DNA of 64,000 bases from Streptomyces sp. NBC_00539 (GTDB taxonomy: Bacteria > Actinomycetota > Actinomycetes > Streptomycetales > Streptomycetaceae): NCBI RefSeq assembly GCF_036346105.1, contig NZ_CP107811.1:2424501-2488500 (forward strand). Reading direction: 5' to 3'. The notes under the pieces are model-generated. The model saw nothing but the letters and a program-made list of their open reading frames with translations, did not search any database and was not told the origin of the DNA. Below are positions 1 through 64,000 of the stretch, one piece after another; the first letter of the stretch is position 1; every line of letters starts with the position of its first letter. A program made the translations under genes and the position numbers.

Positions 1-73
1 TGGAGGATGCGGAAGCAGTCTCCCCCAGCCTCCGCCGGAAGACGCCCCGTTGCTATGCCACGCCCCTGAGGGC

Positions 74-721
74 TCACGGGGCCACCTCGAGGTCGGGCAC
101 GACCTCCCGCAGCTGCTCGGCGGTCAGCGCCCCCTCGCGCAGCAGGACGGGAACCTTCCCCGTGACGTCGACGATGGAGGAGGGCTGGATGCCCGGGGTG
201 GGGCCGCCGTCCAGGTACACGGACACCGCGTCGCCCAGCATCGCGCGGGCCGCGTCGCAGTCCTCCGGCGCCGGGTGCCCGGTCAGGTTCGCCGAGGAGA
301 CGGCCATCGGGCCGACCTCGGTCAGCAGCTCGATCGCCACGGGGTGCAGCGGCATGCGTACGGCGACCGTCCCGCGGGTCTCGCCCAGGTCCCAGGCCAG
401 CGACGGCTGGTGCTTGGCGACGAGCGTCAGCGCGCCCGGCCAGAACGCGTCGACCAGCTCCCACGCCTGCTCGGAGAAGTCCGTGACCAGGCCGTGCAGG
501 GTGTTCGGCGAGCCGATGAGGACGGGGGTGGGCATGTTGCGGCCACGGCCCTTGGCGGCGAGGAGGTCACCGACCGCCTCGGGGCTGAAGGCGTCCGCGC
601 CGATCCCGTACAGGGTGTCGGTGGGCAGCACGACGAGCTCGCCGCGGCGCACGGCGGATGCGGCTTCACGCAGACCCGTCTTGCGGTCCGTAGCGTCGTT
701 GCAGTCGTATCGCCGGGCCAT
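74..721 (-). CDS. tsaC: L-threonylcarbamoyladenylate synthase (Sua5/YrdC/TsaC family)
   Basis: This 215-aa protein should make threonylcarbamoyl-AMP from threonine, bicarbonate and ATP, the first step of t6A37 modification of ANN-decoding tRNAs in the cytoplasm. The YrdC fold shows in the LPTDTLYGIG segment (residues 32-41), the K-x-R motif followed by PTPVLI (57-69), and an SSAN motif in the second half. The length fits a YrdC domain alone, without the extra C-terminal domain of long Sua5 proteins. The ATG is preceded by a GAGGAGG-like site. It is last in the visible prfA-prmC-tsaC run, 58 bp after prmC. The operon probably continues beyond base 1, where no start is visible. Confidence 0.93.
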   Translation of the reverse strand: MARRYDCNDATDRKTGLREAASAVRRGELVVLPTDTLYGIGADAFSPEAVGDLLAAKGRGRNMPTPVLIGSPNTLHGLVTDFSEQAWELVDAFWPGALTLVAKHQPSLAWDLGETRGTVAVRMPLHPVAIELLTEVGPMAVSSANLTGHPAPEDCDAARAMLGDAVSVYLDGGPTPGIQPSSIVDVTGKVPVLLREGALTAEQLREVVPDLEVAP

Positions 722-779
722 CAGCGGGCCTCCTCAAGCAGCGGGGTGGTGACGTCGTCCGGGAGCGGGGTCGCGCTGA

Positions 780-1625
780 TCACGGCATGGCCTTGCGGGC
801 GGTCGCGAAGCGCGGACGGTTGTTCAGGTCGGGGTGGTCGGCGGCATCGGCCCAGCCCCGTTCCTCGGCGAAGATCCACGGGACCTGGCCGCCCTGGGTG
901 TCGGCGTGCTCGATGACGACGATGCCGCCGGGCCGCAGCAGCCGGTGGGCGGTGCGCTCGATGCCCCGGATGGTGTCCAGGCCGTCCTCGCCGGAGAACA
1001 GCGCCATCTCGGGGTCGTGGTCACGGGCTTCGGGGGCGACGTACTCCCACTCCGTGAGCGGGATGTACGGCGGGTTGGAGATCACGAGGTCGACCTGGCC
1101 GTCCAGCTCGGGCAGCGCGCTGAGCGCGTCGCCCTGGTGGACGGTGACCCGTGAGCCCTCGGCGTTTTTACGGGTCCACCGCAGGGCTTCCTCGGACAGC
1201 TCTACCGCGTGGACGCGCGAGCGCGGCACCTCCTGCGCCATGGCCAGCGCGATGGCACCGGAGCCCGTGCAGAGGTCGACGATCAGCGGCTCGACCACGT
1301 CCATGGCCCGGACGGCGTGTATGGCCCAGTCCACGACCGACTCGGTCTCGGGCCGGGGCACGAAGACCCCGGGCCCCACCTGGAGCTCCAGGTAGCGGAA
1401 GAAGGCGCGCCCGGTGATGTGCTGGAGCGGCTCGCGCGCCTCGCGGCGGGCGACGGCCTCCCAGTAGCGGGCGTCGAAGTCCGCGTCCTTGACGTGGTGC
1501 AGTTCCCCCCGCTTGACGCCGTGCACGAAGGCCGCGAGCTCCTCCGCGTCGAAGCGCGGTGAGGGCACGCCGGCGGCGGCCAGCCGCTGGGTGGCCTGGG
1601 CCACCTCGGCAAGCAGCAAGTTCAC
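780..1625 (-). CDS. prmC: Peptide chain release factor N5-glutamine methyltransferase PrmC (HemK)
   Basis: This 281-aa enzyme methylates the glutamine of the GGQ motif in release factors using S-adenosylmethionine. The sequence shows the PRPETE signature at residues 90-95, the SAM-binding VDLCTGSGAIALA at 116-128, and the catalytic NPPYIP at 184-189, which binds the target glutamine. The start is GTG, preceded by a GGAGG site about 6 bases upstream. It lies 77 bp downstream of prfA, which encodes its substrate RF1, the usual bacterial arrangement. Confidence 0.95.
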   Translation of the reverse strand: MNLLLAEVAQATQRLAAAGVPSPRFDAEELAAFVHGVKRGELHHVKDADFDARYWEAVARREAREPLQHITGRAFFRYLELQVGPGVFVPRPETESVVDWAIHAVRAMDVVEPLIVDLCTGSGAIALAMAQEVPRSRVHAVELSEEALRWTRKNAEGSRVTVHQGDALSALPELDGQVDLVISNPPYIPLTEWEYVAPEARDHDPEMALFSGEDGLDTIRGIERTAHRLLRPGGIVVIEHADTQGGQVPWIFAEERGWADAADHPDLNNRPRFATARKAMP

Positions 1626-1702
1626 GCTGGTCCTCCGGGCTGCTGTCGTACGGGGGTGGAGCGGGGGGTCAGGCAGACGTCAGGGTCACGGGGTCGGACG
1701 GC

Positions 1703-2782
1703 TCAGTGCGCGGCGGCGAGCTTGGCGGCGGAGTCCGTGTCCACGCAGGCCTGGATGACCGCGTCGAGGTCCCCGTCGAGCACCTGGTCCAAGTTGTACG
1801 CCTTGAAGCCGGTCCGGTGGTCCGAGATCCGGTTTTCCGGGTAGTTGTACGTGCGGATCTTCTCGGAGCGGTCCACGGAGCGCACCTGGCTGCGGCGCAC
1901 GTCGGAGGCTTCCTGCTCGGCGGCTTCCTGGGCCGCGGCGAGCAGCCTGGACCGCAGGATACGCATCGCCTGCTCCTTGTTCTGGAGCTGGCTCTTCTCG
2001 TTCTGGCAGGAGGCGACCACACCGGTCGGGAGGTGCGTGATGCGCACGGCCGAGTCGGTGGTGTTGACGGACTGGCCGCCGGGGCCCGAGGAGCGGTACA
2101 CGTCGATGCGGAGGTCGTTCATGTTGATCTCGACCTCGACCTCCTCGGCCTCCGGGGTGACGAGCACGCCCGCGGCGGAGGTGTGGATGCGGCCCTGGGA
2201 CTCGGTGGCCGGAACCCGCTGGACGCGGTGCACGCCGCCCTCGTACTTGAGGCGGGCCCAGACGCCCTGGCCGGGCTCGGTGGCGCCGTTGCCGCCCTTG
2301 GTGCGGACGGAGACCTGGACGTCCTTGTAGCCGCCGAGTTCGGACTCGGTGGCGTCGATGATCTCGGTCTTCCAGCCCACGCGCTCGGCGTAGCGCAGGT
2401 ACATGCGCAGCAGGTCGCCCGCGAAGAGGGCGGACTCGTCGCCGCCCGCGCCGGCTTTGACCTCCAGGAGCACGTCCTTGTCGTCGCTGGGGTCGCGCGG
2501 GACGAGCAGCAGGCGGAGCTTCTCGGTGAGCTCTTCGCGCTGGGCGGCCAGTTCCTTGGCCTCGGCGGCGAAGTCGGGGTCGTCGGCCGCGAACTCCTTG
2601 GCCGTCTCGATGTCCTCGGCGGTCTGCTTCCAGGCGCGGAAGGTCGCCACGATCGGGGTCAGCTCCGCGTAGCGCTTGTTGAGCTTGCGCGCGTTGGCCT
2701 GATCCGAGTGGACCGAAGGGTCGGCGAGCTTCTTCTCAAGGTCGGCGTGCTCGCCGACCAGTTCCTCGACCGCCTCGAACAT
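1703..2782 (-). CDS. prfA: Peptide chain release factor 1 (RF1)
   Basis: This 359-aa class I release factor recognises UAA and UAG at the ribosomal A site and triggers peptidyl-tRNA hydrolysis. The codon-reading tripeptide PAT (P-x-T type, hence RF1 rather than RF2) is at residues 191-193. The catalytic GGQ is at 235-237 within [12 protein letters not shown]. The length is typical of the family. The start is ATG with an AGGAG site. Order is rpmE, prfA, prmC, tsaC on one strand. Confidence 0.97.
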
Positions 2783-2826
2783 CGGGGGCTCCTGTGGTGA
2801 AAGTGAAAAAAGGGCTGCGGGACGAG

Positions 2827-2881
2827 AAAGGCGCCGGCCCGGCTGCCCGCGTGTGACGCGGTGCAGCCGGGGTCCGGCGCC
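2827..2881 (-). terminator. Stem-loop downstream of rpmE
   Basis: A GC-rich inverted repeat (arms 2830-2846 and 2863-2881, small bulge) lies just after the rpmE stop. On the minus strand it is followed by a short T-rich run (CTTTCTCG). It probably ends or attenuates rpmE transcription before prfA. Confidence 0.55.
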
Positions 2882-2890
2882 GGAGGCTCG

Positions 2891-3109
2891 CTACTTCGAG
2901 CCGGCAGCCTTGCCGAAGCGGGCCTCGAAGCGGGCCACACGGCCACCGGTGTCGAGGATCTTCTGCTTGCCCGTGTAGAACGGGTGGCACTCGGAGCAGA
3001 CCTCGGCACGGATGGTGCCCTCGGTCAGCGTGCTACGGGTGGTGAACGACGCGCCACAGGTGCAGCTGACCTGGGTCTCGACGTACTCGGGGTGAACATC
3101 GCGCTTCAA
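2891..3109 (-). CDS. rpmE: 50S ribosomal protein L31, zinc-binding (C+) form
   Basis: This 72-aa large-subunit ribosomal protein has the four cysteines of the zinc-binding form at C16, C18, C38 and C41, followed by the conserved HPFYTGKQK segment. Because it keeps the zinc ligands it is the zinc-replete isoform; zinc-free paralogues in streptomycetes are usually under Zur control elsewhere. The start is the rare codon TTG, preceded by AGGAG five bases upstream. A good housekeeping promoter lies about 80 bp upstream. Confidence 0.95.
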
Positions 3110-3185
3110 GGTGTCTCCTAGATTCGGGAGGGCGCCGGGTCGCAGGGGCCGAATTGCGCGCTGCGTGAACCGGGGCCGACAGACC

Positions 3186-3213
3186 AGTCTGCCAGGACCG
3201 GGCCGCCTGTCAA
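3186..3213 (-). promoter_or_regulatory. Likely HrdB-type promoter of rpmE
   Basis: On the minus strand a perfect -35 box TTGACA (bases 3213-3208) is followed after 16 nt by CAGACT (3191-3186), close to the streptomycete -10 consensus TAGRRT. Transcription would begin around 3179, leaving a leader of about 70 nt before the TTG start of rpmE. Confidence 0.6.
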
Positions 3214-3312
3214 AATTCTGAGGACACCCTCCTCAACGGGGAGGGGTGGGCATCTATTCCACTGGGCCGGGAAACCCCTGTGACCAGGCTTTCGAGGTGT
3301 GCGGCGGGCCGG

Positions 3313-4419
3313 TCACGGCTGCTGGACGATGCCCCCGGCGGTGCCCTTGTCCCCCATGGAGTTCGCCGTCGCCTCGGCCGGGACCGGCTGGTCCGCGAGC
3401 AGGGCGTCCCAGACCATCTTGGACTCCTTGGCGAGCGGGGCGACGCGGTCGGGGTCGCGGGCGTCCGCCGTCACCGGCATGGTGATCATCTGGAGGTTCT
3501 GGGCGTCGATGCCGCGCAGGCTCTCGGCGAAGCCGAGCAGCGACTTCACGTCACCGAGCTGCTTGTCGGTGGTGAGCGCCTTGGTGCCGGTGTCGGCGAG
3601 GTCGAGCAGCCGCTTGGGGTTGTCGAAGACGCCGATGCCCTTGACCTGCTTGATCAGGGCCTTCATGAAGGCCTGCTGGAGCTGTATTCGGCCGAGGTCG
3701 CTGCCGTCGCCGACGCTCTTGCGGGTACGGACGAGGCCGAGGGCCTGTTCGCCATTGAGCTTGTTCGGGCCCGCCGGCAGGTCGAGGTGGCTGGAGCCGT
3801 CCTTGATCGGCTTGGTGGTGGTGATCTGGACGCCGCCGAGGTTGTCGATGATCTTCTTGAAGCCCGTGAAGTCGACCTCGATGTAGTGGTCCATGCGGAT
3901 CCCCGACATCTTCTCGACGGTCTTGACCGCGCAGGCGGCCCCGCCGATGGTGAACGACTCGTTGAACTGGGAGCGCGAGCTGCCGCGGTCCGTCTTCCCG
4001 TTCGCCGTCTGGCAGGCGGGGCGGTTGACCATGGTGTCGCGCGGTATCGATATGACGCTGGCCTTGTGGTGGCCCTCGTAGAGGTGGACGATCATCGCCG
4101 TGTCGGAGCGGGCGGACCCGCCGTCGTCCTGGCCGTACTCGCTGTTCGCCCCGCCGCGGGAGTCCGAGCCGAGGACGAGGATGTCCATCGAGCCGTTGTC
4201 CACGTTCTGCGGGCGGTCCTTGCCGAGCGCCGCGTCGATGTCGACCGTTTTCAGGTTGCCGTTGAACTTGAAGTAGAAGTAGCCCACGCCCGCGCCGCCC
4301 AGCACCACCACGCCGGCGGCCGTCCACGCGACGACTCTGAGGCCCTTGCGGCGCTTGGGCGCCTTCCGTCGGCGCCGGGCGCCCGCGGCCCGGCGGCCGG
4401 CCCTCGTGTCCTCGCTCAT
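3313..4419 (-). CDS. LytR-CpsA-Psr (LCP) family cell-wall glycopolymer ligase
   Basis: This 368-aa membrane protein belongs to the family that transfers teichoic-acid-like or other glycopolymers from polyprenyl phosphate carriers to peptidoglycan. A basic cytoplasmic tail (residues 1-26) is followed by one membrane helix (about 27-50) and an extracellular LCP domain. LCP motifs include LGSDSR (83-88), RSDTAMI (104-110), SIPRDT (124-129) and a later R-TRK...GRIQLQQ stretch, matching the arginines that bind the pyrophosphate head group. There is no C-terminal LytR_C domain. It is monocistronic between rpmE and rho. Confidence 0.9.
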   Translation of the reverse strand: MSEDTRAGRRAAGARRRRKAPKRRKGLRVVAWTAAGVVVLGGAGVGYFYFKFNGNLKTVDIDAALGKDRPQNVDNGSMDILVLGSDSRGGANSEYGQDDGGSARSDTAMIVHLYEGHHKASVISIPRDTMVNRPACQTANGKTDRGSSRSQFNESFTIGGAACAVKTVEKMSGIRMDHYIEVDFTGFKKIIDNLGGVQITTTKPIKDGSSHLDLPAGPNKLNGEQALGLVRTRKSVGDGSDLGRIQLQQAFMKALIKQVKGIGVFDNPKRLLDLADTGTKALTTDKQLGDVKSLLGFAESLRGIDAQNLQMITMPVTADARDPDRVAPLAKESKMVWDALLADQPVPAEATANSMGDKGTAGGIVQQP

Positions 4420-4749
4420 GCTCTCCTCGGTCCCCGGCCCGCTCCCGCGGCCCGTTCGGCCTGTCTGCGACCTCCGCTGGTCTCTGACACAGACGGAGGA
4501 ACGTCTTCCAGGGTTCCACGGCCCCGGGGCGGCGACGTACGACGGCCCTCGGACCGCCGTCGCCGGGGCCGACGCGCTGTGACGACGCGCCTACCCACGC
4601 GGGCCTGAACCGGGACGAAAGCGACGGGGTACCTGCCCGTCGGCGGGTCGCGGCTGTGGCGAAGGTCGCAGGCCCGGCCGCAAAAGGGGACCGCCCCCGT
4701 CGCGGCTGCGACGGGGGCGGTTCCGTGGGACGTCCGGCTACGGCGACGG
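4420..4749. other. Intergenic region between rho and the LCP gene
   Basis: This 330-bp stretch holds the rho terminator at 4690-4721 and presumably the LCP gene promoter close to 4420-4560. I see no credible coding sequence on either strand and no clear -35/-10 pair. Confidence 0.6.
4690..4721 (-). terminator. Rho-independent terminator of the rho gene
   Basis: A perfect 14-bp GC-rich stem (arms 4690-4703 and 4708-4721) with a 4-nt loop is followed on the minus strand by CCCCTTTTG. It sits just after the rho stop codon, so the rho gene is itself ended by an intrinsic terminator. Confidence 0.8.
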
Positions 4750-6870
4750 TCAGTCGTCGTTCTTGCCCGCCGGGGTCGTCTTGGCGATCTGCATCAGGAA
4801 CTCGGCGTTCGACTTCGTCTGCTTCATCTTGTCGAGGAGCAGCTCGATCGCCTGCTGCGAGTCGAGCGCGTGCAGCACCCGGCGCAGCTTCCACACGATG
4901 GCGAGCTCTTCCGCGTTGAGGAGGATCTCCTCCTTGCGCGTACCCGACGGGTCGACGTCGACGGCCGGGAAGATGCGCTTGTCGGCGAGCTTGCGGTCGA
5001 GCTTGAGCTCCATGTTGCCGGTGCCCTTGAACTCCTCGAAGATCACCTCGTCCATGCGCGAGCCGGTGTCGACCAGCGCGGTGGCCAGGATGGTCAGCGA
5101 GCCGCCGTCCTCGATGTTGCGCGCGGCACCGAAGAAGCGCTTCGGCGGGTAGAGCGCGGTCGAGTCGACACCACCGGACAGGATGCGGCCGGAGGCGGGG
5201 GCGGCGAGGTTGTACGCGCGGCCCAGACGGGTGATGGAGTCCAGCAGGACGACCACGTCGTGACCCAGCTCCACGAGACGCTTGGCGCGCTCGATGGCCA
5301 GCTCGGCGACGGTGGTGTGGTCCTCGGCCGGACGGTCGAAGGTCGAGGAGATGACCTCGCCCTTGACCGACCGCTGCATGTCGGTGACCTCTTCCGGACG
5401 CTCGTCGACCAGGACGACCATCAGGTGGCACTCGGGGTTGTTGGTGGTGATCGCGTTGGCGATCGCCTGCATGATCATGGTCTTGCCGGTCTTCGGCGGG
5501 GCCACGATCAGGCCTCGCTGGCCCTTGCCGATCGGCGACACGAGGTCGATGATGCGGGTCGTCAGCACGCCCGGGTCGGTCTCCAGACGGAGCCGGTCCT
5601 GCGGGTAGAGCGGGGTCAGCTTCTGGAACTCCGGGCGGCCGCGGCCGGATTCGGGCGCCATGCCGTTCACCGAGTCCAGACGCACGAGGGCGTTGAACTT
5701 CTCGCGGCGCTCGCCGTCCTTGGGCTGGCGCACGGCACCGGTGGTGTGGTCGCCCTTGCGCAGCCCCGCCTTGCGGACCTGGGCGAGGGAGACGTACACG
5801 TCGTTCGGGCCGGGCAGGTAGCCGGAGGTCCGGATGAACGCGTAGTTGTCGAGGATGTCGAGGATGCCCGCGACGGGGATCAGGACGTCGTCGTCGGCGA
5901 CCTGCGGCTCGCTCGGCGCGAACTCGTCGCGGCCACGACGGCCACGGCGGTCGCGGTAGCGTCCGCGACGGCCGCGACGGCCGTCCTCGGAGTCGAAGTC
6001 GTCCTGGGGGCCGTTGTCCTGACGGTCCTGACGCCCCTGGCCGCGGCCGCCCTGCTGCTGACGGTCGCCGCGGTCCTGACGGTCCTGACGGCTGCCGCCC
6101 TGACCACCCTGGCCCTGGCCGCCCTGAGCCTGGCCCTGGCCCTGCTGGGCCTGGCCGCCCTGGCCCTGGCCGGTCTGGTCGTCGGTCTTGGCGCCACGGT
6201 CGCGGCGGTCGCGCTGGCGCTCGCCGCGCTCGCCCCGGTCGCGGTCGCGGCGGTCCCGGCGGCCGCGGCCCTCGCCGGCCTCCTGGAGCTGCGTCTGACC
6301 CTGGCCCTGGCCCTGCGCGGAGACGGCGGTCGCGGCCTCCACCTTGACGTCGCTCTGCGTCGCGGGGGCGGTCTCGGTCTTCTGCTCGACCTGTACGGCG
6401 ACGGGCGCCGTGGACTCCGGGCTGCCGGAGGGGGCGGTGGCCCGACGGCGGCGGCGCTCGCCCACCGGGGCGTCGTCGCTGGCCGGCTGGCCGGGGATCT
6501 CAATCTGGGCCTGCGTGGCAGGCTTCTCGGCGGGCGCCTCGGCGGCGGCCTCGCCCGTGCGGGCCTTGCTGGTGGCGCGGCGCTTCGGCTTGGCCTCGGC
6601 GGTGTCCGCGGCGGAGGCGGCGGCCTTGGGGGCGCCTGCGCCCGCCTGCGCCTCCTTGATGACCTCGATCAGCTGGCTCTTGCGCATGCGCGCGGTGCCC
6701 CTGATGCCGAGGCCCGACGCGACCTGCTGGAGCTCGGCCAGGACCATGCCGTCAAGGCCGGTGCCGGAGCGGCGCCGCCGGCCGGCAGTGGCAGCCGCGG
6801 CGCCCGCGGCGGGGGCACTGGTGTCGACGTTGGTGTCGGCAGCGCCCATCAGATCGGTGGTGTCGCTCAC
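4750..6870 (-). CDS. rho: Transcription termination factor Rho, long actinobacterial form
   Basis: This 706-aa hexameric RNA helicase ends transcription at rut sites. The N-terminal Rho-N helical region (about 30-80: [26 protein letters not shown]) is followed by an insertion of about 240 residues rich in Gly, Gln, Arg and Asp, with RGG-like and DRQD repeats. The cold-shock-like primary RNA site and the ATPase core follow, with the APPKTGKT P-loop and [10 protein letters not shown]. The core is complete. The insertion is typical of actinobacterial Rho and probably disordered and RNA-binding. The start is GTG with an AAGGA site. Confidence 0.96.
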
Positions 6871-7311
6871 GAAGGGTCCTTCCCTGGAGCGGACGTCGGC
6901 CTGTCTGGCTCGGCGACCGGTTGTGCTGTCCGACGACGTTCCATTACCTGATGGGTCATGGACCGCAGCCGGGGCGGTGGTCCGCCGGTAGAGATACGGC
7001 GGAGAGAAAACGTGCGTGCTTGTTCCGGCGAGAAGCCCCCGAGCTGGAAGCGTGGGAATGTCACGCCGATTCCGGAGCGTGCTCGAAACTGCTGGAAGCG
7101 ATCAGAGCAGTCGGGGAGGCTCCCGGAAGAAATGTGGTCCCGAATGGGGACACTGAGCACCGAGCCATGGCGGCTTCGGATGCGCACTTGAGATTAACAC
7201 TACCGGATCCAACAGACATTCCCCCTCTCAATCACCGGCAATCACGCCCTTCCGCGCGGTCGGCCTGCCCAGCCGCCGCACCGGCCCCCTGGCCGGCCGG
7301 GCCCCGTGGGC
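6871..7311. other. Long intergenic region upstream of rho
   Basis: This 441-bp stretch separates thrB from rho. It has a less GC-rich centre (about 6990-7210) than its flanks and no credible ORF. It probably contains the rho promoter and a long 5' leader; TAGTGT on the minus strand near 7200 resembles a -10 box but lacks a well-spaced -35. Long Rho leaders elsewhere carry autoregulatory sites, but I cannot show one here. Confidence 0.5.
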
Positions 7312-8238
7312 CTAGCCGCCCTGGGTGCCCAGCGGAAGAACGCTCGCCCCCGGGACGTCGAGGGCCAGCCGATTGGCCGCCCACCCCTCGCCCGCGAGCT
7401 GCGCGACCTTGTCGGCCGCACCGTTGTCGACCAGCGCGAGGACCGTGGGGCCCGCGCCGGAGATGACCGCGGGGATACCGTCCGCCCGCAGCCGGGCCAC
7501 GAGAGCCACGCTCTCGGGCATCGCCGGGGACCTGTACTCCTGGTGGAGCCGGTCCTCGGTGGCGGGCAGCAGCAACTCGGGACGCCTGGTCAGGGCTTCG
7601 ACGAGCAGGGCCGCGCGACCCGCGTTGACGGCCGCGTCCACGTGCGGAACGGTGCGCGGCAGCAGGCCGCGCGCCGTTTCCGTGAGGACCGGCTTGGAAG
7701 GTACGAAGACCACCGGAACGATGGAATCGGCCGGGTCCATCCGGATCGCCTTGGCGCTGCCGCCGTCCATCCAGGCGAGGGTGAAGCCGCCGAGCAGGCA
7801 GGCGGCGACGTTGTCGGGATGGCCCTCGATCTCGGTGGCGAGTTCCAGCAGCGCCGCGTCGTCGAGCCGGGCCTCCGCGCCTATGGTCACGGCGCGGGCG
7901 GCGACGATGCCCGCGCAGATCGCCGCGGAGGACGAACCGAGCCCGCGGCCGTGCGGGATGCGGTTGGCGCACACGACCTCCAGGCCGCGCGGCTGCCCGC
8001 CCAGCAGGTCGAAAGCGGTGCGCATGGAGCGTACGAGGAGGTGGCTCTCGTCGCGCGGGAGGTTGTCGGCGCCCTCACCGGCGATGTCGATGTTCAGGCC
8101 GGAGTCGGCGACGCGGACGACCACGTCGTCGTAGAGCCCCAGGGCCAGGCCGAGGGCGTCGAAGCCGGGGCCGAGGTTGGCACTGCTGGCGGGGACGCGC
8201 ACTCGTACGGCGGCGGCGCGGAACGCTGGACCTGCCAT
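7312..8238 (-). CDS. thrB: Homoserine kinase
   Basis: This 308-aa GHMP-superfamily kinase phosphorylates L-homoserine with ATP, the penultimate step of threonine synthesis. The N-terminal VRVPASSANLGPGFDALG and the glycine/serine-rich ATP loop PHGRGLGSSSAA identify the family. A longer reading frame opens at 8322, but the ATG at 8238 has an AAGGAG site 12 bases upstream and puts the family N-terminus (MAGPAFRAAAVRVRVPA) at the expected place. It lies 307 bp after thrC, so it may have its own promoter. Confidence 0.94.
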   Translation of the reverse strand: MAGPAFRAAAVRVRVPASSANLGPGFDALGLALGLYDDVVVRVADSGLNIDIAGEGADNLPRDESHLLVRSMRTAFDLLGGQPRGLEVVCANRIPHGRGLGSSSAAICAGIVAARAVTIGAEARLDDAALLELATEIEGHPDNVAACLLGGFTLAWMDGGSAKAIRMDPADSIVPVVFVPSKPVLTETARGLLPRTVPHVDAAVNAGRAALLVEALTRRPELLLPATEDRLHQEYRSPAMPESVALVARLRADGIPAVISGAGPTVLALVDNGAADKVAQLAGEGWAANRLALDVPGASVLPLGTQGG

Positions 8239-8545
8239 CGGTCGATGACACTCCTTGTGACTGTGCGAGATCTGGTGCTGAGCGGGATCTTCGCTGCGAA
8301 TGTACTGGAGAACGTACGACACCCGAAGGCCCTCGGGGCAGCACCGCGGTCATATGCGCGGTGGCGGATGTAAGTACAGCCTATCGAAGGAAGGTTCTCT
8401 CGCGACATAGGGCGCACAGGAGGCGCACGATGCGTGTCGCGGGTCTTCCGCCGGCTTCGGTTGCCGTACGGACCGGGGCGCCGGATCCCGGGGGTTCCCG
8501 GAATCCGGCGACGCGGCGTGGAGCCCGCGCGGGGCGGGCTCCGGG
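8239..8545. other. Gap between thrC and thrB
   Basis: This 307-bp gap contains two stem-loops just past the thrC stop (8520-8542, 9-bp stem; 8479-8510, 14-bp stem with one mismatch). A minus-strand TAGGCT near 8380 could be a -10 element for thrB, without a convincing -35. No coding sequence is evident. Confidence 0.5.
8479..8542 (-). terminator. Tandem stem-loops after thrC
   Basis: Two consecutive GC-rich inverted repeats follow the thrC stop: arms 8534-8542/8520-8528, and 8497-8510/8479-8492 with one mismatched pair. Neither has a T-run. U-less hairpins are common terminators in streptomycetes; readthrough into thrB is possible. Confidence 0.5.
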
Positions 8546-9616
8546 TCAGACCAGGCCGAGCCGGACGGCCGCGGCCTCGGCGTCCACCGGGACGGTGACC
8601 GGCTGCGGGGCCCCGGCGACCGCCCAGTCGGGGTCCTTGAGGCCGTTGCCGGTGACGGTGCACACGATCTTCTGGCCGGGGTCGACCAGTCCGGCCTCGG
8701 CGGCCTTGAGCAGACCGGCCACCGACGCGGCGGAGGCGGGCTCCACGAAGACGCCCTCCTGTGCGGCCAACAGGCGGTAGGCGGCCAGGATCTGGCGGTC
8801 CGTCACCTCGTCGATGAAACCGCCGGACTCCTCGCGGGCCGCGAGGGCGTACTCCCAGGAGGCCGGGTTGCCGATGCGGATCGCCGTCGCGATGGTGTGC
8901 GGCTCCTTGACGACCTCGCCGCGCACGATGGGCGCGGAACCGGAGGCCTGGAAACCCCACACGCGGGGCGTACGGGAGGCCAGGCCGTCGGCCTTGTACT
9001 CCTTGAAGCCCTTCCAGTACGCGGTGATGTTGCCCGCGTTGCCGACCGGCAGCACGTGGATGTCGGGGGCGTCGCCCAGCGCGTCGACGATCTCGAACGC
9101 GGCCGTCTTCTGGCCCTCGATACGGACCGGGTTGACGGAATTGACCAGCGCCACCGGGTAGTTGTCCGAGAGCGCGCGGGCCAGGTTCAGGCAGTCGTCG
9201 AAGTTGCCGTCCACCTGGAGGATCTTGGCACCGTGCACCAGCGCCTGGCCCATCTTGCCGAGCGCGATCTTGCCGCGGGGCACGAGGACCGCCGAGACCA
9301 TCCCGGCGCGCACCGCGTACGCGGCGGCGGACGCCGAGGTGTTGCCCGTGGAGGCGCAGATGACCGCCTTGGCGCCCTCCTCCTTGGCCCGGGTGATCGC
9401 CATCGTCATGCCGCGGTCCTTGAAGGACCCGGTGGGGTTCGCGCCCTCGACCTTGAGGTGCACCTCACAGCCGGTGCGCTCCGAGAGCACCTGGGCCGGT
9501 ACGAGGGGAGTGCCGCCCTCGCGGAGCGTGACCACGGGCGTCGCGTCCGTCACCGGCAGGCGGTCCCGGTACTCCTCGATGATGCCGCGCCACTGGTGGG
9601 TGCGATTGCTGGTCAT
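8546..9616 (-). CDS. thrC: Threonine synthase
   Basis: This 356-aa PLP enzyme converts O-phosphohomoserine to threonine and phosphate. The PLP-binding lysine is K66 in [11 protein letters not shown]. Glycine-rich phosphate-binding segments such as [10 protein letters not shown] and [13 protein letters not shown] are present. The length matches the short bacterial class. It begins six bases after hom, implying tight co-transcription. Confidence 0.95.
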
Positions 9617-9622
9617 GGGTCC

Positions 9623-10915
9623 TTACTCCCCTTCAACACGCATGATGCTGGCGACACCGCGCACGGTGTCCAGCTTCCGCAGCGCCTCGACGGTCCCGGA
9701 AAGGGCGGCGTCGGGTGCGCGGTGGGTGACGACGACGAGGGAGGCCTCGCCGTCCTTGCCCTGCTGGCGGACGGTGTCGATGCTGACCCCGTGCTCCGCG
9801 AACGTCGTCGCGACCTGGGCGAGGACGCCCGGCTTGTCGGCCACATCGAGGCTGATGTGGTAGCGCGTGACGACGTCCCCCATGGGGCTGACCGGCAGCT
9901 GGGTGTACGCCGACTCGCCGGGCCCCGTTGCCTCGGCGAGCTTGTTGCGGCAGACGGCGACGAGGTCGCCGAGCACCGCGGAGGCGGTCGGCGAGCCGCC
10001 CGCGCCCGGGCCGTAGAACATCAGCCGCCCGGCGGCTTCCGCCTCGACGAAGACGGCGTTGTACGCCTCGCGCACCGAGGCCAGCGGGTGGCTGAGCGGG
10101 ATCATCGCCGGGTGCACGCGGGCGGTCACCGACCGGCCGTCGGCGGCGCGCTCCAGGATGGCCAGGAGCTTGATGGTGCAGCCCATGCGCTTGGCGGAGG
10201 CGAAGTCCGCGGAGCTGACCTCGGTCATGCCCTCGCGGTAGACGTCGTCGAGCCGCACCCGGGTGTGGAAGGCGATGCCGGCCAGGATCGCGGCCTTGGC
10301 GGCGGCGTCGTAGCCCTCGACGTCGGCGGTCGGGTCGGCCTCGGCGTACCCGAGGGCGGTGGCCTCGTCGAGCGCCTCCTGGTAGCCGGCGCCCGTCGAG
10401 TCCATCTTGTCGAGGATGAAGTTGGTCGTGCCGTTGACGATGCCCATGACCCGGTTGATCTTGTCGCCCGCGAGGGACTCGCGCATAGGGCGGACCAGCG
10501 GGATCGCGCCGGCGACGGCGGCCTCGTAGTACAGGTCGAGGCCGGCCTCGTCGGCCGCGGCGTGCAGCGCGGCGCCGTCCTGGGCCAGCAGGGCCTTGTT
10601 CGCGGAGACGACCGAGATGCCGTGCCGGAAAGCGGTGGTGATCAGGCCGCGGGCCGGCTCGATGCCGCCGATGACCTCGATGGCGACGTCGATGTCGCCG
10701 CGCTTGAGGAGGGCGGTCGCATCGGTGGTGATCAGGGCCGGGTCGATGCCCTCGCGGACCTTGGAGGGGCGGCGCACGGCGACGCCGGCCAGTTCGACGG
10801 GCGCGCCGATCCTGGCCGTCAGGTCCTCGGCGTGCGTCGTCATGATGCGCGCCACCTCTGAGCCGACCACACCACAGCCCAGCAGCGCCACCTTCAGCGG
10901 ACGCGTACGCATCAT
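9623..10915 (-). CDS. hom: Homoserine dehydrogenase
   Basis: This 430-aa enzyme reduces aspartate semialdehyde to homoserine with NAD(P)H. It has an N-terminal Rossmann motif (VALLGCGVVGSEVA), a central catalytic domain with GxxNGTTNFILD, and a C-terminal ACT domain (ISLDVADKPGVLAQVA) that usually mediates threonine feedback. The frame stays open to 11005, but the first ATG of the MMRTRPLKVALLG start (10915) is the family start. It is co-transcribed with thrC. Repeats upstream (10976-11050) may be regulatory. Confidence 0.95.
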   Translation of the reverse strand: MMRTRPLKVALLGCGVVGSEVARIMTTHAEDLTARIGAPVELAGVAVRRPSKVREGIDPALITTDATALLKRGDIDVAIEVIGGIEPARGLITTAFRHGISVVSANKALLAQDGAALHAAADEAGLDLYYEAAVAGAIPLVRPMRESLAGDKINRVMGIVNGTTNFILDKMDSTGAGYQEALDEATALGYAEADPTADVEGYDAAAKAAILAGIAFHTRVRLDDVYREGMTEVSSADFASAKRMGCTIKLLAILERAADGRSVTARVHPAMIPLSHPLASVREAYNAVFVEAEAAGRLMFYGPGAGGSPTASAVLGDLVAVCRNKLAEATGPGESAYTQLPVSPMGDVVTRYHISLDVADKPGVLAQVATTFAEHGVSIDTVRQQGKDGEASLVVVTHRAPDAALSGTVEALRKLDTVRGVASIMRVEGE

Positions 10916-10975
10916 TCGACCTACGCCTTTCGATCTTCCAACGCCACCCGGCGCGCGGTTTGCCCGCCGGGCCTG

Positions 10976-11050
10976 ACCAGTCTCACGCTCACCAGTCTCA
11001 TGCAATGGACAGTAGTTTCCATCCTCGGTCCATTGGGTGAGACGTCCATT
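10976..11050. promoter_or_regulatory. Repeat-rich region upstream of hom
   Basis: This stretch holds two copies of ACCAGTCTCA 15 bp apart (10976, 10991). It also holds an 8-bp inverted repeat CAATGGAC/GTCCATTG (11003-11010 and 11028-11035, 25 bp start to start), plus a further GTCCATT at 11044. It lies between lysA and hom where a hom promoter or operator is expected. The assignment is inference. Confidence 0.4.
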
Positions 11051-11086
11051 TTGGGGGTCTGGGGGCCCCGCCCAGAAATAGGGGCC

Positions 11087-12478
11087 TCATCCGAGGTCCA
11101 GACGCAGGAGATCTTCCTCCGTCTCGCGCCGGACGATCTCCCGCGCCCGTCCGTCGCGCACGGCGACGACGGGCGGGCGGAGCGCGTGGTTGTAGTTGCT
11201 GGCCATGGAGCGGCAGTACGCGCCGGTCGCCGGGACCGCGATCAGGTCGCCGGGGGCGAGGTCCGCCGGGAGGAAGGCGTCCTTGACCACGATGTCGCCG
11301 CTCTCGCAGTGCTTGCCGACGACGCGCACCAGCATCGGCTCGGCGTCGGAGACGCGGGAGACGAGCGTGACCGCGTATTCGGCGTCGTAGAGGGCGGTGC
11401 GGATGTTGTCCGACATGCCCCCGTCGACGCTGACGTACGTCCGCAGCCCTTCGAGCGGCTTGATGGTGCCGACCTCGTAGAGGGTGAAGGCGGTCGGGCC
11501 GACGATCGCCCGGCCCGGCTCGACGGAGATCCGGGGGGCGCGCAGCCCCGCCGCCTCGCACTCCCGCGCCACGATCTCGTGCAGGGCCTTGGCGATCTCG
11601 TGCGGTTCGCGGGGGTCGTCGGCGGAGGTGTAGGCGATGCCGAGGCCGCCGCCGAGGTCGATCTCGGGCAGCTCGACGCCGTGCTCGTCGCGGACGGCGG
11701 CGAGCAGCCGCACGACCCGCTTCGCGGAGACCTCGAACCCGGCCATGTCGAAGATCTGCGAGCCGATGTGGGAGTGGACGCCGAGCAGGTCGAGGCTGTC
11801 GTGCCCGAGGGCGCGGCGCACGGCCTCGGCGGCGGAGCCGTCGGCGACGGCGATGCCGAACTTCTGGTCCTCGTGCGCGGTGGCGATGAACTCGTGCGTG
11901 TGCGCTTCCACGCCGACGGTCACGCGGATCTGGACGGGCTGGCGCACCCCCAGCTCACGGGCGATGTGGGCGACGCGGGCGATCTCCTGGAAGGAGTCGA
12001 GCACGATGCGCCCGACGCCGGCCGTGACGGCCCGCCGGATCTCGTCCTGCGACTTGTTGTTGCCGTGGAAGGCGATCCGCTCGGCGGGCATCCCCGCGGC
12101 GAGGGCGGTGGCCAGCTCCCCGCCGGAGCAGACGTCGAGGTTGAGCCCCTCTTCCTTGAGCCACTTCACGACGGCCTTGGAGAGGAACGCCTTCCCCGCG
12201 TAGAACACGTCGGCGTCGGCCCCGAAGGCGTGCGCCCAGGCGCGGCAGCGGGCCCGGAAGTCCTCTTCGTCCATGAAGTAGGCGGGCGTCCCGAACTCCT
12301 CGGCCAGCTTGGTGACCGAGATGCCCCCCACGTGCACCACGCCGTCGGCGTCACGCGTGACCGTGCGCGACCAGACCTTCTCGTCCAAGGCGTTGAGGTC
12401 GGCGGGCGGCGGCGCGTAGTGGCCCTCGGGCAGGACGTCGGCGTGGCGGGGCCCGGCGGGGTGCGCGGAACGGCTCAT
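11087..12478 (-). CDS. lysA: Diaminopimelate decarboxylase
   Basis: This 463-aa fold-type III PLP enzyme decarboxylates meso-diaminopimelate to L-lysine. The Schiff-base lysine lies in [29 protein letters not shown] and the active-site CESGD (Cys donated across the dimer) are all present. It sits 19 bp downstream of nrtL and upstream of hom, so lysine and threonine branch genes are contiguous. A short GC stem-loop follows its stop. Confidence 0.96.
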
Positions 12479-12497
12479 CGGAATCTCTCTTCGCAGG

Positions 12498-13439
12498 TCA
12501 CAGGCGTTCGGGGGCTGCTATGCCGAGCAGGGACAGGCCGCCGGCCAGCACCGTCCCGGCGGCTTCGGCGAGTGCCAGCCGGGCGCGGTGGGCGGCCGAG
12601 GGTTTCTCGTCTCCCTTGGGGAGGACCTCGTACTGGAAGTCGAGCAGCGCGTCGGCCAGCCGGACCAGCTGCCGCACGAGCCGCTCGGGCGCGCGGTGGT
12701 GGGCGGCCGCTTCGAGGACGAGGGGGTGGTCGGCGAGGGCGCGCAGCAGCGCGTCCGCGCCGTCGACGGCGCCCGGCTCGGCGTGGAAACCGAGCAGGGC
12801 GGCGTTGCGCAGCAGGGCCCGGCTGCGCGCGTATCCGTACCGCACGCGGAAGAACTCGTTGGACTCGTCCTGGACGAGGAGCCGAGCGGAGAACGAGGGG
12901 GTCTCGTGCGGCGCGACGGCGAGCACGGCCCAGCGGGCGGCGTCGGCGCCGTAGGCGGCGAAGACGTCCCCTTCCTTCTTGGGCACGGGCGCGACGCGGA
13001 GCGCGCCGCGTCCGGCGTCCCCCGGCTCCCCGCCGAGGCGCAGGACCGCACCGCGCACGACGGCGTCGCGGGTCACCGCGTCGCCTTGCGGGGGGAACCC
13101 GTAGCGGGCGCCGCGCTCTTGCACGTCCCGTACGAGGGACTCGGCGGACGGCAGGCCCATGACGAAGTTCAGGAACCCCGCGCCCGTGACCTCGACCCTC
13201 TCGATCCCGGGCGCCCGCTCCAGCCGGCGGGCGAGCAGGCGCGCGACGTCCCCGGGGGCCCGTCCGGCGCTCTTGGCGAGGGGGAAGGCGACGGCGGTGG
13301 CGTACTCCCCCACCCCGCCGGGCCGCGTCCGGTCGACGACCACCCGCTGCGGCAGCTCCGCCCCGTCGGGCAGCTCCCCATCCTCGACGGCGCGGCGCAC
13401 GGCGTGCGCGACGGTACGGGAGAGGTCGGCGGGGGTCAC
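12498..13439 (-). CDS. nrtL: ArgS-related anticodon-binding protein NrtL (no catalytic core)
   Basis: This 313-aa protein joins an arginyl-tRNA synthetase-like N-terminal additional domain (about 1-95: [19 protein letters not shown]...[10 protein letters not shown]) to a C-terminal DALR anticodon-binding domain (about 190-313: [18 protein letters not shown]...LARTVL-like end). The aminoacylation core with HIGH and KMSK motifs is absent. It therefore probably binds tRNA but cannot charge it. It is conserved just upstream of lysA in streptomycetes; its biochemical role is unknown to me. The start is GTG. Confidence 0.85.
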
Positions 13440-13517
13440 GGGACCCAGCCTAGGGGAGAACCTTCCGCGTCATGCGAAGGGTTTCGCCATGTGAACAGCG
13501 CCTGCGCGCCGTCGGCC

Positions 13518-13940
13518 TCACCCTCTGCCGCTCCCGGCGGGAGCCCCTTCCCGCTCACGCCGGTCGCGCCGCTCGACGAGCCGCCGTACGACGCGGACCA
13601 GCTCGGCGGGCTCGAAGGGCTTGGCGAGGAACGCGTCGACCCCGGCGGTGATGCCGGCCTCGACCTCGTGCTGCGTGCAGGCGCTGACCATGGCGAGCGG
13701 CACGTCGCGCGTCCGCGGATCGGCCCGCAGCCGCGCGGCGGCCCCGAACCCGTCGAGGCGGGGCATGACCACATCGAGGGTGATCACGTCGGGACACACG
13801 TGATGGACGACGTCCAGGCACTCGGCACCATCGTTCGCGGTCACGACCTCGAAGCCCTCCAGTTCGAGATTGACCTTGATCAGCTGCCGGATGACCTTGT
13901 TGTCGTCGACAACAAGCACCCGGCGCGAGGCGCCTGGCAC
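13518..13940 (-). CDS. Single-domain response regulator (CheY-like receiver)
   Basis: This roughly 140-aa protein is a receiver domain alone. It shows the acidic pocket in VLVVDDNK, the phospho-acceptor aspartate in DVITLDVVMPRLDG, the Ser switch in AMVSACTQHE and the conserved lysine in FLAKPFEPAEL. I take the GTG at 13940 (VPGASRRVLVVDD) as the start. The frame remains open upstream to 14237, but that extension runs antisense through the tRNA gene and is spurious. No output domain and no adjacent kinase are present. Confidence 0.82.
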   Translation of the reverse strand: MPGASRRVLVVDDNKVIRQLIKVNLELEGFEVVTANDGAECLDVVHHVCPDVITLDVVMPRLDGFGAAARLRADPRTRDVPLAMVSACTQHEVEAGITAGVDAFLAKPFEPAELVRVVRRLVERRDRREREGAPAGSGRG

Positions 13941-14093
13941 AACTCGAGAGTAGGTCCGCCCCGGCCCCCGCGTCCGGGTTTTCCCCACTTCCACCCCCTC
14001 CGGGCGACCGCCCTCCCCCACCCCCGCAAACCGTTTCTGATCACTGCCCGCGAGCTGGTAGTGTTCAACCCGTCGCCGCAAAGCGAACGACAC

Positions 14094-14165
14094 GCCCCCG
14101 TAGCTCAGGGGATAGAGCAACGGCCTCCGGAGCCGTGTGCGCAGGTTCGAATCCTGCCGGGGGCA
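14094..14165 (+). tRNA. tRNA-Arg (anticodon CCG)
   Basis: A complete cloverleaf can be drawn. The acceptor GCCCCCG pairs with CGGGGGC; the D-arm is GCTC...GAGC. The anticodon stem ACGGC/GCCGT encloses loop CTCCGGA with anticodon CCG, and the T-arm is GCAGG-TTCGAAT-CCTGC. The discriminator is A and the 3' CCA is not encoded. It reads the CGG arginine codon. A strong terminator follows, and an accessory methyltransferase/nuclease cassette begins about 200 bp downstream. Confidence 0.97.
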
Positions 14166-14176
14166 CCTTAGGTGCC

Positions 14177-14212
14177 AAGGCCCTGACCAGCGGAAACGCG
14201 GGTCGGGGCCTT
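14177..14212 (+). terminator. Terminator of the tRNA-Arg gene
   Basis: A 12-bp stem (14177-14188 with 14201-14212, one G-U pair) is capped by an inner GCG-GAAA-CGC hairpin with a GNRA loop and followed by TTTGTCGT. It is placed 12 bases after the tRNA. Confidence 0.8.
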
Positions 14213-14361
14213 TGTCGTACCCGGGCGCCTGTCGCACCCGGGCACCCCCGCGGCGGGGCCGACGGCCACGGTCCGGCCGTCCCGGAGCCGGCCCCGGTTG
14301 TCACCCCCGGCGCCGAGGGCCGCGCGGACCCGTGCGGAACGGGCGCCGCCGTGATGACCGG

Positions 14362-15999
14362 CTAGAGGGGCACCGAGGAGCGGTTGCGGTCGAGGCGCCG
14401 CTTCTGCAACTCCGTGCGCGCTTCGGCCAAGAGGCCGAGGGTCGAGTCCGAGATCTCCGGGATCCGCTTGGCCAACTGCCCGTCGGTTTCGCGGATCAAG
14501 ACCTCCTCGACATCGCCGGAGGCGGAACGCGAAATCCGGTCCAGCCGGTCCAGTTCCTCGCTCATCGACGGGTGCGCCATGACCCGCAGTCGCGCCACCT
14601 CGCTGGGGACCAGTTCCAGCACCCCACCGCCGAAGCTCCTGCCCTCGATCTCCGCGGACAGCAGGGTCAGCGAGTTGTGGAAGGAGGCGGCGAACGAACG
14701 CGCCGGCATCGCCTCCGGCGCCAGCATCTTCCCCTGGTAGATGGTGTCCGTGGTGATGGCCGACACTTCGTTGACCACGACTCGGGGGTAGAGGTGGGAC
14801 CTCTTCGAAAGGAGCAGGTCTCCGGCCGCCACCACCGGCACGCAGTACCAGGGTTCGCGAATCCTGCACTTGTACCGCGTGTGCAGCTCGGCCTGCTCTC
14901 CCGCGTGGATGTAGCGCAGGGCGCCGTCGTGCCCGAGCGGGCTGGATTCCCCGCGCGAGAAGTCGATCAGGCCGGCGCGAGCGCCTTCGTCGACGTTCCT
15001 CTCATGGTCTTCGGGGGTGAAGACCAGGCCTTCGGCATTCCGGATCCTCGGCAGCAAGGGGAGGATCCACCCTTCGAGGCCGTACTGTTCGATCGTTTCG
15101 CGGTCGACGGAGAAGTAGTCGTTGGCGCCGGTGACGGTCGCGACCCCGAAGCGGACCCAGCTTCCCGCACTCCGTACGCAGGACAGCGAGGAAACCTCGT
15201 CGAGGGCCTCCAACTGCGCGGGGGAAAGGAGATAACGGGTCCAGGTGGGCGCGTCCGGGGAGGCCGAGTGATGCCAGGCACGCCCGGCGGCGCTGTGGTC
15301 CCACACCGTCAACCGGGCATCGGCGGCCGAAGGTTCCCGGCGGCCGCTGAGGACGACCACTTCCTGGAGGACGCCGGGAAAGGAACCCGGACCGAACAGG
15401 TCGACGCGAACGGAAGAGCAGTTGCGCAGCAGCCACCGCCGCACGGCCCCGGCCGAAATTCCCGTGAGGCATTCAGCCGGGATGATGAAGGCGAAAGCGC
15501 CCCCTTCGCGCACCTTGTTCAGAGCGCAGAGGAAGATGGGAATCCACAGGTTGGAAACCCCCTTGAGGGTCACTCCCATACCCGTCGCGACCTGGTCGGC
15601 ATAGCTCCGTTCCGTGTCGCTGACGAATTGGAACCGGACGAAGGGCGGATTTCCCACCGCCGCGTCGAATCCTTCTTCGGGGACCAGGTCGGGGTCGAGG
15701 AAACTCCCGTGCCTGATGTCCGTCTCGAACGGAGCCCGACCGCCGGCCTCCTCGCAGCGCCGCGCTTCCGTCTCCAGGAGTTCGACGGCCACCAGGTCCC
15801 GGACCCGCTTACCCAGGGGGTCGGCGTCGAGACCGCGGATGAAGGCACCGTCACCCGCGCTGGGTTCGAGCAGACGCAGGGAGTCCAGGGAGTCGGGCAG
15901 CAGGTCGCGCAGCCGGTCGAGGCACACGGCGACCAGGGCCTGAGGCGAGTAGAACCCGCCGCGCAGCTTGTCGGCGGACACCTGTTGCATGGTCTTCAC
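14362..15999 (-). CDS. N6-adenine DNA methyltransferase, gamma class (restriction-modification)
   Basis: This 545-aa SAM-dependent DNA methyltransferase should protect host DNA at the site cut by the divergent nuclease gene. Motif X-like RGGFYSP is at residues 13-19, motif I LEPSAGDGAF at 44-53, and catalytic motif IV NPPF at 117-120. This X-I-IV order and NPPF are those of M.TaqI/Eco57I-type N6-adenine enzymes. The C-terminal half (about 270-545) looks like a target-recognition domain, with TRYKCRIREPWYCVP and TDTIYQGK. There is no endonuclease domain in this chain. The start is GTG with a GGAGG site. Codon usage is less GC-biased than in neighbours, suggesting transfer. Confidence 0.85.
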   Translation of the reverse strand: MKTMQQVSADKLRGGFYSPQALVAVCLDRLRDLLPDSLDSLRLLEPSAGDGAFIRGLDADPLGKRVRDLVAVELLETEARRCEEAGGRAPFETDIRHGSFLDPDLVPEEGFDAAVGNPPFVRFQFVSDTERSYADQVATGMGVTLKGVSNLWIPIFLCALNKVREGGAFAFIIPAECLTGISAGAVRRWLLRNCSSVRVDLFGPGSFPGVLQEVVVLSGRREPSAADARLTVWDHSAAGRAWHHSASPDAPTWTRYLLSPAQLEALDEVSSLSCVRSAGSWVRFGVATVTGANDYFSVDRETIEQYGLEGWILPLLPRIRNAEGLVFTPEDHERNVDEGARAGLIDFSRGESSPLGHDGALRYIHAGEQAELHTRYKCRIREPWYCVPVVAAGDLLLSKRSHLYPRVVVNEVSAITTDTIYQGKMLAPEAMPARSFAASFHNSLTLLSAEIEGRSFGGGVLELVPSEVARLRVMAHPSMSEELDRLDRISRSASGDVEEVLIRETDGQLAKRIPEISDSTLGLLAEARTELQKRRLDRNRSSVPL

Positions 16000-16130
16000 G
16001 TGTGCTGTGCCCTCCAGGCGTCGGTCGATCGCCAGTCGAGTCTAGAGGCTGGGACAGACAGAAGGGACCAGCCGTAATAAGTCGGAATCCCGCTTGCCAC
16101 CCGGAGCCGCTTACGGCACGGTGATCATCC
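16000..16130. promoter_or_regulatory. Divergent promoter region of the methyltransferase/nuclease pair
   Basis: This 131-bp gap separates divergent starts and is AT-richer than its surroundings. A minus-strand TAGACT at 16044-16039 fits a -10 box for the methyltransferase, and TAATAA lies near 16075. No controller (C) protein gene or clear C-box is present. Confidence 0.4.
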
Positions 16131-17372
16131 ATGCGAATCAGTCTCGTGGGCCAGCCGTATGCAAGCTCGCCGAATCTTCACCAGTTCCTGGCCTCCCGCT
16201 GCGCAGATGACAGGTATGCCGAATTGCGCATGGCAACGGCCTGGGCGAAACAGAGCGGACTCTCGCGGGTGGAGGGCGACTTCCGCGCCTTCCGCGATCG
16301 GGGAAACAAGATCACGGCAGTGGTGGGCATCAGCGAGGGTGGCGCCACCCGTCAGGGACTTCACCTGGTGCACAAAATCTGCGATGCGTCCTACGTATTC
16401 CACGAAACGGGTCGCACGTTCCACCCCAAAATCTACTTCTTCACCGGCGCCGACGACTGGTCCGTGTTCATCGGGTCGAACAACCTCACCGCCGGTGGCG
16501 TCTTCTGGAACTACGAAGCCGCCGTCGAGATCTCCGGATCCTTCGCCTCACCGGATGACGTGGCACTCGCCGGTCAGTTCACCGCCCTCTTCGACCAGCT
16601 CCTCGAAGACAGCGATGTCTGCAAGCCCCTTGACGACGCCTTGATCAAGCTGCTGATCGAGTCCCCCGTCTTCCGGATCGGTGACGAGATCCGCATGGCC
16701 GGACGGCAACGGTCCGGGGCCACCCGCACCGAAGGGGGTGAGCCGGTCTTCGGCCGGTCCCGGCACCCCAAGACGGCCGATCCGGGAAAGCCCGCAAAGA
16801 CCGGAAAGATCGGAAAGAAGGGATCGGCCGGCCCTCCACAGGACCTCCTCGACCATGTGGACGGTCTCGACCAGGTGGACGGGGTCGACGTCGTGGACGA
16901 TCAGCCGGCCACGCCGTCGGAGCTGCTGAGCCATTCCTGGTGCAAGAAGATGTCGGCCAGCGATGCCCAACGGCCTCCGAAGGCGGAGACCAAAATCACC
17001 GGGAACCTCAAGCTTTCGCGGGCGCAGCATCCCATCGACCAGAAGACCTACTTCCGCAAGGTCTTCTTCGGGGACGCGCAGTGGGTGGCGAAGGAGACCT
17101 CCAGAGGAGTGCAGGAGAAGGCCAAAGTGCCGTTCGAAGTCTTCGTCGGCACGAAGCCCTTGGGTGTGTACGAAGTCGTCATCGATCACGCCGATTTCCG
17201 GATCGCGGGCCAGGACAACGTTCCGACCTGGCTCCACTGGGGAAAGGAACTGACGGCGTACCTGAAAGCCCACGACCACACGGGGCACTACGTCACGCTC
17301 GAGACCTTCGAGGACGGCTCGCGGCGCCTCACCCTTTCCGCGGACCCGATCGGGGAGATCAAGGTGAGCTGA
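16131..17372 (+). CDS. PLD-superfamily nuclease, BfiI/NgoFVII-like restriction endonuclease
   Basis: This 413-aa protein probably cuts DNA without metal ions. The N-terminal domain (about 1-185) carries one PLD/HKD active site: H98-P-K100, N118 in IGSNNLTAGG, and E129. PLD restriction enzymes use one such set per subunit and dimerise. A low-complexity linker (about 200-262, Lys/Gly- then Val/Asp-rich) leads to a C-terminal domain (about 263-413; SHSWCKKMSASDAQ, VPTWLHWGKEL) likely to read the DNA target. It diverges from the methyltransferase gene, which supports a Type II R-M pair. A PLD nuclease with another target, or a solitary defence protein, remains possible. Confidence 0.75.
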   Translation: MRISLVGQPYASSPNLHQFLASRCADDRYAELRMATAWAKQSGLSRVEGDFRAFRDRGNKITAVVGISEGGATRQGLHLVHKICDASYVFHETGRTFHPKIYFFTGADDWSVFIGSNNLTAGGVFWNYEAAVEISGSFASPDDVALAGQFTALFDQLLEDSDVCKPLDDALIKLLIESPVFRIGDEIRMAGRQRSGATRTEGGEPVFGRSRHPKTADPGKPAKTGKIGKKGSAGPPQDLLDHVDGLDQVDGVDVVDDQPATPSELLSHSWCKKMSASDAQRPPKAETKITGNLKLSRAQHPIDQKTYFRKVFFGDAQWVAKETSRGVQEKAKVPFEVFVGTKPLGVYEVVIDHADFRIAGQDNVPTWLHWGKELTAYLKAHDHTGHYVTLETFEDGSRRLTLSADPIGEIKVS

Positions 17373-17441
17373 CGGCTGTCTGGTAACCCCCGGCGGGCGC
17401 CGGCAGCGCTCCCGTGGCAGGCGGTGCGCGCGGCCGCAGGA

Positions 17442-18089
17442 TCAGCCCGGGTCTTGTGGGGCCCCGGGGCTCAGGAGGGTGACGACCTGGGCGTCCGAGG
17501 TCTGGGAGAAGTCGCGGTACCACTCGCCCACGGAGGAGAAGCCCGGCGGAGTGGAGAGGCAGACGAGTTCGTCCGCCGAGGCGCGCAGGCGCGCGGCGGC
17601 GTCCGGCGGGGCGACCGGGGTGGCCATGACGACGTGGGTCGCGCCCTGGGCGCGGACGACTTCGCAGGCGGCGGCCGCCGTCGCGCCGGTGGCGATGCCG
17701 TCGTCCACCAGGATCGCCGTGCGGCCGGCGACGGGCAGACGGGGGCGGCCCCCGCGGAAGCGGTCGGCCTGGACGGCGAGCGAGGCCCGCTCCGCCCGTT
17801 CGACCTCCGCCATGTCCTCGGGGCGCAGCCGGGCGCGGCGGACGATGTCCTCGTTGATCACCCGTACGCCGCCTTCGCCGAGGGCGCCGAACGCCAGCTC
17901 GCGGTGGCCCGGGACCCCCAGCTTCCGTACGACGACCACATCGAGCGGGGCGTCGAGCGCCCGGGCCACGTGGGACGCCACCGGGACCCCGCCGCGGGGC
18001 AGGCCGAGCACCACCGGTCGGCGGGGCCCGTAGGGGCGCAGGGCCTCGGCCAGGCGGCGGCCGGCGTCGTCTCGGTCGGTGAACAGCAC
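17442..18089 (-). CDS. Phosphoribosyltransferase family protein
   Basis: This roughly 215-aa type I phosphoribosyltransferase-like protein has a PRPP-binding loop AILVDDGIATGATA and an N-terminal VVLGLPRGGVPVA segment. Such proteins in actinomycetes are often annotated only by domain and their substrate is unknown. I chose GTG 18089 (reads VLFTDRDDAGRRL); a TTG at 18101 is an alternative, since GAAGG abuts the GTG. It is convergent with the PLD nuclease gene and divergent from the XdhC-like gene. Confidence 0.75.
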   Translation of the reverse strand: MLFTDRDDAGRRLAEALRPYGPRRPVVLGLPRGGVPVASHVARALDAPLDVVVVRKLGVPGHRELAFGALGEGGVRVINEDIVRRARLRPEDMAEVERAERASLAVQADRFRGGRPRLPVAGRTAILVDDGIATGATAAAACEVVRAQGATHVVMATPVAPPDAAARLRASADELVCLSTPPGFSSVGEWYRDFSQTSDAQVVTLLSPGAPQDPG

Positions 18090-18121
18090 CCTTCGAACCA
18101 ACGCCCCCGGGCGCCGTGGCG

Positions 18122-18180
18122 CAACTCGGACGAAGGGGCCGGGGACGCCCTGCGCGTCAGACGCACAACTCGTACGAAGG
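18122..18180. repeat. Direct repeat upstream of the XdhC-like gene
   Basis: Two copies of CAACTCGNACGAAGG (18122-18136 and 18166-18180, 14 of 15 bases identical) lie 44 bp apart in the region shared by the divergent phosphoribosyltransferase and XdhC-like genes. They could be operator half-sites. Confidence 0.45.
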
Positions 18181-18317
18181 AGGTGGTGCCGGGTCTGTGG
18201 GTTCGGGGGATGGGTAGCCGTGAGCGGTGTGCATAGGTTTTGCGGACAAGGCCGTCGGACGCCGCCGACCAGGCGCCGGCCGGTGGCGGCTCTGACGACG
18301 AGGATGGGGCGGACGCG

Positions 18318-19301
18318 ATGCGTGAGCTGGTGGGTACGGCGCTGCAGTGGGTGGCCGAGGGCCGGAACGGGTACCTGGCGCGGCCCGTCACCGAGCAGGG
18401 GTTCGGGCCGCGGGACCCGGCCGGGGCGGTGCTCGTGGACGCCCGGGGGGAATGCGTCGGGGCCCTGTACCGCGGGATGTTCGACGCCGAACTCGTCGCG
18501 GAGGCGGGTGCGATGGGGGCCGGGGACACCGCGCGGGTGTGTGAGGTCTCCGTCGGCGGCGCGGAGGCGGTGGGGGCGAAGCTGACCTGTGGCGGCCGGG
18601 CGGAGGTCCTGCTCCAGCCGCTGGCGCAGATCCCGGCCGAGTGGTGGGAGCTGCTGGAGGCCGGGCACGGGGCGGCTCTGGTCACCCGGCTGAACGAGGC
18701 CGCGGACCGGGCGGTGAGCGAGGTCGTGCGGGCCGTCGACGCCCCGGCCGACGACGCCGCGCGGCGGGCCGGCGAGCTGCTGCGCACGCGGCGGCCGGGG
18801 CGGGACGCCCTGTACGGGGGCTCGGGGCTGGTGCTGGTGGAGGCGTACCCGTCCGCGCCGCAGGTGGTGATCGGCGGGGCCGGTGAGCTCGCGGAGATCA
18901 TCGCGCGGCAGGCCGGGCTGCTGGAGTGGGGCGCGGTGGCGGTGGAGTCGGCCGCCGAGGCGGAGAAGGTGCTGAGCGCCCACCGGGACGCCGCCTGCCT
19001 GGTGCTGCTCAGCCACGAGCCGGAGTTCGACGTGCCGGCCCTGCGCACGGCGCTCGCGCTGGGCGTCCCGTACGTGGGCGCGCTCGGCTCCCGCCGCACC
19101 ACCGCCCGGCGCCGTGAGGGGCTGCTGGCGGCCGGGGTGACGGAGGCCGAACTGGCCCGGGTGCACGGCCCGATCGGCCTCGACCTCGGCGCGCGGACGC
19201 CGCAGGAGACGGCCCTGGCCATCTGTGCGGAGATCCTCGGGGTGCTCGGCGGCCGGGACGGCGGCGGGCTGCGGGACTCGGACAGGCCGGTGAGCGGGTA
19301 G
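18318..19301 (+). CDS. XdhC/CoxI family protein
   Basis: This roughly 327-aa XdhC/CoxI-type protein belongs to the family that helps insert sulfurated molybdenum cofactor into xanthine dehydrogenase-like enzymes. The second XdhC motif survives (TCGGRAEVLLQPL). A C-terminal Rossmann domain is complete, with GGAGELAEIIARQAG and YVGALGSRRTTARR...PIGLDLGARTP. The first motif, normally SGGCVE, is degenerate here (GALYRGMFDAEL) and lacks its cysteine. No molybdenum hydroxylase gene lies nearby. I prefer ATG 18318 (MRELVGTALQW, purine-rich RBS) over the TTG at 18240. Confidence 0.8.
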   Translation: MRELVGTALQWVAEGRNGYLARPVTEQGFGPRDPAGAVLVDARGECVGALYRGMFDAELVAEAGAMGAGDTARVCEVSVGGAEAVGAKLTCGGRAEVLLQPLAQIPAEWWELLEAGHGAALVTRLNEAADRAVSEVVRAVDAPADDAARRAGELLRTRRPGRDALYGGSGLVLVEAYPSAPQVVIGGAGELAEIIARQAGLLEWGAVAVESAAEAEKVLSAHRDAACLVLLSHEPEFDVPALRTALALGVPYVGALGSRRTTARRREGLLAAGVTEAELARVHGPIGLDLGARTPQETALAICAEILGVLGGRDGGGLRDSDRPVSG

Positions 19302-19369
19302 CGCAGGGGCGCGGCCGCCGCGAGGGGCCTGCGGCCCTGTCCCCGTGTTGGGCGAACACATCGGGTGAT

Positions 19370-19399
19370 TACGTACTGAATGCGGGAAAATAGTACGTA
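19370..19399. promoter_or_regulatory. Inverted repeat overlapping the start of the small membrane protein gene
   Basis: TACGTACT (19370-19377) and AGTACGTA (19392-19399) form a perfect 8-bp inverted repeat, 22 bp between arm starts (two helical turns). The right arm ends on the A of the ATG. It is a strong candidate operator or an RNA hairpin hiding the start. Confidence 0.5.
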
Positions 19400-19839
19400 T
19401 GAACACGATCGCACTGGAAGACGCGCAAAATTCCGTTTGGTTCGTCTTCGTCGGGCTGATCATCGTCGCGTTCCTCCTCGCCGCCTTCAAGCTGGGCCAG
19501 CGGGTGCGCGCCAAGGAGCCGCCGCCGCCCACTCCCGAGAGCCACCCGCACCTGCCCGAGGGCGGTGCGGTGTACGAAGTGCGCGAGGAGAGGGACCCCG
19601 TGGAGTTCCCCGAGGGAGGTCTGCGCCCGCACGAGATGCAGGGCTTCGGCAACTTCGGGTCCACCACCTCGACCCACCCCGACGACGTCCGCGCGGCCCG
19701 CGAGTCCGGGTACCAGCACTCCCACCCGCACGCCGGCCAGCGGCCCTCCTCCGAGGTGACCGAGCCTCCGCCGCCCGCCCCACCGACCCCGCCGGAGCCG
19801 CCGGTGGCCCCGCCCCACGGGGGGGCGGGCCACTCCTAG
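19399..19839 (+). CDS. Small membrane protein, DUF6479-like
   Basis: This 146-aa protein has one N-terminal membrane helix (about 13-30, VWFVFVGLIIVAFLLAAF) with the N-terminus outside or periplasm-like. A basic RVRAKE stop-transfer and a Pro/Glu/His-rich soluble tail containing RPHEMQGFGNFG follow. The arrangement resembles the streptomycete DUF6479 family, recalled rather than searched. The function is unknown. It lacks a good Shine-Dalgarno and its ATG overlaps an inverted repeat. Confidence 0.7.
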   Translation: MNTIALEDAQNSVWFVFVGLIIVAFLLAAFKLGQRVRAKEPPPPTPESHPHLPEGGAVYEVREERDPVEFPEGGLRPHEMQGFGNFGSTTSTHPDDVRAARESGYQHSHPHAGQRPSSEVTEPPPPAPPTPPEPPVAPPHGGAGHS

Positions 19840-19862
19840 CGGGGCCTCCTCGCGGGCCGCTC

Positions 19863-19938
19863 CCGACCTGCCCCCTGACAGGTCGGAGCGCAGCCGACCC
19901 CTGACAGGTCGGTGCGCAGCCGACCCCTCACAGGTCGG
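19863..19938. repeat. Three tandem hairpin repeats at the 3' end of the ligase gene
   Basis: CCGACC...GGTCGG hairpins occur three times, at 19863-19886, 19894-19912 and 19920-19938, with the GGTCGG arms exactly 26 bp apart. The last copy includes the final codons and stop of the ligase gene, so the other two look like duplications of its 3' end. They fill the gap between convergent genes and may act as a terminator. Confidence 0.7.
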
Positions 19939-20833
19939 TGCGCAGCCGGAGCACCTCGGGCGGCGGGTGCCGCAGCGAGGTGTGCCGGACCTCCGCCGAC
20001 AGGGGCGGGTCGAGCGGCCGGTACGCCACTTCCCCGAGCCCGACCGCCGTGACGGTCGGGCTCGGCGCCGTCCAGGCCGGGGCGTCGTCCGTACGGGCGG
20101 CCAGGGTCTGGGCCAGTTCCCTGCGCAGCGGCGCCGAGAGCGGGCTCGACACCAGCGGGGCCTCGTCGTCGCCCGGCACCACCAGCACCAGCGCCGACGG
20201 CCGGCGCGGCGTACCGGTGTAGCCGATCACCGCCGCGTCCCGGACGTCGGTGTGGCGCAGCTTCTGCCAGGCGCGCCTGCCCGCCGGGTAGGCCTGGTCC
20301 AGCCGTTTGACGACCAGGCCCTCGATACCGCTGGCGGGCAGCGTCTCGAACCAGGTCGCGGCGAGCTCCGGGTCGGTCGTCATCGGCACCGGCTGGAGCG
20401 GCGGCCCGAGCGGGAGCAGCAGGTCCACCAGCAGCGCCCGGCGCCGTTCGTACGGGCGGCCGCGTACGTCGACCCCGGCCAGCTCCAGCACGTCGAACGC
20501 GGCGTACGAGGCCGGCAGGCTCTGCGCGAGCAGCGGCGCGCGGGCCGCCGTGGCCGCCGCGCGCCGCTGGACGAGGGCGAAGTCGGTACGGCCCTCGTGC
20601 CAGACCACGACCTCCCCGTCGAGGACGGTCCCGGCGGGCAGCCGCTGGGCGGCCAGTGCCAGGTCGGGGAACGCGCTCGTCACGATCCGGCCGGAGCGGG
20701 CCTGGAGGACCACGGCGTCCGTGGTGCGCAGGATGACCAGGCGGTGGCCGTCGAACTTCGGCTCGTACGCCAGTCCCGCCGCCAGCGGAAGGGTCCGTAC
20801 GGCGGCGGCGAGCGCGACCCGTACCCGGCTCAC
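19928..20833 (-). CDS. ATP-dependent DNA ligase (LigD ligase domain type)
   Basis: This roughly 301-aa polypeptide is a stand-alone ATP-dependent ligase. The adenylation motif I is KFDGHR in LAYEPKFDGHRLVI, followed by motif III-like YAAFDVLEL, motif IV EGLVVKRL and motif V AWQKLR. A short OB-fold follows. It starts at GTG 20833, overlapping the polymerase-domain gene by 4 nt, so the two are translated together. It probably seals breaks in non-homologous end joining with Ku. Confidence 0.88.
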   Translation of the reverse strand: MSRVRVALAAAVRTLPLAAGLAYEPKFDGHRLVILRTTDAVVLQARSGRIVTSAFPDLALAAQRLPAGTVLDGEVVVWHEGRTDFALVQRRAAATAARAPLLAQSLPASYAAFDVLELAGVDVRGRPYERRRALLVDLLLPLGPPLQPVPMTTDPELAATWFETLPASGIEGLVVKRLDQAYPAGRRAWQKLRHTDVRDAAVIGYTGTPRRPSALVLVVPGDDEAPLVSSPLSAPLRRELAQTLAARTDDAPAWTAPSPTVTAVGLGEVAYRPLDPPLSAEVRHTSLRHPPPEVLRLRTDL

Positions 20834-21714
20834 GGCAGCGCCCCGGCCTGCGCGGGGTCGGTGAGCGGGGCGAAGAGGTCGCCGTAGCGGGCGAGCCGGG
20901 GCGCGATGTCGTCGGCGAGGAACACCAGCTGGGAGGGGTCGGAGCAGGCCTCCACCTCCGCCCAGGTCAGGGGCGCGGAGACGGTCGGACGGGCGCGGGC
21001 GCGCAGCGTGTAGGGCGCGGCGGTGGTCTTGGCGGCGGCGTTCTGGCTGTGGTCGACGAAGACCTTGCCGGGCCGCAGCGCCTTGGCCATGCGGTGCACC
21101 ACGAGTTCCGGGAGTTCCCGTTCGGCTTCCTGGGCGAGCTTCTTGGCGTACGCGGACACCTTGGCGGAGGGCGTCGGCTCCAGGGGCGCGGACAGGTGGA
21201 GGCCTTTGGCGCCGGAGGTCTTGGGGTAGGCGTGCAGGCCGTCGGCGGCGAGCCGGTCGCGCAGCCAGAGGGCGGCGGCGCAGCACTCCACGACGGTGGC
21301 GGGCGCTCCGGGGTCGAGGTCGAGGATCAGCCGGTCGGCGAGGGCGGGGCTTCCCGCGGTCCACTGGTGGACGTGGAACTCGACGACGAGGTTGGCGGCC
21401 CACATGAGGGAGGGCATGTCGGCGATGAGCACCTGTTCGGCGGAGGGGTCCTCCGACCGCGGGACGGGGCTGGTCTTCACCCAGTCGGGGGTACCGGGTG
21501 GCGGGTTCTTGGTGAAGAAGAGCTGCCCGTCGGGGCCGTCGGGATAGCGCAGGAACGACACCGGCCGGTTGTGGACGTGGGCCAGCAAGGGCTGCGCGAC
21601 GGTGGCGTAGTAGTGCAGCACCTCGCCCTTGGTGAAGCCGGTCTCCGGATAGAGGACCTTGTGCAGGTTGCTGAGAGCGATGCGCCGCCCCTCCACCACG
21701 GTGATCGGCGTCAT
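20830..21714 (-). CDS. ligD: NHEJ DNA polymerase/primase (LigD polymerase domain)
   Basis: This roughly 294-aa archaeo-eukaryotic-primase-like polymerase fills gaps and adds ribonucleotides during end joining. Typical LigD-Pol features are LSNLHKVLYPETGFTKGEVL, the RYPDGP-like loop, LILDLDPG (catalytic aspartates) and TSGAKGLHL. It carries no ligase or phosphoesterase domain. It starts at ATG 21714, only 31 bp from the divergent ku start. Confidence 0.9.
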   Translation of the reverse strand: MTPITVVEGRRIALSNLHKVLYPETGFTKGEVLHYYATVAQPLLAHVHNRPVSFLRYPDGPDGQLFFTKNPPPGTPDWVKTSPVPRSEDPSAEQVLIADMPSLMWAANLVVEFHVHQWTAGSPALADRLILDLDPGAPATVVECCAAALWLRDRLAADGLHAYPKTSGAKGLHLSAPLEPTPSAKVSAYAKKLAQEAERELPELVVHRMAKALRPGKVFVDHSQNAAAKTTAAPYTLRARARPTVSAPLTWAEVEACSDPSQLVFLADDIAPRLARYGDLFAPLTDPAQAGALP

Positions 21715-21745
21715 ACGATGAGATTGCCATGAAACGGGAGGAACT

Positions 21746-22810
21746 GTGCGATCCATCTGGAATGGGGCGATTTCCTTCGGCTTGGTCAGCATCCCGATCA
21801 AGCTCGTGAACGCCACCGAGAGCCACTCGATCTCGTTCCGCCAGATCCACGTGACCGACGGCGGCCGCGTGCGGTACCGCAAGGTGTGCGAGCTGGACGG
21901 CGAGGAGGTGTCGCAGGCCGAGATCGGCAAGGGGTACGAGGAGGCGGACGGCTCGATCATCCCGATCACGGACGAGGACCTGGGGCAGCTGCCGATCGCC
22001 ACGGCGAAGACGATCGAGATCGTGTCGTTCGTACCGGCCGACGAGATCGATCCGCTCCAGATGGACGCGGCGTACTACCTCGCGGCGAACGGGGCGACGG
22101 CCGCCAAGCCGTACACGCTGCTGCGGGAGGCGCTCAAGCGGAGCCGGAAGGTGGCGATCGCCAAGTTCGCACTGCGGGGGCGGGAGCGGCTGGGAATGCT
22201 GCGGGTCGTCGACGACGTCATCGCGATGCACGGACTGCTGTGGCCGGACGAGATCCGCCGGCCGGAGGGGGTGGCGCCGGAGACGTCGGTGACGGTCCGG
22301 GACGCCGAACTGGACCTGGCGGACGCGCTGATGGCGACGCTGGGGGAGGTGGACATCTCCTCGCTGCACGACGACTACCGGGAGGCCCTGGAGGAGATGA
22401 TCGCGGCGAAGGCGGGCGGCGCGTACGAGCCGGCGGAGGCCGCGACGGAACCGGCCGCGGGCCAGGTAATCGACCTGATGGCGGCGCTGGAGCGGAGCGT
22501 GCAGGCGGCGAAGGCCTCGCGGGGAGAGGCGGGCGCGGCCGCTCCCGCGGAGGCGGAGGCGGACGTGACGCCGATCCGGCGGAAGTCGACGGCCGCGCCC
22601 AAGGCGGTGGGCGGGAAGAAGTCCACGTCGGCGTCGGGGTCGGCGGCGGCGAAGAAGACGGCATCGGGACGGAAGTCGACCTCGGCGGCGGCGAAGAAGA
22701 CGGGCTCCGCGTCGGCCAAGTCGGGCGGGACCAAGTCCACTTCGGCGGCCACGAAGAAGACTGCCTCCGCCAAGAAGGCCACGCCACCCCGCAAACGCCG
22801 CTCGGCCTGA
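21746..22810 (+). CDS. ku: Ku protein (non-homologous end joining)
   Basis: This 354-aa bacterial Ku homodimer subunit binds DNA ends and recruits LigD. The core (about 1-255) begins MRSIWNGAISFGLVSIPIKL, typical of the family. The C-terminal tail (about 265-354) is repetitive and rich in Lys, Ala, Ser and Thr (KKTAS/KSTSA-like), a DNA-contacting extension seen in actinobacterial Ku. The start is GTG behind GGGAGG. It diverges from the polymerase and ligase genes. Confidence 0.94.
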   Translation: MRSIWNGAISFGLVSIPIKLVNATESHSISFRQIHVTDGGRVRYRKVCELDGEEVSQAEIGKGYEEADGSIIPITDEDLGQLPIATAKTIEIVSFVPADEIDPLQMDAAYYLAANGATAAKPYTLLREALKRSRKVAIAKFALRGRERLGMLRVVDDVIAMHGLLWPDEIRRPEGVAPETSVTVRDAELDLADALMATLGEVDISSLHDDYREALEEMIAAKAGGAYEPAEAATEPAAGQVIDLMAALERSVQAAKASRGEAGAAAPAEAEADVTPIRRKSTAAPKAVGGKKSTSASGSAAAKKTASGRKSTSAAAKKTGSASAKSGGTKSTSAATKKTASAKKATPPRKRRSA

Positions 22811-22843
22811 CGGCCGGGGCGGCCGGGGCGGGCGCCCGACGGC

Positions 22844-23641
22844 CTACGGGAGCCAGGTACGGGTGTCGCGGGCCAGGGAGAAGAGGGCGTCGGTGTCCGG
22901 GGGTTTCAGGATGGGGGTGGCGGTCGTGAAGTAAGGCGTCGCCGAGGCGGGTTGCAGGACGCGGACGTCGCGCAGCGTCGGGGCCACCTCGACGGTGGAG
23001 GCCCCGACCACGGCCACGACCGGCGTGACCGGCGACCGCAGGGCGTGCGCGGCGAGGGCGGCCGCCCGGCGGACTCGGCGCACCTCGGGGAGCGGGTCGG
23101 CCCGGCCCACCGTGAGCAGCAGGTCGCCCGCCCTGACCCGCTGGCGCCGGCCCGGCACCGTCACGACGCAGAACACCCCGGCCGGGCCGATCAGCACGTG
23201 GTCGATCAGGCCGCCGCCCGGCAGCGGCACGGCGTGCAGGACCCGCCAGTCCATCGCTTCGAGGACGTCCAGCTCCGCCCCCATCAGCTCCCGCGCCCCG
23301 ATCTCGCGGCGCAGCCGGTGACGGGCCCTGGTGCCCGGCGAGCCGTACGCCAGCTCCCCCAGCAGTGGCTCGCCGGGGCGGTTCGGGGCCAGGTCCCGGT
23401 CGGGGGGAAGGGCCAGCCGGAGCCGTTCCACGGGCGTGGGTACCGGCGGGGGCCCGACGGCCACCTCGCCGCTCAGGTAGGGGCGCAGGGCGGCCAGCAC
23501 CGCCTCCCGCCGGTCCGCCTCCAGCAGGCTGACCCGGTTGGTCCGCCGGTCGTACCAGGCCACCGCCCGGCCGTCCGGCAGGTTGACGAACAGCCGCCCC
23601 CGTCCGGCCCGGCCGCTCGGCAGCACCGTGAGTCCGTGCAT
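22844..23641 (-). CDS. NERD (nuclease-related) domain protein
   Basis: This roughly 265-aa protein has a central NERD-like segment (about 105-200: RRHRLRREIGARELMGAELD..., GGGLIDHVLIGPAGVFCVVTV). This is the part of the fold where nucleases carry E...D-x-V-ViG...E/Q-x-K. The last residues read VTVPGRRQ rather than an E-x-K, so catalysis is doubtful. No membrane helix is seen. I chose ATG 23641 rather than GTG 23650. It is convergent with ku. Its role is unknown. Confidence 0.7.
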   Translation of the reverse strand: MHGLTVLPSGRAGRGRLFVNLPDGRAVAWYDRRTNRVSLLEADRREAVLAALRPYLSGEVAVGPPPVPTPVERLRLALPPDRDLAPNRPGEPLLGELAYGSPGTRARHRLRREIGARELMGAELDVLEAMDWRVLHAVPLPGGGLIDHVLIGPAGVFCVVTVPGRRQRVRAGDLLLTVGRADPLPEVRRVRRAAALAAHALRSPVTPVVAVVGASTVEVAPTLRDVRVLQPASATPYFTTATPILKPPDTDALFSLARDTRTWLP

Positions 23642-23742
23642 CTCCCCCACCCCCCGGCGTCCATGGGAGCAGGCGTTGTGCCGCCCGGCAATCCCCCGTA
23701 CGCGGCGCGGTGCGTGAACGCCGGCGTCGTGTGGCGCCGGTG

Positions 23743-23782
23743 TGTAACGACTCCGACGGGGCGCCGTCGGCTGACCGTTACA
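23743..23782. promoter_or_regulatory. Nested 40-bp palindrome upstream of a secreted protein gene
   Basis: Outer arms TGTAACG (23743-23749) and CGTTACA (23776-23782) enclose inner arms CCGACGG (23753-23759) and CCGTCGG (23764-23770). It lies between the divergent NERD gene and the secreted-protein gene, and could be an operator or a transcribed hairpin. Confidence 0.45.
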
Positions 23783-23856
23783 AAGTCATGGCCCTACTGC
23801 AACGGCGCGACCCTACGTTGGGACGCCCGGGCCGACCGACCCGCAGAAGGAGTTCC

Positions 23857-24438
23857 GTGACCAGCGTCAGCCGCCGCACCCTCGTCCGCGCCACCGCCGT
23901 GACCGCATGCGCCGGCGCCCTGCTGGCCCTGCCCACCGCCGCCGCGCTCGCCGAAGGACTGCCGGCCGCCTCGGTCGGGGCGCGGACCCTGGTCGGCAGC
24001 CTCGCCCTGGCCGACGGGCGGTCCACCGCCCGGGTGTACCGGCTCGCCGGGAACACGTACGAGGCCGACGTGCTGCGCGACGGCTCCCGCGTGGCGTCGC
24101 TGACCAGCCACCCCGGCGCCCCCGCCGTCGGCGAGGCGCAGGGGCTGCACCTCGCGCTGCGGGCCGACGGCCGGCTCTCGTCCTGGGTCGGCGCCCTCGC
24201 CCCCGGGCCGCAGGGGCACGCGTTGGCCGGCGACGGGCACAAGACCGCGACCCGCAGCCGGCCCCTCCCGGCGGCCGCCGCTCCCCGGGGCGCGGCCGTC
24301 GAGGCTCTGCGCTCGTACGCCGTGCCCGACGGGCCGGGCAACGGCGCGCTGCTGCTCGCCGCGGGCGGCGGCATCGCGGCCGTCGGCGCCGCCGGGCTGG
24401 GGTTCGCGATGCTGCGCCGGGGGCGCAGCGACGCCTGA
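23857..24438 (+). CDS. Exported protein with C-terminal membrane anchor, unknown function
   Basis: This roughly 193-aa protein starts at GTG 23857 behind AGAAGGAG. A twin-arginine-like signal (SRRTLVR, then a hydrophobic stretch ending TAAALA near residue 30) precedes an extracellular domain of about 120 residues. A C-terminal helix (about 163-187) ends with RRGRSDA, so it is probably held in the membrane facing out. No sortase motif is visible. I do not recognise the family. Confidence 0.72.
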   Translation: MTSVSRRTLVRATAVTACAGALLALPTAAALAEGLPAASVGARTLVGSLALADGRSTARVYRLAGNTYEADVLRDGSRVASLTSHPGAPAVGEAQGLHLALRADGRLSSWVGALAPGPQGHALAGDGHKTATRSRPLPAAAAPRGAAVEALRSYAVPDGPGNGALLLAAGGGIAAVGAAGLGFAMLRRGRSDA

Positions 24439-24590
24439 CCCGCGCGCCCGGCGACCGCCGCGCCACCGGGGCGCCGCTCCCCCGTCGCCCGGGCATCGCC
24501 CATGTGTGCGGGCGAAACGGGACCGGGTCGGCCTAAGGTTGGCTGGAACCGACCGTCATCCCCGGCACCGAGAAGAGGAGGCCCGCCGCT

Positions 24591-25280
24591 GTGCGCACCC
24601 TCCCCTTCCGCGCGGGCGCCGGGCTGCTCCTGGCCGGCTGCGTGCTGCTGCTGGCGTCGGCGTGCGGCGACCCGGGCGGGCTGGCCGCCGCCGGATCGGC
24701 CCCGACGGCGCGTGGACCCGTACAGCTGTGGCCGTGGCGCAAGGGCGCCGAAGTGCCGCCCGCCCCGCCGGGGGGCGTGCCGCCGGTGTACGTACAGGGG
24801 CTGCCGCTCGTGCACGACCAGAACGTGCACGAGGTGGACGCGGTGGCCCTGGTGCAGGCGGAGCTGCGGGCCCACCGGGGCGCCGTCACCGGCGCCGACG
24901 GGATGCCGAAGGAGACCGCCGACGCGATCCGGTCCTGCGGGACGGAGGCCTCGGAGAAGTGCCCCGTGCTCACCCCGTACTACCGGGACCTCACGGGGAA
25001 CGGCAAGGACGAGGTCATCGTCGGGATCGAACTGCCGGGCAGCATGATGTCGGTGCGCGCCTACACGGCCGACCCCGACGGGCGGCTCAACCGGATCATG
25101 GCGACCACCGAGACCGTCATCCGCGTCGAGCTGGCCGGCCAGAACGTGGTCCTGCACGTGCCGAGCGGGCATCCCGGGTACGAGCTGATCACCACGTGGT
25201 CGTGGGACGAGAAGCAGCGGAGCATGATGGCGACGCGCGAGCAGATCGTCCGGGTGCCGGCGCGCCCGCGGACGTCATGA
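24591..25280 (+). CDS. Putative lipoprotein with Ca-binding-like repeat, paired with a histidine kinase
   Basis: This 229-aa protein starts at GTG behind GAGGAGG. The signal peptide ends in a lipobox-like LLASAC (Cys near residue 24), suggesting lipid anchoring. A DLTGNGKDEV segment resembles the Ca-binding loops of FG-GAP/EF-hand-like proteins. Its stop overlaps the kinase start (ATGA), so it may act as a sensory accessory, as CseA does for CseC; that link is inference. Confidence 0.75.
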   Translation: MRTLPFRAGAGLLLAGCVLLLASACGDPGGLAAAGSAPTARGPVQLWPWRKGAEVPPAPPGGVPPVYVQGLPLVHDQNVHEVDAVALVQAELRAHRGAVTGADGMPKETADAIRSCGTEASEKCPVLTPYYRDLTGNGKDEVIVGIELPGSMMSVRAYTADPDGRLNRIMATTETVIRVELAGQNVVLHVPSGHPGYELITTWSWDEKQRSMMATREQIVRVPARPRTS

Positions 25281-26533
25281 GGGCCCGGCTGCCCGCGTGG
25301 ACCGCCACGCTCACCTGGAAGTCGGCGTGTTTCATCGTCGTCATGTGCTGTGCGCTGGCGGCGGCGCTCGGCGCGCTCGTGCACGTGGAGGTCACCCGGC
25401 AGACGGTCGACAACGCGCGTGACCGGGCCCTGGAGAAGCTGAGCGACGCCACGCGGGCGTACGAGGCGGGCGAGGCTCTGCCGCCGCGCTCCTCCCTCGA
25501 TCCGGCAGGCCTGCCGGCGTCCCTGCGCAAGCTGGCCGTGGGGGGACGGCGGGGCACCGTCGTGGCCGAGTTCCGGGGACGGCAGGTGATGTGGGCGGCG
25601 GCCCCCGCGGACGGCCGGGCCCTGGCCACGGCCGTGGACTACAGCCAGGCGGCGCGCACGATCAGCGGGCTGGACCACGCGATCATCGGCTCCTCGATGG
25701 TGGCGATCGGCGGCACGCTCCTGCTGGGCGCGTTCGCGGTGACGCGGGTGACCCGGCGGCTCCAGCAGACGGCGGCGGTCGCGCGTCGGATCTCGCAGGG
25801 CGACCTGGACGCGCGGGTGGACGACCCGCGGACGGGGAACCCCTCGCGTCACCAGGACGAGGTGGCGACGGTGGCGGCCGCGCTCGACACGATGGCGGCG
25901 ACCCTCCAGGGGAAGCTGGAGCGCGAGCAGCGGTTCACCGCGGACGTCGCGCACGAGCTGCGGACTCCGCTGACCGGGCTGCAGGCGGCGTCGGAACTCC
26001 TGCCGGAGGGGCGGGCGACGGAGCTGGTGCGCGAGCGGGTGCGGACGATGCGCGGGCTGACGGAGGACCTGCTGGAGATCTCGCGGCTGGATTCGGGGCG
26101 CGAGGTGGTGGAGACGGACCTGCACCAGCTGGCGCGGCTCGCGCGGCGGGTGGTGCGGGCGTCGGGCACGCCGACGGAGGTGGTCGTGGTGCGGGACGCG
26201 ATGGTGGAGACGGACCGGCGGCGGCTGGAACGGGTGCTGGGGAACCTGGTGGCGAACGCCCATGGGCACGGGCGGGAGCCGGTCGTCCTGACGGTGGACG
26301 GGCCGGTGGTGACGGTGCGGGACCACGGGGACGGGTTTCCGGAGTACCTGGTGACGCAGGGGCCGCAGCGGTTCCGCAGTGGGGACGGGAACGCGGGAGC
26401 GGGGGCCGGCTCCGGGAAGGGGCACGGGCTGGGGTTGACCATCGCCGTCGGGCAGGCCGCGGTGATCGGTGCGCGGCTGGAGTTCCGGCAGGCCGAGGGG
26501 GGCGGCGCGGAGGCGGTGGTGACGCTGCCGTAG
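25277..26533 (+). CDS. Sensor histidine kinase without adjacent response regulator
   Basis: This 418-aa inner-membrane kinase has two membrane helices (about 12-37 and 136-157) flanking an extracellular loop, then HAMP, DHp and HATPase domains. Motifs are H-box TADVAHELRTPLTGL, N-box LGNLVANAHGHG, G1 DHGDGF and G2 GKGHGLGL. It is translationally coupled to the upstream lipoprotein gene. No response-regulator gene is adjacent, so it is an orphan or pairs with a distant regulator. Confidence 0.88.
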   Translation: MRARLPAWTATLTWKSACFIVVMCCALAAALGALVHVEVTRQTVDNARDRALEKLSDATRAYEAGEALPPRSSLDPAGLPASLRKLAVGGRRGTVVAEFRGRQVMWAAAPADGRALATAVDYSQAARTISGLDHAIIGSSMVAIGGTLLLGAFAVTRVTRRLQQTAAVARRISQGDLDARVDDPRTGNPSRHQDEVATVAAALDTMAATLQGKLEREQRFTADVAHELRTPLTGLQAASELLPEGRATELVRERVRTMRGLTEDLLEISRLDSGREVVETDLHQLARLARRVVRASGTPTEVVVVRDAMVETDRRRLERVLGNLVANAHGHGREPVVLTVDGPVVTVRDHGDGFPEYLVTQGPQRFRSGDGNAGAGAGSGKGHGLGLTIAVGQAAVIGARLEFRQAEGGGAEAVVTLP

Positions 26534-26688
26534 CCCTGGCCGGGCGGTTCGCGGGCGCGCGGCGGGGCAGCCCTGGCCGGGCGCGTGGGGGTGGCGGCGT
26601 TGCGCGGAGCGTCTCCCGGGCCGCGCCGGGCGCCGCGAACTTCCCCGGCTGCCGCCGGGGTTGGGGCGGGTGCGCCCGGGCCGGGCGC

Positions 26689-26726
26689 GGTGGGCCGATG
26701 GCCGGCCGGTGGGCCGATGGCCGGCC
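26689..26726. repeat. 19-bp perfect tandem duplication
   Basis: A 19-bp unit beginning GGTGGGCCGATGG occurs twice in direct succession (26689-26707 and 26708-26726), within the 263-bp convergent gap between the histidine kinase and the small conserved gene. No coding role is visible. Confidence 0.7.
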
Positions 26727-26796
26727 CTGCCCCCCGTCACCGCCTGGGTGCTCCCGGCACCGCGACCGCGAGGGCGAAGCCCGCCGGTGGGTTCCG

Positions 26797-27069
26797 TCAG
26801 GCGTCCGGCTGGGCGCGGCGCCAGGGCCAGCGGGGGCGGGGGCGGACTCCGTCGGGGCGGAAGGTGTACTTCCAGCCCTTGAGGAGGCCCAGGCGTCTGG
26901 TCTGGCCCGCCGGGACGCGTTCGTACAGCAGGACCGTCGGGGCGGCGCCGTCCGGGTTCGGGACCGGGATCTCGTACCACTTCGGCGGGTGGCCGGTCGG
27001 GCCCAGGAGGATCGGCAGGGACCGGCCGTCCATGGGGCCGCCCTCGAACGGGGTGGATTCGCTTCTCAC
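26797..27069 (-). CDS. Small conserved streptomycete protein, unknown function
   Basis: This roughly 90-aa soluble protein contains TPFEGGPMDGRSLPILLGPTG, a Tyr/Val-rich middle and a KGWKYTFRPDG end, a layout I recall as conserved in streptomycetes. I place the start at GTG 27069, with GGAGG just upstream. ATG 27033 (MDGRSLPILL) is an alternative with a GAGGGCGG site. It lies 10 bp after the TetR gene and may be co-transcribed with it. No function is known to me. Confidence 0.65.
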   Translation of the reverse strand: MRSESTPFEGGPMDGRSLPILLGPTGHPPKWYEIPVPNPDGAAPTVLLYERVPAGQTRRLGLLKGWKYTFRPDGVRPRPRWPWRRAQPDA

Positions 27070-27079
27070 CCCTCCAGTG

Positions 27080-27796
27080 TCACAGCAGGTGGGCCGCCCC
27101 GGAGACCAGCGGGACCACCCGCCGGGCAAGCACGCCGACCGGGCCGTCCACCGGTTCCAGGGCCAGGGCCGCCCGCGCCGCCGCGGCCGTCTCGGGGTCG
27201 GTGGCCGCGGTGGCGGTGAGGAGGGCGATGAACTGGTCCACCAGCCAGTCGCGGAGCGAGGCCACGTCCGGCTGCTTGCCCTCGTCGATCCAGATCAGCG
27301 AGGCCCCTTCCACGGCCGTGATCCAGGTGCGGACCATCATCCGCAGCCGCGGGCCGGGGTCGGGGACGGCCAGGTGGACGAGGATCTGCTGCGCCGCCGC
27401 CCGGCGGATGCCGTCCACGGTCGCCGTCGTGCGGGAGGTCTCCACGACGCTGCCGCCCTGGAGGAGCGCCGCGAAGCCGGTGTCGTGCTCGTCGACGAAG
27501 GCCAGGTAGCGGTCCAGGGCCCGGGACAGCCGCTGGGTCAGCGGGCCGGCCTGGGGCTGGGCGAAGCACTGTTCCAGCAGCTCCGCGGCCGAGCGCAGCG
27601 CGGCCTCGTAGAGCTGCTGCTTGCCGCCGGGGAAGTAGCGGTAGACCAGCGGGCGCGAGACCCCGGCGGCCTCGGCGACGTCGTCGAGGGAGACCTCCTC
27701 CGGCGCGCGGTGCGCGAACAGCGACAGGGCCGCGTCGAGGAGTTGGGCCCGCCGCTCCTCGACGCTCAGCCTGCGGTACGCCCGTACGGTCGTCAT
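27080..27796 (-). CDS. TetR family transcriptional regulator
   Basis: This roughly 238-aa repressor has an N-terminal helix-turn-helix (about 14-60: RRAQLLDAALSLFAH...LDDVAEAAGVSRPLVYRYF) and a helical ligand-binding domain. I start at ATG 27796 because the 257-aa reading begins in the gap after the upstream gene. It follows the AurF-like gene by 29 bp and probably controls both diiron genes; a candidate operator lies in their shared promoter (28809-28820). Confidence 0.88.
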   Translation of the reverse strand: MTTVRAYRRLSVEERRAQLLDAALSLFAHRAPEEVSLDDVAEAAGVSRPLVYRYFPGGKQQLYEAALRSAAELLEQCFAQPQAGPLTQRLSRALDRYLAFVDEHDTGFAALLQGGSVVETSRTTATVDGIRRAAAQQILVHLAVPDPGPRLRMMVRTWITAVEGASLIWIDEGKQPDVASLRDWLVDQFIALLTATAATDPETAAAARAALALEPVDGPVGVLARRVVPLVSGAAHLL

Positions 27797-27825
27797 GCCC
27801 GCAGGGTAACCCCGTGGGAGGCCGG

Positions 27826-28755
27826 TCAGGCGAGGAGTCCCGAGCTCCGCCACAGCCTGCGGCCGACACCGCGCAGGACGCCGATGTCGTCGAGGAAGTC
27901 CGTCAGCCGCTTGGCGCCGGTCTGCATGACCTCGCGCCGGTGGCCGCTCGCCTTGACCTGGGCGACGGCTTCGCGCCGGTCCAGGCCGATGTTCTCGTAG
28001 ACCTGGGGGTTGACGAAGGCCAGCGAGAAGACGCGGGCGGCCTCACCGCAGCTGATCCGGGTGAGTTCCTGCTCCCAGCGCGGGGCCGTCAGCATCTGGC
28101 GGCGCAGTTCCTCGCGGGCGTAGCGGACGTGCCGGGCCTCCTCGATGACGTGGATGCGGGTGACTCCGCGTACGAGCGGCTGGATGCGCTCGTCGGGGAA
28201 GGTCAGGCGCTGCATCCAGTCGAGGATCTCCTCGCCGAGCAGGGTGCAGGCGAAGGAGCCGGGGGTGGTGGAGACCGTCTTGAGGACGCGGGCGAGGTTG
28301 TGGTGGGTGCGCGAGACCGGATAGGCGGGGGTGTCCGCCTTGCGGATCATGCGGGCGAACATCATGGAGTGCCGGCATTCGTCGGCTATCTCGGTGAGTG
28401 CGTAGCGGACGTGGTCGCTGACCAGCGACTTGTCGTAGATGTGCCGGACGAGCAGCTGCATCAGGATGATCTCGAACCAGATGCCGAGGGAGCCGAGCGC
28501 GGCCGCCTCGTGGCGGGAGAGGTCGATGCGCTGTTCCTCGCCCATCTTCTTCCACAGCGGGGTGTCGTAGAGCGAGAGCAGTTCGGGCGGCCAGTAGTAC
28601 TTGCCGTCGATCGGCGGGGCGTCCCAGTCGAGTTCCCTGTCGGGGTCGAAGGAGTGTTTGGCCGACGATTCGAGCAGTCGCGCGGCGGTTTCCTCGCGGT
28701 CCTTGAGGAGGCCGAGTGCGTCCCTCGGCGCTGCTCGGTCGGTCACGGTCGTCAT
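27826..28755 (-). CDS. AurF-like diiron oxygenase
   Basis: This roughly 309-aa ferritin-fold protein resembles the p-aminobenzoate N-oxygenase AurF family. Carboxylate/histidine diiron ligands are seen in EIADECRHSMMF, TLLGEEILDW and HVIEEARHVRY. Such enzymes oxidise amines or other groups with O2, but the substrate here cannot be told. ATG 28755 (MTTVTDRAAP) has a GAGG site; the frame extends to GTG 28794. It is upstream of the TetR gene and divergent from a second diiron protein. Confidence 0.82.
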   Translation of the reverse strand: MTTVTDRAAPRDALGLLKDREETAARLLESSAKHSFDPDRELDWDAPPIDGKYYWPPELLSLYDTPLWKKMGEEQRIDLSRHEAAALGSLGIWFEIILMQLLVRHIYDKSLVSDHVRYALTEIADECRHSMMFARMIRKADTPAYPVSRTHHNLARVLKTVSTTPGSFACTLLGEEILDWMQRLTFPDERIQPLVRGVTRIHVIEEARHVRYAREELRRQMLTAPRWEQELTRISCGEAARVFSLAFVNPQVYENIGLDRREAVAQVKASGHRREVMQTGAKRLTDFLDDIGVLRGVGRRLWRSSGLLA

Positions 28756-28808
28756 GGCTTCGGACACCTCGCTCGTGGAGTTACCGGCGGTCACTGCTTA
28801 TGAGACTG

Positions 28809-28820
28809 CTTGTCAGCAAG
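28809..28820. promoter_or_regulatory. Candidate TetR operator between divergent diiron genes
   Basis: CTTGTCAGCAAG is an inverted repeat (CTTG-N4-CAAG). It sits immediately beyond a minus-strand TTGACG (28828-28823) that could be the -35 box of the AurF-like gene, a good position for repression. Confidence 0.4.
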
Positions 28821-28934
28821 GCCGTCAATCCCTCCGGCGCGACTTGTTGACCCCGCGTCTACCAACGTGTGACGCTGCGCACGGTGGCCAACTGGCCGGT
28901 CCGGTACGCGAGTACACGAGGCAAGGGGGCGTCA

Positions 28935-30056
28935 GTGTCGACGCACGAGCTCTACACCAAGGACCCGGGCGAGGGCGTCTGGCAGGTTCCGGCCTCCGGC
29001 TCCGCGCGCTTCAGCTGGGAGTACGACGGCGGCCGGGAGCGGCTGCTCGCCCTGTACCAGAAGGGCAAGGACAAGCAGTGGGACGGCGCCAAGCGCATCG
29101 CGTGGGACCTGGAAGTGGACCCGTACGACCCGCTCGGCACCCCCGACGAGGCGCTGACGCTCTACGGCACCCCGTACTGGGCCAAACTCACCGACAAGGA
29201 CAAGGGCGAGCTGCGCCGCCACTACGCGGCGTGGAATTTCAGCCAGTTCCTGCACGGGGAGCAGGGGGCGATGGTGTGCGCGGCGCGGATCGTGGAATCC
29301 GTACCCGACCTGGACGCGAAGTTCTACTCGGCCACCCAGACCATGGACGAGGCCCGGCACGCGGAGGTCTTCGGGCGCTTCCTGCACGAGAAGGTCGGGA
29401 TGCTCTACCCGATCAACGACAGCCTCCAGGGGCTGCTCGGCGACACCCTGCGCGACTCCCGCTGGGACATGCCGTACCTGGGCATGCAGGTGCTGATCGA
29501 GGGGCTGGCGCTGGCCGCGTTCGGGATGATCCGCGACACGACGGACAAGCCGCTGCCCAAGCAGATCCTCGCCTACGTGATGCAGGACGAGGCCCGGCAC
29601 GTGGCGTTCGGGCGGATGGCGCTGCGGGACTACTACAAGCAGCTGACGGACGCCGAGTTGCGCGAGCGCGAGGAGTTCGTGATCGAGGGCTGCTACCTCA
29701 TGCGGGACCGGCTGCGCGGGGTGGAGGTGCTGGAGAACTTCGGCATCCCGAGGAAGGAGGCGGAGGACTTCAGCGAGCAGTCGGAGTTCCTGCACCTGTT
29801 CCGCAGGCTGCTGTTCAGCCGGATCGTGCCGTGCGTGAAGGACATCGGGCTGTGGGGTGACCGGCTGCAGCGGGCCTACCTGGAGATGGGCGTCTTCGAG
29901 ATGGGCAACTCCAACCTCGACCTGCTGATGAGCGAGGACGAGGAGATCGCCGAGGCGATGGACCGCGAGCGGTTCGCCGCCGAGGAACGCGACCGGGTGG
30001 CGGAGGTCCGGGCCACCATCGCCGAGGGAGCGGAGAGCGGCGACCCGAGCGCCTGA
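28935..30056 (+). CDS. Ferritin-like diiron-carboxylate protein
   Basis: This roughly 373-aa soluble protein has two four-helix halves carrying a full diiron ligand set: E109, E139-x-x-H142 (MDEARH), E189 and E219-x-x-H222 (QDEARH). The spacing resembles R2/desaturase-like ferritin-superfamily oxidases. GTG 28935 follows AAGGGGG at good distance; an upstream ATG at 28869 lacks one. It is divergent from the AurF-like gene, so the two may form a pathway. The substrate is unknown. Confidence 0.8.
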   Translation: MSTHELYTKDPGEGVWQVPASGSARFSWEYDGGRERLLALYQKGKDKQWDGAKRIAWDLEVDPYDPLGTPDEALTLYGTPYWAKLTDKDKGELRRHYAAWNFSQFLHGEQGAMVCAARIVESVPDLDAKFYSATQTMDEARHAEVFGRFLHEKVGMLYPINDSLQGLLGDTLRDSRWDMPYLGMQVLIEGLALAAFGMIRDTTDKPLPKQILAYVMQDEARHVAFGRMALRDYYKQLTDAELREREEFVIEGCYLMRDRLRGVEVLENFGIPRKEAEDFSEQSEFLHLFRRLLFSRIVPCVKDIGLWGDRLQRAYLEMGVFEMGNSNLDLLMSEDEEIAEAMDRERFAAEERDRVAEVRATIAEGAESGDPSA

Positions 30057-30070
30057 GCGGCGGCGCGCCC

Positions 30071-30130
30071 GGACAGCCCCGACCGCCCGGACAGCCCCGA
30101 CCGCCCGGACAGCCCCGACCGCCCGGACAG
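30071..30130. repeat. 18-bp tandem repeat (3.3 copies)
   Basis: The unit GGACAGCCCCGACCGCCC repeats at 30071, 30089 and 30107, with a partial fourth copy (GGACAG) at 30125. It fills the gap between the convergent ferritin-like and penicillin-binding protein genes. Confidence 0.85.
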
Positions 30131-30166
30131 CGGCGCCGGCGAACGACCGCCCGAGCGGCGCCCCGG

Positions 30167-31636
30167 TCACGGCGTGGGCTTCGCCGCCAGCGCCGCGGCC
30201 ATCACGGCGCGCGCGATCGGGGCCGCCGCGCTGTTGCCGCTGATGCCGCCGCGGTCCGCCGCCGCGTCCTCGACGACCACCGCCACCGCGACCGCCGGCA
30301 GCGGCGCGCCCTGCGCCCTGGCCCAGGCGATGAACCAGGCGTAGGGCGTGCCCGCGTTGCCGACGCCGTGCTGCGCGGTGCCGGTCTTGCCTCCGACCAC
30401 CGCGCCGGGGATGGCGGCGTTGCGTCCCGTGCCGTTCTCCACCACCTTGACCATCAGCTCCTGCATGCGCAGCGCCGTCGCCGGGCTCATCGCCCGGCCG
30501 AGGGTGTGCTGTTCGCCGCGGCGGACCTGACTGCCGTCGTCCCGGGTGGTGCGCTCCACCAGGTACGGGCGTTTCAGCTCCCCGCCGCCCGCGACGGCCG
30601 ACGCCACCATCGCCATCTGGAGCGGGGTCGCCTTGGTGTTGAACTGCCCGATCGACGACAGCGCCAGCTGATCCGGACTCATGTCGGTGTCGAAGGCCGA
30701 GGGCGACACCCACGACGGCACCCGCAGCCCGTCGTCGTTGAAGCCGAAGCGCCGCGCCGCTTCGACCATGCCGCGCAGACCCACCTGTACGCCGATCTTG
30801 GCCATCACCGTGTTGCAGGACCACTGCACCGCCTCCGCCATCGAGGCGTCCTCGCAGCCGGTCGCCTCGTTCGGCAGCAGGGTGCTGGTCCCCGGCAGCG
30901 GGTACGGGTCGGGCGTCCGGGTCGGGGCGTCCACGTCCTCGACCACCCCGGCGTCGAGCGCGGCCGCCGCCGTCACGATCTTGAAGGTGGAACCGGGCGG
31001 GTACGTCTCGCGCAGCGCCCGGTTGAGCATCGGCCTGGCGGGGTCCGCGTTGAGCCGCGTCCACGCCTCGTTGACCCGCGCGCCCGTCCCCGAGAGCGCC
31101 GCCGGGTCGTACGAGGGGCTGCTGACCAGGGTCAGGATCGCGCCGGTCGCGGGCTCCAGGGCCACGACCGCGCCCCGCCGGCCCGCCAGCCCCGTGTACG
31201 CGGCCCGCTGCATCGCGGCCCGGATGGTGGTCACCGCGTTCCCGCCGGGCGGGTGGCCGCGCGCGAGGTCGTACCAGAGCGGGAAGGCGGACAGGCCCGG
31301 GTCGGTGCCGCCGAGGACGGCGTCCTCGGCGCGCTCGACGAAGCTGGTCCCGTACGTCTGGGAGGAGAACCCGGTGACGGGAGCGTAGAGCGGGCCGTTG
31401 GCGTAGGTGCGCTCGTAGCGGAGCAGTTGGCCGCTGTCGCGGGATCCGGTGACGGGCCGGCCGTCGACCAGGACGTCCCCGCGCGGCTTCGCGTACCGCT
31501 CGACGGCGGTGCGCTTGTTGGCCGGGTTGGCTCCGTAGGCGGAGGCCTCCCAGACCTGCACCCGGCCCATGTTGACCAGCAGGGCGACGAGCAGGGCCGC
31601 GCAGAAGTACGCGCACCAGCGGATGTAGCGGATCAC
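30167..31636 (-). CDS. Penicillin-binding protein 2 (class B transpeptidase)
   Basis: This 489-aa enzyme crosslinks peptidoglycan. One N-terminal membrane helix (about 4-24) anchors an extracellular chain. Transpeptidase motifs are complete: S-x-x-K STFK at 216-219 (nucleophile S216), S-x-N SCN at 273-275, and KTGT at 417-420. The start is GTG overlapping the RodA stop by 4 nt, so the two are a matched synthase pair. Streptomycetes carry several such pairs; this one lies away from the division cluster. Confidence 0.92.
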   Translation of the reverse strand: MIRYIRWCAYFCAALLVALLVNMGRVQVWEASAYGANPANKRTAVERYAKPRGDVLVDGRPVTGSRDSGQLLRYERTYANGPLYAPVTGFSSQTYGTSFVERAEDAVLGGTDPGLSAFPLWYDLARGHPPGGNAVTTIRAAMQRAAYTGLAGRRGAVVALEPATGAILTLVSSPSYDPAALSGTGARVNEAWTRLNADPARPMLNRALRETYPPGSTFKIVTAAAALDAGVVEDVDAPTRTPDPYPLPGTSTLLPNEATGCEDASMAEAVQWSCNTVMAKIGVQVGLRGMVEAARRFGFNDDGLRVPSWVSPSAFDTDMSPDQLALSSIGQFNTKATPLQMAMVASAVAGGGELKRPYLVERTTRDDGSQVRRGEQHTLGRAMSPATALRMQELMVKVVENGTGRNAAIPGAVVGGKTGTAQHGVGNAGTPYAWFIAWARAQGAPLPAVAVAVVVEDAAADRGGISGNSAAAPIARAVMAAALAAKPTP

Positions 31637-33042
31637 GCGGGGCCCCCCTCTCGCGCCGGAAAGGGCGACGACGGGGGCGCCGGAACGGGCGGCGGCACCG
31701 GCCTGCGGGCGCTGTCCCCGAGCCGGATCAGCAGGGCGACGATGATCCAGTTGGTGACGACGGACGAACCGCCCTGCGCCAGGAAGGGCATGGCCATGCC
31801 GGTGAGCGGGATCAGTCCGGTGACGCCGCCGGCGATGACGAACACCTGGAGGGCGAGGATCGAGGCGAGCCCGGTGGCCAGGAGCCGCCCGAAGGGGTCG
31901 CGCAGCGCGAGTCCGGCCCTGAATCCCCGGTCCACGAGGAGCCCGTAGAGCAGCAGGATCGCGCTGAGGCCGACGAGCCCGAGTTCCTCACCGGCGGTGG
32001 CCAGGATGAAGTCGGACTTGGCGGCGAAGCCGATGAGGAAGGACTGGCCGTGGCCGAGTCCGGCGCCGAGGAGGCCGCCGGCGCCGAAGGCGAAGAGGGA
32101 CTGGGCGAGCTGGCCGGGTCCCTCGCCCCGCGCGATGGAGGCGAAAGGATTCAGCCAGTCCTCCACGCGGGTGTGCACGTGCGGCTCGAACGTCCCCACG
32201 GCGTACGCCCCGACGGCCGCGAGCAGCAGCCCGATCGCGATCCAGCCGATCCGCCCGGTGGCGGTGAACAGCATGATCACGAAGAGGCCGAAGAAGAGCA
32301 GGGACGTGCCGAGGTCCCGTTCCAGCACCAGTACGCCGACGCTGAGCAGCCAGATCGTGAGGATCGGGCCGAGGACGCGGCCGGGCAGCAGGCGCAGCTT
32401 CCACAGCAGCCGGCGCCCGGTCAGGGCGAGGGCGGTGCGGTTCGCGGCGAGGTAGGCGGCGAAGAAGACGGCGAGCAGGATCTTGGCGAACTCCCCCGGC
32501 TGGAAGGAGTACCCGGCGAACCGGATCCAGATGTGGGCGCCGTTGACGGCAGGGAAGAAGACCGGGACGAGCATCAGCGCGAGCGCGGCGGTGACGGAGA
32601 GGTACGCGTACCGCTGGAGGACGCGGTGGTCCCGCAGCACCCCGACGACCAGCACGAACAGGGCCAGTCCGATGCCGGACCAGCGCAGCTGCTCGTCGGC
32701 GGTGTGGTGGCCCGCGGTGGTGAGGTCGAGCCGCTCGATCAGGACGAGGCCGAGTCCGTTGAGCAGGACGGCGATGGGCAGCACGAGCGGATCGGCGTAC
32801 GGGGCGCGCAGGCGCACGGCGAGGTGTGCGATCAGCGCGGCGGCGGCGAACCCGACGGTGTGGCGGGTGACGGCCTCGGGGAAGCGTCCGGTGGCGGCGA
32901 AGCCCACGTAGAGGTGACCGAGTACGGAGATCAGGACCGCCCCGGTCAGCAGGGTCAGCTCGATGCCGCGGCCCCCCGGGATCCGGGCGTCGGGAGGCGG
33001 GGGCGGGGAGGGCTCCGTCACCTTCGCCGTCAGAGCGGTCAT
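31633..33042 (-). CDS. RodA/FtsW/SpoVE family peptidoglycan glycosyltransferase
   Basis: This 469-aa polytopic SEDS protein polymerises lipid II. About ten hydrophobic helices are seen, with family segments such as GAHIWIRFAGYSFQPGEFAKI and the FILATAGEELGL loop. It is translationally coupled to PBP2. Its start has no clear Shine-Dalgarno, so the exact start or a leaderless transcript should be considered. Confidence 0.9.
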   Translation of the reverse strand: MTALTAKVTEPSPPPPPDARIPGGRGIELTLLTGAVLISVLGHLYVGFAATGRFPEAVTRHTVGFAAAALIAHLAVRLRAPYADPLVLPIAVLLNGLGLVLIERLDLTTAGHHTADEQLRWSGIGLALFVLVVGVLRDHRVLQRYAYLSVTAALALMLVPVFFPAVNGAHIWIRFAGYSFQPGEFAKILLAVFFAAYLAANRTALALTGRRLLWKLRLLPGRVLGPILTIWLLSVGVLVLERDLGTSLLFFGLFVIMLFTATGRIGWIAIGLLLAAVGAYAVGTFEPHVHTRVEDWLNPFASIARGEGPGQLAQSLFAFGAGGLLGAGLGHGQSFLIGFAAKSDFILATAGEELGLVGLSAILLLYGLLVDRGFRAGLALRDPFGRLLATGLASILALQVFVIAGGVTGLIPLTGMAMPFLAQGGSSVVTNWIIVALLIRLGDSARRPVPPPVPAPPSSPFPAREGGPA

Positions 33043-33267
33043 AGGGGGAACGTAGCAAGCACGAGAACCCTATGTCCGCTTATGTCACAGTGCGCCGAAG
33101 AGTCGCCACGAACGGTCGGGACCTGGGGAGAGCGCGAGCGGCGGCAGCGACGGCCCGGACCCCCGCCGCGCCCCTCCGAACAGGTGACGCGGCCTCACCC
33201 CGCCGCCTCCGGTGGAGGATTCGTCATACCGGGCATGGCAACATCGGCCTGCCCCGGAGGTGATTAC

Positions 33268-34539
33268 ATGACAAACCGACCACGTCTTGTCCGCACCGTC
33301 TGCATCGCCGCCGCCGTCCTCCTCACGGCCGCCGGCCCGCCCGCCACCGCCCGCGCCGAACCCCTCCCCGCGACGGAACCCGTCGGAGCACCCCGGCCCG
33401 CCTCCGCGCCCCGGAAAGCCCCGGCCCTCCGGCCGGCCGCGGCGCCCGCCACCGAACCCGTCGGCGTGCTGCTCACCCGCCTCCAGGACCTGTACCAGAA
33501 GGCCGAGCAGGCCTCCGAGGCGTACAACGCCACCGAAGTCGCCCTCAAGGCACGCCAGGAGCAGGAGCGCCGGCTCACCACCGAGCTGGGCAAAGCCCGT
33601 ACCGCCCTCAGCGCCGAACGGGCCCTCGCCGGCCGGCTGGCCCGCGAGCAGTACCAGCACGCCCGCGGCGGCCTCTCCCCCTACCTGCGGATGCTCCTCA
33701 CCGGAGACCTCCGCCACGCCTCCGACCAGCGCCGCCTCACCGCCCTCCAGGGCGCCCGCACCGCCGGGGTCCTCGCCCGCCTCGAACACGGCGAGCAGCA
33801 CGCCGGGACCCTCGCCGGCGCCGCCCGCAGAGCCCTGGACGCACAGCGGAACCTGGCCGCCGAGCGGAAACGGCACAAGGACGAGGTCACCGGCCGGCTC
33901 AAGGAGGTCGAGCGGCTCCTGGCCTCCCTGACGCCCGGGCAACTCGCCCAGCTCGACGCCCGCGAGGACGCGGTCACCGCCGAAGCGCAACGGGAGCTCG
34001 TCGGCTCCGGCCGCCTGGGCCGGGCGGGCGCCCCCTCCGCCTCCGCGCAGGCCTCCACCCCCACCGCCGCGGGCGGCGCGGCCCTCGCCTACGCGGCGGC
34101 CCAGATCGGCAAGCCGTACGTCTGGGGCGCCGAGGGCCCGGCCTCCTTCGACTGCTCCGGGCTCACCTCCCGGGCCTGGGAGCACGCCGGGCGGTCCATC
34201 CCCCGCACGAGCCAGGAGCAGTGGGCACAGCTGCCGAAGGTGCCGCTGGACCGGCTGCGCCCCGGGGACCTGGTGGTGTACTTCCCCACCGCCACCCACG
34301 TCGCCCTGTACATCGGCGGCGGCAAGGTCATCCAGGCGCCCCGTCCGGGAACCCGCGTCAAGGTGTCGCCGATCGCCGCGAACCCGGTCCTGGGCGCCGT
34401 ACGGCCCGACCCCGGCGGGACCCCGCTCGCCTCGTTCACCCTCCCGCCGCTGCCCGAATCGGCCACGGAGGGGGACGACACCGGCTACTCGGGGGCCGGG
34501 CCCGACGCGGACACCGAAGCCGAGACCTCGGCCAGGTAG
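33268..34539 (+). CDS. Secreted NlpC/P60 peptidoglycan endopeptidase
   Basis: This roughly 423-aa protein has a signal peptide (1-30) and a Pro/Ala-rich stretch. A long coiled coil (about 65-245) precedes a C-terminal NlpC/P60 domain (about 270-390) with catalytic C296 (FDCSG) and H344 (THVALYIG). The third position may be Q356. It should cut stem-peptide bonds outside the cell, as RipA-like enzymes do, with the coiled coil as a possible control arm. ATG 33268 has the near-perfect site GGAGGTGAT. The last 55 bp overlap the convergent flavoprotein gene. Confidence 0.9.
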   Translation: MTNRPRLVRTVCIAAAVLLTAAGPPATARAEPLPATEPVGAPRPASAPRKAPALRPAAAPATEPVGVLLTRLQDLYQKAEQASEAYNATEVALKARQEQERRLTTELGKARTALSAERALAGRLAREQYQHARGGLSPYLRMLLTGDLRHASDQRRLTALQGARTAGVLARLEHGEQHAGTLAGAARRALDAQRNLAAERKRHKDEVTGRLKEVERLLASLTPGQLAQLDAREDAVTAEAQRELVGSGRLGRAGAPSASAQASTPTAAGGAALAYAAAQIGKPYVWGAEGPASFDCSGLTSRAWEHAGRSIPRTSQEQWAQLPKVPLDRLRPGDLVVYFPTATHVALYIGGGKVIQAPRPGTRVKVSPIAANPVLGAVRPDPGGTPLASFTLPPLPESATEGDDTGYSGAGPDADTEAETSAR

Positions 34540-35750
34540 TCCGCCGTGTCCTCGGGGTCGTAGAAGTAGGCGTCGAAGTCGGCCGGGTTGTCGAAGCCGT
34601 TGGCGAATCGATCCGCCACCGGCGGCAGCTGCCCGGCCGCCCCGATCAGGTTCAGCACGTGCTCCGGGGGGACGCCCAGCATCGCGTTGGTCCACTGGGT
34701 CACCGGCTTGCCGGTCGTGAACCAGTACTTGTCGAAGGTGGCCTTCATCCACGCCTCGTCGAACGGCTTGTCACCGTGCATGAGGATCGAGGAGAGGTAG
34801 GAGGCCGCGCACTTCGCGGCGGAGTTCGAGCCCTGCCCGGTGATCGGGTCGTTCGCCACGACCACGTCGGCGACGCCCAGTACCAGGCCGCCGCCCGGCA
34901 GCCGCCCGATCGGGTTGCGCACGACGGGCGCGTAGCGCCCGGCGAGGGTGCCGCCGCCGTCCGTCAGGTCCACCTTGGTGGCGCGCGCGTACTCCCAGGG
35001 CGTGAACCGCTCCATCAGCTCCAGCGTCAGCGCCAGGTGCTCCGACGGGTCCTTGACGCCCTTGAAGGCGTCCACCGGACCGCCCGGCAGGCCCTCCCAG
35101 AACAGGATGTCCGCCCGCCCGGAGGTGGTCAGGGTCGGCATGACGAACAGCTCCCCGACGCCGGGCACCAGGTTGCAGCGCACCGCCTCGGTGTCCGGGT
35201 GCTCCGGGCGCGGCCCGAGCCCGTGCACGTAGGAGACGGCCAGCGCGCGCTGCGGCGCGTCGTACGGGGACCGCGCCGCGTCCCGTCCGAACATCGACAC
35301 CAGTTCGCCCTTGCCGGCGGCGACGAGCACCAGGTCGTACGTGCGGGAGAAGAAGTCCAGGTCGGCGACGGACGCGCCGTGGATGACCAGCTGCCCGCCC
35401 CGCTGCACGAACGTGTCGATCCAGCCCGCCATCTTCACCCGCTGGTCGACGGACTGCGCGAAGCCCTTCAAGCGGCCCAGCCAGTCGACGGCGCGCCCGC
35501 CGTCCGGGCCGGCGACCGAGACGCCGACGCCCTCGATCCTCGGGGCCTGCCGCTCCCAGAAGGCCAGCTCGAGGTCCCGCTCGTGCTGGAGCGCCGTGTC
35601 GAACATGCATTGGGTGGACATGACCCGGCCGGTGCGGATCTCGTCCGCCGTCCGGTTGGACATGAGGGTGACCTCGTACCCCTTCGACTGGAGTCCGAGG
35701 GCGAGCTGGAGACCGGACTGGCCGGCCCCGACGACGAGTATCTTGCGCAT
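34485..35750 (-). CDS. Styrene-monooxygenase-like FAD-dependent oxidoreductase
   Basis: This 421-aa flavoprotein has an N-terminal Rossmann FAD site (VVGAGQSGLQLALGL, residues 6-20) and a C-terminal FAD-binding VVVANDPITGQGSN. The overall layout is that of StyA-type two-component monooxygenases, which use FADH2 from a separate reductase. No reductase gene lies in the window. It is the same strand and 98 bp after cvnD, so it may be a conservon accessory gene, as cytochromes P450 are in other conservons. Confidence 0.8.
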   Translation of the reverse strand: MRKILVVGAGQSGLQLALGLQSKGYEVTLMSNRTADEIRTGRVMSTQCMFDTALQHERDLELAFWERQAPRIEGVGVSVAGPDGGRAVDWLGRLKGFAQSVDQRVKMAGWIDTFVQRGGQLVIHGASVADLDFFSRTYDLVLVAAGKGELVSMFGRDAARSPYDAPQRALAVSYVHGLGPRPEHPDTEAVRCNLVPGVGELFVMPTLTTSGRADILFWEGLPGGPVDAFKGVKDPSEHLALTLELMERFTPWEYARATKVDLTDGGGTLAGRYAPVVRNPIGRLPGGGLVLGVADVVVANDPITGQGSNSAAKCAASYLSSILMHGDKPFDEAWMKATFDKYWFTTGKPVTQWTNAMLGVPPEHVLNLIGAAGQLPPVADRFANGFDNPADFDAYFYDPEDTADYLAEVSASVSASGPAPE

Positions 35751-35767
35751 CTCACGTTCTCGATTCG

Positions 35768-35825
35768 GGGGCTGCGGTGCTACGGGCTGCGGTTGTGGGA
35801 GCTGCGGTTCCTCGGGGCTGCGGTG
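35768..35825. repeat. 15-16 bp imperfect tandem repeats between cvnD and the flavoprotein gene
   Basis: The core GCTGCGGT occurs at 35771, 35786, 35801 and 35817, a period of 15-16 bp, in the 98-bp gap between cvnD and the StyA-like gene. It is noncoding as far as I can see. Confidence 0.7.
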
Positions 35826-35848
35826 TGCACGCCGGGCCGCGCCGCGCG

Positions 35849-36469
35849 CTATTCGGGCGTGGCGTCCAGGGCGTGCGACACCAGGGCCAGCAGGGACTCG
35901 ACCACCGTGGCCCGGCGTCGGGCGTCCATGATCACGACGGGTACGGTCGGTGCGATGCCGAGCGCCTCCCGCACGTCACGCTCCTCGTACTCCCGCGAGC
36001 CCTCGAAGTGGTTGACGGCGACGGCGTACGGCAGTCCGCAGCTCTCGAAGTAGTCCAGGGCCGGGAAGCAGTCGCGCAGCCGGCGCGTGTCGGCCAGCAC
36101 CAGCCCGCCGATCGCCCCCCGCACCAGGTCGTCCCACATGAACCAGAAGCGCTCCTGGCCCGGCGTCCCATACACGTACAGGACGAGGTCGTCGGCGAGC
36201 GTGACGCGGCCGAAGTCCATGGCGACGGTGGTGGTGTTCTTGTCCGGGGTCGCGGACAGGTCGTCGGTGGGCAGGCTCGCCCGGGTCATCACCGCCTCGG
36301 TGCGCAGCGGGGTGATCTCGGAGACGGAGGACACGAAGGTGGTCTTGCCGACACCGAAGCCCCCCGCGACCAGGACCTTGACCGCGACGGGCGCGCGCGA
36401 ACGGTCGCACTGCCACGGCTGGACGGGCTCGTCCACGGCCGGGGCCCGGTCAGAGACGGCGGAGGCCAT
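35849..36469 (-). CDS. cvnD: Conservon GTPase-like ATP/GTP-binding protein CvnD
   Basis: This roughly 206-aa small GTPase-like protein has P-loop GGFGVGKT (36-43), YGTPGQERF in the switch region and a VNHF-type base-recognition segment. It is the fourth member of the CvnABCD module thought to act like a eukaryotic G-protein system at the membrane. ATG 36469 lies inside the end of cvnC, overlapping it by 20 bp. Confidence 0.9.
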   Translation of the reverse strand: MASAVSDRAPAVDEPVQPWQCDRSRAPVAVKVLVAGGFGVGKTTFVSSVSEITPLRTEAVMTRASLPTDDLSATPDKNTTTVAMDFGRVTLADDLVLYVYGTPGQERFWFMWDDLVRGAIGGLVLADTRRLRDCFPALDYFESCGLPYAVAVNHFEGSREYEERDVREALGIAPTVPVVIMDARRRATVVESLLALVSHALDATPE

Positions 36470-36833
36470 CGAGCACCCTTTCCAGCAGCGCGCGGTCGGG
36501 ACGGCCGGTGCCGTGGCCCGTGCCGTAGACGCGGACGCGCCCCTGGTCGGCGAGGTCGCTGACCAGGACGCGGACCACACCGAGCGGCAGTTTCAGCAGC
36601 GCGGCGATCTCGGCGATCGTGCGCATGCGGCGGCACACCTCGACTATGGCCGGCATCTCCGGCATCCGGTCCGCCGTCTCGGCCGGACCGGTGTCGAGGG
36701 TGGCGACGAAGGTCTCCACCAGCAGGATCTGCGCGAAGCGGGTCCGGCCGCCCGTGAGGGAGTACGGGCGGACCCGGGCGGGGCGGCGGTCGGCGCCGCG
36801 TATGGGCAGCCGGTCGGTGGCCGGACTCCTCAC
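36450..36833 (-). CDS. cvnC: Conservon DUF742 protein CvnC
   Basis: This 127-aa DUF742 protein has the RVRPYSLTGGRT signature near residue 20 and a winged-helix-like C-terminal half (IAALLKLPLGVVRVLVSDLADQG). It is a GTG start overlapping cvnB by 4 nt. It is presumed to bridge CvnB and CvnD in the conservon complex; its activity is not known. Confidence 0.9.
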   Translation of the reverse strand: MRSPATDRLPIRGADRRPARVRPYSLTGGRTRFAQILLVETFVATLDTGPAETADRMPEMPAIVEVCRRMRTIAEIAALLKLPLGVVRVLVSDLADQGRVRVYGTGHGTGRPDRALLERVLDGLRRL

Positions 36834-37303
36834 GGGGTGTTCTCCATCGACTGGCGCAGCTCACTGCGGACTTCGGGGGTCAGGACGTGCCCGGCCCGCC
36901 CCACGAACAGGGCCATGTGGTAGGCGACGACGCTCATGTCGCAGTCGGGGGTGGCGTGCACGCCCAGCAGCGAGCCGTCGCTGATGACCATGACGAAGAC
37001 GGAGCCGTGCTCCATGGCCACCATGGTCTGCTTCACGGAGCCGAACTCCATGAGGTCGGCGGCGCCGCTGGTGAGGCTGCCGAGCCCGGAGACGATGGTG
37101 GCGAGGTCGGCGGAGGCTCCCCGCGGGCCCTTGGGCCGGTCGACGGCCGTGGGGGGCGCGGGCTCGGAGGAGAGCAGCAGGAGCCCGTCCGAGGAGACGA
37201 CGGCGACGGAGTTGACTCCGGGTACCTCCTCGACCAGGTCGGTCAGCAGCCATTGCAGGTTGCGGGCCTGGGTGCTCAGTCCGTACGTACTGGGCGCGGT
37301 CAT
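36830..37303 (-). CDS. cvnB: Conservon roadblock/LC7 protein CvnB
   Basis: This 157-aa roadblock/LC7-fold protein belongs to a family that acts as modulators of small GTPases. It has VNSVAVVSSDGLLLL and a CDMSVVAYHMALF C-terminal stretch. The start is ATG with AGGAGG, overlapping cvnA by 4 nt. Confidence 0.92.
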   Translation of the reverse strand: MTAPSTYGLSTQARNLQWLLTDLVEEVPGVNSVAVVSSDGLLLLSSEPAPPTAVDRPKGPRGASADLATIVSGLGSLTSGAADLMEFGSVKQTMVAMEHGSVFVMVISDGSLLGVHATPDCDMSVVAYHMALFVGRAGHVLTPEVRSELRQSMENTP

Positions 37304-40263
37304 GTGCGTGCCTCCTGTGCGGTGTCCCCCCGGTCGGTCTGCCCTTGCTGCCGGCCCTGGTCGGGGGCCTGGTCCTGGGCCAGTTCGGCTGCGGCGACGC
37401 GCCGCCCGTCCTGGGAGCCCTGGTAGAAGCCGCCGAGCCGGCGGCGCAGCTCTTCGGCGTCCACCCGGCGCGGTTCGGGCCGTACGTCGACGGGCCGCCC
37501 GGCCGTCGCGGCCCTGGCCGCGGGGCGCGGGGTCCGCTTCGGCAGGCCCTTGTCGGTGACGGCCTCCTCGGGGTGCCCGTGGCTGCCCTGGCGCGGGAGC
37601 CAGCTCTCCTCGGCGGCCGCCCGGCCGTGGGGGTCGGGCTCCGCCGGGGCGGCGTCGGGCCGCGCGGGCGGGGGCGGTGTCTCCTGCTGTACGACGGCCC
37701 CGGGTGCGGTCCCCGGCAGCGGCTCGGCGCCCTCCGGCTCGGGGTCGGGCACCGCGAAGGCCGCCGGGTCCGGCTCGGGCACGACCCTCGCGAGGAGCTC
37801 CTCCCCCGGGTCCACCCCGCCCGGCTCCCCGCCGGCGGGGGCGCCCACCGTGAACACCTGCGCCTCGGGGGGCAACTGCCCTGCGGAATCCCCGAAGGCC
37901 CCGTCCTGGGCGGACGGCTCCTCGGCGGGGGCCGCCGCCTGCCCGTCCGGTCCCTCGCCCGGGGCGCGGCGGTCCGCTGCGGCGGACTCGGCGTCCCCGG
38001 CCGGGCTTTCGCCCACTGCGGCGGGGTCGGCGTCGTCGGCCGGGCCCCCGCCCGCTGCGGCGGAGGCGCCGTCCTCGACTCCCTGAACCACCGGAGGGAT
38101 CCGCGGGGGCAGCGTGTTCTCGTTGGCCTCCGCGACCACCCCGGGCAGCCGGAACTCCGGCAGCCCCGGCGTGGCCAGCGTGTGCACGGGCGAGGTCGGC
38201 GGCGCGAGGGGCAGCAGCGCGGCCGGGACCACCACCAGCGCCTCCGTCCCGCCGTACCGGCCGGCCCGGAGCTCCGCGGTCACCCCGTGGCGTGCCGCGA
38301 GGCGGCCGGCCACGTACAGGCCGAGGCCCAGCCCGTGTTCCGCCTCCGGCTCCTCGTCGTAGGCGTCCGGTGTCGCCAGCCGGGCGTTCAGCGTCTCCAG
38401 CCGGTCGGCGGTGACCCCGATGCCCTCGTCCACCACGGACAGCACCACTTCACCGGAGTCCAGCAGCCGTCCGGACACCTTCACCTTGGCGTCCGGCGGC
38501 GAGAACGTCGTCGCGTTCTCCAGGAGTTCCGCGAGCACGTGCGAGATGTCGTCGGCCGCGTGCCCGGCGACCTGCGTGTACGACGGCATCGCCGCCAGGT
38601 CGACCCGCTCGTAGCGTTCGATCTCGCTGACCGCGGCCCGCATGACGTCGACCAGCGGCACCGGCAGCGCCTGCCCGTGGCCGTGTTCCTGTCCGGCCAG
38701 CACCAGCAGGTTCTCGTTGTGGCGGCGCATCACGGTCGCCAGGTGGTCCAGCTTGAACAGGGTCGAGAGCCGTTCCGGGTCCTGTTCCTTGGACTCCAGT
38801 TCCTCGATCACGGCCAGCTGCCGCTCGACCAGGCCCAGGGTCCGCAGCGAGAGCGAGACGGAGGTCGTCGACATGACGCGCCGGTGCTCCTCCAGCCCTG
38901 CCCGCAGCTCCACCAGTTCCGCTTCCAGCCGGGCGCGGACGTCCGCCAGCTCGGTTTCCAGCGCGCCCCGGCCCGAGGACAGCGCCTCGTTGCGGCCGAT
39001 GAGCCGGCGCCGGTCGGCGTCGAGCCCGGCGATCTTGGTGTGCAGGGCGACGGTCTGGTCCCGTACCGCGTTGAGGTGGCGTACGACCTCGGCGAACTCG
39101 TCGTTGCGGCCGGTGAACCGGACCGGCTCCACCGAGCCCTCGGGCGTCGCCAGCCGCGCCGCGCCGCGGCGCAGTACCGACAGCGGCCGGGTCAGCGAGC
39201 GGGCGACGGCCGTCGAGACGCCCACGACGAACAGGAACAGCACGCCGAGGAAGGCGACCAGCAGCTCCAGCCGCTGGACGTCGTCGTCGCGCAGCGTGGC
39301 GAGGGAGGTGGAGCGCCGGCCGGCCAGCGTGGACTCCACCGAACGCATCCGGTCGATGCGGGCGGTGAGGGCCGAACCGACGGAACCGGCGTCGGCCCTG
39401 CGGTCGGCGGTGGACAGCGTCGGCCGCTCGGTGAGGCGCTTGAGGTAGTCGTCGGCCGCCTTGACCTCGGGGCCGGTGACGGTGACGGTCAGCGTCTGCC
39501 GTACGTCGGGCCGGGCCGCCCGCGCGAAGTCGTCGAGTGCGGCCTGTTCCCGGACCCGGGAGCGCTGGGCGGCGGCGGTGAGTTCGTCCGCGGCCAAGGT
39601 GCCGGTGGGCTGGTCGCCGCGGGGGGCGGGAACGGCCAGGGCGGCGAGCAGCAGCCCCCGGGTCGCCGAGGCCTGTTCGACGGCCTGGCCGAGGGGGGCG
39701 AGCGGGCGGGTGGTGGCCAGGGCGGCCTCCGCGCGCGGCGGGGTCAGTTCGGCGAGCCGGTCGCCCGGTGCGAGGAGATCCGCGATGACGGCGCTGTAGG
39801 CCTGGTGCGCGGCGAGGGCGCTGCCCTTGCCGTCCACGGCCTCGGTGCGCACGGCGGGGATCCGGCCGAGTACGCCGGCGAGTTGCTCGTCCGCGTCGGG
39901 CCGGACCTCGGACAGCTGCCGGTCGGTGCCGGCGACGCGCTCCTGCACGGCGGCCTTGGCGCCCGCGGGGCGGCCCTTGGCGGCGTACTCGACCACGGCG
40001 TCGCGCTCGTCTCCGAGGAGGTGCGCCAGGGTGAGGCTCGCCTGCGCCTGCTCGGCGAGGGTCACCAGCCGCTGGGAGTCGTTCAGTTCTCTGGTTGCGG
40101 AGACGACGGCGGGAGCGCCTGCCGCGAGGACGGTGAGGCCCGCGACGGCCACGCCGACCACCAGCCTGCTGCGCACGCGGACGCGACGTCCTGCGGGGGC
40201 GGGTCCGTCTGCGCTGGCGGTGCCGTTCTTCCGAGACCGCTTCTTCTGCACCGGTGCTCGCAA
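37300..40263 (-). CDS. cvnA: Conservon sensor kinase-like protein CvnA
   Basis: This 987-aa membrane protein has two helices (about 32-55 and 330-350) bracketing an extracellular nitrate/nitrite-sensing (NIT)-like domain. HAMP, coiled-coil and HATPase domains follow (LLENATTFSPPD; VDEGIGV; GLGLGLYVAGRLA). The usual H-box is replaced by the LDHLATVMRRHNENLL pattern of CvnA proteins. A Pro/Glu/Ala-rich tail (about 680-987) follows. The listed start is TTG 40263; GTG 40251 is possible. It leads the cvnABCD operon. Confidence 0.88.
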   Translation of the reverse strand: MRAPVQKKRSRKNGTASADGPAPAGRRVRVRSRLVVGVAVAGLTVLAAGAPAVVSATRELNDSQRLVTLAEQAQASLTLAHLLGDERDAVVEYAAKGRPAGAKAAVQERVAGTDRQLSEVRPDADEQLAGVLGRIPAVRTEAVDGKGSALAAHQAYSAVIADLLAPGDRLAELTPPRAEAALATTRPLAPLGQAVEQASATRGLLLAALAVPAPRGDQPTGTLAADELTAAAQRSRVREQAALDDFARAARPDVRQTLTVTVTGPEVKAADDYLKRLTERPTLSTADRRADAGSVGSALTARIDRMRSVESTLAGRRSTSLATLRDDDVQRLELLVAFLGVLFLFVVGVSTAVARSLTRPLSVLRRGAARLATPEGSVEPVRFTGRNDEFAEVVRHLNAVRDQTVALHTKIAGLDADRRRLIGRNEALSSGRGALETELADVRARLEAELVELRAGLEEHRRVMSTTSVSLSLRTLGLVERQLAVIEELESKEQDPERLSTLFKLDHLATVMRRHNENLLVLAGQEHGHGQALPVPLVDVMRAAVSEIERYERVDLAAMPSYTQVAGHAADDISHVLAELLENATTFSPPDAKVKVSGRLLDSGEVVLSVVDEGIGVTADRLETLNARLATPDAYDEEPEAEHGLGLGLYVAGRLAARHGVTAELRAGRYGGTEALVVVPAALLPLAPPTSPVHTLATPGLPEFRLPGVVAEANENTLPPRIPPVVQGVEDGASAAAGGGPADDADPAAVGESPAGDAESAAADRRAPGEGPDGQAAAPAEEPSAQDGAFGDSAGQLPPEAQVFTVGAPAGGEPGGVDPGEELLARVVPEPDPAAFAVPDPEPEGAEPLPGTAPGAVVQQETPPPPARPDAAPAEPDPHGRAAAEESWLPRQGSHGHPEEAVTDKGLPKRTPRPAARAATAGRPVDVRPEPRRVDAEELRRRLGGFYQGSQDGRRVAAAELAQDQAPDQGRQQGQTDRGDTAQEART

Positions 40264-40629
40264 TCCTGTACGTGTGCTCGTGCTCGTCTACTCGTGTGGC
40301 CGAGGTAACGGCCGGTCAACAAGTAAACGCCCCCTGCCCCCTCGTACCGCCTCAGACCTTCGCAGTGCGATGGGAACAGAGCCGCACATCGCCCACCCCG
40401 CCACTCGAAGGAGTGAACATCACAGAGGAGTGGCCGACCAACTCGGGCCGCGTGTGCCAGGTGCCGTCCGTGGACGGGTGGTTGAAAGAACGAGGCGCGC
40501 TTTGGCAAGATGCCCCGCCCTCCTGCCCCGCGGGCTCCGCGCCGGGCCGTCCCACCCCTCCCGATTTGGTACGGACCTGGCCTGGCGGGGGCCCCTTCCA
40601 CTACCGGGCCGCCGGGGCAGAATGTCCGT
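40264..40629. other. Divergent region between cvnA and the PP2C-like gene
   Basis: This 366-bp gap should hold promoters for both divergent genes. I see no convincing -35/-10 pair, RNA gene or ORF with coding character. Confidence 0.5.
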
Positions 40630-41403
40630 ATGCGCATCGACTTGGCCTCGGTGGCCGGCAGCCCGGAACGCCCCAACGAGGACTGGGTCTCAGCTGCGAT
40701 ACCCGCGTTGGGCGGCGGAGTTGTGGTGCTCCTCGACGGAGTCACGCCGCCGCGCGGCGACGACGGCTGTGTGCACGGGGTGCCGTGGTTCACGGCCCGG
40801 CTCGGCGGCTGTCTGGCCGAACTGTCGGGCTCGCGGCGGGACATGCCGCTGGACCGGATCCTGGCGGAGGCCATCAGGGAAACCGGCGCGGCGCACGGCG
40901 GCGGCTGTGACCTTTCTCACGTGCGCACCCCTCAGGCGACGGTGGTGATGGCGCGCTGGGACGAGACGCAGGTGGAGCATCTGGTGCTGTCGGACTCCGT
41001 ACTGCTGTTGCAGGCGCCCGGCGGCGGGGTCACGGCGGTGGTGGACGACCGGCTGGACCGGATACCGCGTGCCGCGCTGCGCTCGGTGGCCACGGCGGAC
41101 GCGCTGCGCAACGCGGAGGGCGGCTTCTTCACGGCGGCCGCGGATCCGGCGGTGGCCGCCCGGGCGGTGACGGGACGTACGCCGCGCGGGGAGGTGCGGG
41201 CTGTGGCCGCGCTCACGGACGGGGCCAGCCGGTGGACGGACACGTTCCGGGAGGGCGACTGGGCCGACTGCATGGCGGTGCTGCGCAAGGAGGGCGCCGA
41301 GGGCCTGATCGGCCGGGTCCGTGCGGCGGAGTCCGACCCGGCCCGCCCGCCGGCCCGCCACAAGCGCCATGACGACGCGTCGGCGGTCTACGCGGAGCTG
41401 TGA
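40630..41403 (+). CDS. PP2C-like protein phosphatase domain protein
   Basis: This roughly 257-aa cytoplasmic protein carries features of a short PP2C/SpoIIE-type phosphatase: RPNEDW near residue 16, LLDGVTPP, LSDSVLLL and AALTDGASR. Metal-binding aspartates may be intact at DGVTPPRGDD, but the domain is diverged. ATG 40630 starts the family-like MRIDLASVAGSPERPNED. Its partner kinase is unknown. Confidence 0.65.
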   Translation: MRIDLASVAGSPERPNEDWVSAAIPALGGGVVVLLDGVTPPRGDDGCVHGVPWFTARLGGCLAELSGSRRDMPLDRILAEAIRETGAAHGGGCDLSHVRTPQATVVMARWDETQVEHLVLSDSVLLLQAPGGGVTAVVDDRLDRIPRAALRSVATADALRNAEGGFFTAAADPAVAARAVTGRTPRGEVRAVAALTDGASRWTDTFREGDWADCMAVLRKEGAEGLIGRVRAAESDPARPPARHKRHDDASAVYAEL

Positions 41404-41430
41404 CCCGTGCGCCCATGCGGCGTACGGGGC

Positions 41431-41871
41431 CTATTCGGCGCCCTGGTTGAGCTGGTGGAGCAGCCGGGCCAGCTCGGCGACCTCGCCGCGGTCCCAGTCG
41501 GCCAGCTTGCGCATGTACTGCTCGCGCCGGGCGCCCCGCACCCGCAGGAACCGGGCCCGGCCCTCGTCGGTGAGCCCGACGAGGAAGGCCCGGCCGTCGG
41601 CGGGGTCCGGCTCGCGGGCCACCAGGCCGAGTACCTCCAGGGCGCGCAGCTGGCGGCTCATGGTGGCCTTGCCGACGCCGAAGTAGGCGGCGAGCTCGGT
41701 GGCCCGCTGCCGGCCCGCGGCCTCCAGCCGGACGAGGAGTCCGTACGCGGCCGGCTCCAGCTCGGGGTGGAGGGCACGGGCCATCTCGCCGGAGGAGGCG
41801 CGGGCACGCCGGAGGAAGACGGACAGCTCCCGCTCCAGGGCAAGGAACTCCTGGTCTTCTCTCCCGTGCAC
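41431..41871 (-). CDS. MarR family transcriptional regulator
   Basis: This 146-aa winged-helix regulator has the recognition region TELAAYFGVGKATMSRQLRALEVLGLV (about 58-84) and the DGRAFLVGLT wing. The start is GTG with a GGAG site. It is alone between convergent PP2C-like and upstream lon genes; no target site is obvious. Confidence 0.88.
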   Translation of the reverse strand: MHGREDQEFLALERELSVFLRRARASSGEMARALHPELEPAAYGLLVRLEAAGRQRATELAAYFGVGKATMSRQLRALEVLGLVAREPDPADGRAFLVGLTDEGRARFLRVRGARREQYMRKLADWDRGEVAELARLLHQLNQGAE

Positions 41872-42108
41872 GTCCGGCTCCCGTCGATGGTGTGGTCACG
41901 CTGCGTCGGCCCAGTATTTCGCAGCGCACCCCCCGTACGGCACGACGCCCCCGGCAACCGGCGGATCGGGCCCCGCCGGCGATCGGGACGGTGGCGGATC
42001 CCGCCCGTGGGGGCACCTGCCGGCAGCGGGGAGGAGCGGGGCGCGGGGCGGGCCCCGCAGCACCCGGCGCAGCCGGGGCCGCCCCGCGCGACCGCCGCAA
42101 CGGCCGGG

Positions 42109-42138
42109 CCGTCACCCCGGTCCCCGCCGGGGTGACGG
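42109..42138 (-). terminator. Stem-loop after lon
   Basis: A perfect 12-bp stem (42109-42120 with 42127-42138) with a 6-nt loop sits six bases after the lon stop. There is no T-run on the minus strand, as is common for streptomycete terminators. Confidence 0.6.
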
Positions 42139-42144
42139 GCCGGG

Positions 42145-44541
42145 TCAGGCCGCGGTGACCACCGCCACCTCCGCCTCGGCCAGCGCCAGCTCCAGGACCT
42201 GCCGCACGTCCGTGACGGGGTGCACCTCCAGCCCCTCCAGAACCTCCGCCGGCACGTCATCCAGATCCGCTTCGTTCCGCTTCGGGATGATCACCGTCGT
42301 CAGCCCCGCCCGGTGCGCGGCCAGCAGCTTCTGCTTGACCCCGCCGATCGGCAGCACGCGCCCGGTCAGCGAGACCTCCCCGGTCATCGCCACGTCCGTC
42401 CGCACCTGCCGCCCCGACAGCAGCGACGCCAGCGCGGTCGTCATCGTGATGCCCGCGCTGGGACCGTCCTTCGGTACCGCTCCCGCCGGGAAGTGGATGT
42501 GCACGCCCCGGTCCTTGAGGTCGGCCACCGGAAGCTCCAGCTCGGCGCCGTGCGAGCGCAGGAAGCTGAGGGCGATCTGCGCCGACTCCTTCATCACGTC
42601 ACCCAGCTGCCCGGTCAGGGTCAGCCCGGCCGCCCCGGTCTCCGGATCGGCCAGGGACGCCTCCACGAACAGCACGTCGCCGCCCGCTCCCGTCACGGCG
42701 AGGCCGGTGGCCACGCCCGGTACGGCGGTGCGCCGCTCGGCCGGGTCCTGCGCGGACTCCGGGACGTGGTGCGGCCGCCCGATGAGCGCCCGCAGGTCGT
42801 CCGCGCCGATGGTGAACGGCAGGTCCCGCTCCCCCAGCTCGTGCTGCGAGGCGACCTTGCGCAGCAGACGTGCCAGCGACCGCTCCAGCGTGCGGACGCC
42901 CGCCTCCCGGGTGTACTCCCCGGCCAGCTTGCGCAGCGCGTCCTCCTCCAGGACCACCTCGTCGGCGGCGAGCCCGGCCCGCTCCAGCTGGCGCGGCAGC
43001 AGGTGGTCCCGGGCGATGACGATCTTCTCGTCCTCGGTGTAGCCGTCGAGCCTGACGAGTTCCATGCGGTCGGCGAGCGCCTCGGGGATGGATTCGAGCA
43101 CGTTCGCGGTGGCCAGGAACACCACGTCGCTCAGGTCCAGCTCCACCTCCAGGTAGTGGTCGCGGAACGTGTGGTTCTGCGCGGGGTCCAGCACCTCCAG
43201 CAGGGCGGCCGCGGGGTCCCCCCGGAAGTCGGACCCGACCTTGTCGATCTCGTCCAGGAGCACGACCGGGTTCATCGACCCGGCCTCCTTGATGGCCCGC
43301 ACGATGCGGCCGGGCAGCGCGCCGACGTACGTCCTCCGGTGGCCGCGGATCTCGGCCTCGTCCCGTACGCCGCCGAGGGCGACCCGGACGAACTTGCGGC
43401 CCATGGCGTGCGCGACCGATTCGCCGAGGGAGGTCTTTCCCACGCCGGGCGGCCCCACCAGGGCCAGTACGGCGCCGCCGCGGCGTCCGCCGATGACGCC
43501 CATGCCGCGCTCGGAGCGCCGCTTGCGGACGGCGAGGTACTCGGTGATGCGGTCCTTCACGTCGCTGAGCCCGGCGTGTTCGGCGTCGAGCACCGCGCGG
43601 GCGCCGCGGATGTCGTACTCGTCCTCGGTGCGCTCGTTCCAGGGCAGTTCCAGGACGGTGTCCAGCCACGTCCGGATCCAGGAGCCCTCGGGGGACTGGT
43701 CGCTGGCCCGCTCCAGCTTCTCGACCTCCTTGAGCGCGGCCTCCCGTACCTTTTCGGGCAGGTCGGCGGCCTCGACGCGGGCCCGGTAGTCGTCGGACTC
43801 CTCGCCCTCCTTCTCCCCGCCCAGTTCGCGCAGTTCCTTGCGGACGGCCTCCAGCTGGCGGCGGAGCAGGAACTCGCGCTGCTGCTTGTCGACGCCGTCC
43901 TGGACGTCCTTGGCGATGGACTCGGCGACGTCCTGTTCGGCGAGGTGGTCGCTGAGCGCCTTGATGGCGAGCCTCAGCCGGGCCACGGGGTCGGCCGTCT
44001 CCAGCAGCTCGACCTTCTGGGCCACCGTCAGGAACGGCGAGTACCCGGAGTTGTCGGCGAGCGCCGAGACCCCTTCGATCTGCTGGACCCGGTCCACGAC
44101 CTGCCAGGCGCCGCGCTTCTTGAGCCAGCTGGTGGCGAGGGCCTTGTACTCCTTGACGAGCTCGGCGACGGCTCCGGGCAGCGGGTCGGGCACCTGTTCG
44201 TCGACGGTCTCCCCCTCCACCCACAGCGCGGCCCCCGGGCCGGTGGTGCCCGCGCCGATGCGGACGCGGCCGCGGCCGCGGATCAGCGCCCCGGGGTCAC
44301 CGTCGGAGAGCCGTCCCACCTGCTCGACGGTCCCGAGCACACCCGTCGCGGCGTACTTGCCGTCGATGCGCGGTACGAGCAGCACCCGCGGCTTCCCGCT
44401 GCCCGCGGCGGCCTGCGCGGCCTCCACGGCGCCCCGCACCTCGGCGTCGGACAGGTCCAGCGGTACCACCATCCCGGGCAGGACGACCTCGTCATCGAGC
44501 GGCAACACGGGCAGGGTGAGCGTTACGGGCGTCGAAGCCAT
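42145..44541 (-). CDS. lon: ATP-dependent protease Lon
   Basis: This 798-aa AAA+ protease has an N-terminal substrate domain ([19 protein letters not shown]), a P-loop [13 protein letters not shown] and Walker B VLLDEIDK. The C-terminal Ser-Lys protease has [11 protein letters not shown] (catalytic Ser) and [14 protein letters not shown] (catalytic Lys). It degrades misfolded and regulatory proteins. ATG follows GGAGGGAAG. A HAIR-type inverted repeat in the promoter points to HspR control. Confidence 0.96.
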
Positions 44542-44562
44542 GATCTTCCCTCCGGCAGTGAA

Positions 44563-44583
44563 GTTGAGCTATGCCGACTCAAT
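44563..44583. promoter_or_regulatory. HAIR-type (HspR) operator upstream of lon
   Basis: TTGAGC-N7-ACTCAA (44564-44569 and 44577-44582) is close to the HspR inverted-repeat consensus CTTGAGT-N7-ACTCAAG. It lies about 22-40 bp before the lon ATG. HspR control of lon is known in Streptomyces. Confidence 0.7.
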
Positions 44584-44645
44584 GTCCCGGAGCCCGGCAA
44601 TGTTCCCCAACCTCAGTTCGCCGGGGGCGAACACGTGCGCCCGGG

Positions 44646-45470
44646 TCAGTCTGCCGACAGGTGCAGATCGCCCGAGGTGGTCTTCACCGAGAGGCTCGAC
44701 GGGGCGGCCGGGTCGGCGGGGAGGGTGATGTCACGGGTGCCGGAGGAGGTGGTGGCCGCGATCCGGTAGGAGCCCCGGGGCACCCGGAGCGTCAGGTCGC
44801 CCGAGCCGGTGTCGGTGGCGACCGAGGCCGGGGGCGTGGTGAAGGCCAGGCGGGCGTCGCCCGAACCGGAGCGGACCTCGGCCTGCGCGCCGGACAGTTC
44901 CGCGGCCCGGATGTCGCCCGAGGAGGTACGGATCCTCAGCGGGCCCGCGACGCGCCCGGCCCCGACGTCGCCGGAGGAGGTGCGAACCGTCAGCGGGCCC
45001 GCGACGCGATCGGCTGTGACGGTGCCCGAGGAGGTGGTGAGCTCGGCGGCCGCGACGCCGGTGACCGTGAGGCGGCCGCTGTCGGTCCGCAGCTTCACCG
45101 TCGCCGAGGCGGGCACCTCCAGCCGGTAGTCGACGTAGCAGGTGTCGGAGCAGCCCGCGGTGAAGGTGAGCACGCCCGCGGTGACCCGCTGGTCCGGCCG
45201 GGGCGGGGTGTCCCCGCGGTAATGGACCGTGCGGTGGACGGTGACGCCCGTGCCGCTGCCCGGGACGACCTCGACGGAGCCGTGCCGTCCGTCGGTCACC
45301 TCGACGGCCTGGACGGCCTCGCCCACGGTGGCGTCGTCGGTCGCCGTCTTCTGCCCGCCCTCGGTGAGACGGCCGAGGGAACAGCCGGTCAGGAGCAGTG
45401 CCGCCGACACGGCCAGGGCGGGTAACGCGAGGGCGGGCCGGGCGGGGAAGGTGCGGGAGCGATACGTCAT
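44646..45470 (-). CDS. DUF4097-type beta-repeat lipoprotein
   Basis: This 274-aa protein has a signal peptide with lipobox LLTGC (Cys near residue 30), then repeated short beta strands (SGxxxxxxSGDVxA-like: TSSGTVTADRVAGPLTVRTSSGD). These are typical of DUF4097 adhesin-like proteins. It is probably on the outer face of the membrane. The function is unknown. Its ATG lacks a strong Shine-Dalgarno. Confidence 0.82.
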   Translation of the reverse strand: MTYRSRTFPARPALALPALAVSAALLLTGCSLGRLTEGGQKTATDDATVGEAVQAVEVTDGRHGSVEVVPGSGTGVTVHRTVHYRGDTPPRPDQRVTAGVLTFTAGCSDTCYVDYRLEVPASATVKLRTDSGRLTVTGVAAAELTTSSGTVTADRVAGPLTVRTSSGDVGAGRVAGPLRIRTSSGDIRAAELSGAQAEVRSGSGDARLAFTTPPASVATDTGSGDLTLRVPRGSYRIAATTSSGTRDITLPADPAAPSSLSVKTTSGDLHLSAD

Positions 45471-45536
45471 GAGCGGAAGTCTGACGGGGCCCGCCCCCTC
45501 GCCACGAGGGGGCCGCTACCCGGACGGGCCGGGGGG

Positions 45537-46397
45537 TTATCCCCCCGTCGCCACCGGGCGCTCCCGGGGCCCGCCGGGCAGCTCCGGGAGGCCCCATTCG
45601 CTCCAGGAGCCGTCGTACACGGCCGTCTCCCGGTAGCCGGCCAGCTCCGCGCCCAGCGCGAGGACGCAGGCCGTCACCCCCGAGCCGCAGCTGAGGTAGA
45701 GGCGCTCCCGGTCCCCCGCCGCCGCACGGAACGCCTCCCGGAGTTGCGCAGCGGGCCTCATCAGGCCGCCGGGGGCCTGGAGTTCGGTGAAGGGGAGGCT
45801 GACCGCCCCCGGCATGTGGCCGCCGCGCAGGCCCGGCCGGGGCTCCGGGGCGGTGCCCGCGAACCGGCCCCGGGTGCGGGCGTCCAGTACCGCGGCGCCC
45901 GGATCCGCCAGGGCCGCGGCCACGGCGGCGGCGTCCACCAGCAGCCCGGGGCGCGGCCGGGCGGTGAAGGAGCCGCGCGGGCCCTCGTACGCCGGGCCGG
46001 TGTCCTCCAGCGGCAGCCCGGCGGCCTGCCAGGCGGGCAGCCCGCCGTCCAGGACGGCGGCCCGGTCGAAGCCCATCGCGCGCAGCATCCACCAGGCCCG
46101 GGCGCTGGAGTGGATCCCGGCGCCGTCGTACACGACCACCGTGTCGCCGTCGCCGAGTCCGAGCGCGCGCACCGCCTCCTCGAACCGCGCGGCGGCGGGC
46201 ATGGTGTGCGGGAGGGACGAGCCGTGGTCGGACAGCGCCCCGTCGAGGTCGAAGGGGCGGGCCCCCGGGATGCGCCGGTCCGCGCCGCGCAGCGCGCCGA
46301 CGGAGGCGTCGAACAGCACCAGGTCCGGTTCCAGGAGCAGGACGGCGAGCTGCTCGGCCCCGATCAGGGGTCCGAAGGGGGGTTCTGGCGCGCTCAT
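45537..46397 (-). CDS. Thiosulfate/3-mercaptopyruvate sulfurtransferase (rhodanese)
   Basis: This roughly 286-aa two-domain rhodanese should move sulfur from mercaptopyruvate or thiosulfate to an acceptor. The active-site loop is CGSGVTA in YLSCGSGVTACV. CGSG-V/T loops favour mercaptopyruvate sulfurtransferase. ATG 46397 has GGAGGAACCCGA upstream; the frame stays open to 46445. It follows the GT39-like gene by 70 bp. Confidence 0.87.
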   Translation of the reverse strand: MSAPEPPFGPLIGAEQLAVLLLEPDLVLFDASVGALRGADRRIPGARPFDLDGALSDHGSSLPHTMPAAARFEEAVRALGLGDGDTVVVYDGAGIHSSARAWWMLRAMGFDRAAVLDGGLPAWQAAGLPLEDTGPAYEGPRGSFTARPRPGLLVDAAAVAAALADPGAAVLDARTRGRFAGTAPEPRPGLRGGHMPGAVSLPFTELQAPGGLMRPAAQLREAFRAAAGDRERLYLSCGSGVTACVLALGAELAGYRETAVYDGSWSEWGLPELPGGPRERPVATGG

Positions 46398-46467
46398 TCG
46401 GGTTCCTCCGGCCGGGTCTGCGTCGGGATCGACCCGCCCATCCAAGCACCGTGGCCCGACGGCCCTT

Positions 46468-47883
46468 TCAGCGGCAGTCGGCTCCCGTCCGGCCGTACAC
46501 CGCGACCTGCGCCCCGCGCACCTGCGCGAGCGAGCACAGCCGGAACCCGGCCGCCAGCGCCTCCCGCTTCGCGGCCTCCGCCGGGTACGGGTCCAGCGGC
46601 TGCCCCTGCGGGTCGAGCAGGGCCACCACCCTCGGCGTCCGGGCCAGCCTGGCCCGGATCTCCCCGGCGGGCAGCTCGGTCCCCCACAGGCTGCGCGAGT
46701 CCGCCGGGGTCCGGGCCAGGGCCACGTCCCGCAGCGGCGCGTACGTCCCGGGTGAGGACAGCAGCCACTCGCGCCGCCGCGACGGCATGAACAGCACCGC
46801 GTCCCCCGGCCGGGCCCGCTCCCGGACGGCCGCGGCCACCGCCAGGACGTCGTCCTTGCGGCTCTCGGGGGTCCTCAGCCACCCCGACCACCATCCCCAG
46901 GGCGCCAGCAGCGCCCCCGCCAGCACCCAGGGCCACACCGCCCGCGCCCGCACCCGGCCGGCCCGCGCGAGCCGCAGCCCGATCAGCAGCGCGAGCCCGG
47001 CCAGCGCGTAGAGCACGTACCGGTCGACGTACCAGGGGTGCACCAGCGAGACCGCCATCAGCAGCCCCGGCGGCAGCAGCGCGAGCGGTACCGCGACCCG
47101 CAGCGCCTCCCGCTCGTCGCGCACGCCCCGCGCCAGGAGCACCACGGCGAGCGCGAGCACCCCGTAGGCCGCCCAGTCCTGCCAGCCCGGCCGCCCGAGC
47201 CAGCCGAGCTGCTGCTGCGCCTGCCGGGCGCTGACGAGGGCCAGCGGCAGCAGCGCGGCCAGGACGGCCGCGGCGCTCCACCGCCAGCCGCGCGAGCGCC
47301 GGGCGGCGCAGCCGTGCGCGAGGAGGGCGAGCACCGCGAACTCGTGCAGCCAGCAGCCGAGCAGCAGCACCACCGCGTACGCCACCCACCGCTCGGCCAG
47401 CATCAGGTACGTGGCCCACACCGCGGCGCAGGCGACGAGGGCGTACGAGCGCCCCTCCTGGGCGTACATCTGCACCGGCGGCAGCAGGGCGTAGGCGGCT
47501 CCGGCGATCACCGCGGCCCGCGGCCCGGCGAGCCGGTGCGCCACCGCGGCCACTCCGGCGGCGGCCAGGGCGGTGGCGGCGACGGAGGGCAGGCGCAGCG
47601 CCCACAGGCCCGCGTCCCACAGGCCGTACACCCCGTGCATCAGCAGGTAGTACAGCCCGTGGACGGCGTCGACCCGCCCGAGGAGCCCGGCGAGGTCGGG
47701 CAGCGGACGGTGCGCCACTTGGACGGTCACGGATTCGTCGCGCCACATGCTGCCGCCGCCGGGGCCGCGTTCCAGGCCCCAGAGGCCGAGGACGACGGCG
47801 AGGAGCGGCGGCAGCCCGCGCCACAGGGCTGTGCGGCTGATGTCGGCCTCCGGGTGCTTCCGTGCGGGTGGTGCGGACTCCAT
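46468..47883 (-). CDS. GT39-like membrane glycosyltransferase
   Basis: This 471-aa polytopic protein (about ten helices) has an MWRDESVT motif near residue 46, the Asp-Glu signature of PMT/ArnT-type GT-C enzymes. Such enzymes transfer sugars from polyprenyl phosphates onto proteins or envelope glycans. It diverges from a lipoprotein gene by 42 bp. Confidence 0.8.
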   Translation of the reverse strand: MESAPPARKHPEADISRTALWRGLPPLLAVVLGLWGLERGPGGGSMWRDESVTVQVAHRPLPDLAGLLGRVDAVHGLYYLLMHGVYGLWDAGLWALRLPSVAATALAAAGVAAVAHRLAGPRAAVIAGAAYALLPPVQMYAQEGRSYALVACAAVWATYLMLAERWVAYAVVLLLGCWLHEFAVLALLAHGCAARRSRGWRWSAAAVLAALLPLALVSARQAQQQLGWLGRPGWQDWAAYGVLALAVVLLARGVRDEREALRVAVPLALLPPGLLMAVSLVHPWYVDRYVLYALAGLALLIGLRLARAGRVRARAVWPWVLAGALLAPWGWWSGWLRTPESRKDDVLAVAAAVRERARPGDAVLFMPSRRREWLLSSPGTYAPLRDVALARTPADSRSLWGTELPAGEIRARLARTPRVVALLDPQGQPLDPYPAEAAKREALAAGFRLCSLAQVRGAQVAVYGRTGADCR

Positions 47884-47925
47884 ACTCGGGGTTCGGGTCG
47901 GCCCCCGTTCCAGCGGAGGTGGGTT

Positions 47926-48477
47926 GTGCGAGTGTTCCGGGCGATGGCGGCGGCACTACTGGGCGCGGTGCTCCTGGGCGGATGCGGTCTGGCCAGACCC
48001 GACCACTCGCTGGTCACCCTGAGCGCGGAGGCGTCGGCCGGCGGCAGCCTGCCCTCCCGGCAGGACCCGCCCTCCCCCGGCCCCGGCGGGCCCTCGCAGC
48101 CCGCGCCCGACCCCGGTGCGTCCTCCCCGCCGCCCGCCGCCACCGAGACACTGGTCACAGTCACCCGCAGCGGCGGCTTCGCCGGCCGGACGCACACCCT
48201 GGCCGTCGCCTCGGACGGAGCCTGGACCCGGCAGGGCGCGCGCGCCGAACCCGAGGGCACCGGCCGCCTCTCGGCGGCCCAGCTCACCCGGCTGCGCACG
48301 GCCGTCCAGGAGGCCGACTTCGCGCACCTGCCCCGGCCGGCCAAGAGCGGCGGGACGGTCTTCGACGGGTTCACGTACACCTTCGTGCGCGGCACGCTCA
48401 GGGTCGTCACCGACGACGGCTCCGTCCCGCCCGCCCTGACGAAGGTGCTGGACGCCCTGCCCCCCTTCGAGGGCTGA
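47926..48477 (+). CDS. Putative lipoprotein, unknown function
   Basis: This roughly 183-aa protein starts at GTG 47926 behind GGAGGTGG. The signal ends at lipobox LLGGC (Cys near residue 19). A Pro/Ser-rich linker (about 35-75) leads to a globular domain beginning LVTVTRSGGFAG. It precedes the two-component pair by 124 bp, possibly linked to it. I do not recognise the domain. Confidence 0.72.
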   Translation: MRVFRAMAAALLGAVLLGGCGLARPDHSLVTLSAEASAGGSLPSRQDPPSPGPGGPSQPAPDPGASSPPPAATETLVTVTRSGGFAGRTHTLAVASDGAWTRQGARAEPEGTGRLSAAQLTRLRTAVQEADFAHLPRPAKSGGTVFDGFTYTFVRGTLRVVTDDGSVPPALTKVLDALPPFEG

Positions 48478-48601
48478 GCCGGTCCGGGCGGGTCCGGGCG
48501 GGTTCCGGACGCCCGCGGCGGTCCGTGGGAACCCCACATGGCCGCGGGCCGGTGCCTCCTCTACGCTGCACCCCATCACGCGGGATCTTCAGGGGCGGGA
48601 C

Positions 48602-49342
48602 ATGGAACAGACACACACCACCCACAGCGGCGCCGCGGCCACCCCCGGTGCCCAGCGGCGCGTGCTCGTGGTCGAGGACGACCGCACCATCGCCGACGCC
48701 ATCTCGGCCCGGCTGCGCGCCGAGGGATTCCAGGTGCAGACGGCGTACGACGGCCCGGCCGCGGTCGCGGCAGCCGAGAGCTGGCTGCCCGAGCTGCTGG
48801 TGCTGGACGTCATGCTGCCCGGCTTCGACGGGCTGGAGGTCTGCCGCAGGGTCCAGGCGCAGCGGCCGGTCCCGGTCCTGATGCTCACCGCCCGGGACGA
48901 CGAGACCGACATGCTGGTCGGGCTCGGGGTCGGCGCGGACGACTACATGACGAAGCCGTTCTCGATGCGGGAGCTGGCCGCGCGCGTCCACGTGCTGCTG
49001 CGGCGGGTGGAGCGGGCCACCCAGGCGGCGAGCGCCCCCCGCGGGGCGACGCTGCGCCTGGGTGACCTGGAGATCGACCACGCACAGCGGCGGGTGCGGG
49101 TGCAGGCCGAGGACGTGCACCTGACGCCGACCGAGTTCGACCTGCTGGTGTGCCTGGCGGGGACGCCGCGCGCGGTCCTCTCCCGCGAGCAGTTGCTGGC
49201 CGAGGTGTGGGACTGGGCCGACGCGTCGGGCACGCGCACGGTCGACAGCCACATCAAGGCGCTGCGCCGGAAGATCGGCGCCGAGCGGATCCGTACGGTC
49301 CACGGCGTCGGGTACGCCCTGGAGACCCCGGCCCAGTCGTGA
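48602..49342 (+). CDS. OmpR-family response regulator
   Basis: This 246-aa regulator has a receiver (VLVVEDDRTIADA; phospho-Asp in LLVLDVMLPGFDG; Lys in YMTKPFSMREL) and a C-terminal winged helix (TPTEFDLLVCLAGTPRAVLSREQLL...VDSHIKALRRKIG). ATG 48602 follows a purine-rich site. The stop overlaps the kinase start (GTGA). Confidence 0.92.
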   Translation: MEQTHTTHSGAAATPGAQRRVLVVEDDRTIADAISARLRAEGFQVQTAYDGPAAVAAAESWLPELLVLDVMLPGFDGLEVCRRVQAQRPVPVLMLTARDDETDMLVGLGVGADDYMTKPFSMRELAARVHVLLRRVERATQAASAPRGATLRLGDLEIDHAQRRVRVQAEDVHLTPTEFDLLVCLAGTPRAVLSREQLLAEVWDWADASGTRTVDSHIKALRRKIGAERIRTVHGVGYALETPAQS

Positions 49343-50499
49343 GCGGCGCCCGCCCCGGTCGGGGGCGCGGCACCGGCCGCACCGGCGGAGCGGGTGACCG
49401 CCCCGGAGAACGGCTCGGTGACCGCGCCGGTGACCGCGCCGGAGGGCTGCGCCCGTTCTCGCCGTTCTCGATCAAGACGAAGCTGGGCTCGCTCGTCGTG
49501 GTGTCCGTGTTCATCACGACCGGGCTGCTGATGGTGGCCCTGCGCACCGACACGGAGCTGCGGTTCATCACCGTGTTCTCGGTGATCGCCTCGATGCTGA
49601 TCACACAGTTCGTGGCGCACAGCCTGACGGCGCCGCTGGACGACATGACGACGGTGGCCGGGGCGATCTCCCGCGGGGACTACACCCGCCGGGTGCGCGG
49701 GGCCGGGCGCCGCGACGAGCTGGGCGACCTCGCCTCGACGATCAACCTGATGGCGGACGACCTGGAGGCGGTGGACCGCCACCGCAAGGAACTGGTCGCC
49801 AACGTCTCGCACGAGCTGCGCACGCCGATCGCGGCGCTGCGCGCGGTGCTGGAGAACGTGGTGGACGGGGTCTCCCAGGCCGACCCGGAGACCATGCGGA
49901 CGGCGCTCAAGCAGACGGAGCGGCTGGGCCGGCTCGTGGAGACCCTGCTGGACCTGTCCCGGGTGGACAACGGGGTGGTGCCGCTGCGGGCACGCCGCTT
50001 CGAGGTGTGGCCGTACCTGTCCGGGGTGCTCAAGGAGTCGGGTCTCGCGGCGGCGGGCCGCCCGGGGCTGGCCACGGGTTCGGGCGGCCACACCCGCAAC
50101 GACGTCCACCTCCACCTGGACGTGCACCCGTCGGGACTGACCGCGTACGCGGACGCGGAGCGGCTGCACCAGGTGGTGGCGAACCTGATCGACAACGCGG
50201 TCAAGCACAGCCCGCCGCACGGCCGGGTCACGGTCCGCGCCCGGGCCGGCGACGCGCCCGACAGCCTGGTGGTCGAGGTCCGGGACGAAGGCCCTGGAAT
50301 CCCGGAAGAGGAACGCCACAGGGTCTTCGAGCGCTTCAACCGGGGCAGCGCGGGCGGCGGCGACGGCGGTACGGGGCTGGGCCTCGCGATCGCCCGCTGG
50401 GCCGTCGGCCTGCACGGTGGCGACATCCGCGTGGCCGAATCGTCACGGGGCTGCCGCATCCTCGTCACGCTTCCGGGCAGCTCGCCGGCGTCGCGTTGA
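49339..50499 (+). CDS. Sensor histidine kinase partner of the OmpR regulator
   Basis: This roughly 386-aa kinase has a short Gly/Arg-rich N-terminus and two close membrane helices (about 50-70 and 75-95) with almost no outside loop, so it probably senses within the membrane or the cytoplasm. HAMP follows, with H-box VANVSHELRTPIAAL, N-box ANLIDNAVKHS, G1 DEGPGI and G2 GTGLGLAI. It is translationally coupled to the regulator. Confidence 0.92.
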   Translation: MSGARPGRGRGTGRTGGAGDRPGERLGDRAGDRAGGLRPFSPFSIKTKLGSLVVVSVFITTGLLMVALRTDTELRFITVFSVIASMLITQFVAHSLTAPLDDMTTVAGAISRGDYTRRVRGAGRRDELGDLASTINLMADDLEAVDRHRKELVANVSHELRTPIAALRAVLENVVDGVSQADPETMRTALKQTERLGRLVETLLDLSRVDNGVVPLRARRFEVWPYLSGVLKESGLAAAGRPGLATGSGGHTRNDVHLHLDVHPSGLTAYADAERLHQVVANLIDNAVKHSPPHGRVTVRARAGDAPDSLVVEVRDEGPGIPEEERHRVFERFNRGSAGGGDGGTGLGLAIARWAVGLHGGDIRVAESSRGCRILVTLPGSSPASR

Positions 50500-50758
50500 C
50501 GTAGGGTTCGAGTGGGAGAAGACATGATCTCGGCCACACCAGGCAGGGATCGTAAGGGGTGCGAAGCCAAGGGGGCCGCAACCTCGGTGCCCCCTACCCG
50601 AACCACGCTTGTTTCCCGCCATTCCCGGCGGTGAAACCCGCCGTTCGATGTGACCTGCGCGACGTAAGTCCCGCCCGGCCTGCATCACCCCTCCCGGGAG
50701 GCGTAGCCTTTATTCCCGCTGTCCATACCTTGTGAAGCGGAAGAGGGCGGTTGCCGCC

Positions 50759-53700
50759 GTGTCGCCACAGTCCCCCAGTAACCCGAGCACCACGACCGAA
50801 GCAGCAGAGGGCGGGAAGACCCCTGCCTCAGGCTTCGGTGCCAACGAGTGGCTCGTCGACGAGATCTATCAGCAGTACCTCCAGGACCCCAACTCGGTCG
50901 ACCGGGCCTGGTGGGACTTCTTCGCCGACTACAAGCCGGGGGGCGCTGCCGCTCCCGTGAAGGCGGACGGTCCCGAGAAGTCCACGACGACGGACGGCGC
51001 CTCCGCACAGGCCGCCGCCACCGTCCCCGCCGAGGTCCCGCGGGCCAGCGTCGCAGCCGCCACGGGGGCGGCGAGCGCCGCACCTCCCGTGGCGAACACC
51101 GGCTCCACCGGAGCCCCTGCCGCCGCCGCGCCCGCGCCAGCTCCTGCCCCTGCTCCTGCCACCCCCTCTGGTGCCCCTGCTGTGACTGTCACCTCCCAGG
51201 CCCCGGCCGCCGCACCGGCCGCGCCCTCCCCTCAGGCCGCTCCGGTCGCCCCGCAGAAGTCCGCGCCCACCACCGAGGCCCCCGCCGGGCCCGAGCTGGT
51301 GACGCTCCGCGGTCCGGCTGCGGCCGTCGCCAAGAACATGAACGCCTCCCTCGACGTCCCGACGGCCACGTCCGTCCGCGCCGTCCCGGTGAAGCTGCTG
51401 TTCGACAACCGCATCGTCATCAACAACCACCTCAAGCGCGCCCGGGGCGGGAAGATCTCCTTCACGCACCTCATCGGCTACGCGATGGTGCAGGCCATCA
51501 AGGCCATGCCGTCCATGAACTACTCCTTCGCGGAGAAGGACGGCAAGCCGACCCTGGTCAAGCCGGAGCACGTGAACTTCGGCCTCGCGATCGACCTGGT
51601 GAAGGCCAACGGCGACCGGCAGCTCGTCGTCGCCGGCATCAAGAAGGCCGAGACCCTCAACTTCTTCGAGTTCTGGCAGGCGTACGAGGACATCGTCCGC
51701 CGCGCCCGCGTCGGCAAGCTGACGATGGACGACTTCACCGGCGTCACCGTCTCGCTGACCAACCCCGGCGGCCTGGGCACCGTCCACTCCGTGCCGCGTC
51801 TGATGCCCGGTCAGTCGGTCATCATGGGCGTCGGCTCGATGGACTACCCCGCCGAGTTCCAGGGCACCTCGCAGGACACCCTGAACAAGCTGGGCATCTC
51901 CAAGGTCATGACCCTGACCTCGACCTACGACCACCGGGTCATCCAGGGCGCGGCCTCCGGCGAGTTCCTGCGCATCGTCGCGAACCTCCTCCTCGGCGAG
52001 AACGGCTTCTACGACGACGTCTTCGAGGCCCTGCGCATCCCGTACGAGCCGGTCCGCTGGCTCCGGGACATCGACGCCTCGCACGACGACGACGTCACCA
52101 AGGCCGCCCGCGTCTTCGAGCTGATCCACTCCTACCGGGTCCGCGGCCACGTCATGGCCGACACCGACCCGCTGGAGTACAAGCAGCGCAAGCACCCCGA
52201 CCTCGACATCACCGAGCACGGCCTCACCCTGTGGGACCTGGAGCGCGAGTTCGCGGTCGGCGGCTTCTCCGGCAAGTCGATGATGAAGCTGCGCGACATC
52301 CTCGGCGTGCTGCGCGACTCGTACTGCCGCACCACCGGCGTCGAGTTCATGCACATCCAGGACCCCAAGCAGCGCAAGTGGATCCAGGACCGCATCGAGC
52401 GCCCGCACTCCAAGCCGGAGCGCGAGGAGCAGCTGCGCATCCTGCGCCGCCTGAACGCGGCGGAGGCCTTCGAGACGTTCCTGCAGACGAAGTACGTCGG
52501 CCAGAAGCGCTTCTCCCTGGAGGGCGGCGAGTCCGTCATCCCGCTGCTGGACGCCGTCATCGACTCGGCCGCCGAGGCCCGCCTCGAAGAGGTCGTCATC
52601 GGCATGGCCCACCGCGGCCGTCTGAACGTCCTCGCGAACATCGTCGGCAAGTCCTACGCGCAGATCTTCCGGGAGTTCGAGGGCAACCTCGACCCGAAGT
52701 CGATGCACGGCTCCGGCGACGTCAAGTACCACCTGGGCGCCGAGGGCACCTTCACGGGCCTGGACGGCGAGCAGATCAAGGTCTCGCTCGTCGCGAACCC
52801 CTCGCACCTGGAGGCCGTCGACCCGGTCCTGGAGGGTGTCGCCCGCGCCAAGCAGGACGTCATCAACAAGGGCGGCACGGACTTCACGGTCCTGCCCCTG
52901 GCCCTGCACGGCGACGCGGCCTTCGCCGGCCAGGGTGTCGTCGCCGAGACGCTGAACATGTCGCAGCTGCGCGGCTACCGCACCGGCGGTACCGTCCACG
53001 TCGTCATCAACAACCAGGTCGGCTTCACCGCCGCCCCGGAGTCCTCGCGTTCGTCCATGTACGCGACCGACGTGGCCCGCATGATCGAGGCGCCGATCTT
53101 CCACGTGAACGGTGACGACCCGGAGGCCGTGGTCCGCGTCGCGCGGCTCGCCTTCGAGTTCCGTCAGGCGTTCAACAAGGACGTGGTCATCGACCTCATC
53201 TGCTACCGCCGTCGCGGCCACAACGAGTCCGACAACCCGGCGTTCACGCAGCCGCTGATGTACGACCTGATCGACAAGAAGCGCTCGGTGCGCAAGCTGT
53301 ACACCGAGTCCCTCATCGGTCGCGGCGACATCACGCTGGAAGAGGCCGAGCAGGCGCTCCAGGACTTCCAGGGCCAGCTGGAGAAGGTCTTCGCGGAGGT
53401 CCGCGAGGCCGCCACGCAGCCCGCCATCGGCACGCCGGCCCCGGTCGCGCAGCAGCAGTTCCCCGTCCCGGTGAACACCGCGGTCTCCCAGGAGGTCGTC
53501 AAGCGGATCGCCGAGGCGCAGGTCAACATCCCGGAGAACGTCACCGTCCACCCGCGTCTGCTGCCGCAGCTCCAGCGCCGCGCGGCGATGATCGACGAGG
53601 GCACCATCGACTGGGGCATGGGCGAGACCCTCGCCTTCGGCTCGCTGCTGATGGAGGGCACCCCGGTCCGCCTGTCGGGCCAGGACTCCCGCCGCGGCAC

Positions 53701-54670
53701 GTTCGGCCAGCGCCACGCGGTCCTCATCGACCGGGAGACGGGCGAGGACTACACCCCGCTGCAGTACCTGTCGGACGACCAGGCCCGCTACAACGTCTAC
53801 GACTCGCTGCTCTCCGAGTACGCGGCCATGGGCTTCGAGTACGGCTACTCGCTGGCCCGTCCGGACGCGCTGGTCCTCTGGGAGGCCCAGTTCGGTGACT
53901 TCGTCAACGGCGCGCAGACCGTCGTCGACGAGTTCATCTCCTCGGCCGAGCAGAAGTGGGGCCAGACCTCCGGCGTCACGCTGCTCCTGCCGCACGGCTA
54001 CGAGGGCCAGGGCCCGGACCACTCGTCCGCCCGCCCGGAGCGCTTCCTGCAGATGTGCGCGCAGGACAACATGACGGTCGCGATGCCGACCCTGCCGTCG
54101 AACTACTTCCACCTGCTGCGCTGGCAGGTCCACAACCCGCACCACAAGCCGCTGATCGTCTTCACGCCGAAGTCGATGCTGCGTCTCAAGGCGGCGGCCT
54201 CCAAGGCGGAGGAGTTCACGACCGGTTCGTTCCGTCCGGTCATCGGCGACACGCGCGTCTCCTCCGGAGCGGGTGACCCGAACGAGATCCGCAAGGTCGT
54301 CTTCTGCGCGGGCAAGGTCTACTACGACCTGGAGGCCGAGCGGGAGAAGCGCGGCATCACGGACACGGCCATCATCCGCATCGAGCGGCTGTACCCGCTG
54401 CCGGGTGCGGAGCTCCAGGCGGAGATCGCCAAGTTCCCGAACGCGGCGAAGTACATCTGGGCGCAGGAGGAGCCGGCGAACCAGGGTGCGTGGCCGTTCA
54501 TCGCGCTGAACCTGATCGACCACCTCGACCTGGCGGTCGGCGCGGACATCCCGGCGGGCGAGCGCCTGCGGCGCATCTCGCGCCCGCACGGCTCCTCCCC
54601 CGCGGTGGGCTCCGCCAAGCGCCACCAGGCGGAGCAGCAGCAGCTGCTGAACGAGGTCTTCGAGGCCTGA
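50759..54670 (+). CDS. sucA: Multifunctional 2-oxoglutarate metabolism enzyme (fused E2o-E1o)
   Basis: This roughly 1303-aa protein combines, in order, a short E1 N-terminal segment ([13 protein letters not shown]), an Ala/Pro linker, a catalytic E2 (succinyltransferase) domain and a thiamine-pyrophosphate 2-oxoglutarate dehydrogenase E1. E2 shows [10 protein letters not shown] (catalytic His); E1 shows [10 protein letters not shown] and GMAHRGRLN. No lipoyl domain is present, as in mycobacterial Kgd. It feeds the TCA cycle. I chose GTG 50759 behind AGAGGGCGG. Confidence 0.93.
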
Positions 54671-54693
54671 TCGGCGCTCCTGCCCGACGTGTG

Positions 54694-54725
54694 AAGGCCC
54701 GGACCCCCTCGGGGGTCCGGGCCTT
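54694..54725. terminator. Bidirectional terminator between sucA and fxsT
   Basis: A perfect inverted repeat (54694-54708 with 54711-54725, about 14-15 bp) begins AAGGCCCGGACC and sits between convergent stop codons, 24 bp after sucA. Tails are A/T on both sides. Confidence 0.85.
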
Positions 54726-54790
54726 CCGGCTGCACCGGGCGGCCCGGCTGCCCCGCGCCCGGCCCGGCCCCGGCCCGCGCCCGGCCGGGG

Positions 54791-57700
54791 TTACGGCTGG
54801 GGTTCGAAGTCCCAGTACGGGCGCGTTTGTTGGCGGGCCGAGACCGTGTGGACGTGCTGGGCGCCCAGGGTGCGGGTCAGGGCCTTGAGGCCCGCGTCCT
54901 CGTGCTTCGCCGCCTCCGCGTCCTCCCGTACCGCCCTCAGGTCCGCGGCCAGGGCGATCTGTGCGCTCAGCGTCATCGGGTGGTCCGGGCCCAGCACCTG
55001 TTCCGCTCCCCGCAAGGTCTCCCGGCTCAGCTCCACCGCGTCCTCCAGCCGCCCGGTGATGTTGCGGTGGCCGGTGGCGTTGAGCGCACAGCCCAGTGTC
55101 CACGGGTGCCGGTCGCCCAGCGCGCCCCGCATTCCGACCAGTGCCTGCTCCGCCAGGCTCAGCGCCTCCACCCGCTCGCCCTGGGCCCTCAGCACCAGCC
55201 CCAGGTTTCCGACCGTGCCGATGCTGTACGGGTGGGCCAGGCCCAGCTGCGACTGGTAGCCCCGTACGACGTCCTCCGAGATCCGCCGGGCCTCGTCCAC
55301 GTCGCCGTACTCGCGCAGGTAGGTGGCGTAGTCGGAGGCGACCATCAGCGTCCAGGGGAACTCCGCGCCGAACACCCGCGTCGAGCGTTCCAGCACGCTG
55401 CGCAGCCGGGCCCCGGCGCCCGGGATGTCCCCGGAGCGGCGCAGGCACATGCCCAGGTTGTGTTCGGCGCGCAGGGTCTGCGGGTGGTTGGTGCCCAGCA
55501 CCTGGGCGTTGACCTTGAGGCCTTGCTCCTGGCGGGCCAGGGCCTCCCGGTAGCGGCCCATCAGGCGCAGCCCCATCGCGCAGCCGATCCCGGACGACAG
55601 GGTGGCGATGTGCCGTACCCGCAGGACGCGTTCGCGGCGCCGCAGGGTGTCGAGGTCGGTGTCGTAGGCCTCCTGGTAGCGCCCGAGGAGGCGCAGGACG
55701 ACGGCGACGTTGTTCTGCGCGGCGAGGGTGGTGGCGTCGTCCTCGCCGAGCAGCTCGCGGTAGCTGGCGAAGGCGTGTTCCAGCAGGTCGCGGGCCTGCT
55801 CGAACTTGGCGGTGTTGAGCAGGACGCCGGCGTACGAGCTGGTGGCGCGCAGCGATTCGAGGTCGCGCGGGCCGCGTTCGGCCACCAGTCGCTCGGCCCG
55901 GGCCTTGGCGAGGCTCTCGGCCTGGCGGAAGTGGCCGAGCATCCGCAGGGCGCTGCCGTAGTGGTAGCTGAGCTCGCGGACCTGGTCGTGGTCCTCGCCG
56001 AGCATGGGCCGCCAGATCCCGTCGGTCTCCTCGGCCAGCCGCAGGCAGGTGCGGTACTCGCCGGCGCGCAGCAGGTAGCGCAGGCAGTGCAGCAGGAAGT
56101 TCTGGATGCGCGGGTTGGAGCTGCGCAGGACCCCGGCGGGCTCCAGGTGCGGGATGAGTTCGGCGTAGCGGGGCCACAGGCGGGAGTCGGAGGGCCGCCC
56201 GGGGTCGGCGGCGGCGAGGACCTGGCGCACGACGCGGGACAGTTCCTCGGCCTCGTCGTCGCCGAGGTCCCCGCGGACGATGTTGTGGACCATGCGGTGC
56301 AGCTGGACCGTCTCCAGGCCGCCGCCCTCCTCGACGGCGAGGTCGGAGTACTCCAGCCGGACGACGGAGAACTGCACGAGCTTGTTGAGGGCGGCGTTCC
56401 ACCGGATCTGGTCGTTGATCAGCCCGGCGAGCTGCTCGGGCACGTCGTCCGCGGGGAACTCGCTCAGCAGCCGCAGCGGGACCCGGCCGGGGGCGAAGAA
56501 GACGAACAGCCGCAGCAGGGCGAGGGCGTCGGGGAAGTTCTCCCGTACGTTGTTGAGGAGTATCGCCAGGGCGGTGGGGAAGGGCAGCGGGTAGTCGTCG
56601 GAGAGGGTGACGGCCTCGTGGGAGTCGAGCCGGCTCTGCAGCAGGTGCAGGTACTCGCCGACGCCGATCGGTGAGTCGGCGAGCCAGCCGGCGGTCTGGT
56701 CGAGGGCGAGCGGGTAGTCCTCCAGGGCCTCCGCGAGCTGGTGGGCCTCGGCCGTGGTGAGCCGACCGGCCCGGCGGCGGATGAAGGTCACCGACTCCGG
56801 GCGCGCGTACAGGGGGACTTCGACGAGGCTGGTGTGGCGGGCCGCCCACTCCCGGTTGCGGGAGGTGATGATGACGTCGCCGGCGCCGGAGGGCAGCAGG
56901 TCGGTGAGGTCGTCGGGGTTGTCGCAGCCGTCGAAGACCAGCAGCCAGCGGTAGTACGGGTTCCCGCGCCGCAGCGCTTCCAGCACGGCCCGGATCTGCT
57001 CGCCGTAGCTGCCGGCGCCTTCGGGCAGGCCGAGTGCGGGCGCCAGGTCGGCGAGCCGCTCGCGCAGGGTGGGCCGGTCCTCGGCCGGGACCCACCACAC
57101 CACGTCGTACTCGGAGGCGAAGCGGTAGGCGTACTCGGTGGCGACCTGCGTCTTGCCCACCCCGGACAGGCCGAGCAGGGTGACGGTGGAGGCGCCGGGC
57201 GGGGCTTCGGTGAGGGCGGCGCGCAGGCGGCCGATGACGTCGTTGCGGCCGGTGAAGCGCGGGTTGCGGCGCGGTACCCGGCCCCAGATCTCGGGCGGGT
57301 CGTTGGGGAAGCGGGGGCCCCGGCGGCCGCTCTCGATGCCGATCCGGTCGGTGGGCAGCTCCAGCCGGCGCAGCACCCGGTACTCGGCTTCGTAGGCGTC
57401 CAGCCCCCACAGGTCGGTCTTCTCCAGGGCGGCCACTGCGCTGGGCAGCGGGGCGTCGGTGAGGCAGACGGCGGCGAACCGGTCGGGGTGGTGCTCGGTG
57501 ACGGTGCGCAGGGCCGCGTTCCACTCCTCCTCGGTGTGGGTGCCGGCGGAGAAGTAGCGTTCGCTGAGGACGACGAGGACCTTGCCCCCGGCCCGGGCCA
57601 GGTCGTCGAGGGCTTCGGTGACTCCGGGGCTGCTCTGCGGGTCCCAGCGCTGGAGGGCCACGCGGTGGCCGTGCTCCTCCAGGCGGTGGGCGATCCACAC

Positions 57701-57793
57701 GGCCCAGGGCCGGTTGAAGCCCGCGAAGCTGATGACGAAGCGCTGCGGCGGCTGCGCCGCTCCGTCGCGGTCCTGCCGAATACCGGTGGTCAT
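54791..57793 (-). CDS. fxsT: FxSxx-COOH system TIR-like/NB-ARC/TPR protein FxsT
   Basis: This 1000-aa protein has an N-terminal TIR-like domain (about 18-150; RFVISFAGFNRPW, VLVVLSERYFS, TEEEWNAAL). An NB-ARC-type STAND ATPase (about 178-500) has P-loop GLSGVGKT at 208-215 and Walker B LLVFDGCDN, and a long TPR array (about 600-990) follows. Similar proteins accompany FxSxx-COOH peptides in actinobacteria. STAND-TPR proteins usually sense a ligand and oligomerise. It is the last visible gene of the locus and convergent with sucA. Confidence 0.87.
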   Translation of the reverse strand: MTTGIRQDRDGAAQPPQRFVISFAGFNRPWAVWIAHRLEEHGHRVALQRWDPQSSPGVTEALDDLARAGGKVLVVLSERYFSAGTHTEEEWNAALRTVTEHHPDRFAAVCLTDAPLPSAVAALEKTDLWGLDAYEAEYRVLRRLELPTDRIGIESGRRGPRFPNDPPEIWGRVPRRNPRFTGRNDVIGRLRAALTEAPPGASTVTLLGLSGVGKTQVATEYAYRFASEYDVVWWVPAEDRPTLRERLADLAPALGLPEGAGSYGEQIRAVLEALRRGNPYYRWLLVFDGCDNPDDLTDLLPSGAGDVIITSRNREWAARHTSLVEVPLYARPESVTFIRRRAGRLTTAEAHQLAEALEDYPLALDQTAGWLADSPIGVGEYLHLLQSRLDSHEAVTLSDDYPLPFPTALAILLNNVRENFPDALALLRLFVFFAPGRVPLRLLSEFPADDVPEQLAGLINDQIRWNAALNKLVQFSVVRLEYSDLAVEEGGGLETVQLHRMVHNIVRGDLGDDEAEELSRVVRQVLAAADPGRPSDSRLWPRYAELIPHLEPAGVLRSSNPRIQNFLLHCLRYLLRAGEYRTCLRLAEETDGIWRPMLGEDHDQVRELSYHYGSALRMLGHFRQAESLAKARAERLVAERGPRDLESLRATSSYAGVLLNTAKFEQARDLLEHAFASYRELLGEDDATTLAAQNNVAVVLRLLGRYQEAYDTDLDTLRRRERVLRVRHIATLSSGIGCAMGLRLMGRYREALARQEQGLKVNAQVLGTNHPQTLRAEHNLGMCLRRSGDIPGAGARLRSVLERSTRVFGAEFPWTLMVASDYATYLREYGDVDEARRISEDVVRGYQSQLGLAHPYSIGTVGNLGLVLRAQGERVEALSLAEQALVGMRGALGDRHPWTLGCALNATGHRNITGRLEDAVELSRETLRGAEQVLGPDHPMTLSAQIALAADLRAVREDAEAAKHEDAGLKALTRTLGAQHVHTVSARQQTRPYWDFEPQP

Positions 57794-57866
57794 GCGGCCG
57801 TCTCCCTGGAACCGGGCGGTGGACGGGGTTGAAAAGGTACCGCAACGGACGGTTCGTCAGGGCCCC

Positions 57867-59120
57867 TCAGGAACCGGTGAACTCGGCGAGTCCGGGATGC
57901 TTCTCGCACCAGGCGCGGCGTTCCCGTTCCAGGGTCCGGCGGGCGGTCGCGTGCTGGTCGCCGGGTGGTGGCAGTTCGTCCATGGCCCGCTCCGCCGCGG
58001 CCATCGCGTCGGTGAACTCGCGGCCCGTGCCGGTCAGTTGCGGGTGGGCGCGGATGGCGGGCAGGACGGCCGCCACCTGGGCGCGCAGTCGTGCGTGCCG
58101 GGCCCAGGCGCCGCGCGCCCCGTACAGGGCGGCGCGCTGCCAGTAGCCGGCGAGGGCCAGGTGGGCGTACGCGCCGTGCAGCAGCCCGTCGAGCGGCCGG
58201 GGGTCGCTGCGCCAGGGGGCCCAGTGGCGTGGCGTGCGGTCGGCGGTGTGCAGGGTCAGGACGTCGGCGAGGGCGGTGAGCTTCCCGTGCTGGACCTCGT
58301 GGACGAGGGTGGCGGCCAGGGCGGGCGGGGCCTGTGCCCGGGCCAGCACGGATCCGGCGGCGGCGGGCAGGGTCGCGCCGCTGGAGCGCGCCCCGCCGGC
58401 CAGGGGGACGACGGAGCGCAGCAGGCGGCCGATCTCGTCGGCGCGGGCGGAGTCGTAGCGCCGCAGCAGGGTGAGGGCGCCGGACCACTGGGTGTCCCAG
58501 CGCTTGTGCCCCTTGGGGGTGAGCCGCCGGGCCGGGCGCACGTGGGCGGGCTCGTCGCGGGCGGGGGCGCGGTAGGGGTCGAGGTCGTCGAGGGCGGTAC
58601 GGCCGTCGGGCAGGGCGTGCAGCGGGAGCGGGTCGGGGGCGGTGGCCCAGGACCGCTCGGTGACGGCGAGGAGGCCGGGCCGGTCGGGCCGCAGCAGTCC
58701 GAGGGTGGGCAGGACGAGCCGGCCGCCCGCGGGGCGCAGGGTGACCTTGAAGGTGATCCCGGCGCGCAGCGCGGCGGCGGCGGCGAGCGCCCCGAGGTGC
58801 CCGAGGTCGGCGGGGGGACCGTCCGGCGCGGCCAGCCGGCGCAGGGTCTCCTCGGCCCACACCCCGGTGGCGGGGTAGTGCAGTACGTCCCGTACCGCGC
58901 CGGGGTCGTGCCGTTCGGCTTCCTCCAGCAGCGCCCAGTGCTCCGCGGCCTCGGCGCCGGGGGCCCGGTCGAGTACCGCGCGCAGCAGGAGCAGCCGCTT
59001 GGAGCGGCGTACGTCGCGCACGAGCCGGGTGCCTTCCGGCGAGGGTTCGGTGGAGGCGAGGGCGCGCAGGGTCGGGGAGCTGACGGCGAACGGGGCGAGG
59101 GTGGCCGGGGCTTCGCTCAT
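57867..59120 (-). CDS. HExxH-type putative peptide beta-hydroxylase
   Basis: This 417-aa protein carries HEVQH (residues 274-278) and later histidines H315/H320 typical of the HExxH-motif peptide-modification family found beside radical SAM RiPP enzymes. That family is now linked to alpha-ketoglutarate-dependent hydroxylation. It overlaps fxsB by 4 nt and so is co-translated. Its probable substrate is FxsA. Confidence 0.82.
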   Translation of the reverse strand: MSEAPATLAPFAVSSPTLRALASTEPSPEGTRLVRDVRRSKRLLLLRAVLDRAPGAEAAEHWALLEEAERHDPGAVRDVLHYPATGVWAEETLRRLAAPDGPPADLGHLGALAAAAALRAGITFKVTLRPAGGRLVLPTLGLLRPDRPGLLAVTERSWATAPDPLPLHALPDGRTALDDLDPYRAPARDEPAHVRPARRLTPKGHKRWDTQWSGALTLLRRYDSARADEIGRLLRSVVPLAGGARSSGATLPAAAGSVLARAQAPPALAATLVHEVQHGKLTALADVLTLHTADRTPRHWAPWRSDPRPLDGLLHGAYAHLALAGYWQRAALYGARGAWARHARLRAQVAAVLPAIRAHPQLTGTGREFTDAMAAAERAMDELPPPGDQHATARRTLERERRAWCEKHPGLAEFTGS

Positions 59121-60394
59121 GAGGCGGCCCGCCCGGTGACGGCGGCGGCGTGCAGGGCGCGCGCGATGTGCCGGATGAGGGCCTGGAGGTCGGCGCAGTA
59201 CACCGAGGGCCGGCGGAACCCCTCACCGGCGCGGTAGCGGTGCGGGTAGTGTCCGCCGCCGCACACTTCGACGAGTTCGCAGGCGCGGCAGTCGGCGGCG
59301 AGGGCGTCCCGCCCGAGCTGGCGGGCGGCGAACCCGGGGTGGTCCAGCAGCCGGTCGAAGCCGTCGGTGTCGAGGTGGAGGCCGGTCGCGGCGGCGCCCT
59401 CGTAGGCGGATTTCAGCGAATCGGCCTGTTCGATGCTGCCGTCCGTCTCGATGACGGCGGTGGTGGCGGGAGCCAGGCCGAGGGTCTCGGTGGCGGTGGG
59501 CAGTCCGAGCAGCAGGGCGATGATCTCCTCGAAGACGCGCACACGGGTGCGGTGCACGCCGTCGTGCCACCAGCGTTCGAAGACCGCGATCAACCAGTCG
59601 GCGTACGGGGTCGCGTGCGGGGAGTGGGCGGGCGGCGGTTCGCTCCAGTTGGCCAGCGGCAGGAGCAGGCCGATGGCGGGCGGGGCGAAGTCGAGCAGCG
59701 ACTCGTACACCTCGACGGGGTCCTGGGCGAGGTCGATGACGCAGAGCACCCCCGCGTAGCCGGCGGGATTGCGGGCGAGCAGCCGCAGCCCGCGTGCCGC
59801 GGCCGCGAACCCGGGGCGTCCGGCGTGGTCGGCGCGGCGGGTGTTGTGCGCGGGCAGACCGCCGTCGAGGCTGACGCCGACGCGGATGCCGGCGGCGGTG
59901 AGCGCGTCGAGCCGGCCGCGGGTGAGGAGGGTGGCGTTGGTCTGGACGGTGGCGGTGACCCGGGTGCCGGGGGCGACGGCGGCCCGTACCGCCTCGACGG
60001 GAGCGGCGAGCGCGGCGGGGCCGGTGAGCAGCGGCTCGCCGCCGTGCAGGACGAGGTCGACGCGGGTCAGCCGGTGGGCGGCGGCGTGTTCGGCGATCCG
60101 CTCGGCGGCGCGGCGGACGGTTGCGGCGGACATCACGGCGGGGCGGTCGCGCCAGGACTGGTCGGCCATCTCATAGACGTAGCAGTAGGTGCAGGCGAGG
60201 TTGCAGCGGCTGTGCGTCTTGAGCACGAACTGCCGGACGGGGAAGGCGCGGTGCCCGGCGGCGCGCAGGGCGGGCACGTCGAGCCGGGCGTAGGGCCAGG
60301 GAGCGTGGCGCACGTGCGCGTCGCCGGGGTCCGCTCCCGCCGGTGGCGGCCGGTGCGCGGGCAGCACGGTGTCGCTCGTGATCGCTTGCGTCAT
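59117..60394 (-). CDS. fxsB: Radical SAM/SPASM peptide maturase FxsB
   Basis: This 425-aa enzyme has the CxxxCxxC iron-sulfur motif at C64, C68 and C71 (SRCNLACTYCY), the HGGEPLL motif and a SPASM cluster with C369, C372, C378 and C400. FxsB-type enzymes join a phenylalanine ring to the beta-carbon of a nearby residue, making a three-residue cyclophane. ATG 60394 has a GGGAGG site. It lies 111 bp after fxsA. Confidence 0.9.
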   Translation of the reverse strand: MTQAITSDTVLPAHRPPPAGADPGDAHVRHAPWPYARLDVPALRAAGHRAFPVRQFVLKTHSRCNLACTYCYVYEMADQSWRDRPAVMSAATVRRAAERIAEHAAAHRLTRVDLVLHGGEPLLTGPAALAAPVEAVRAAVAPGTRVTATVQTNATLLTRGRLDALTAAGIRVGVSLDGGLPAHNTRRADHAGRPGFAAAARGLRLLARNPAGYAGVLCVIDLAQDPVEVYESLLDFAPPAIGLLLPLANWSEPPPAHSPHATPYADWLIAVFERWWHDGVHRTRVRVFEEIIALLLGLPTATETLGLAPATTAVIETDGSIEQADSLKSAYEGAAATGLHLDTDGFDRLLDHPGFAARQLGRDALAADCRACELVEVCGGGHYPHRYRAGEGFRRPSVYCADLQALIRHIARALHAAAVTGRAAS

Positions 60395-60505
60395 CGGCCT
60401 GCGCCTCCCTCCCCCGCCGCCTCCCCGGAGGTACCCCGGCGGACGGTGCATCCCTGCCCTGCGGACGAGCCGGACTAACGGCGGAAAGTGGTCAACTCCC
60501 CTCGC

Positions 60506-60700
60506 TCACACCACCCCCGAGTCGAAGGCGTTGAGTATCTCGGCGGGGTGCGTGACCCGCTCCACCAGGCCTTCGATCACCTCGGCGAGCACCGGGTGCC
60601 CGATCCCGCGCAGCCCGGCCAGATCCAGTCCGGACAGGTCCGGCAACCGCCCGCCGCACTCCCGCCGGACCGTCGGCGCTTCCTGACCCTGAGTCACCAT
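60506..60700 (-). CDS. fxsA: FxSxx-COOH precursor peptide FxsA, variant C-terminus
   Basis: This roughly 64-aa precursor has the family leader core LPDLSGLDLAGLRGIGHPVL followed by EILNAFDSGVV at the end. The characteristic motif is F-x-S-x-x at the C-terminus. Here it is F59-D60-S61 followed by three residues (GVV), one more than usual. The substrate Phe and Ser for FxsB are kept. I prefer ATG 60700 (MVTQGQEAP); the frame runs upstream to 60844 without a good start. Confidence 0.82.
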   Translation of the reverse strand: MVTQGQEAPTVRRECGGRLPDLSGLDLAGLRGIGHPVLAEVIEGLVERVTHPAEILNAFDSGVV

Positions 60701-60794
60701 GTGTCGCCCGTCCCCCTCTTGGCCGTATGGTCCACTGCCCCTTCCCTTCCCGTGGCCGTCGGAAACGGCCGGGGCGGTACCCGGCCCCGGCCGG

Positions 60795-63700
60795 TCACGG
60801 GCCCGCCTCCAAGGCGCGGATGCGTTCGCCCACCCAGGCCACACGGGCTTCCGGGGCGCCCGCCCGCAGCCACAGCTCCAGCGCCGCCCGGTAGGCCTCC
60901 AGCGCGCCCCTCGGCCGCTCCAGCCGTTCCAGCACCTCGCCGCGCAGCTCCTGCACCCGCGCGGCCAGTTCCACGGCCACCCGCTCCAGGTCGTCGCCGC
61001 CGGCCAGGGCCGCGCGCCACGCCCTGCGGTAGGAGTCGGCGGCCCTGTCGAGCCGGTCCACGCCCCGCGTGTGGGCGTGGATCTCCTGCTGCACGTCCCC
61101 GTGCTCCCGCCAGGCCTGCGCCTGTTCCAGCGGGCTGCGGCTCTGCCGGGCGGCCAGCTCCAGCAGGTGCTCGGCCTCCCGCAGGTCGACCAGGTCGCCC
61201 TCGTAGGAGTGGCGCAGCCGCAGCCCCGCCGCCAGCCGCAGCAGCCGCCGCGCCGAGCGGGGGTCCGACTGGGGCACCGCGGCCCGGCTCTCGCGCAGCA
61301 CCCGTACGGCGGTGGACGCGTACCGCCGCCCGTCGGCGCCGGCGGCCGCGGCGCGTTCCAGGAGCACGTCGCCCCACTCGGGCAGCAGCTCCCCGTAGGC
61401 GTCCCCGTCCCTGGGGATCAGCCTGCGGGCCCGCGCGTACGCCCCGGCCGCGTCGTCCAGGGCCGCCGGGTCCGAGTCCCGCGCGTACCGGGCCCGGTGC
61501 ACCCGCGCGAGGCAGACCAGCGCCGCCAGCCGCAGCTGCGGCTCGCCGTCCTCCTCCGGCCCGGCGTCCTCACCCGCCTCCTGCGCCTCCTGCAGGGCGC
61601 GGGCCAGCTGCCCGGCCGCCTCCTCCAGCCGCGCGGGCAGGTACCGCAGCGCCGAGGCCTGCTCCACCCTGGCCCGGGCCCGCTCCTCCGGGCCGGCGTC
61701 CGGGTCCACGAGCAGCCGGCCCGCGGCCAGTTCCGCCAGTGCGGCGCGTTCCGCGGGGTCGGCGGTGTGGGGCAGCAGGGCGAGCAGGACCCGCCCGAGG
61801 GCCGGGCCGACCCCGGGCTCGTCCTCCCCGGCGGCCTCCAGCGCGGCCCGGGCCTCCCGCAGCGGCCCCGGGTCGCCGCGCAGCTCGCCGAGGCGGACCA
61901 GGGCCCGGGTCCGGCGTACGACGCAGTCGAGCCGGAACTCCCGGTCCGCGCCGGGAGCGGCCGCGACCGCCGCGAACTCCCGCTCGGCCGCCGCCAGGAG
62001 CTCCGCGTCCGGTACGTCCGCGGCCAGGGCCCGCTCGTACAGCACCTTGCCCCGCGCCGCCCGGGCCGACGGGCTGCCCAGCCCGGTCAGGGTCCGCTCG
62101 GCCTCCGCGAGCAGCTCCGGGTCGCGCTGGAGCGCCCACAGCCGAAGCAGCGCACCCGCGAGTTCCAGCTCGGCCTCCTCCGCCGCATCGGCGGGGCCGG
62201 GCGGCGCCGACACGGCCCGGCGCAGCAGGGTCACGGCCTCGTACAGGCCGCGCCGCCCGCCCTCGGTGATCCGGGCCCGGGCCGTCCGTACGGCCCACTC
62301 CCGGGCGGGCGCGGCGGGCGGCGGTTCGGTCTCCGGCCCGTCGGGCGGCGGCCCGGGCAGGTAGCGGCGCACGACCTTCGCCGAGACCTGGGCGAAGGCC
62401 TGCGGGAGGCGGCCGGCGGGCACCCGTTCGCCGTCGGGCTCCAGGGGGGCGCCGGTCAGCTGCGAGACGGCGAGGGCCGGGAAGTTGCGCACGCCCCGCC
62501 CGAAGTGGGCCCGTACGTACGCGGAGCAGTGCTTGAGCACCAGTGCGGCCTCGTCCCGGCCGAGCGGCCCCAGCAGCACGTCCTGCACGCCGGGGGTGAA
62601 CTCGTACCACCCGGCGTCCGGCGCGCGCCGCAGCAGTCCGCTCAGCAGCACCTCGGCGAGGTCGGAGGGTTCCGAGTCGGGCAGCATCGTGCGCTGTACG
62701 AGCCGCATCACGGGCAGTGTCAGGGGGGCCGCCGCCAGGTACAGGGCGAGTTGCACCGCGCCGGGCGCGGCCGAGGAGCGGAAACGCTGTACGAGCTCCC
62801 GCGGCGGCCGTGCGGCCCGGGGCGGGGGTTCGGCCCCGGCGGGGTGGCGGGGCAGTACCCGCCCGACCTCGGCCGGTACGGGCCCGGTCCCGAGCCCTGC
62901 GACGAGGCGGGCCCAGGCGCCGAGGGCGGCGGCGTTCGGCGGGAGCACGGGCACGGTGAGCCCGCCCGTGGGGCGCCCGGGCCGGGGCGGCCGGTCCGGG
63001 TGGAACTCCAGCTTGCGGGGGCCGCCTTCCGTACGGGTCAGCACCCCGCGCTCGGTCGGCAGCCGGCTGCGGTTCCACAGGCGCTGCGGCAGCGGCTGCA
63101 CCACCGCGCAGGGCGTGCACTGGGCCCACCGGTACAGCAGGCGCTGCGCCCGGCCCTCCCGCCACACGGGCCCGGCGCAGTCGGAGACGACCATGGTCAG
63201 CGCCCGGCCGGTGGGGTCGCGCACCTGGTCACCGGAGCGGAGCCCGGCGGTGGGGTGCGGGCCCCGGCCGACGGCGACGGCGCCGTCGGCCGACCGGTGC
63301 AGGTAGTAGACCTGGACGTCGCGGAAGGCCCCCAGCCGTTCGCACACGGACCGCAGTTCCTCGAACATGTCGTGCCACACCGCCATCGACGGTGAGGCGT
63401 CCATGACCAGGCGTACGGTCGCCTCGCGCCGGCTCTCCGGCCGGAACACCGGGATGACCAGCCCGAGGGCCCGGGCGCTGGCCTCGGCGGTGGCGGCCTC
63501 GTCGAGGACGGTCCGGGTGGGCGGCCCGGGCGGCCGGTGCCGCTGGAGGGCGCGCAGGGCCCGCTGGATCTCCAGGACCCTGGGCAGCGCCGCCGCGCCG
63601 GGCACCCGTACGGGCACCCCGCCCGCGGCGGGGAGTTCCGCGTCGCCGTCCGCCGTCCCGCCGCCCCTGGTGGCGTACAGCCGGACCGCGTCCCGCGGAT

Positions 63701-63965
63701 CGGGCTCTTCCCGTACGGGGTCCTGCGCGCGCGGGGCCGCCTCCTGCGGGCCCGCCTGCGGTCCGGGCCCCGGTGCCGGCTCCCGGACCGGGGCGTCACC
63801 GGCGTCCGGCGCCCCGGCCGGCCCCCGAGTCCGCCCGGCGAGCCACAGCGCGTCGGCGAGCTCCTCGGCGGACGGGTCGAGCCCGGCGCCCCGCAGCAGC
63901 GCGGCGAGGTCGCGGATGGGCTCGGCCGGGGGCACGGGGGCGGGGGCGGGGGGCACGGGCGTCAC
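60795..63965 (-). CDS. SAV_2336-type VWA-TPR protein
   Basis: This 1056-aa protein has a Pro/Ala-rich N-terminus, then a von Willebrand A-like domain with a MIDAS DASPS (189-193). A central all-alpha region and a C-terminal half of TPR-like helical repeats (about 550-1056) follow. It resembles SAV_2336 N-terminal-domain proteins, often coded beside AAA+ ATPases. It is 94 bp upstream of fxsA. GTG 63965 overlaps the preceding gene by 4 nt. Function unknown. Confidence 0.72.
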   Translation of the reverse strand: MTPVPPAPAPVPPAEPIRDLAALLRGAGLDPSAEELADALWLAGRTRGPAGAPDAGDAPVREPAPGPGPQAGPQEAAPRAQDPVREEPDPRDAVRLYATRGGGTADGDAELPAAGGVPVRVPGAAALPRVLEIQRALRALQRHRPPGPPTRTVLDEAATAEASARALGLVIPVFRPESRREATVRLVMDASPSMAVWHDMFEELRSVCERLGAFRDVQVYYLHRSADGAVAVGRGPHPTAGLRSGDQVRDPTGRALTMVVSDCAGPVWREGRAQRLLYRWAQCTPCAVVQPLPQRLWNRSRLPTERGVLTRTEGGPRKLEFHPDRPPRPGRPTGGLTVPVLPPNAAALGAWARLVAGLGTGPVPAEVGRVLPRHPAGAEPPPRAARPPRELVQRFRSSAAPGAVQLALYLAAAPLTLPVMRLVQRTMLPDSEPSDLAEVLLSGLLRRAPDAGWYEFTPGVQDVLLGPLGRDEAALVLKHCSAYVRAHFGRGVRNFPALAVSQLTGAPLEPDGERVPAGRLPQAFAQVSAKVVRRYLPGPPPDGPETEPPPAAPAREWAVRTARARITEGGRRGLYEAVTLLRRAVSAPPGPADAAEEAELELAGALLRLWALQRDPELLAEAERTLTGLGSPSARAARGKVLYERALAADVPDAELLAAAEREFAAVAAAPGADREFRLDCVVRRTRALVRLGELRGDPGPLREARAALEAAGEDEPGVGPALGRVLLALLPHTADPAERAALAELAAGRLLVDPDAGPEERARARVEQASALRYLPARLEEAAGQLARALQEAQEAGEDAGPEEDGEPQLRLAALVCLARVHRARYARDSDPAALDDAAGAYARARRLIPRDGDAYGELLPEWGDVLLERAAAAGADGRRYASTAVRVLRESRAAVPQSDPRSARRLLRLAAGLRLRHSYEGDLVDLREAEHLLELAARQSRSPLEQAQAWREHGDVQQEIHAHTRGVDRLDRAADSYRRAWRAALAGGDDLERVAVELAARVQELRGEVLERLERPRGALEAYRAALELWLRAGAPEARVAWVGERIRALEAGP

Positions 63966-64000
63966 CTCGGCCGGTCGAGGCGCTGGATGAGCAGGTCGGC
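63962..64000 (-). CDS. 3' end of an upstream gene, truncated by the window
   Basis: Twelve codons and a TGA (63964-63962) are visible, ending ADLLIQRLDRPR, in frame and overlapping the next start (GTGA). SAV_2336-type genes often follow an AAA+ ATPase gene, so it may be one; the sequence in view cannot show it. Confidence 0.5.
   Translation of the reverse strand, partial: ADLLIQRLDRPR

Follow-up and report, generated by a model that had tools for sequence, protein, structure and literature searches.

Few PLD restriction enzymes have, to our knowledge, been studied in detail. The best studied is BfiI, which cuts DNA without metal ions. DISARM, with its DrmC protein, is a multigene system with helicases, and SauUSI is a modification-dependent enzyme. 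BfiI and BmrI are Type IIS enzymes with the target ACTGGG. According to excerpts of PMC4081073, the BfiI active site consists of H105, K107, N125 and E136, and the C-terminal domain of the enzyme is a B3 domain. Excerpts of PMC4267653 assign BfiI two methyltransferases, one per strand, and give CglI and NgoAVII (GCCGC), whose R proteins are of the PLD-B3 type, an m5C methyltransferase and a helicase/ATPase gene. Eco57I (isoschizomers AcuI and Cac824II) is a Type IIG enzyme for CTGAAG (16/14), a restriction-methylation fusion of ~1000 aa accompanied by a separate methyltransferase, M.Eco57I, which methylates both strands with the degenerate specificity CTNNAG (excerpt of PMC3874165).

A gene pair in a 64,000-nucleotide stretch of Streptomyces sp. 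NBC_00539, hereafter the window, shares features with several of these systems. Like BfiI and BmrI, it encodes a PLD domain with identical HxK-N-E spacing and a predicted C-terminal B3 domain and has no ATPase partner; like Eco57I, it has a methyltransferase of family PF22837 and CTGAAG as the predicted target; and its PLD-B3 architecture recalls the R proteins of CglI and NgoAVII. It differs from BfiI in its single gamma-class m6A methyltransferase and its predicted target, from Eco57I in having a PLD-B3 nuclease and no fused enzyme, and from CglI and NgoAVII in that neither an m5C methyltransferase nor a helicase/ATPase gene was found among the neighbours tested. Its two-gene make-up is absent from both DISARM and the ATP-dependent SauUSI. 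We consider the pair to be probably a two-gene Type II restriction-modification (R-M) system with the predicted target CTGAAG. The preliminary description of this DNA had proposed a Type II R-M system, a reading now supported by family matches, a BfiI-like fold with a predicted B3 domain, conserved linkage, rarity in the genus and lower GC content.

The methyltransferase gene (14362..15999, reverse strand; 545 aa, GTG start) and the nuclease gene (16131..17372, forward strand; 413 aa, ATG start) diverge from a promoter region of 131 bp between the two starts (16000..16130). A simple consensus scan detected no sigma-70 consensus or terminator in this intergenic region; a short imperfect palindrome lies at 16019-16038. 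A tRNA-Arg(CCG) gene (14094..14167, forward strand) ends 194 bp from the methyltransferase gene end and is mentioned as context. The two genes sit between the tRNA and a response regulator on one side and phosphoribosyltransferase and XdhC genes on the other, and the neighbours tested are all ordinary chromosomal genes (homoserine dehydrogenase, LysA-type decarboxylase, ArgS-like protein, response regulator, phosphoribosyltransferase, XdhC, DUF6479 and LigD polymerase). GC content is 67.4% in the methyltransferase gene (GC3 0.859) and 63.3% in the nuclease gene (GC3 0.824), against 73.3% in the window and a GC3 of 0.928-0.968 in six neighbour genes. The divergent arrangement over 131 bp, the tRNA about 200 bp away, the location between core genes and the lower GC content given in the preliminary description are thus all borne out. 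The same divergent pair was found again in other actinobacteria. Compared with S. cirratus, a close sister species of the host, dN/dS is about 0.09 for the methyltransferase and about 0.25 for the nuclease, indicating purifying selection on both, and the shared-promoter stretch (15990-16140) differs in 12 of 151 columns. Recurrence, purifying selection and the few differing promoter columns together argue that the pair is more than a chance neighbourhood, and we regard its reality at this locus as confirmed.

A Pfam search of both proteins, suggested as a check in the preliminary description, placed the first in PF22837/PF07669 and the second in PF13091. The predicted modification enzyme belongs to the M.Eco57I family of gamma-class adenine-N6 DNA methyltransferases (PF22837 M_Eco57I_C, E 1.7e-37; PF07669 Eco57I, E 7.9e-9), and PADLOC assigned residues 4-538 to MTase_II PDLC03267 (E 9.2e-110). 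Its translation contains LEPSAGDGAF at residues 44-53 (15841..15870, reverse strand), which we take to be SAM-binding motif I, and the catalytic motif IV NPPF at residues 117-120 (15640..15651, reverse strand); E45, P46, S47, G49 and F53 of the former and N117, P118 and P119 of the latter are invariant among ten aligned methyltransferases. The gamma-class adenine assignment made earlier from NPPF is upheld by the family matches. Residues 253-501 (14497..15243, reverse strand), the PF22837 stretch, form the M.Eco57I C-terminal domain, presumably involved in target recognition. In the host genome, this protein is the sole match to PF22837 and also the sole match to PF07669 (E <= 0.01).

The nuclease matched PLDc_2 (PF13091, E 2.6e-6), RE_NgoFVII falling below the cut-off (E 0.014). 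A profile of 38 aligned sequences recovered BfiI (2c1l, E 1.5e-12) and R.NgoAVII (4rct, E 2.4e-5) among solved chains. As far as residue 180, the AlphaFold2 model has pLDDT values of 84-98 in blocks of ten residues, and Foldseek matched the PLD fold to 2c1l (E 3.6e-13), delimiting an N-terminal PLD nuclease domain of about residues 1-190 (16131..16700, forward strand). Its active-site stretch, H98-x-K100 ... N118 ... E129 (16422..16517, forward strand), has exactly the spacing of the BfiI residues (+2, +20, +31), K, N and E being conserved in 38 of 38 aligned sequences and H in 37. The protein had been called an HKD nuclease; it is indeed a PLD nuclease, but the full HKD motif is absent, the active site being HxK-N-E as in BfiI. 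A variable, probably disordered linker of about residues 190-266 (16701..16928, forward strand) follows, with pLDDT below 50 at residues 190-202 and 230-263; relative to S. cirratus it is the fastest-evolving part of the nuclease, while dN/dS of the PLD domain is about 0.12.

The remaining residues, 267-413 (16929..17369, forward strand), form a predicted B3-like DNA-recognition domain. Sequence searches with this domain matched no chain among solved structures, so the assignment rests on the fold of the model. As the VIA list for the whole model was dominated by PLD chains, the domain was also modelled alone. Its Foldseek E-values are weak (best 6.7e-3), and the VIA ranking sets B3 structures apart from the rest. 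B3 is named in the titles of RAV1, NGA1, TEM1, VAL1 and UbaLAI, and we take the ARF, FUS3, LEC2, VRN1, At1g16640, EcoRII and LlaJI matches to be B3 domains as well.

Nuclease and methyltransferase are linked according to the type of C-terminal domain. The sample comprised the best 80 genome loci of 163 relatives and 7 viral loci; the C-domain and methyltransferase HMMs were each trained on 10 sequences, including the window and some of the counted loci, L132 was dropped as it has no nuclease ORF, and the L048 and L049 matches are identical. An M.Eco57I-like methyltransferase (>100 bits) adjoins 40 of the 41 nucleases with the window's C-domain and none of the 46 without it. The sole exception, L065, ends at a contig edge, and weaker matches occur at two C-domain-negative loci (L111, 25.3 bits; L120, 38.5 bits). 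SPPY marks m4C methyltransferases. SPPY-type ORFs of at least 220 aa accompany 40 of the 46 C-domain-negative loci, with none at the other six, vs 0 of 41 positive ones. In E. coli and Acinetobacter plasmid relatives the methyltransferase is paired with an Eco57I-type enzyme of 997-998 aa. In the tree of methyltransferase ORFs above 400 bits (L049 left out, L026 replacing the run-on frame L051), two Type IIG-linked sequences (L016 and L019) fall inside the PLD-linked ones, and a third (L020) sits on a long branch outside them. As modules, the nuclease head, the recognition tail and the methyltransferase are exchangeable. On the Roseobacter plasmid pROLI24, a related nuclease without its N-terminal start abuts an IS66 element, next to a full-length methyltransferase.

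PLD-type restriction enzymes had been described as rare, which does not hold: a single scan retrieved the 163 relatives, and a 2014 review calls them 'far from rare' (excerpt of PMC4081073). Rather than occurring in all relatives at ordinary GC content, the cassette has lower GC and its nuclease was found (E <= 1e-10) in 3 of 393 Streptomyces genomes. The nuclease had no match among phage records at E <= 1e-5, and seven of 46 candidate viral stretches encode a relative: three with the window's C-domain (L126, L130 and L131), three without it and one without a nuclease ORF by HMM. S. cirratus carries the cassette at the same place. The tRNA-Arg is an insertion hot spot in relatives, four of which have partial 3' copies of it 2-15.5 kb downstream. 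At this locus, insertion of the cassette through the tRNA is at most a possibility: no further copy of the tRNA 3' end occurs in the window (up to 3 mismatches) or among the host matches listed, and no island boundary was drawn from a tRNA 3' duplicate, cassette-flanking repeats or occupied sites in relatives.

CTGAAG is specifically depleted in the host. In 800 kb, 84 sites were found vs 216 expected, the log2 ratios in three controls without the pair being -0.08, +0.08 and -0.02. Relative to these controls it is the second most depleted of 1249 six-mer classes. No other non-palindrome is strongly depleted, and the next class, palindromic or not, differs by just -0.40; none of its 18 one-mismatch neighbours is depleted (differences -0.25 to +0.78), and all 8 flanks are (ratios 0.11-0.59). 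Host genes avoid the site by synonymous choice: the codon pair CTG-AAG occurs 25 times vs 259 for CTC-AAG, and CTG-AAC 142 times vs 123 for CTC-AAC, giving an odds ratio for CTG-AAG of 0.09 (controls 1.09, 1.78 and 1.76). Among the 393 Streptomyces genomes, the host is lowest (0.194) and another carrier, G010, second lowest (0.232); the 390 non-carriers have a mean of 0.642 (sd 0.066, minimum 0.381), and S. cirratus has 0.186. Since CTGAAG is specifically depleted in the host, in S. cirratus and in G010, CTGAAG/CTTCAG, the Eco57I site, is the predicted target, and the cassette is the presumed cause of the footprint.

Not all carriers follow this pattern, and it is conceivable, though unlikely, that the pair is a PLD-B3 Type II system with another target and that a different enzyme, present or past, left the footprint. 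The third Streptomyces carrier, G151, is only mildly low (0.518, z -1.9, 16th of 393), a Cellulomonas carrier (G418) is no outlier among 60 genomes of that genus, in which it comes 13th, and 100-120 kb of Rathayibacter and Microbacterium carriers gave no codon-pair effect. Distant carriers and relatives with SPPY methyltransferases showed no CTGAAG difference (25 vs 24 genomes, drawn from 26 of the 41 C-domain-positive loci, less L118, and 24 of the 46 negative ones; p 0.16), a comparison confounded by phylum. The footprint, which is indirect, thus has two sources: the host together with its sister S. cirratus, and G010. Without controls, CTGAAG is only the 7th most depleted of 1467 classes for the host and the 21st of 1285 for G010; measured against controls, its place in G010 is 8th of 1148 by log ratio and 15th by z. 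This last genome shows footprints at many palindromes and has a second PF07669 protein; G151 has a weak one, so that another source is possible in both. The methyltransferases of these two carriers are also just 49-50% identical to the window's. Several results speak against a different target: neither the host nor S. cirratus has a second PF07669 protein, none of the four Streptomyces carriers has a further PF22837 protein, two carriers rank first and second of 393, and the family includes a member known to modify CTGAAG (excerpt of PMC3874165). CTCGAG, likewise of the CTNNAG form, is even more depleted than CTGAAG in the host; controls are depleted in it as well, but the specificity may be wider.

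Two further explanations concern the nuclease itself. R.NgoAVII is clearly related in both structure and sequence, and R proteins of the CglI/NgoAVII type are inactive alone (excerpt of PMC4267653), so restriction here might be ATP-dependent, with a helicase partner encoded elsewhere; considering that no helicase occurs among the neighbours tested, that the methyltransferase is of the m6A and not the m5C type and that the pair recurs as two genes, this is very improbable. We give just as little credence to a decayed or regulatory nuclease beside a methyltransferase that amounts to an orphan epigenetic enzyme. The faster evolution of the nuclease and the truncated pROLI24 copy would fit such a scenario, but the frame is open, all catalytic residues are kept, the PLD domain is constrained, and avoidance of CTGAAG implies cleavage pressure.

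In the favoured Type II R-M system, the nuclease would bind its site through the C-terminal B3 domain and cut nearby. Judging by fold and active-site identity, a single metal-independent PLD active site may be common to a homodimer and cut the strands one after the other via a covalent phosphohistidine, as in BfiI. The lone M.Eco57I-type methyltransferase would protect host DNA by placing m6A on both strands; that one enzyme suffices where BfiI needs two would be explained by an M.Eco57I-like degenerate specificity, CTNNAG. We lean slightly towards a PLD-type isoschizomer of Eco57I, in which one lineage of both-strand CTGAAG methyltransferases served both a Type IIG fusion and a PLD-B3 dimer, since the target would be set by a single degenerate methyltransferase (CTNNAG), leaving nucleases free to be replaced. 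The methyltransferase would then hold the specificity, and different nuclease folds would converge on it.

Among the matches listed from open-access PMC text, none described a PLD nuclease paired with an M.Eco57I-type methyltransferase or a PLD enzyme that targets CTGAAG; a putative REBASE entry for these proteins is likely to be catalogued already. The analysis illustrates how avoidance of a site across a genome, set against hundreds of relatives, can reveal a candidate restriction target. In practice, it predicts plasmid sites that may prevent these Streptomyces from being transformed. Should the target be CTGAAG, Eco57I/AcuI would share their site with an unrelated nuclease, and two folds reading one site could be compared directly. 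The widespread second branch, with an m6A methyltransferase and a B3 domain of a different kind, reveals which modules stay associated, and the natural chimaeras in this second PLD branch may be used for reading B3 specificity.

The preliminary description had proposed two divergently transcribed genes, and both ORFs are borne out: an adenine methyltransferase (MTase) gene at 14362–15999 on the minus strand and a PLD-family nuclease gene at 16131–17372 on the plus strand, with 131 bp between them. It had also called the codon usage of the cassette less GC-rich, and both genes indeed have lower GC and GC3 than six neighbours. The window occupies positions 2,424,501–2,488,500 of contig 1 in a 7.5 Mb genome. 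A tRNA-Arg(CCG) gene lies 194 bp past the MTase gene end, and the flanking genes tested are ordinary chromosomal genes. The MTase matched the M.Eco57I C-terminal domain (PF22837, E 1.7e-37) and the Eco57I methylase family (PF07669, E 7.9e-9), and its residues 4–538 aligned with the PADLOC Type II MTase model (E 9.2e-110). It is the only PF07669 match in the host genome. Motif I precedes NPPF in the sequence, which is the gamma order, and ten relatives share the core residues of both motifs without exception.

The host is closely related to Streptomyces cirratus (~91% DNA identity over the locus and its flanks), which carries the cassette at the same place, with 95% identity to the window for the MTase and 84% for the nuclease. 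S. cirratus has an additional 1.3 kb between the tRNA and the MTase, including a Beta_protein gene (PF14350, E 5.4e-57; 2038–3105 of locus L046) that is absent from the window, so small cargo genes are gained or lost at this spot. In four relatives (loci L030, L035, L042 and L045), partial copies of the tRNA-Arg(CCG) 3' end recur 2.1–15.5 kb downstream from the complete gene, which suggests that this tRNA serves as an integration site in Streptomyces. Between the window and S. cirratus, both genes are under purifying selection: dN/dS is ~0.09 in the MTase and ~0.25 in the nuclease, where it rises from ~0.12 in the PLD domain to 0.31 in the B3-like DNA-recognition domain and 0.45 in the linker. 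Cassette dS (0.26–0.33) exceeds that of four neighbours (0.09–0.19); less biased codon use or a history of its own could account for this. The nuclease was detected (E <= 1e-10) in three of 393 Streptomyces genomes: the host, G010 and G151. G010 and G151 encode the same divergent pair, 49–50% (MTase) and 36–39% (nuclease) identical to the window; in G010 it lies ~1.4 Mb away from the tRNA-Arg locus.

M.Eco57I is described as methylating the asymmetric site CTGAAG on both strands, with a degenerate specificity, CTNNAG (PMC3874165). Because avoidance of 6-bp targets is reported to follow the taxonomic distribution of restriction-modification systems (PMC10359461), 12 candidate sites from the MTase and nuclease families, CTGAAG included, were counted together with a blind scan (a list of 16 entries, of which one was a duplicate and three were reverse complements). 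Within 800 kb of host sequence, CTGAAG occurred 84 times against 216 expected from 5-mers (log2 -1.35), compared with log2 values of -0.08, +0.08 and -0.02 in three control genomes lacking the pair; in G010 the count was 43 against 86 (log2 -0.98). Measured against the controls, CTGAAG was the second most depleted of the host's 1249 six-mer classes (z -8.9), behind CTCGAG, which is also depleted in the controls, and ahead of a third class at z -5.0. In G010, it was 8th of 1148 by log ratio, all seven classes above it being palindromes, and 15th by z. Without controls, its ranks were 7 of 1467 (host) and 21 of 1285 (G010). Exactly six bases seem to make up the depleted word: none of its 18 one-base neighbours was depleted relative to the controls (differences from -0.25 to +0.78), and CTGAAG was scarce whichever base flanked it (ratios 0.11–0.59).

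Composition as the cause of this loss was ruled out by codon pairs counted in ORFs of 200 aa or more. The host uses CTG-AAG 25 times vs 259 for CTC-AAG (Leu-Lys), and CTG-AAC 142 times vs 123 for CTC-AAC (Leu-Asn), giving an odds ratio of 0.09; the ratio was 0.33 in G010, 1.09, 1.78 and 1.76 in the controls, and 0.92 in 13 pooled stretches of relatives, two of them from the controls G009 and G013. Genome-wide, the count of CTGAAG divided by that of the reversed word was lowest of the 393 Streptomyces genomes in the host (947/4892 = 0.194), second lowest in G010 (944/4068 = 0.232) and 16th in G151 (0.518), against an average of 0.642 (sd 0.066, minimum 0.381) in the 390 non-carriers (Mann-Whitney p 1.2e-5, kinship ignored). 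PF22837 had no match in the five lowest-ratio non-carriers. The ratio in S. cirratus was 0.186; it and the host are sisters and count once, which leaves two independent carriers behind the footprint. Against CTGAAG as the target speak a second PF07669 protein in the G010 genome and the lack of a clear footprint in carriers from other genera. A Cellulomonas carrier ranked 13th of 60 in its genus, and Rathayibacter and Microbacterium carriers had no footprint in 100–120 kb. Carriers in Herbiconiux and in a Solirubrobacterales MAG each gave a ratio of 0.72, without genus controls, and 25 distant carriers did not differ in CTGAAG from 24 relatives paired with MTases of another type, marked by the motif SPPY. 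Recent arrival or a different target is our guess for the missing footprints.

Other words are avoided as well. CTCGAG, likewise of the form CTNNAG, was depleted in all five Streptomyces sampled (G000, G012, G009, G013 and G010), most strongly in the two carriers. Many palindromes are strongly avoided in G010 (stretches L233–L252), beyond the three controls: CTCGAG (8 found vs 442 expected), GCATGC (8 vs 89), AGGCCT (22 vs 227), GGATCC (24 vs 150) and CTGCAG (22 vs 130).

The system is classified as Type II. In the best reading, a dimeric PLD-B3 enzyme would bind CTGAAG through its B3 domain and cut near the site, without metal or ATP and one strand after the other, while a single MTase would mark both strands; the cutting steps are taken over from BfiI. 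Type IIS cutting would follow from this architecture and the asymmetric target. A CglI-like dependence on a helicase is unlikely, as the neighbours tested include no helicase gene. PLD-type restriction enzymes, rare according to the preliminary description, are known and have been called 'far from rare' (PMC4081073), and our scan of 84,980 species genomes retrieved 163 relatives of the nuclease. The CTGAAG enzymes that we found described, Eco57I, AcuI and Cac824II, are Type IIG (PMC4736252), whereas the cassette encodes a predicted CTGAAG isoschizomer of the PLD-B3 type. Among the literature matches listed, neither a PLD nuclease paired with an M.Eco57I-type MTase nor a PLD-type CTGAAG isoschizomer is reported; REBASE may hold putative members.

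Linkage was counted in the window and 87 further loci (the best 80 of the 163 relatives and seven from a viral scan), of which L132, with no nuclease ORF by HMM, was dropped, leaving 87. The window-type C-terminal domain was present in 41, and an M.Eco57I-like MTase (>100 bits) adjoined the nuclease in 40 of these; the exception ends at a contig edge. None of the 46 loci with another C-terminal part had such an MTase at this threshold (two gave weak matches, of 25 and 39 bits), and an SPPY ORF was present in 40 (Fisher p 4e-24, relatedness of loci ignored). Four of these loci supplied five SPPY proteins for a domain search, and all five matched N6_N4_Mtase (PF01555). Two SPPY ORFs occurred in 23 of the 46, and one of 923–990 aa in 12, as expected since BfiI-like systems are described as having a separate MTase for each strand (PMC4267653). 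Among the 41 domain-positive loci, the two genes were divergent in 10 (nine actinobacterial and one viral contig), convergent in 24 (25 if a locus with two ORFs is counted twice), on the same strand in six and of unclear order in one.

Variants of these arrangements were also seen. Roseobacter litoralis plasmid pROLI24 (L017, 3737–4831) has a similar pair with a full-length MTase and a nuclease that lacks its usual N-terminal start and adjoins an IS66 element. In a Clostridia MAG (L058, 3790–6194), tandem PLD nuclease ORFs lie beside SPPY and NPPY ORFs. Actinobacterial MTase relatives in L018, L021 and L028 (Pseudonocardia and Mycobacterium plasmids, genome G058) are followed by proteins of 245–336 aa, possibly an unrecognised nuclease family; neither of the two tested (L018 and L028) had a Pfam match.

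In an MTase tree of 46 rows, some with long branches, two MTases nested among the PLD-linked ones with starred support are partnered by Type IIG enzymes of the Eco57I type (997–998 aa, on Acinetobacter and E. coli plasmids); a third Eco57I-type-linked MTase, that of L020, falls outside the PLD-linked group. The linkage shows that the parts of the system are modules, and nucleases have thus been swapped around the M.Eco57I-type MTase family.
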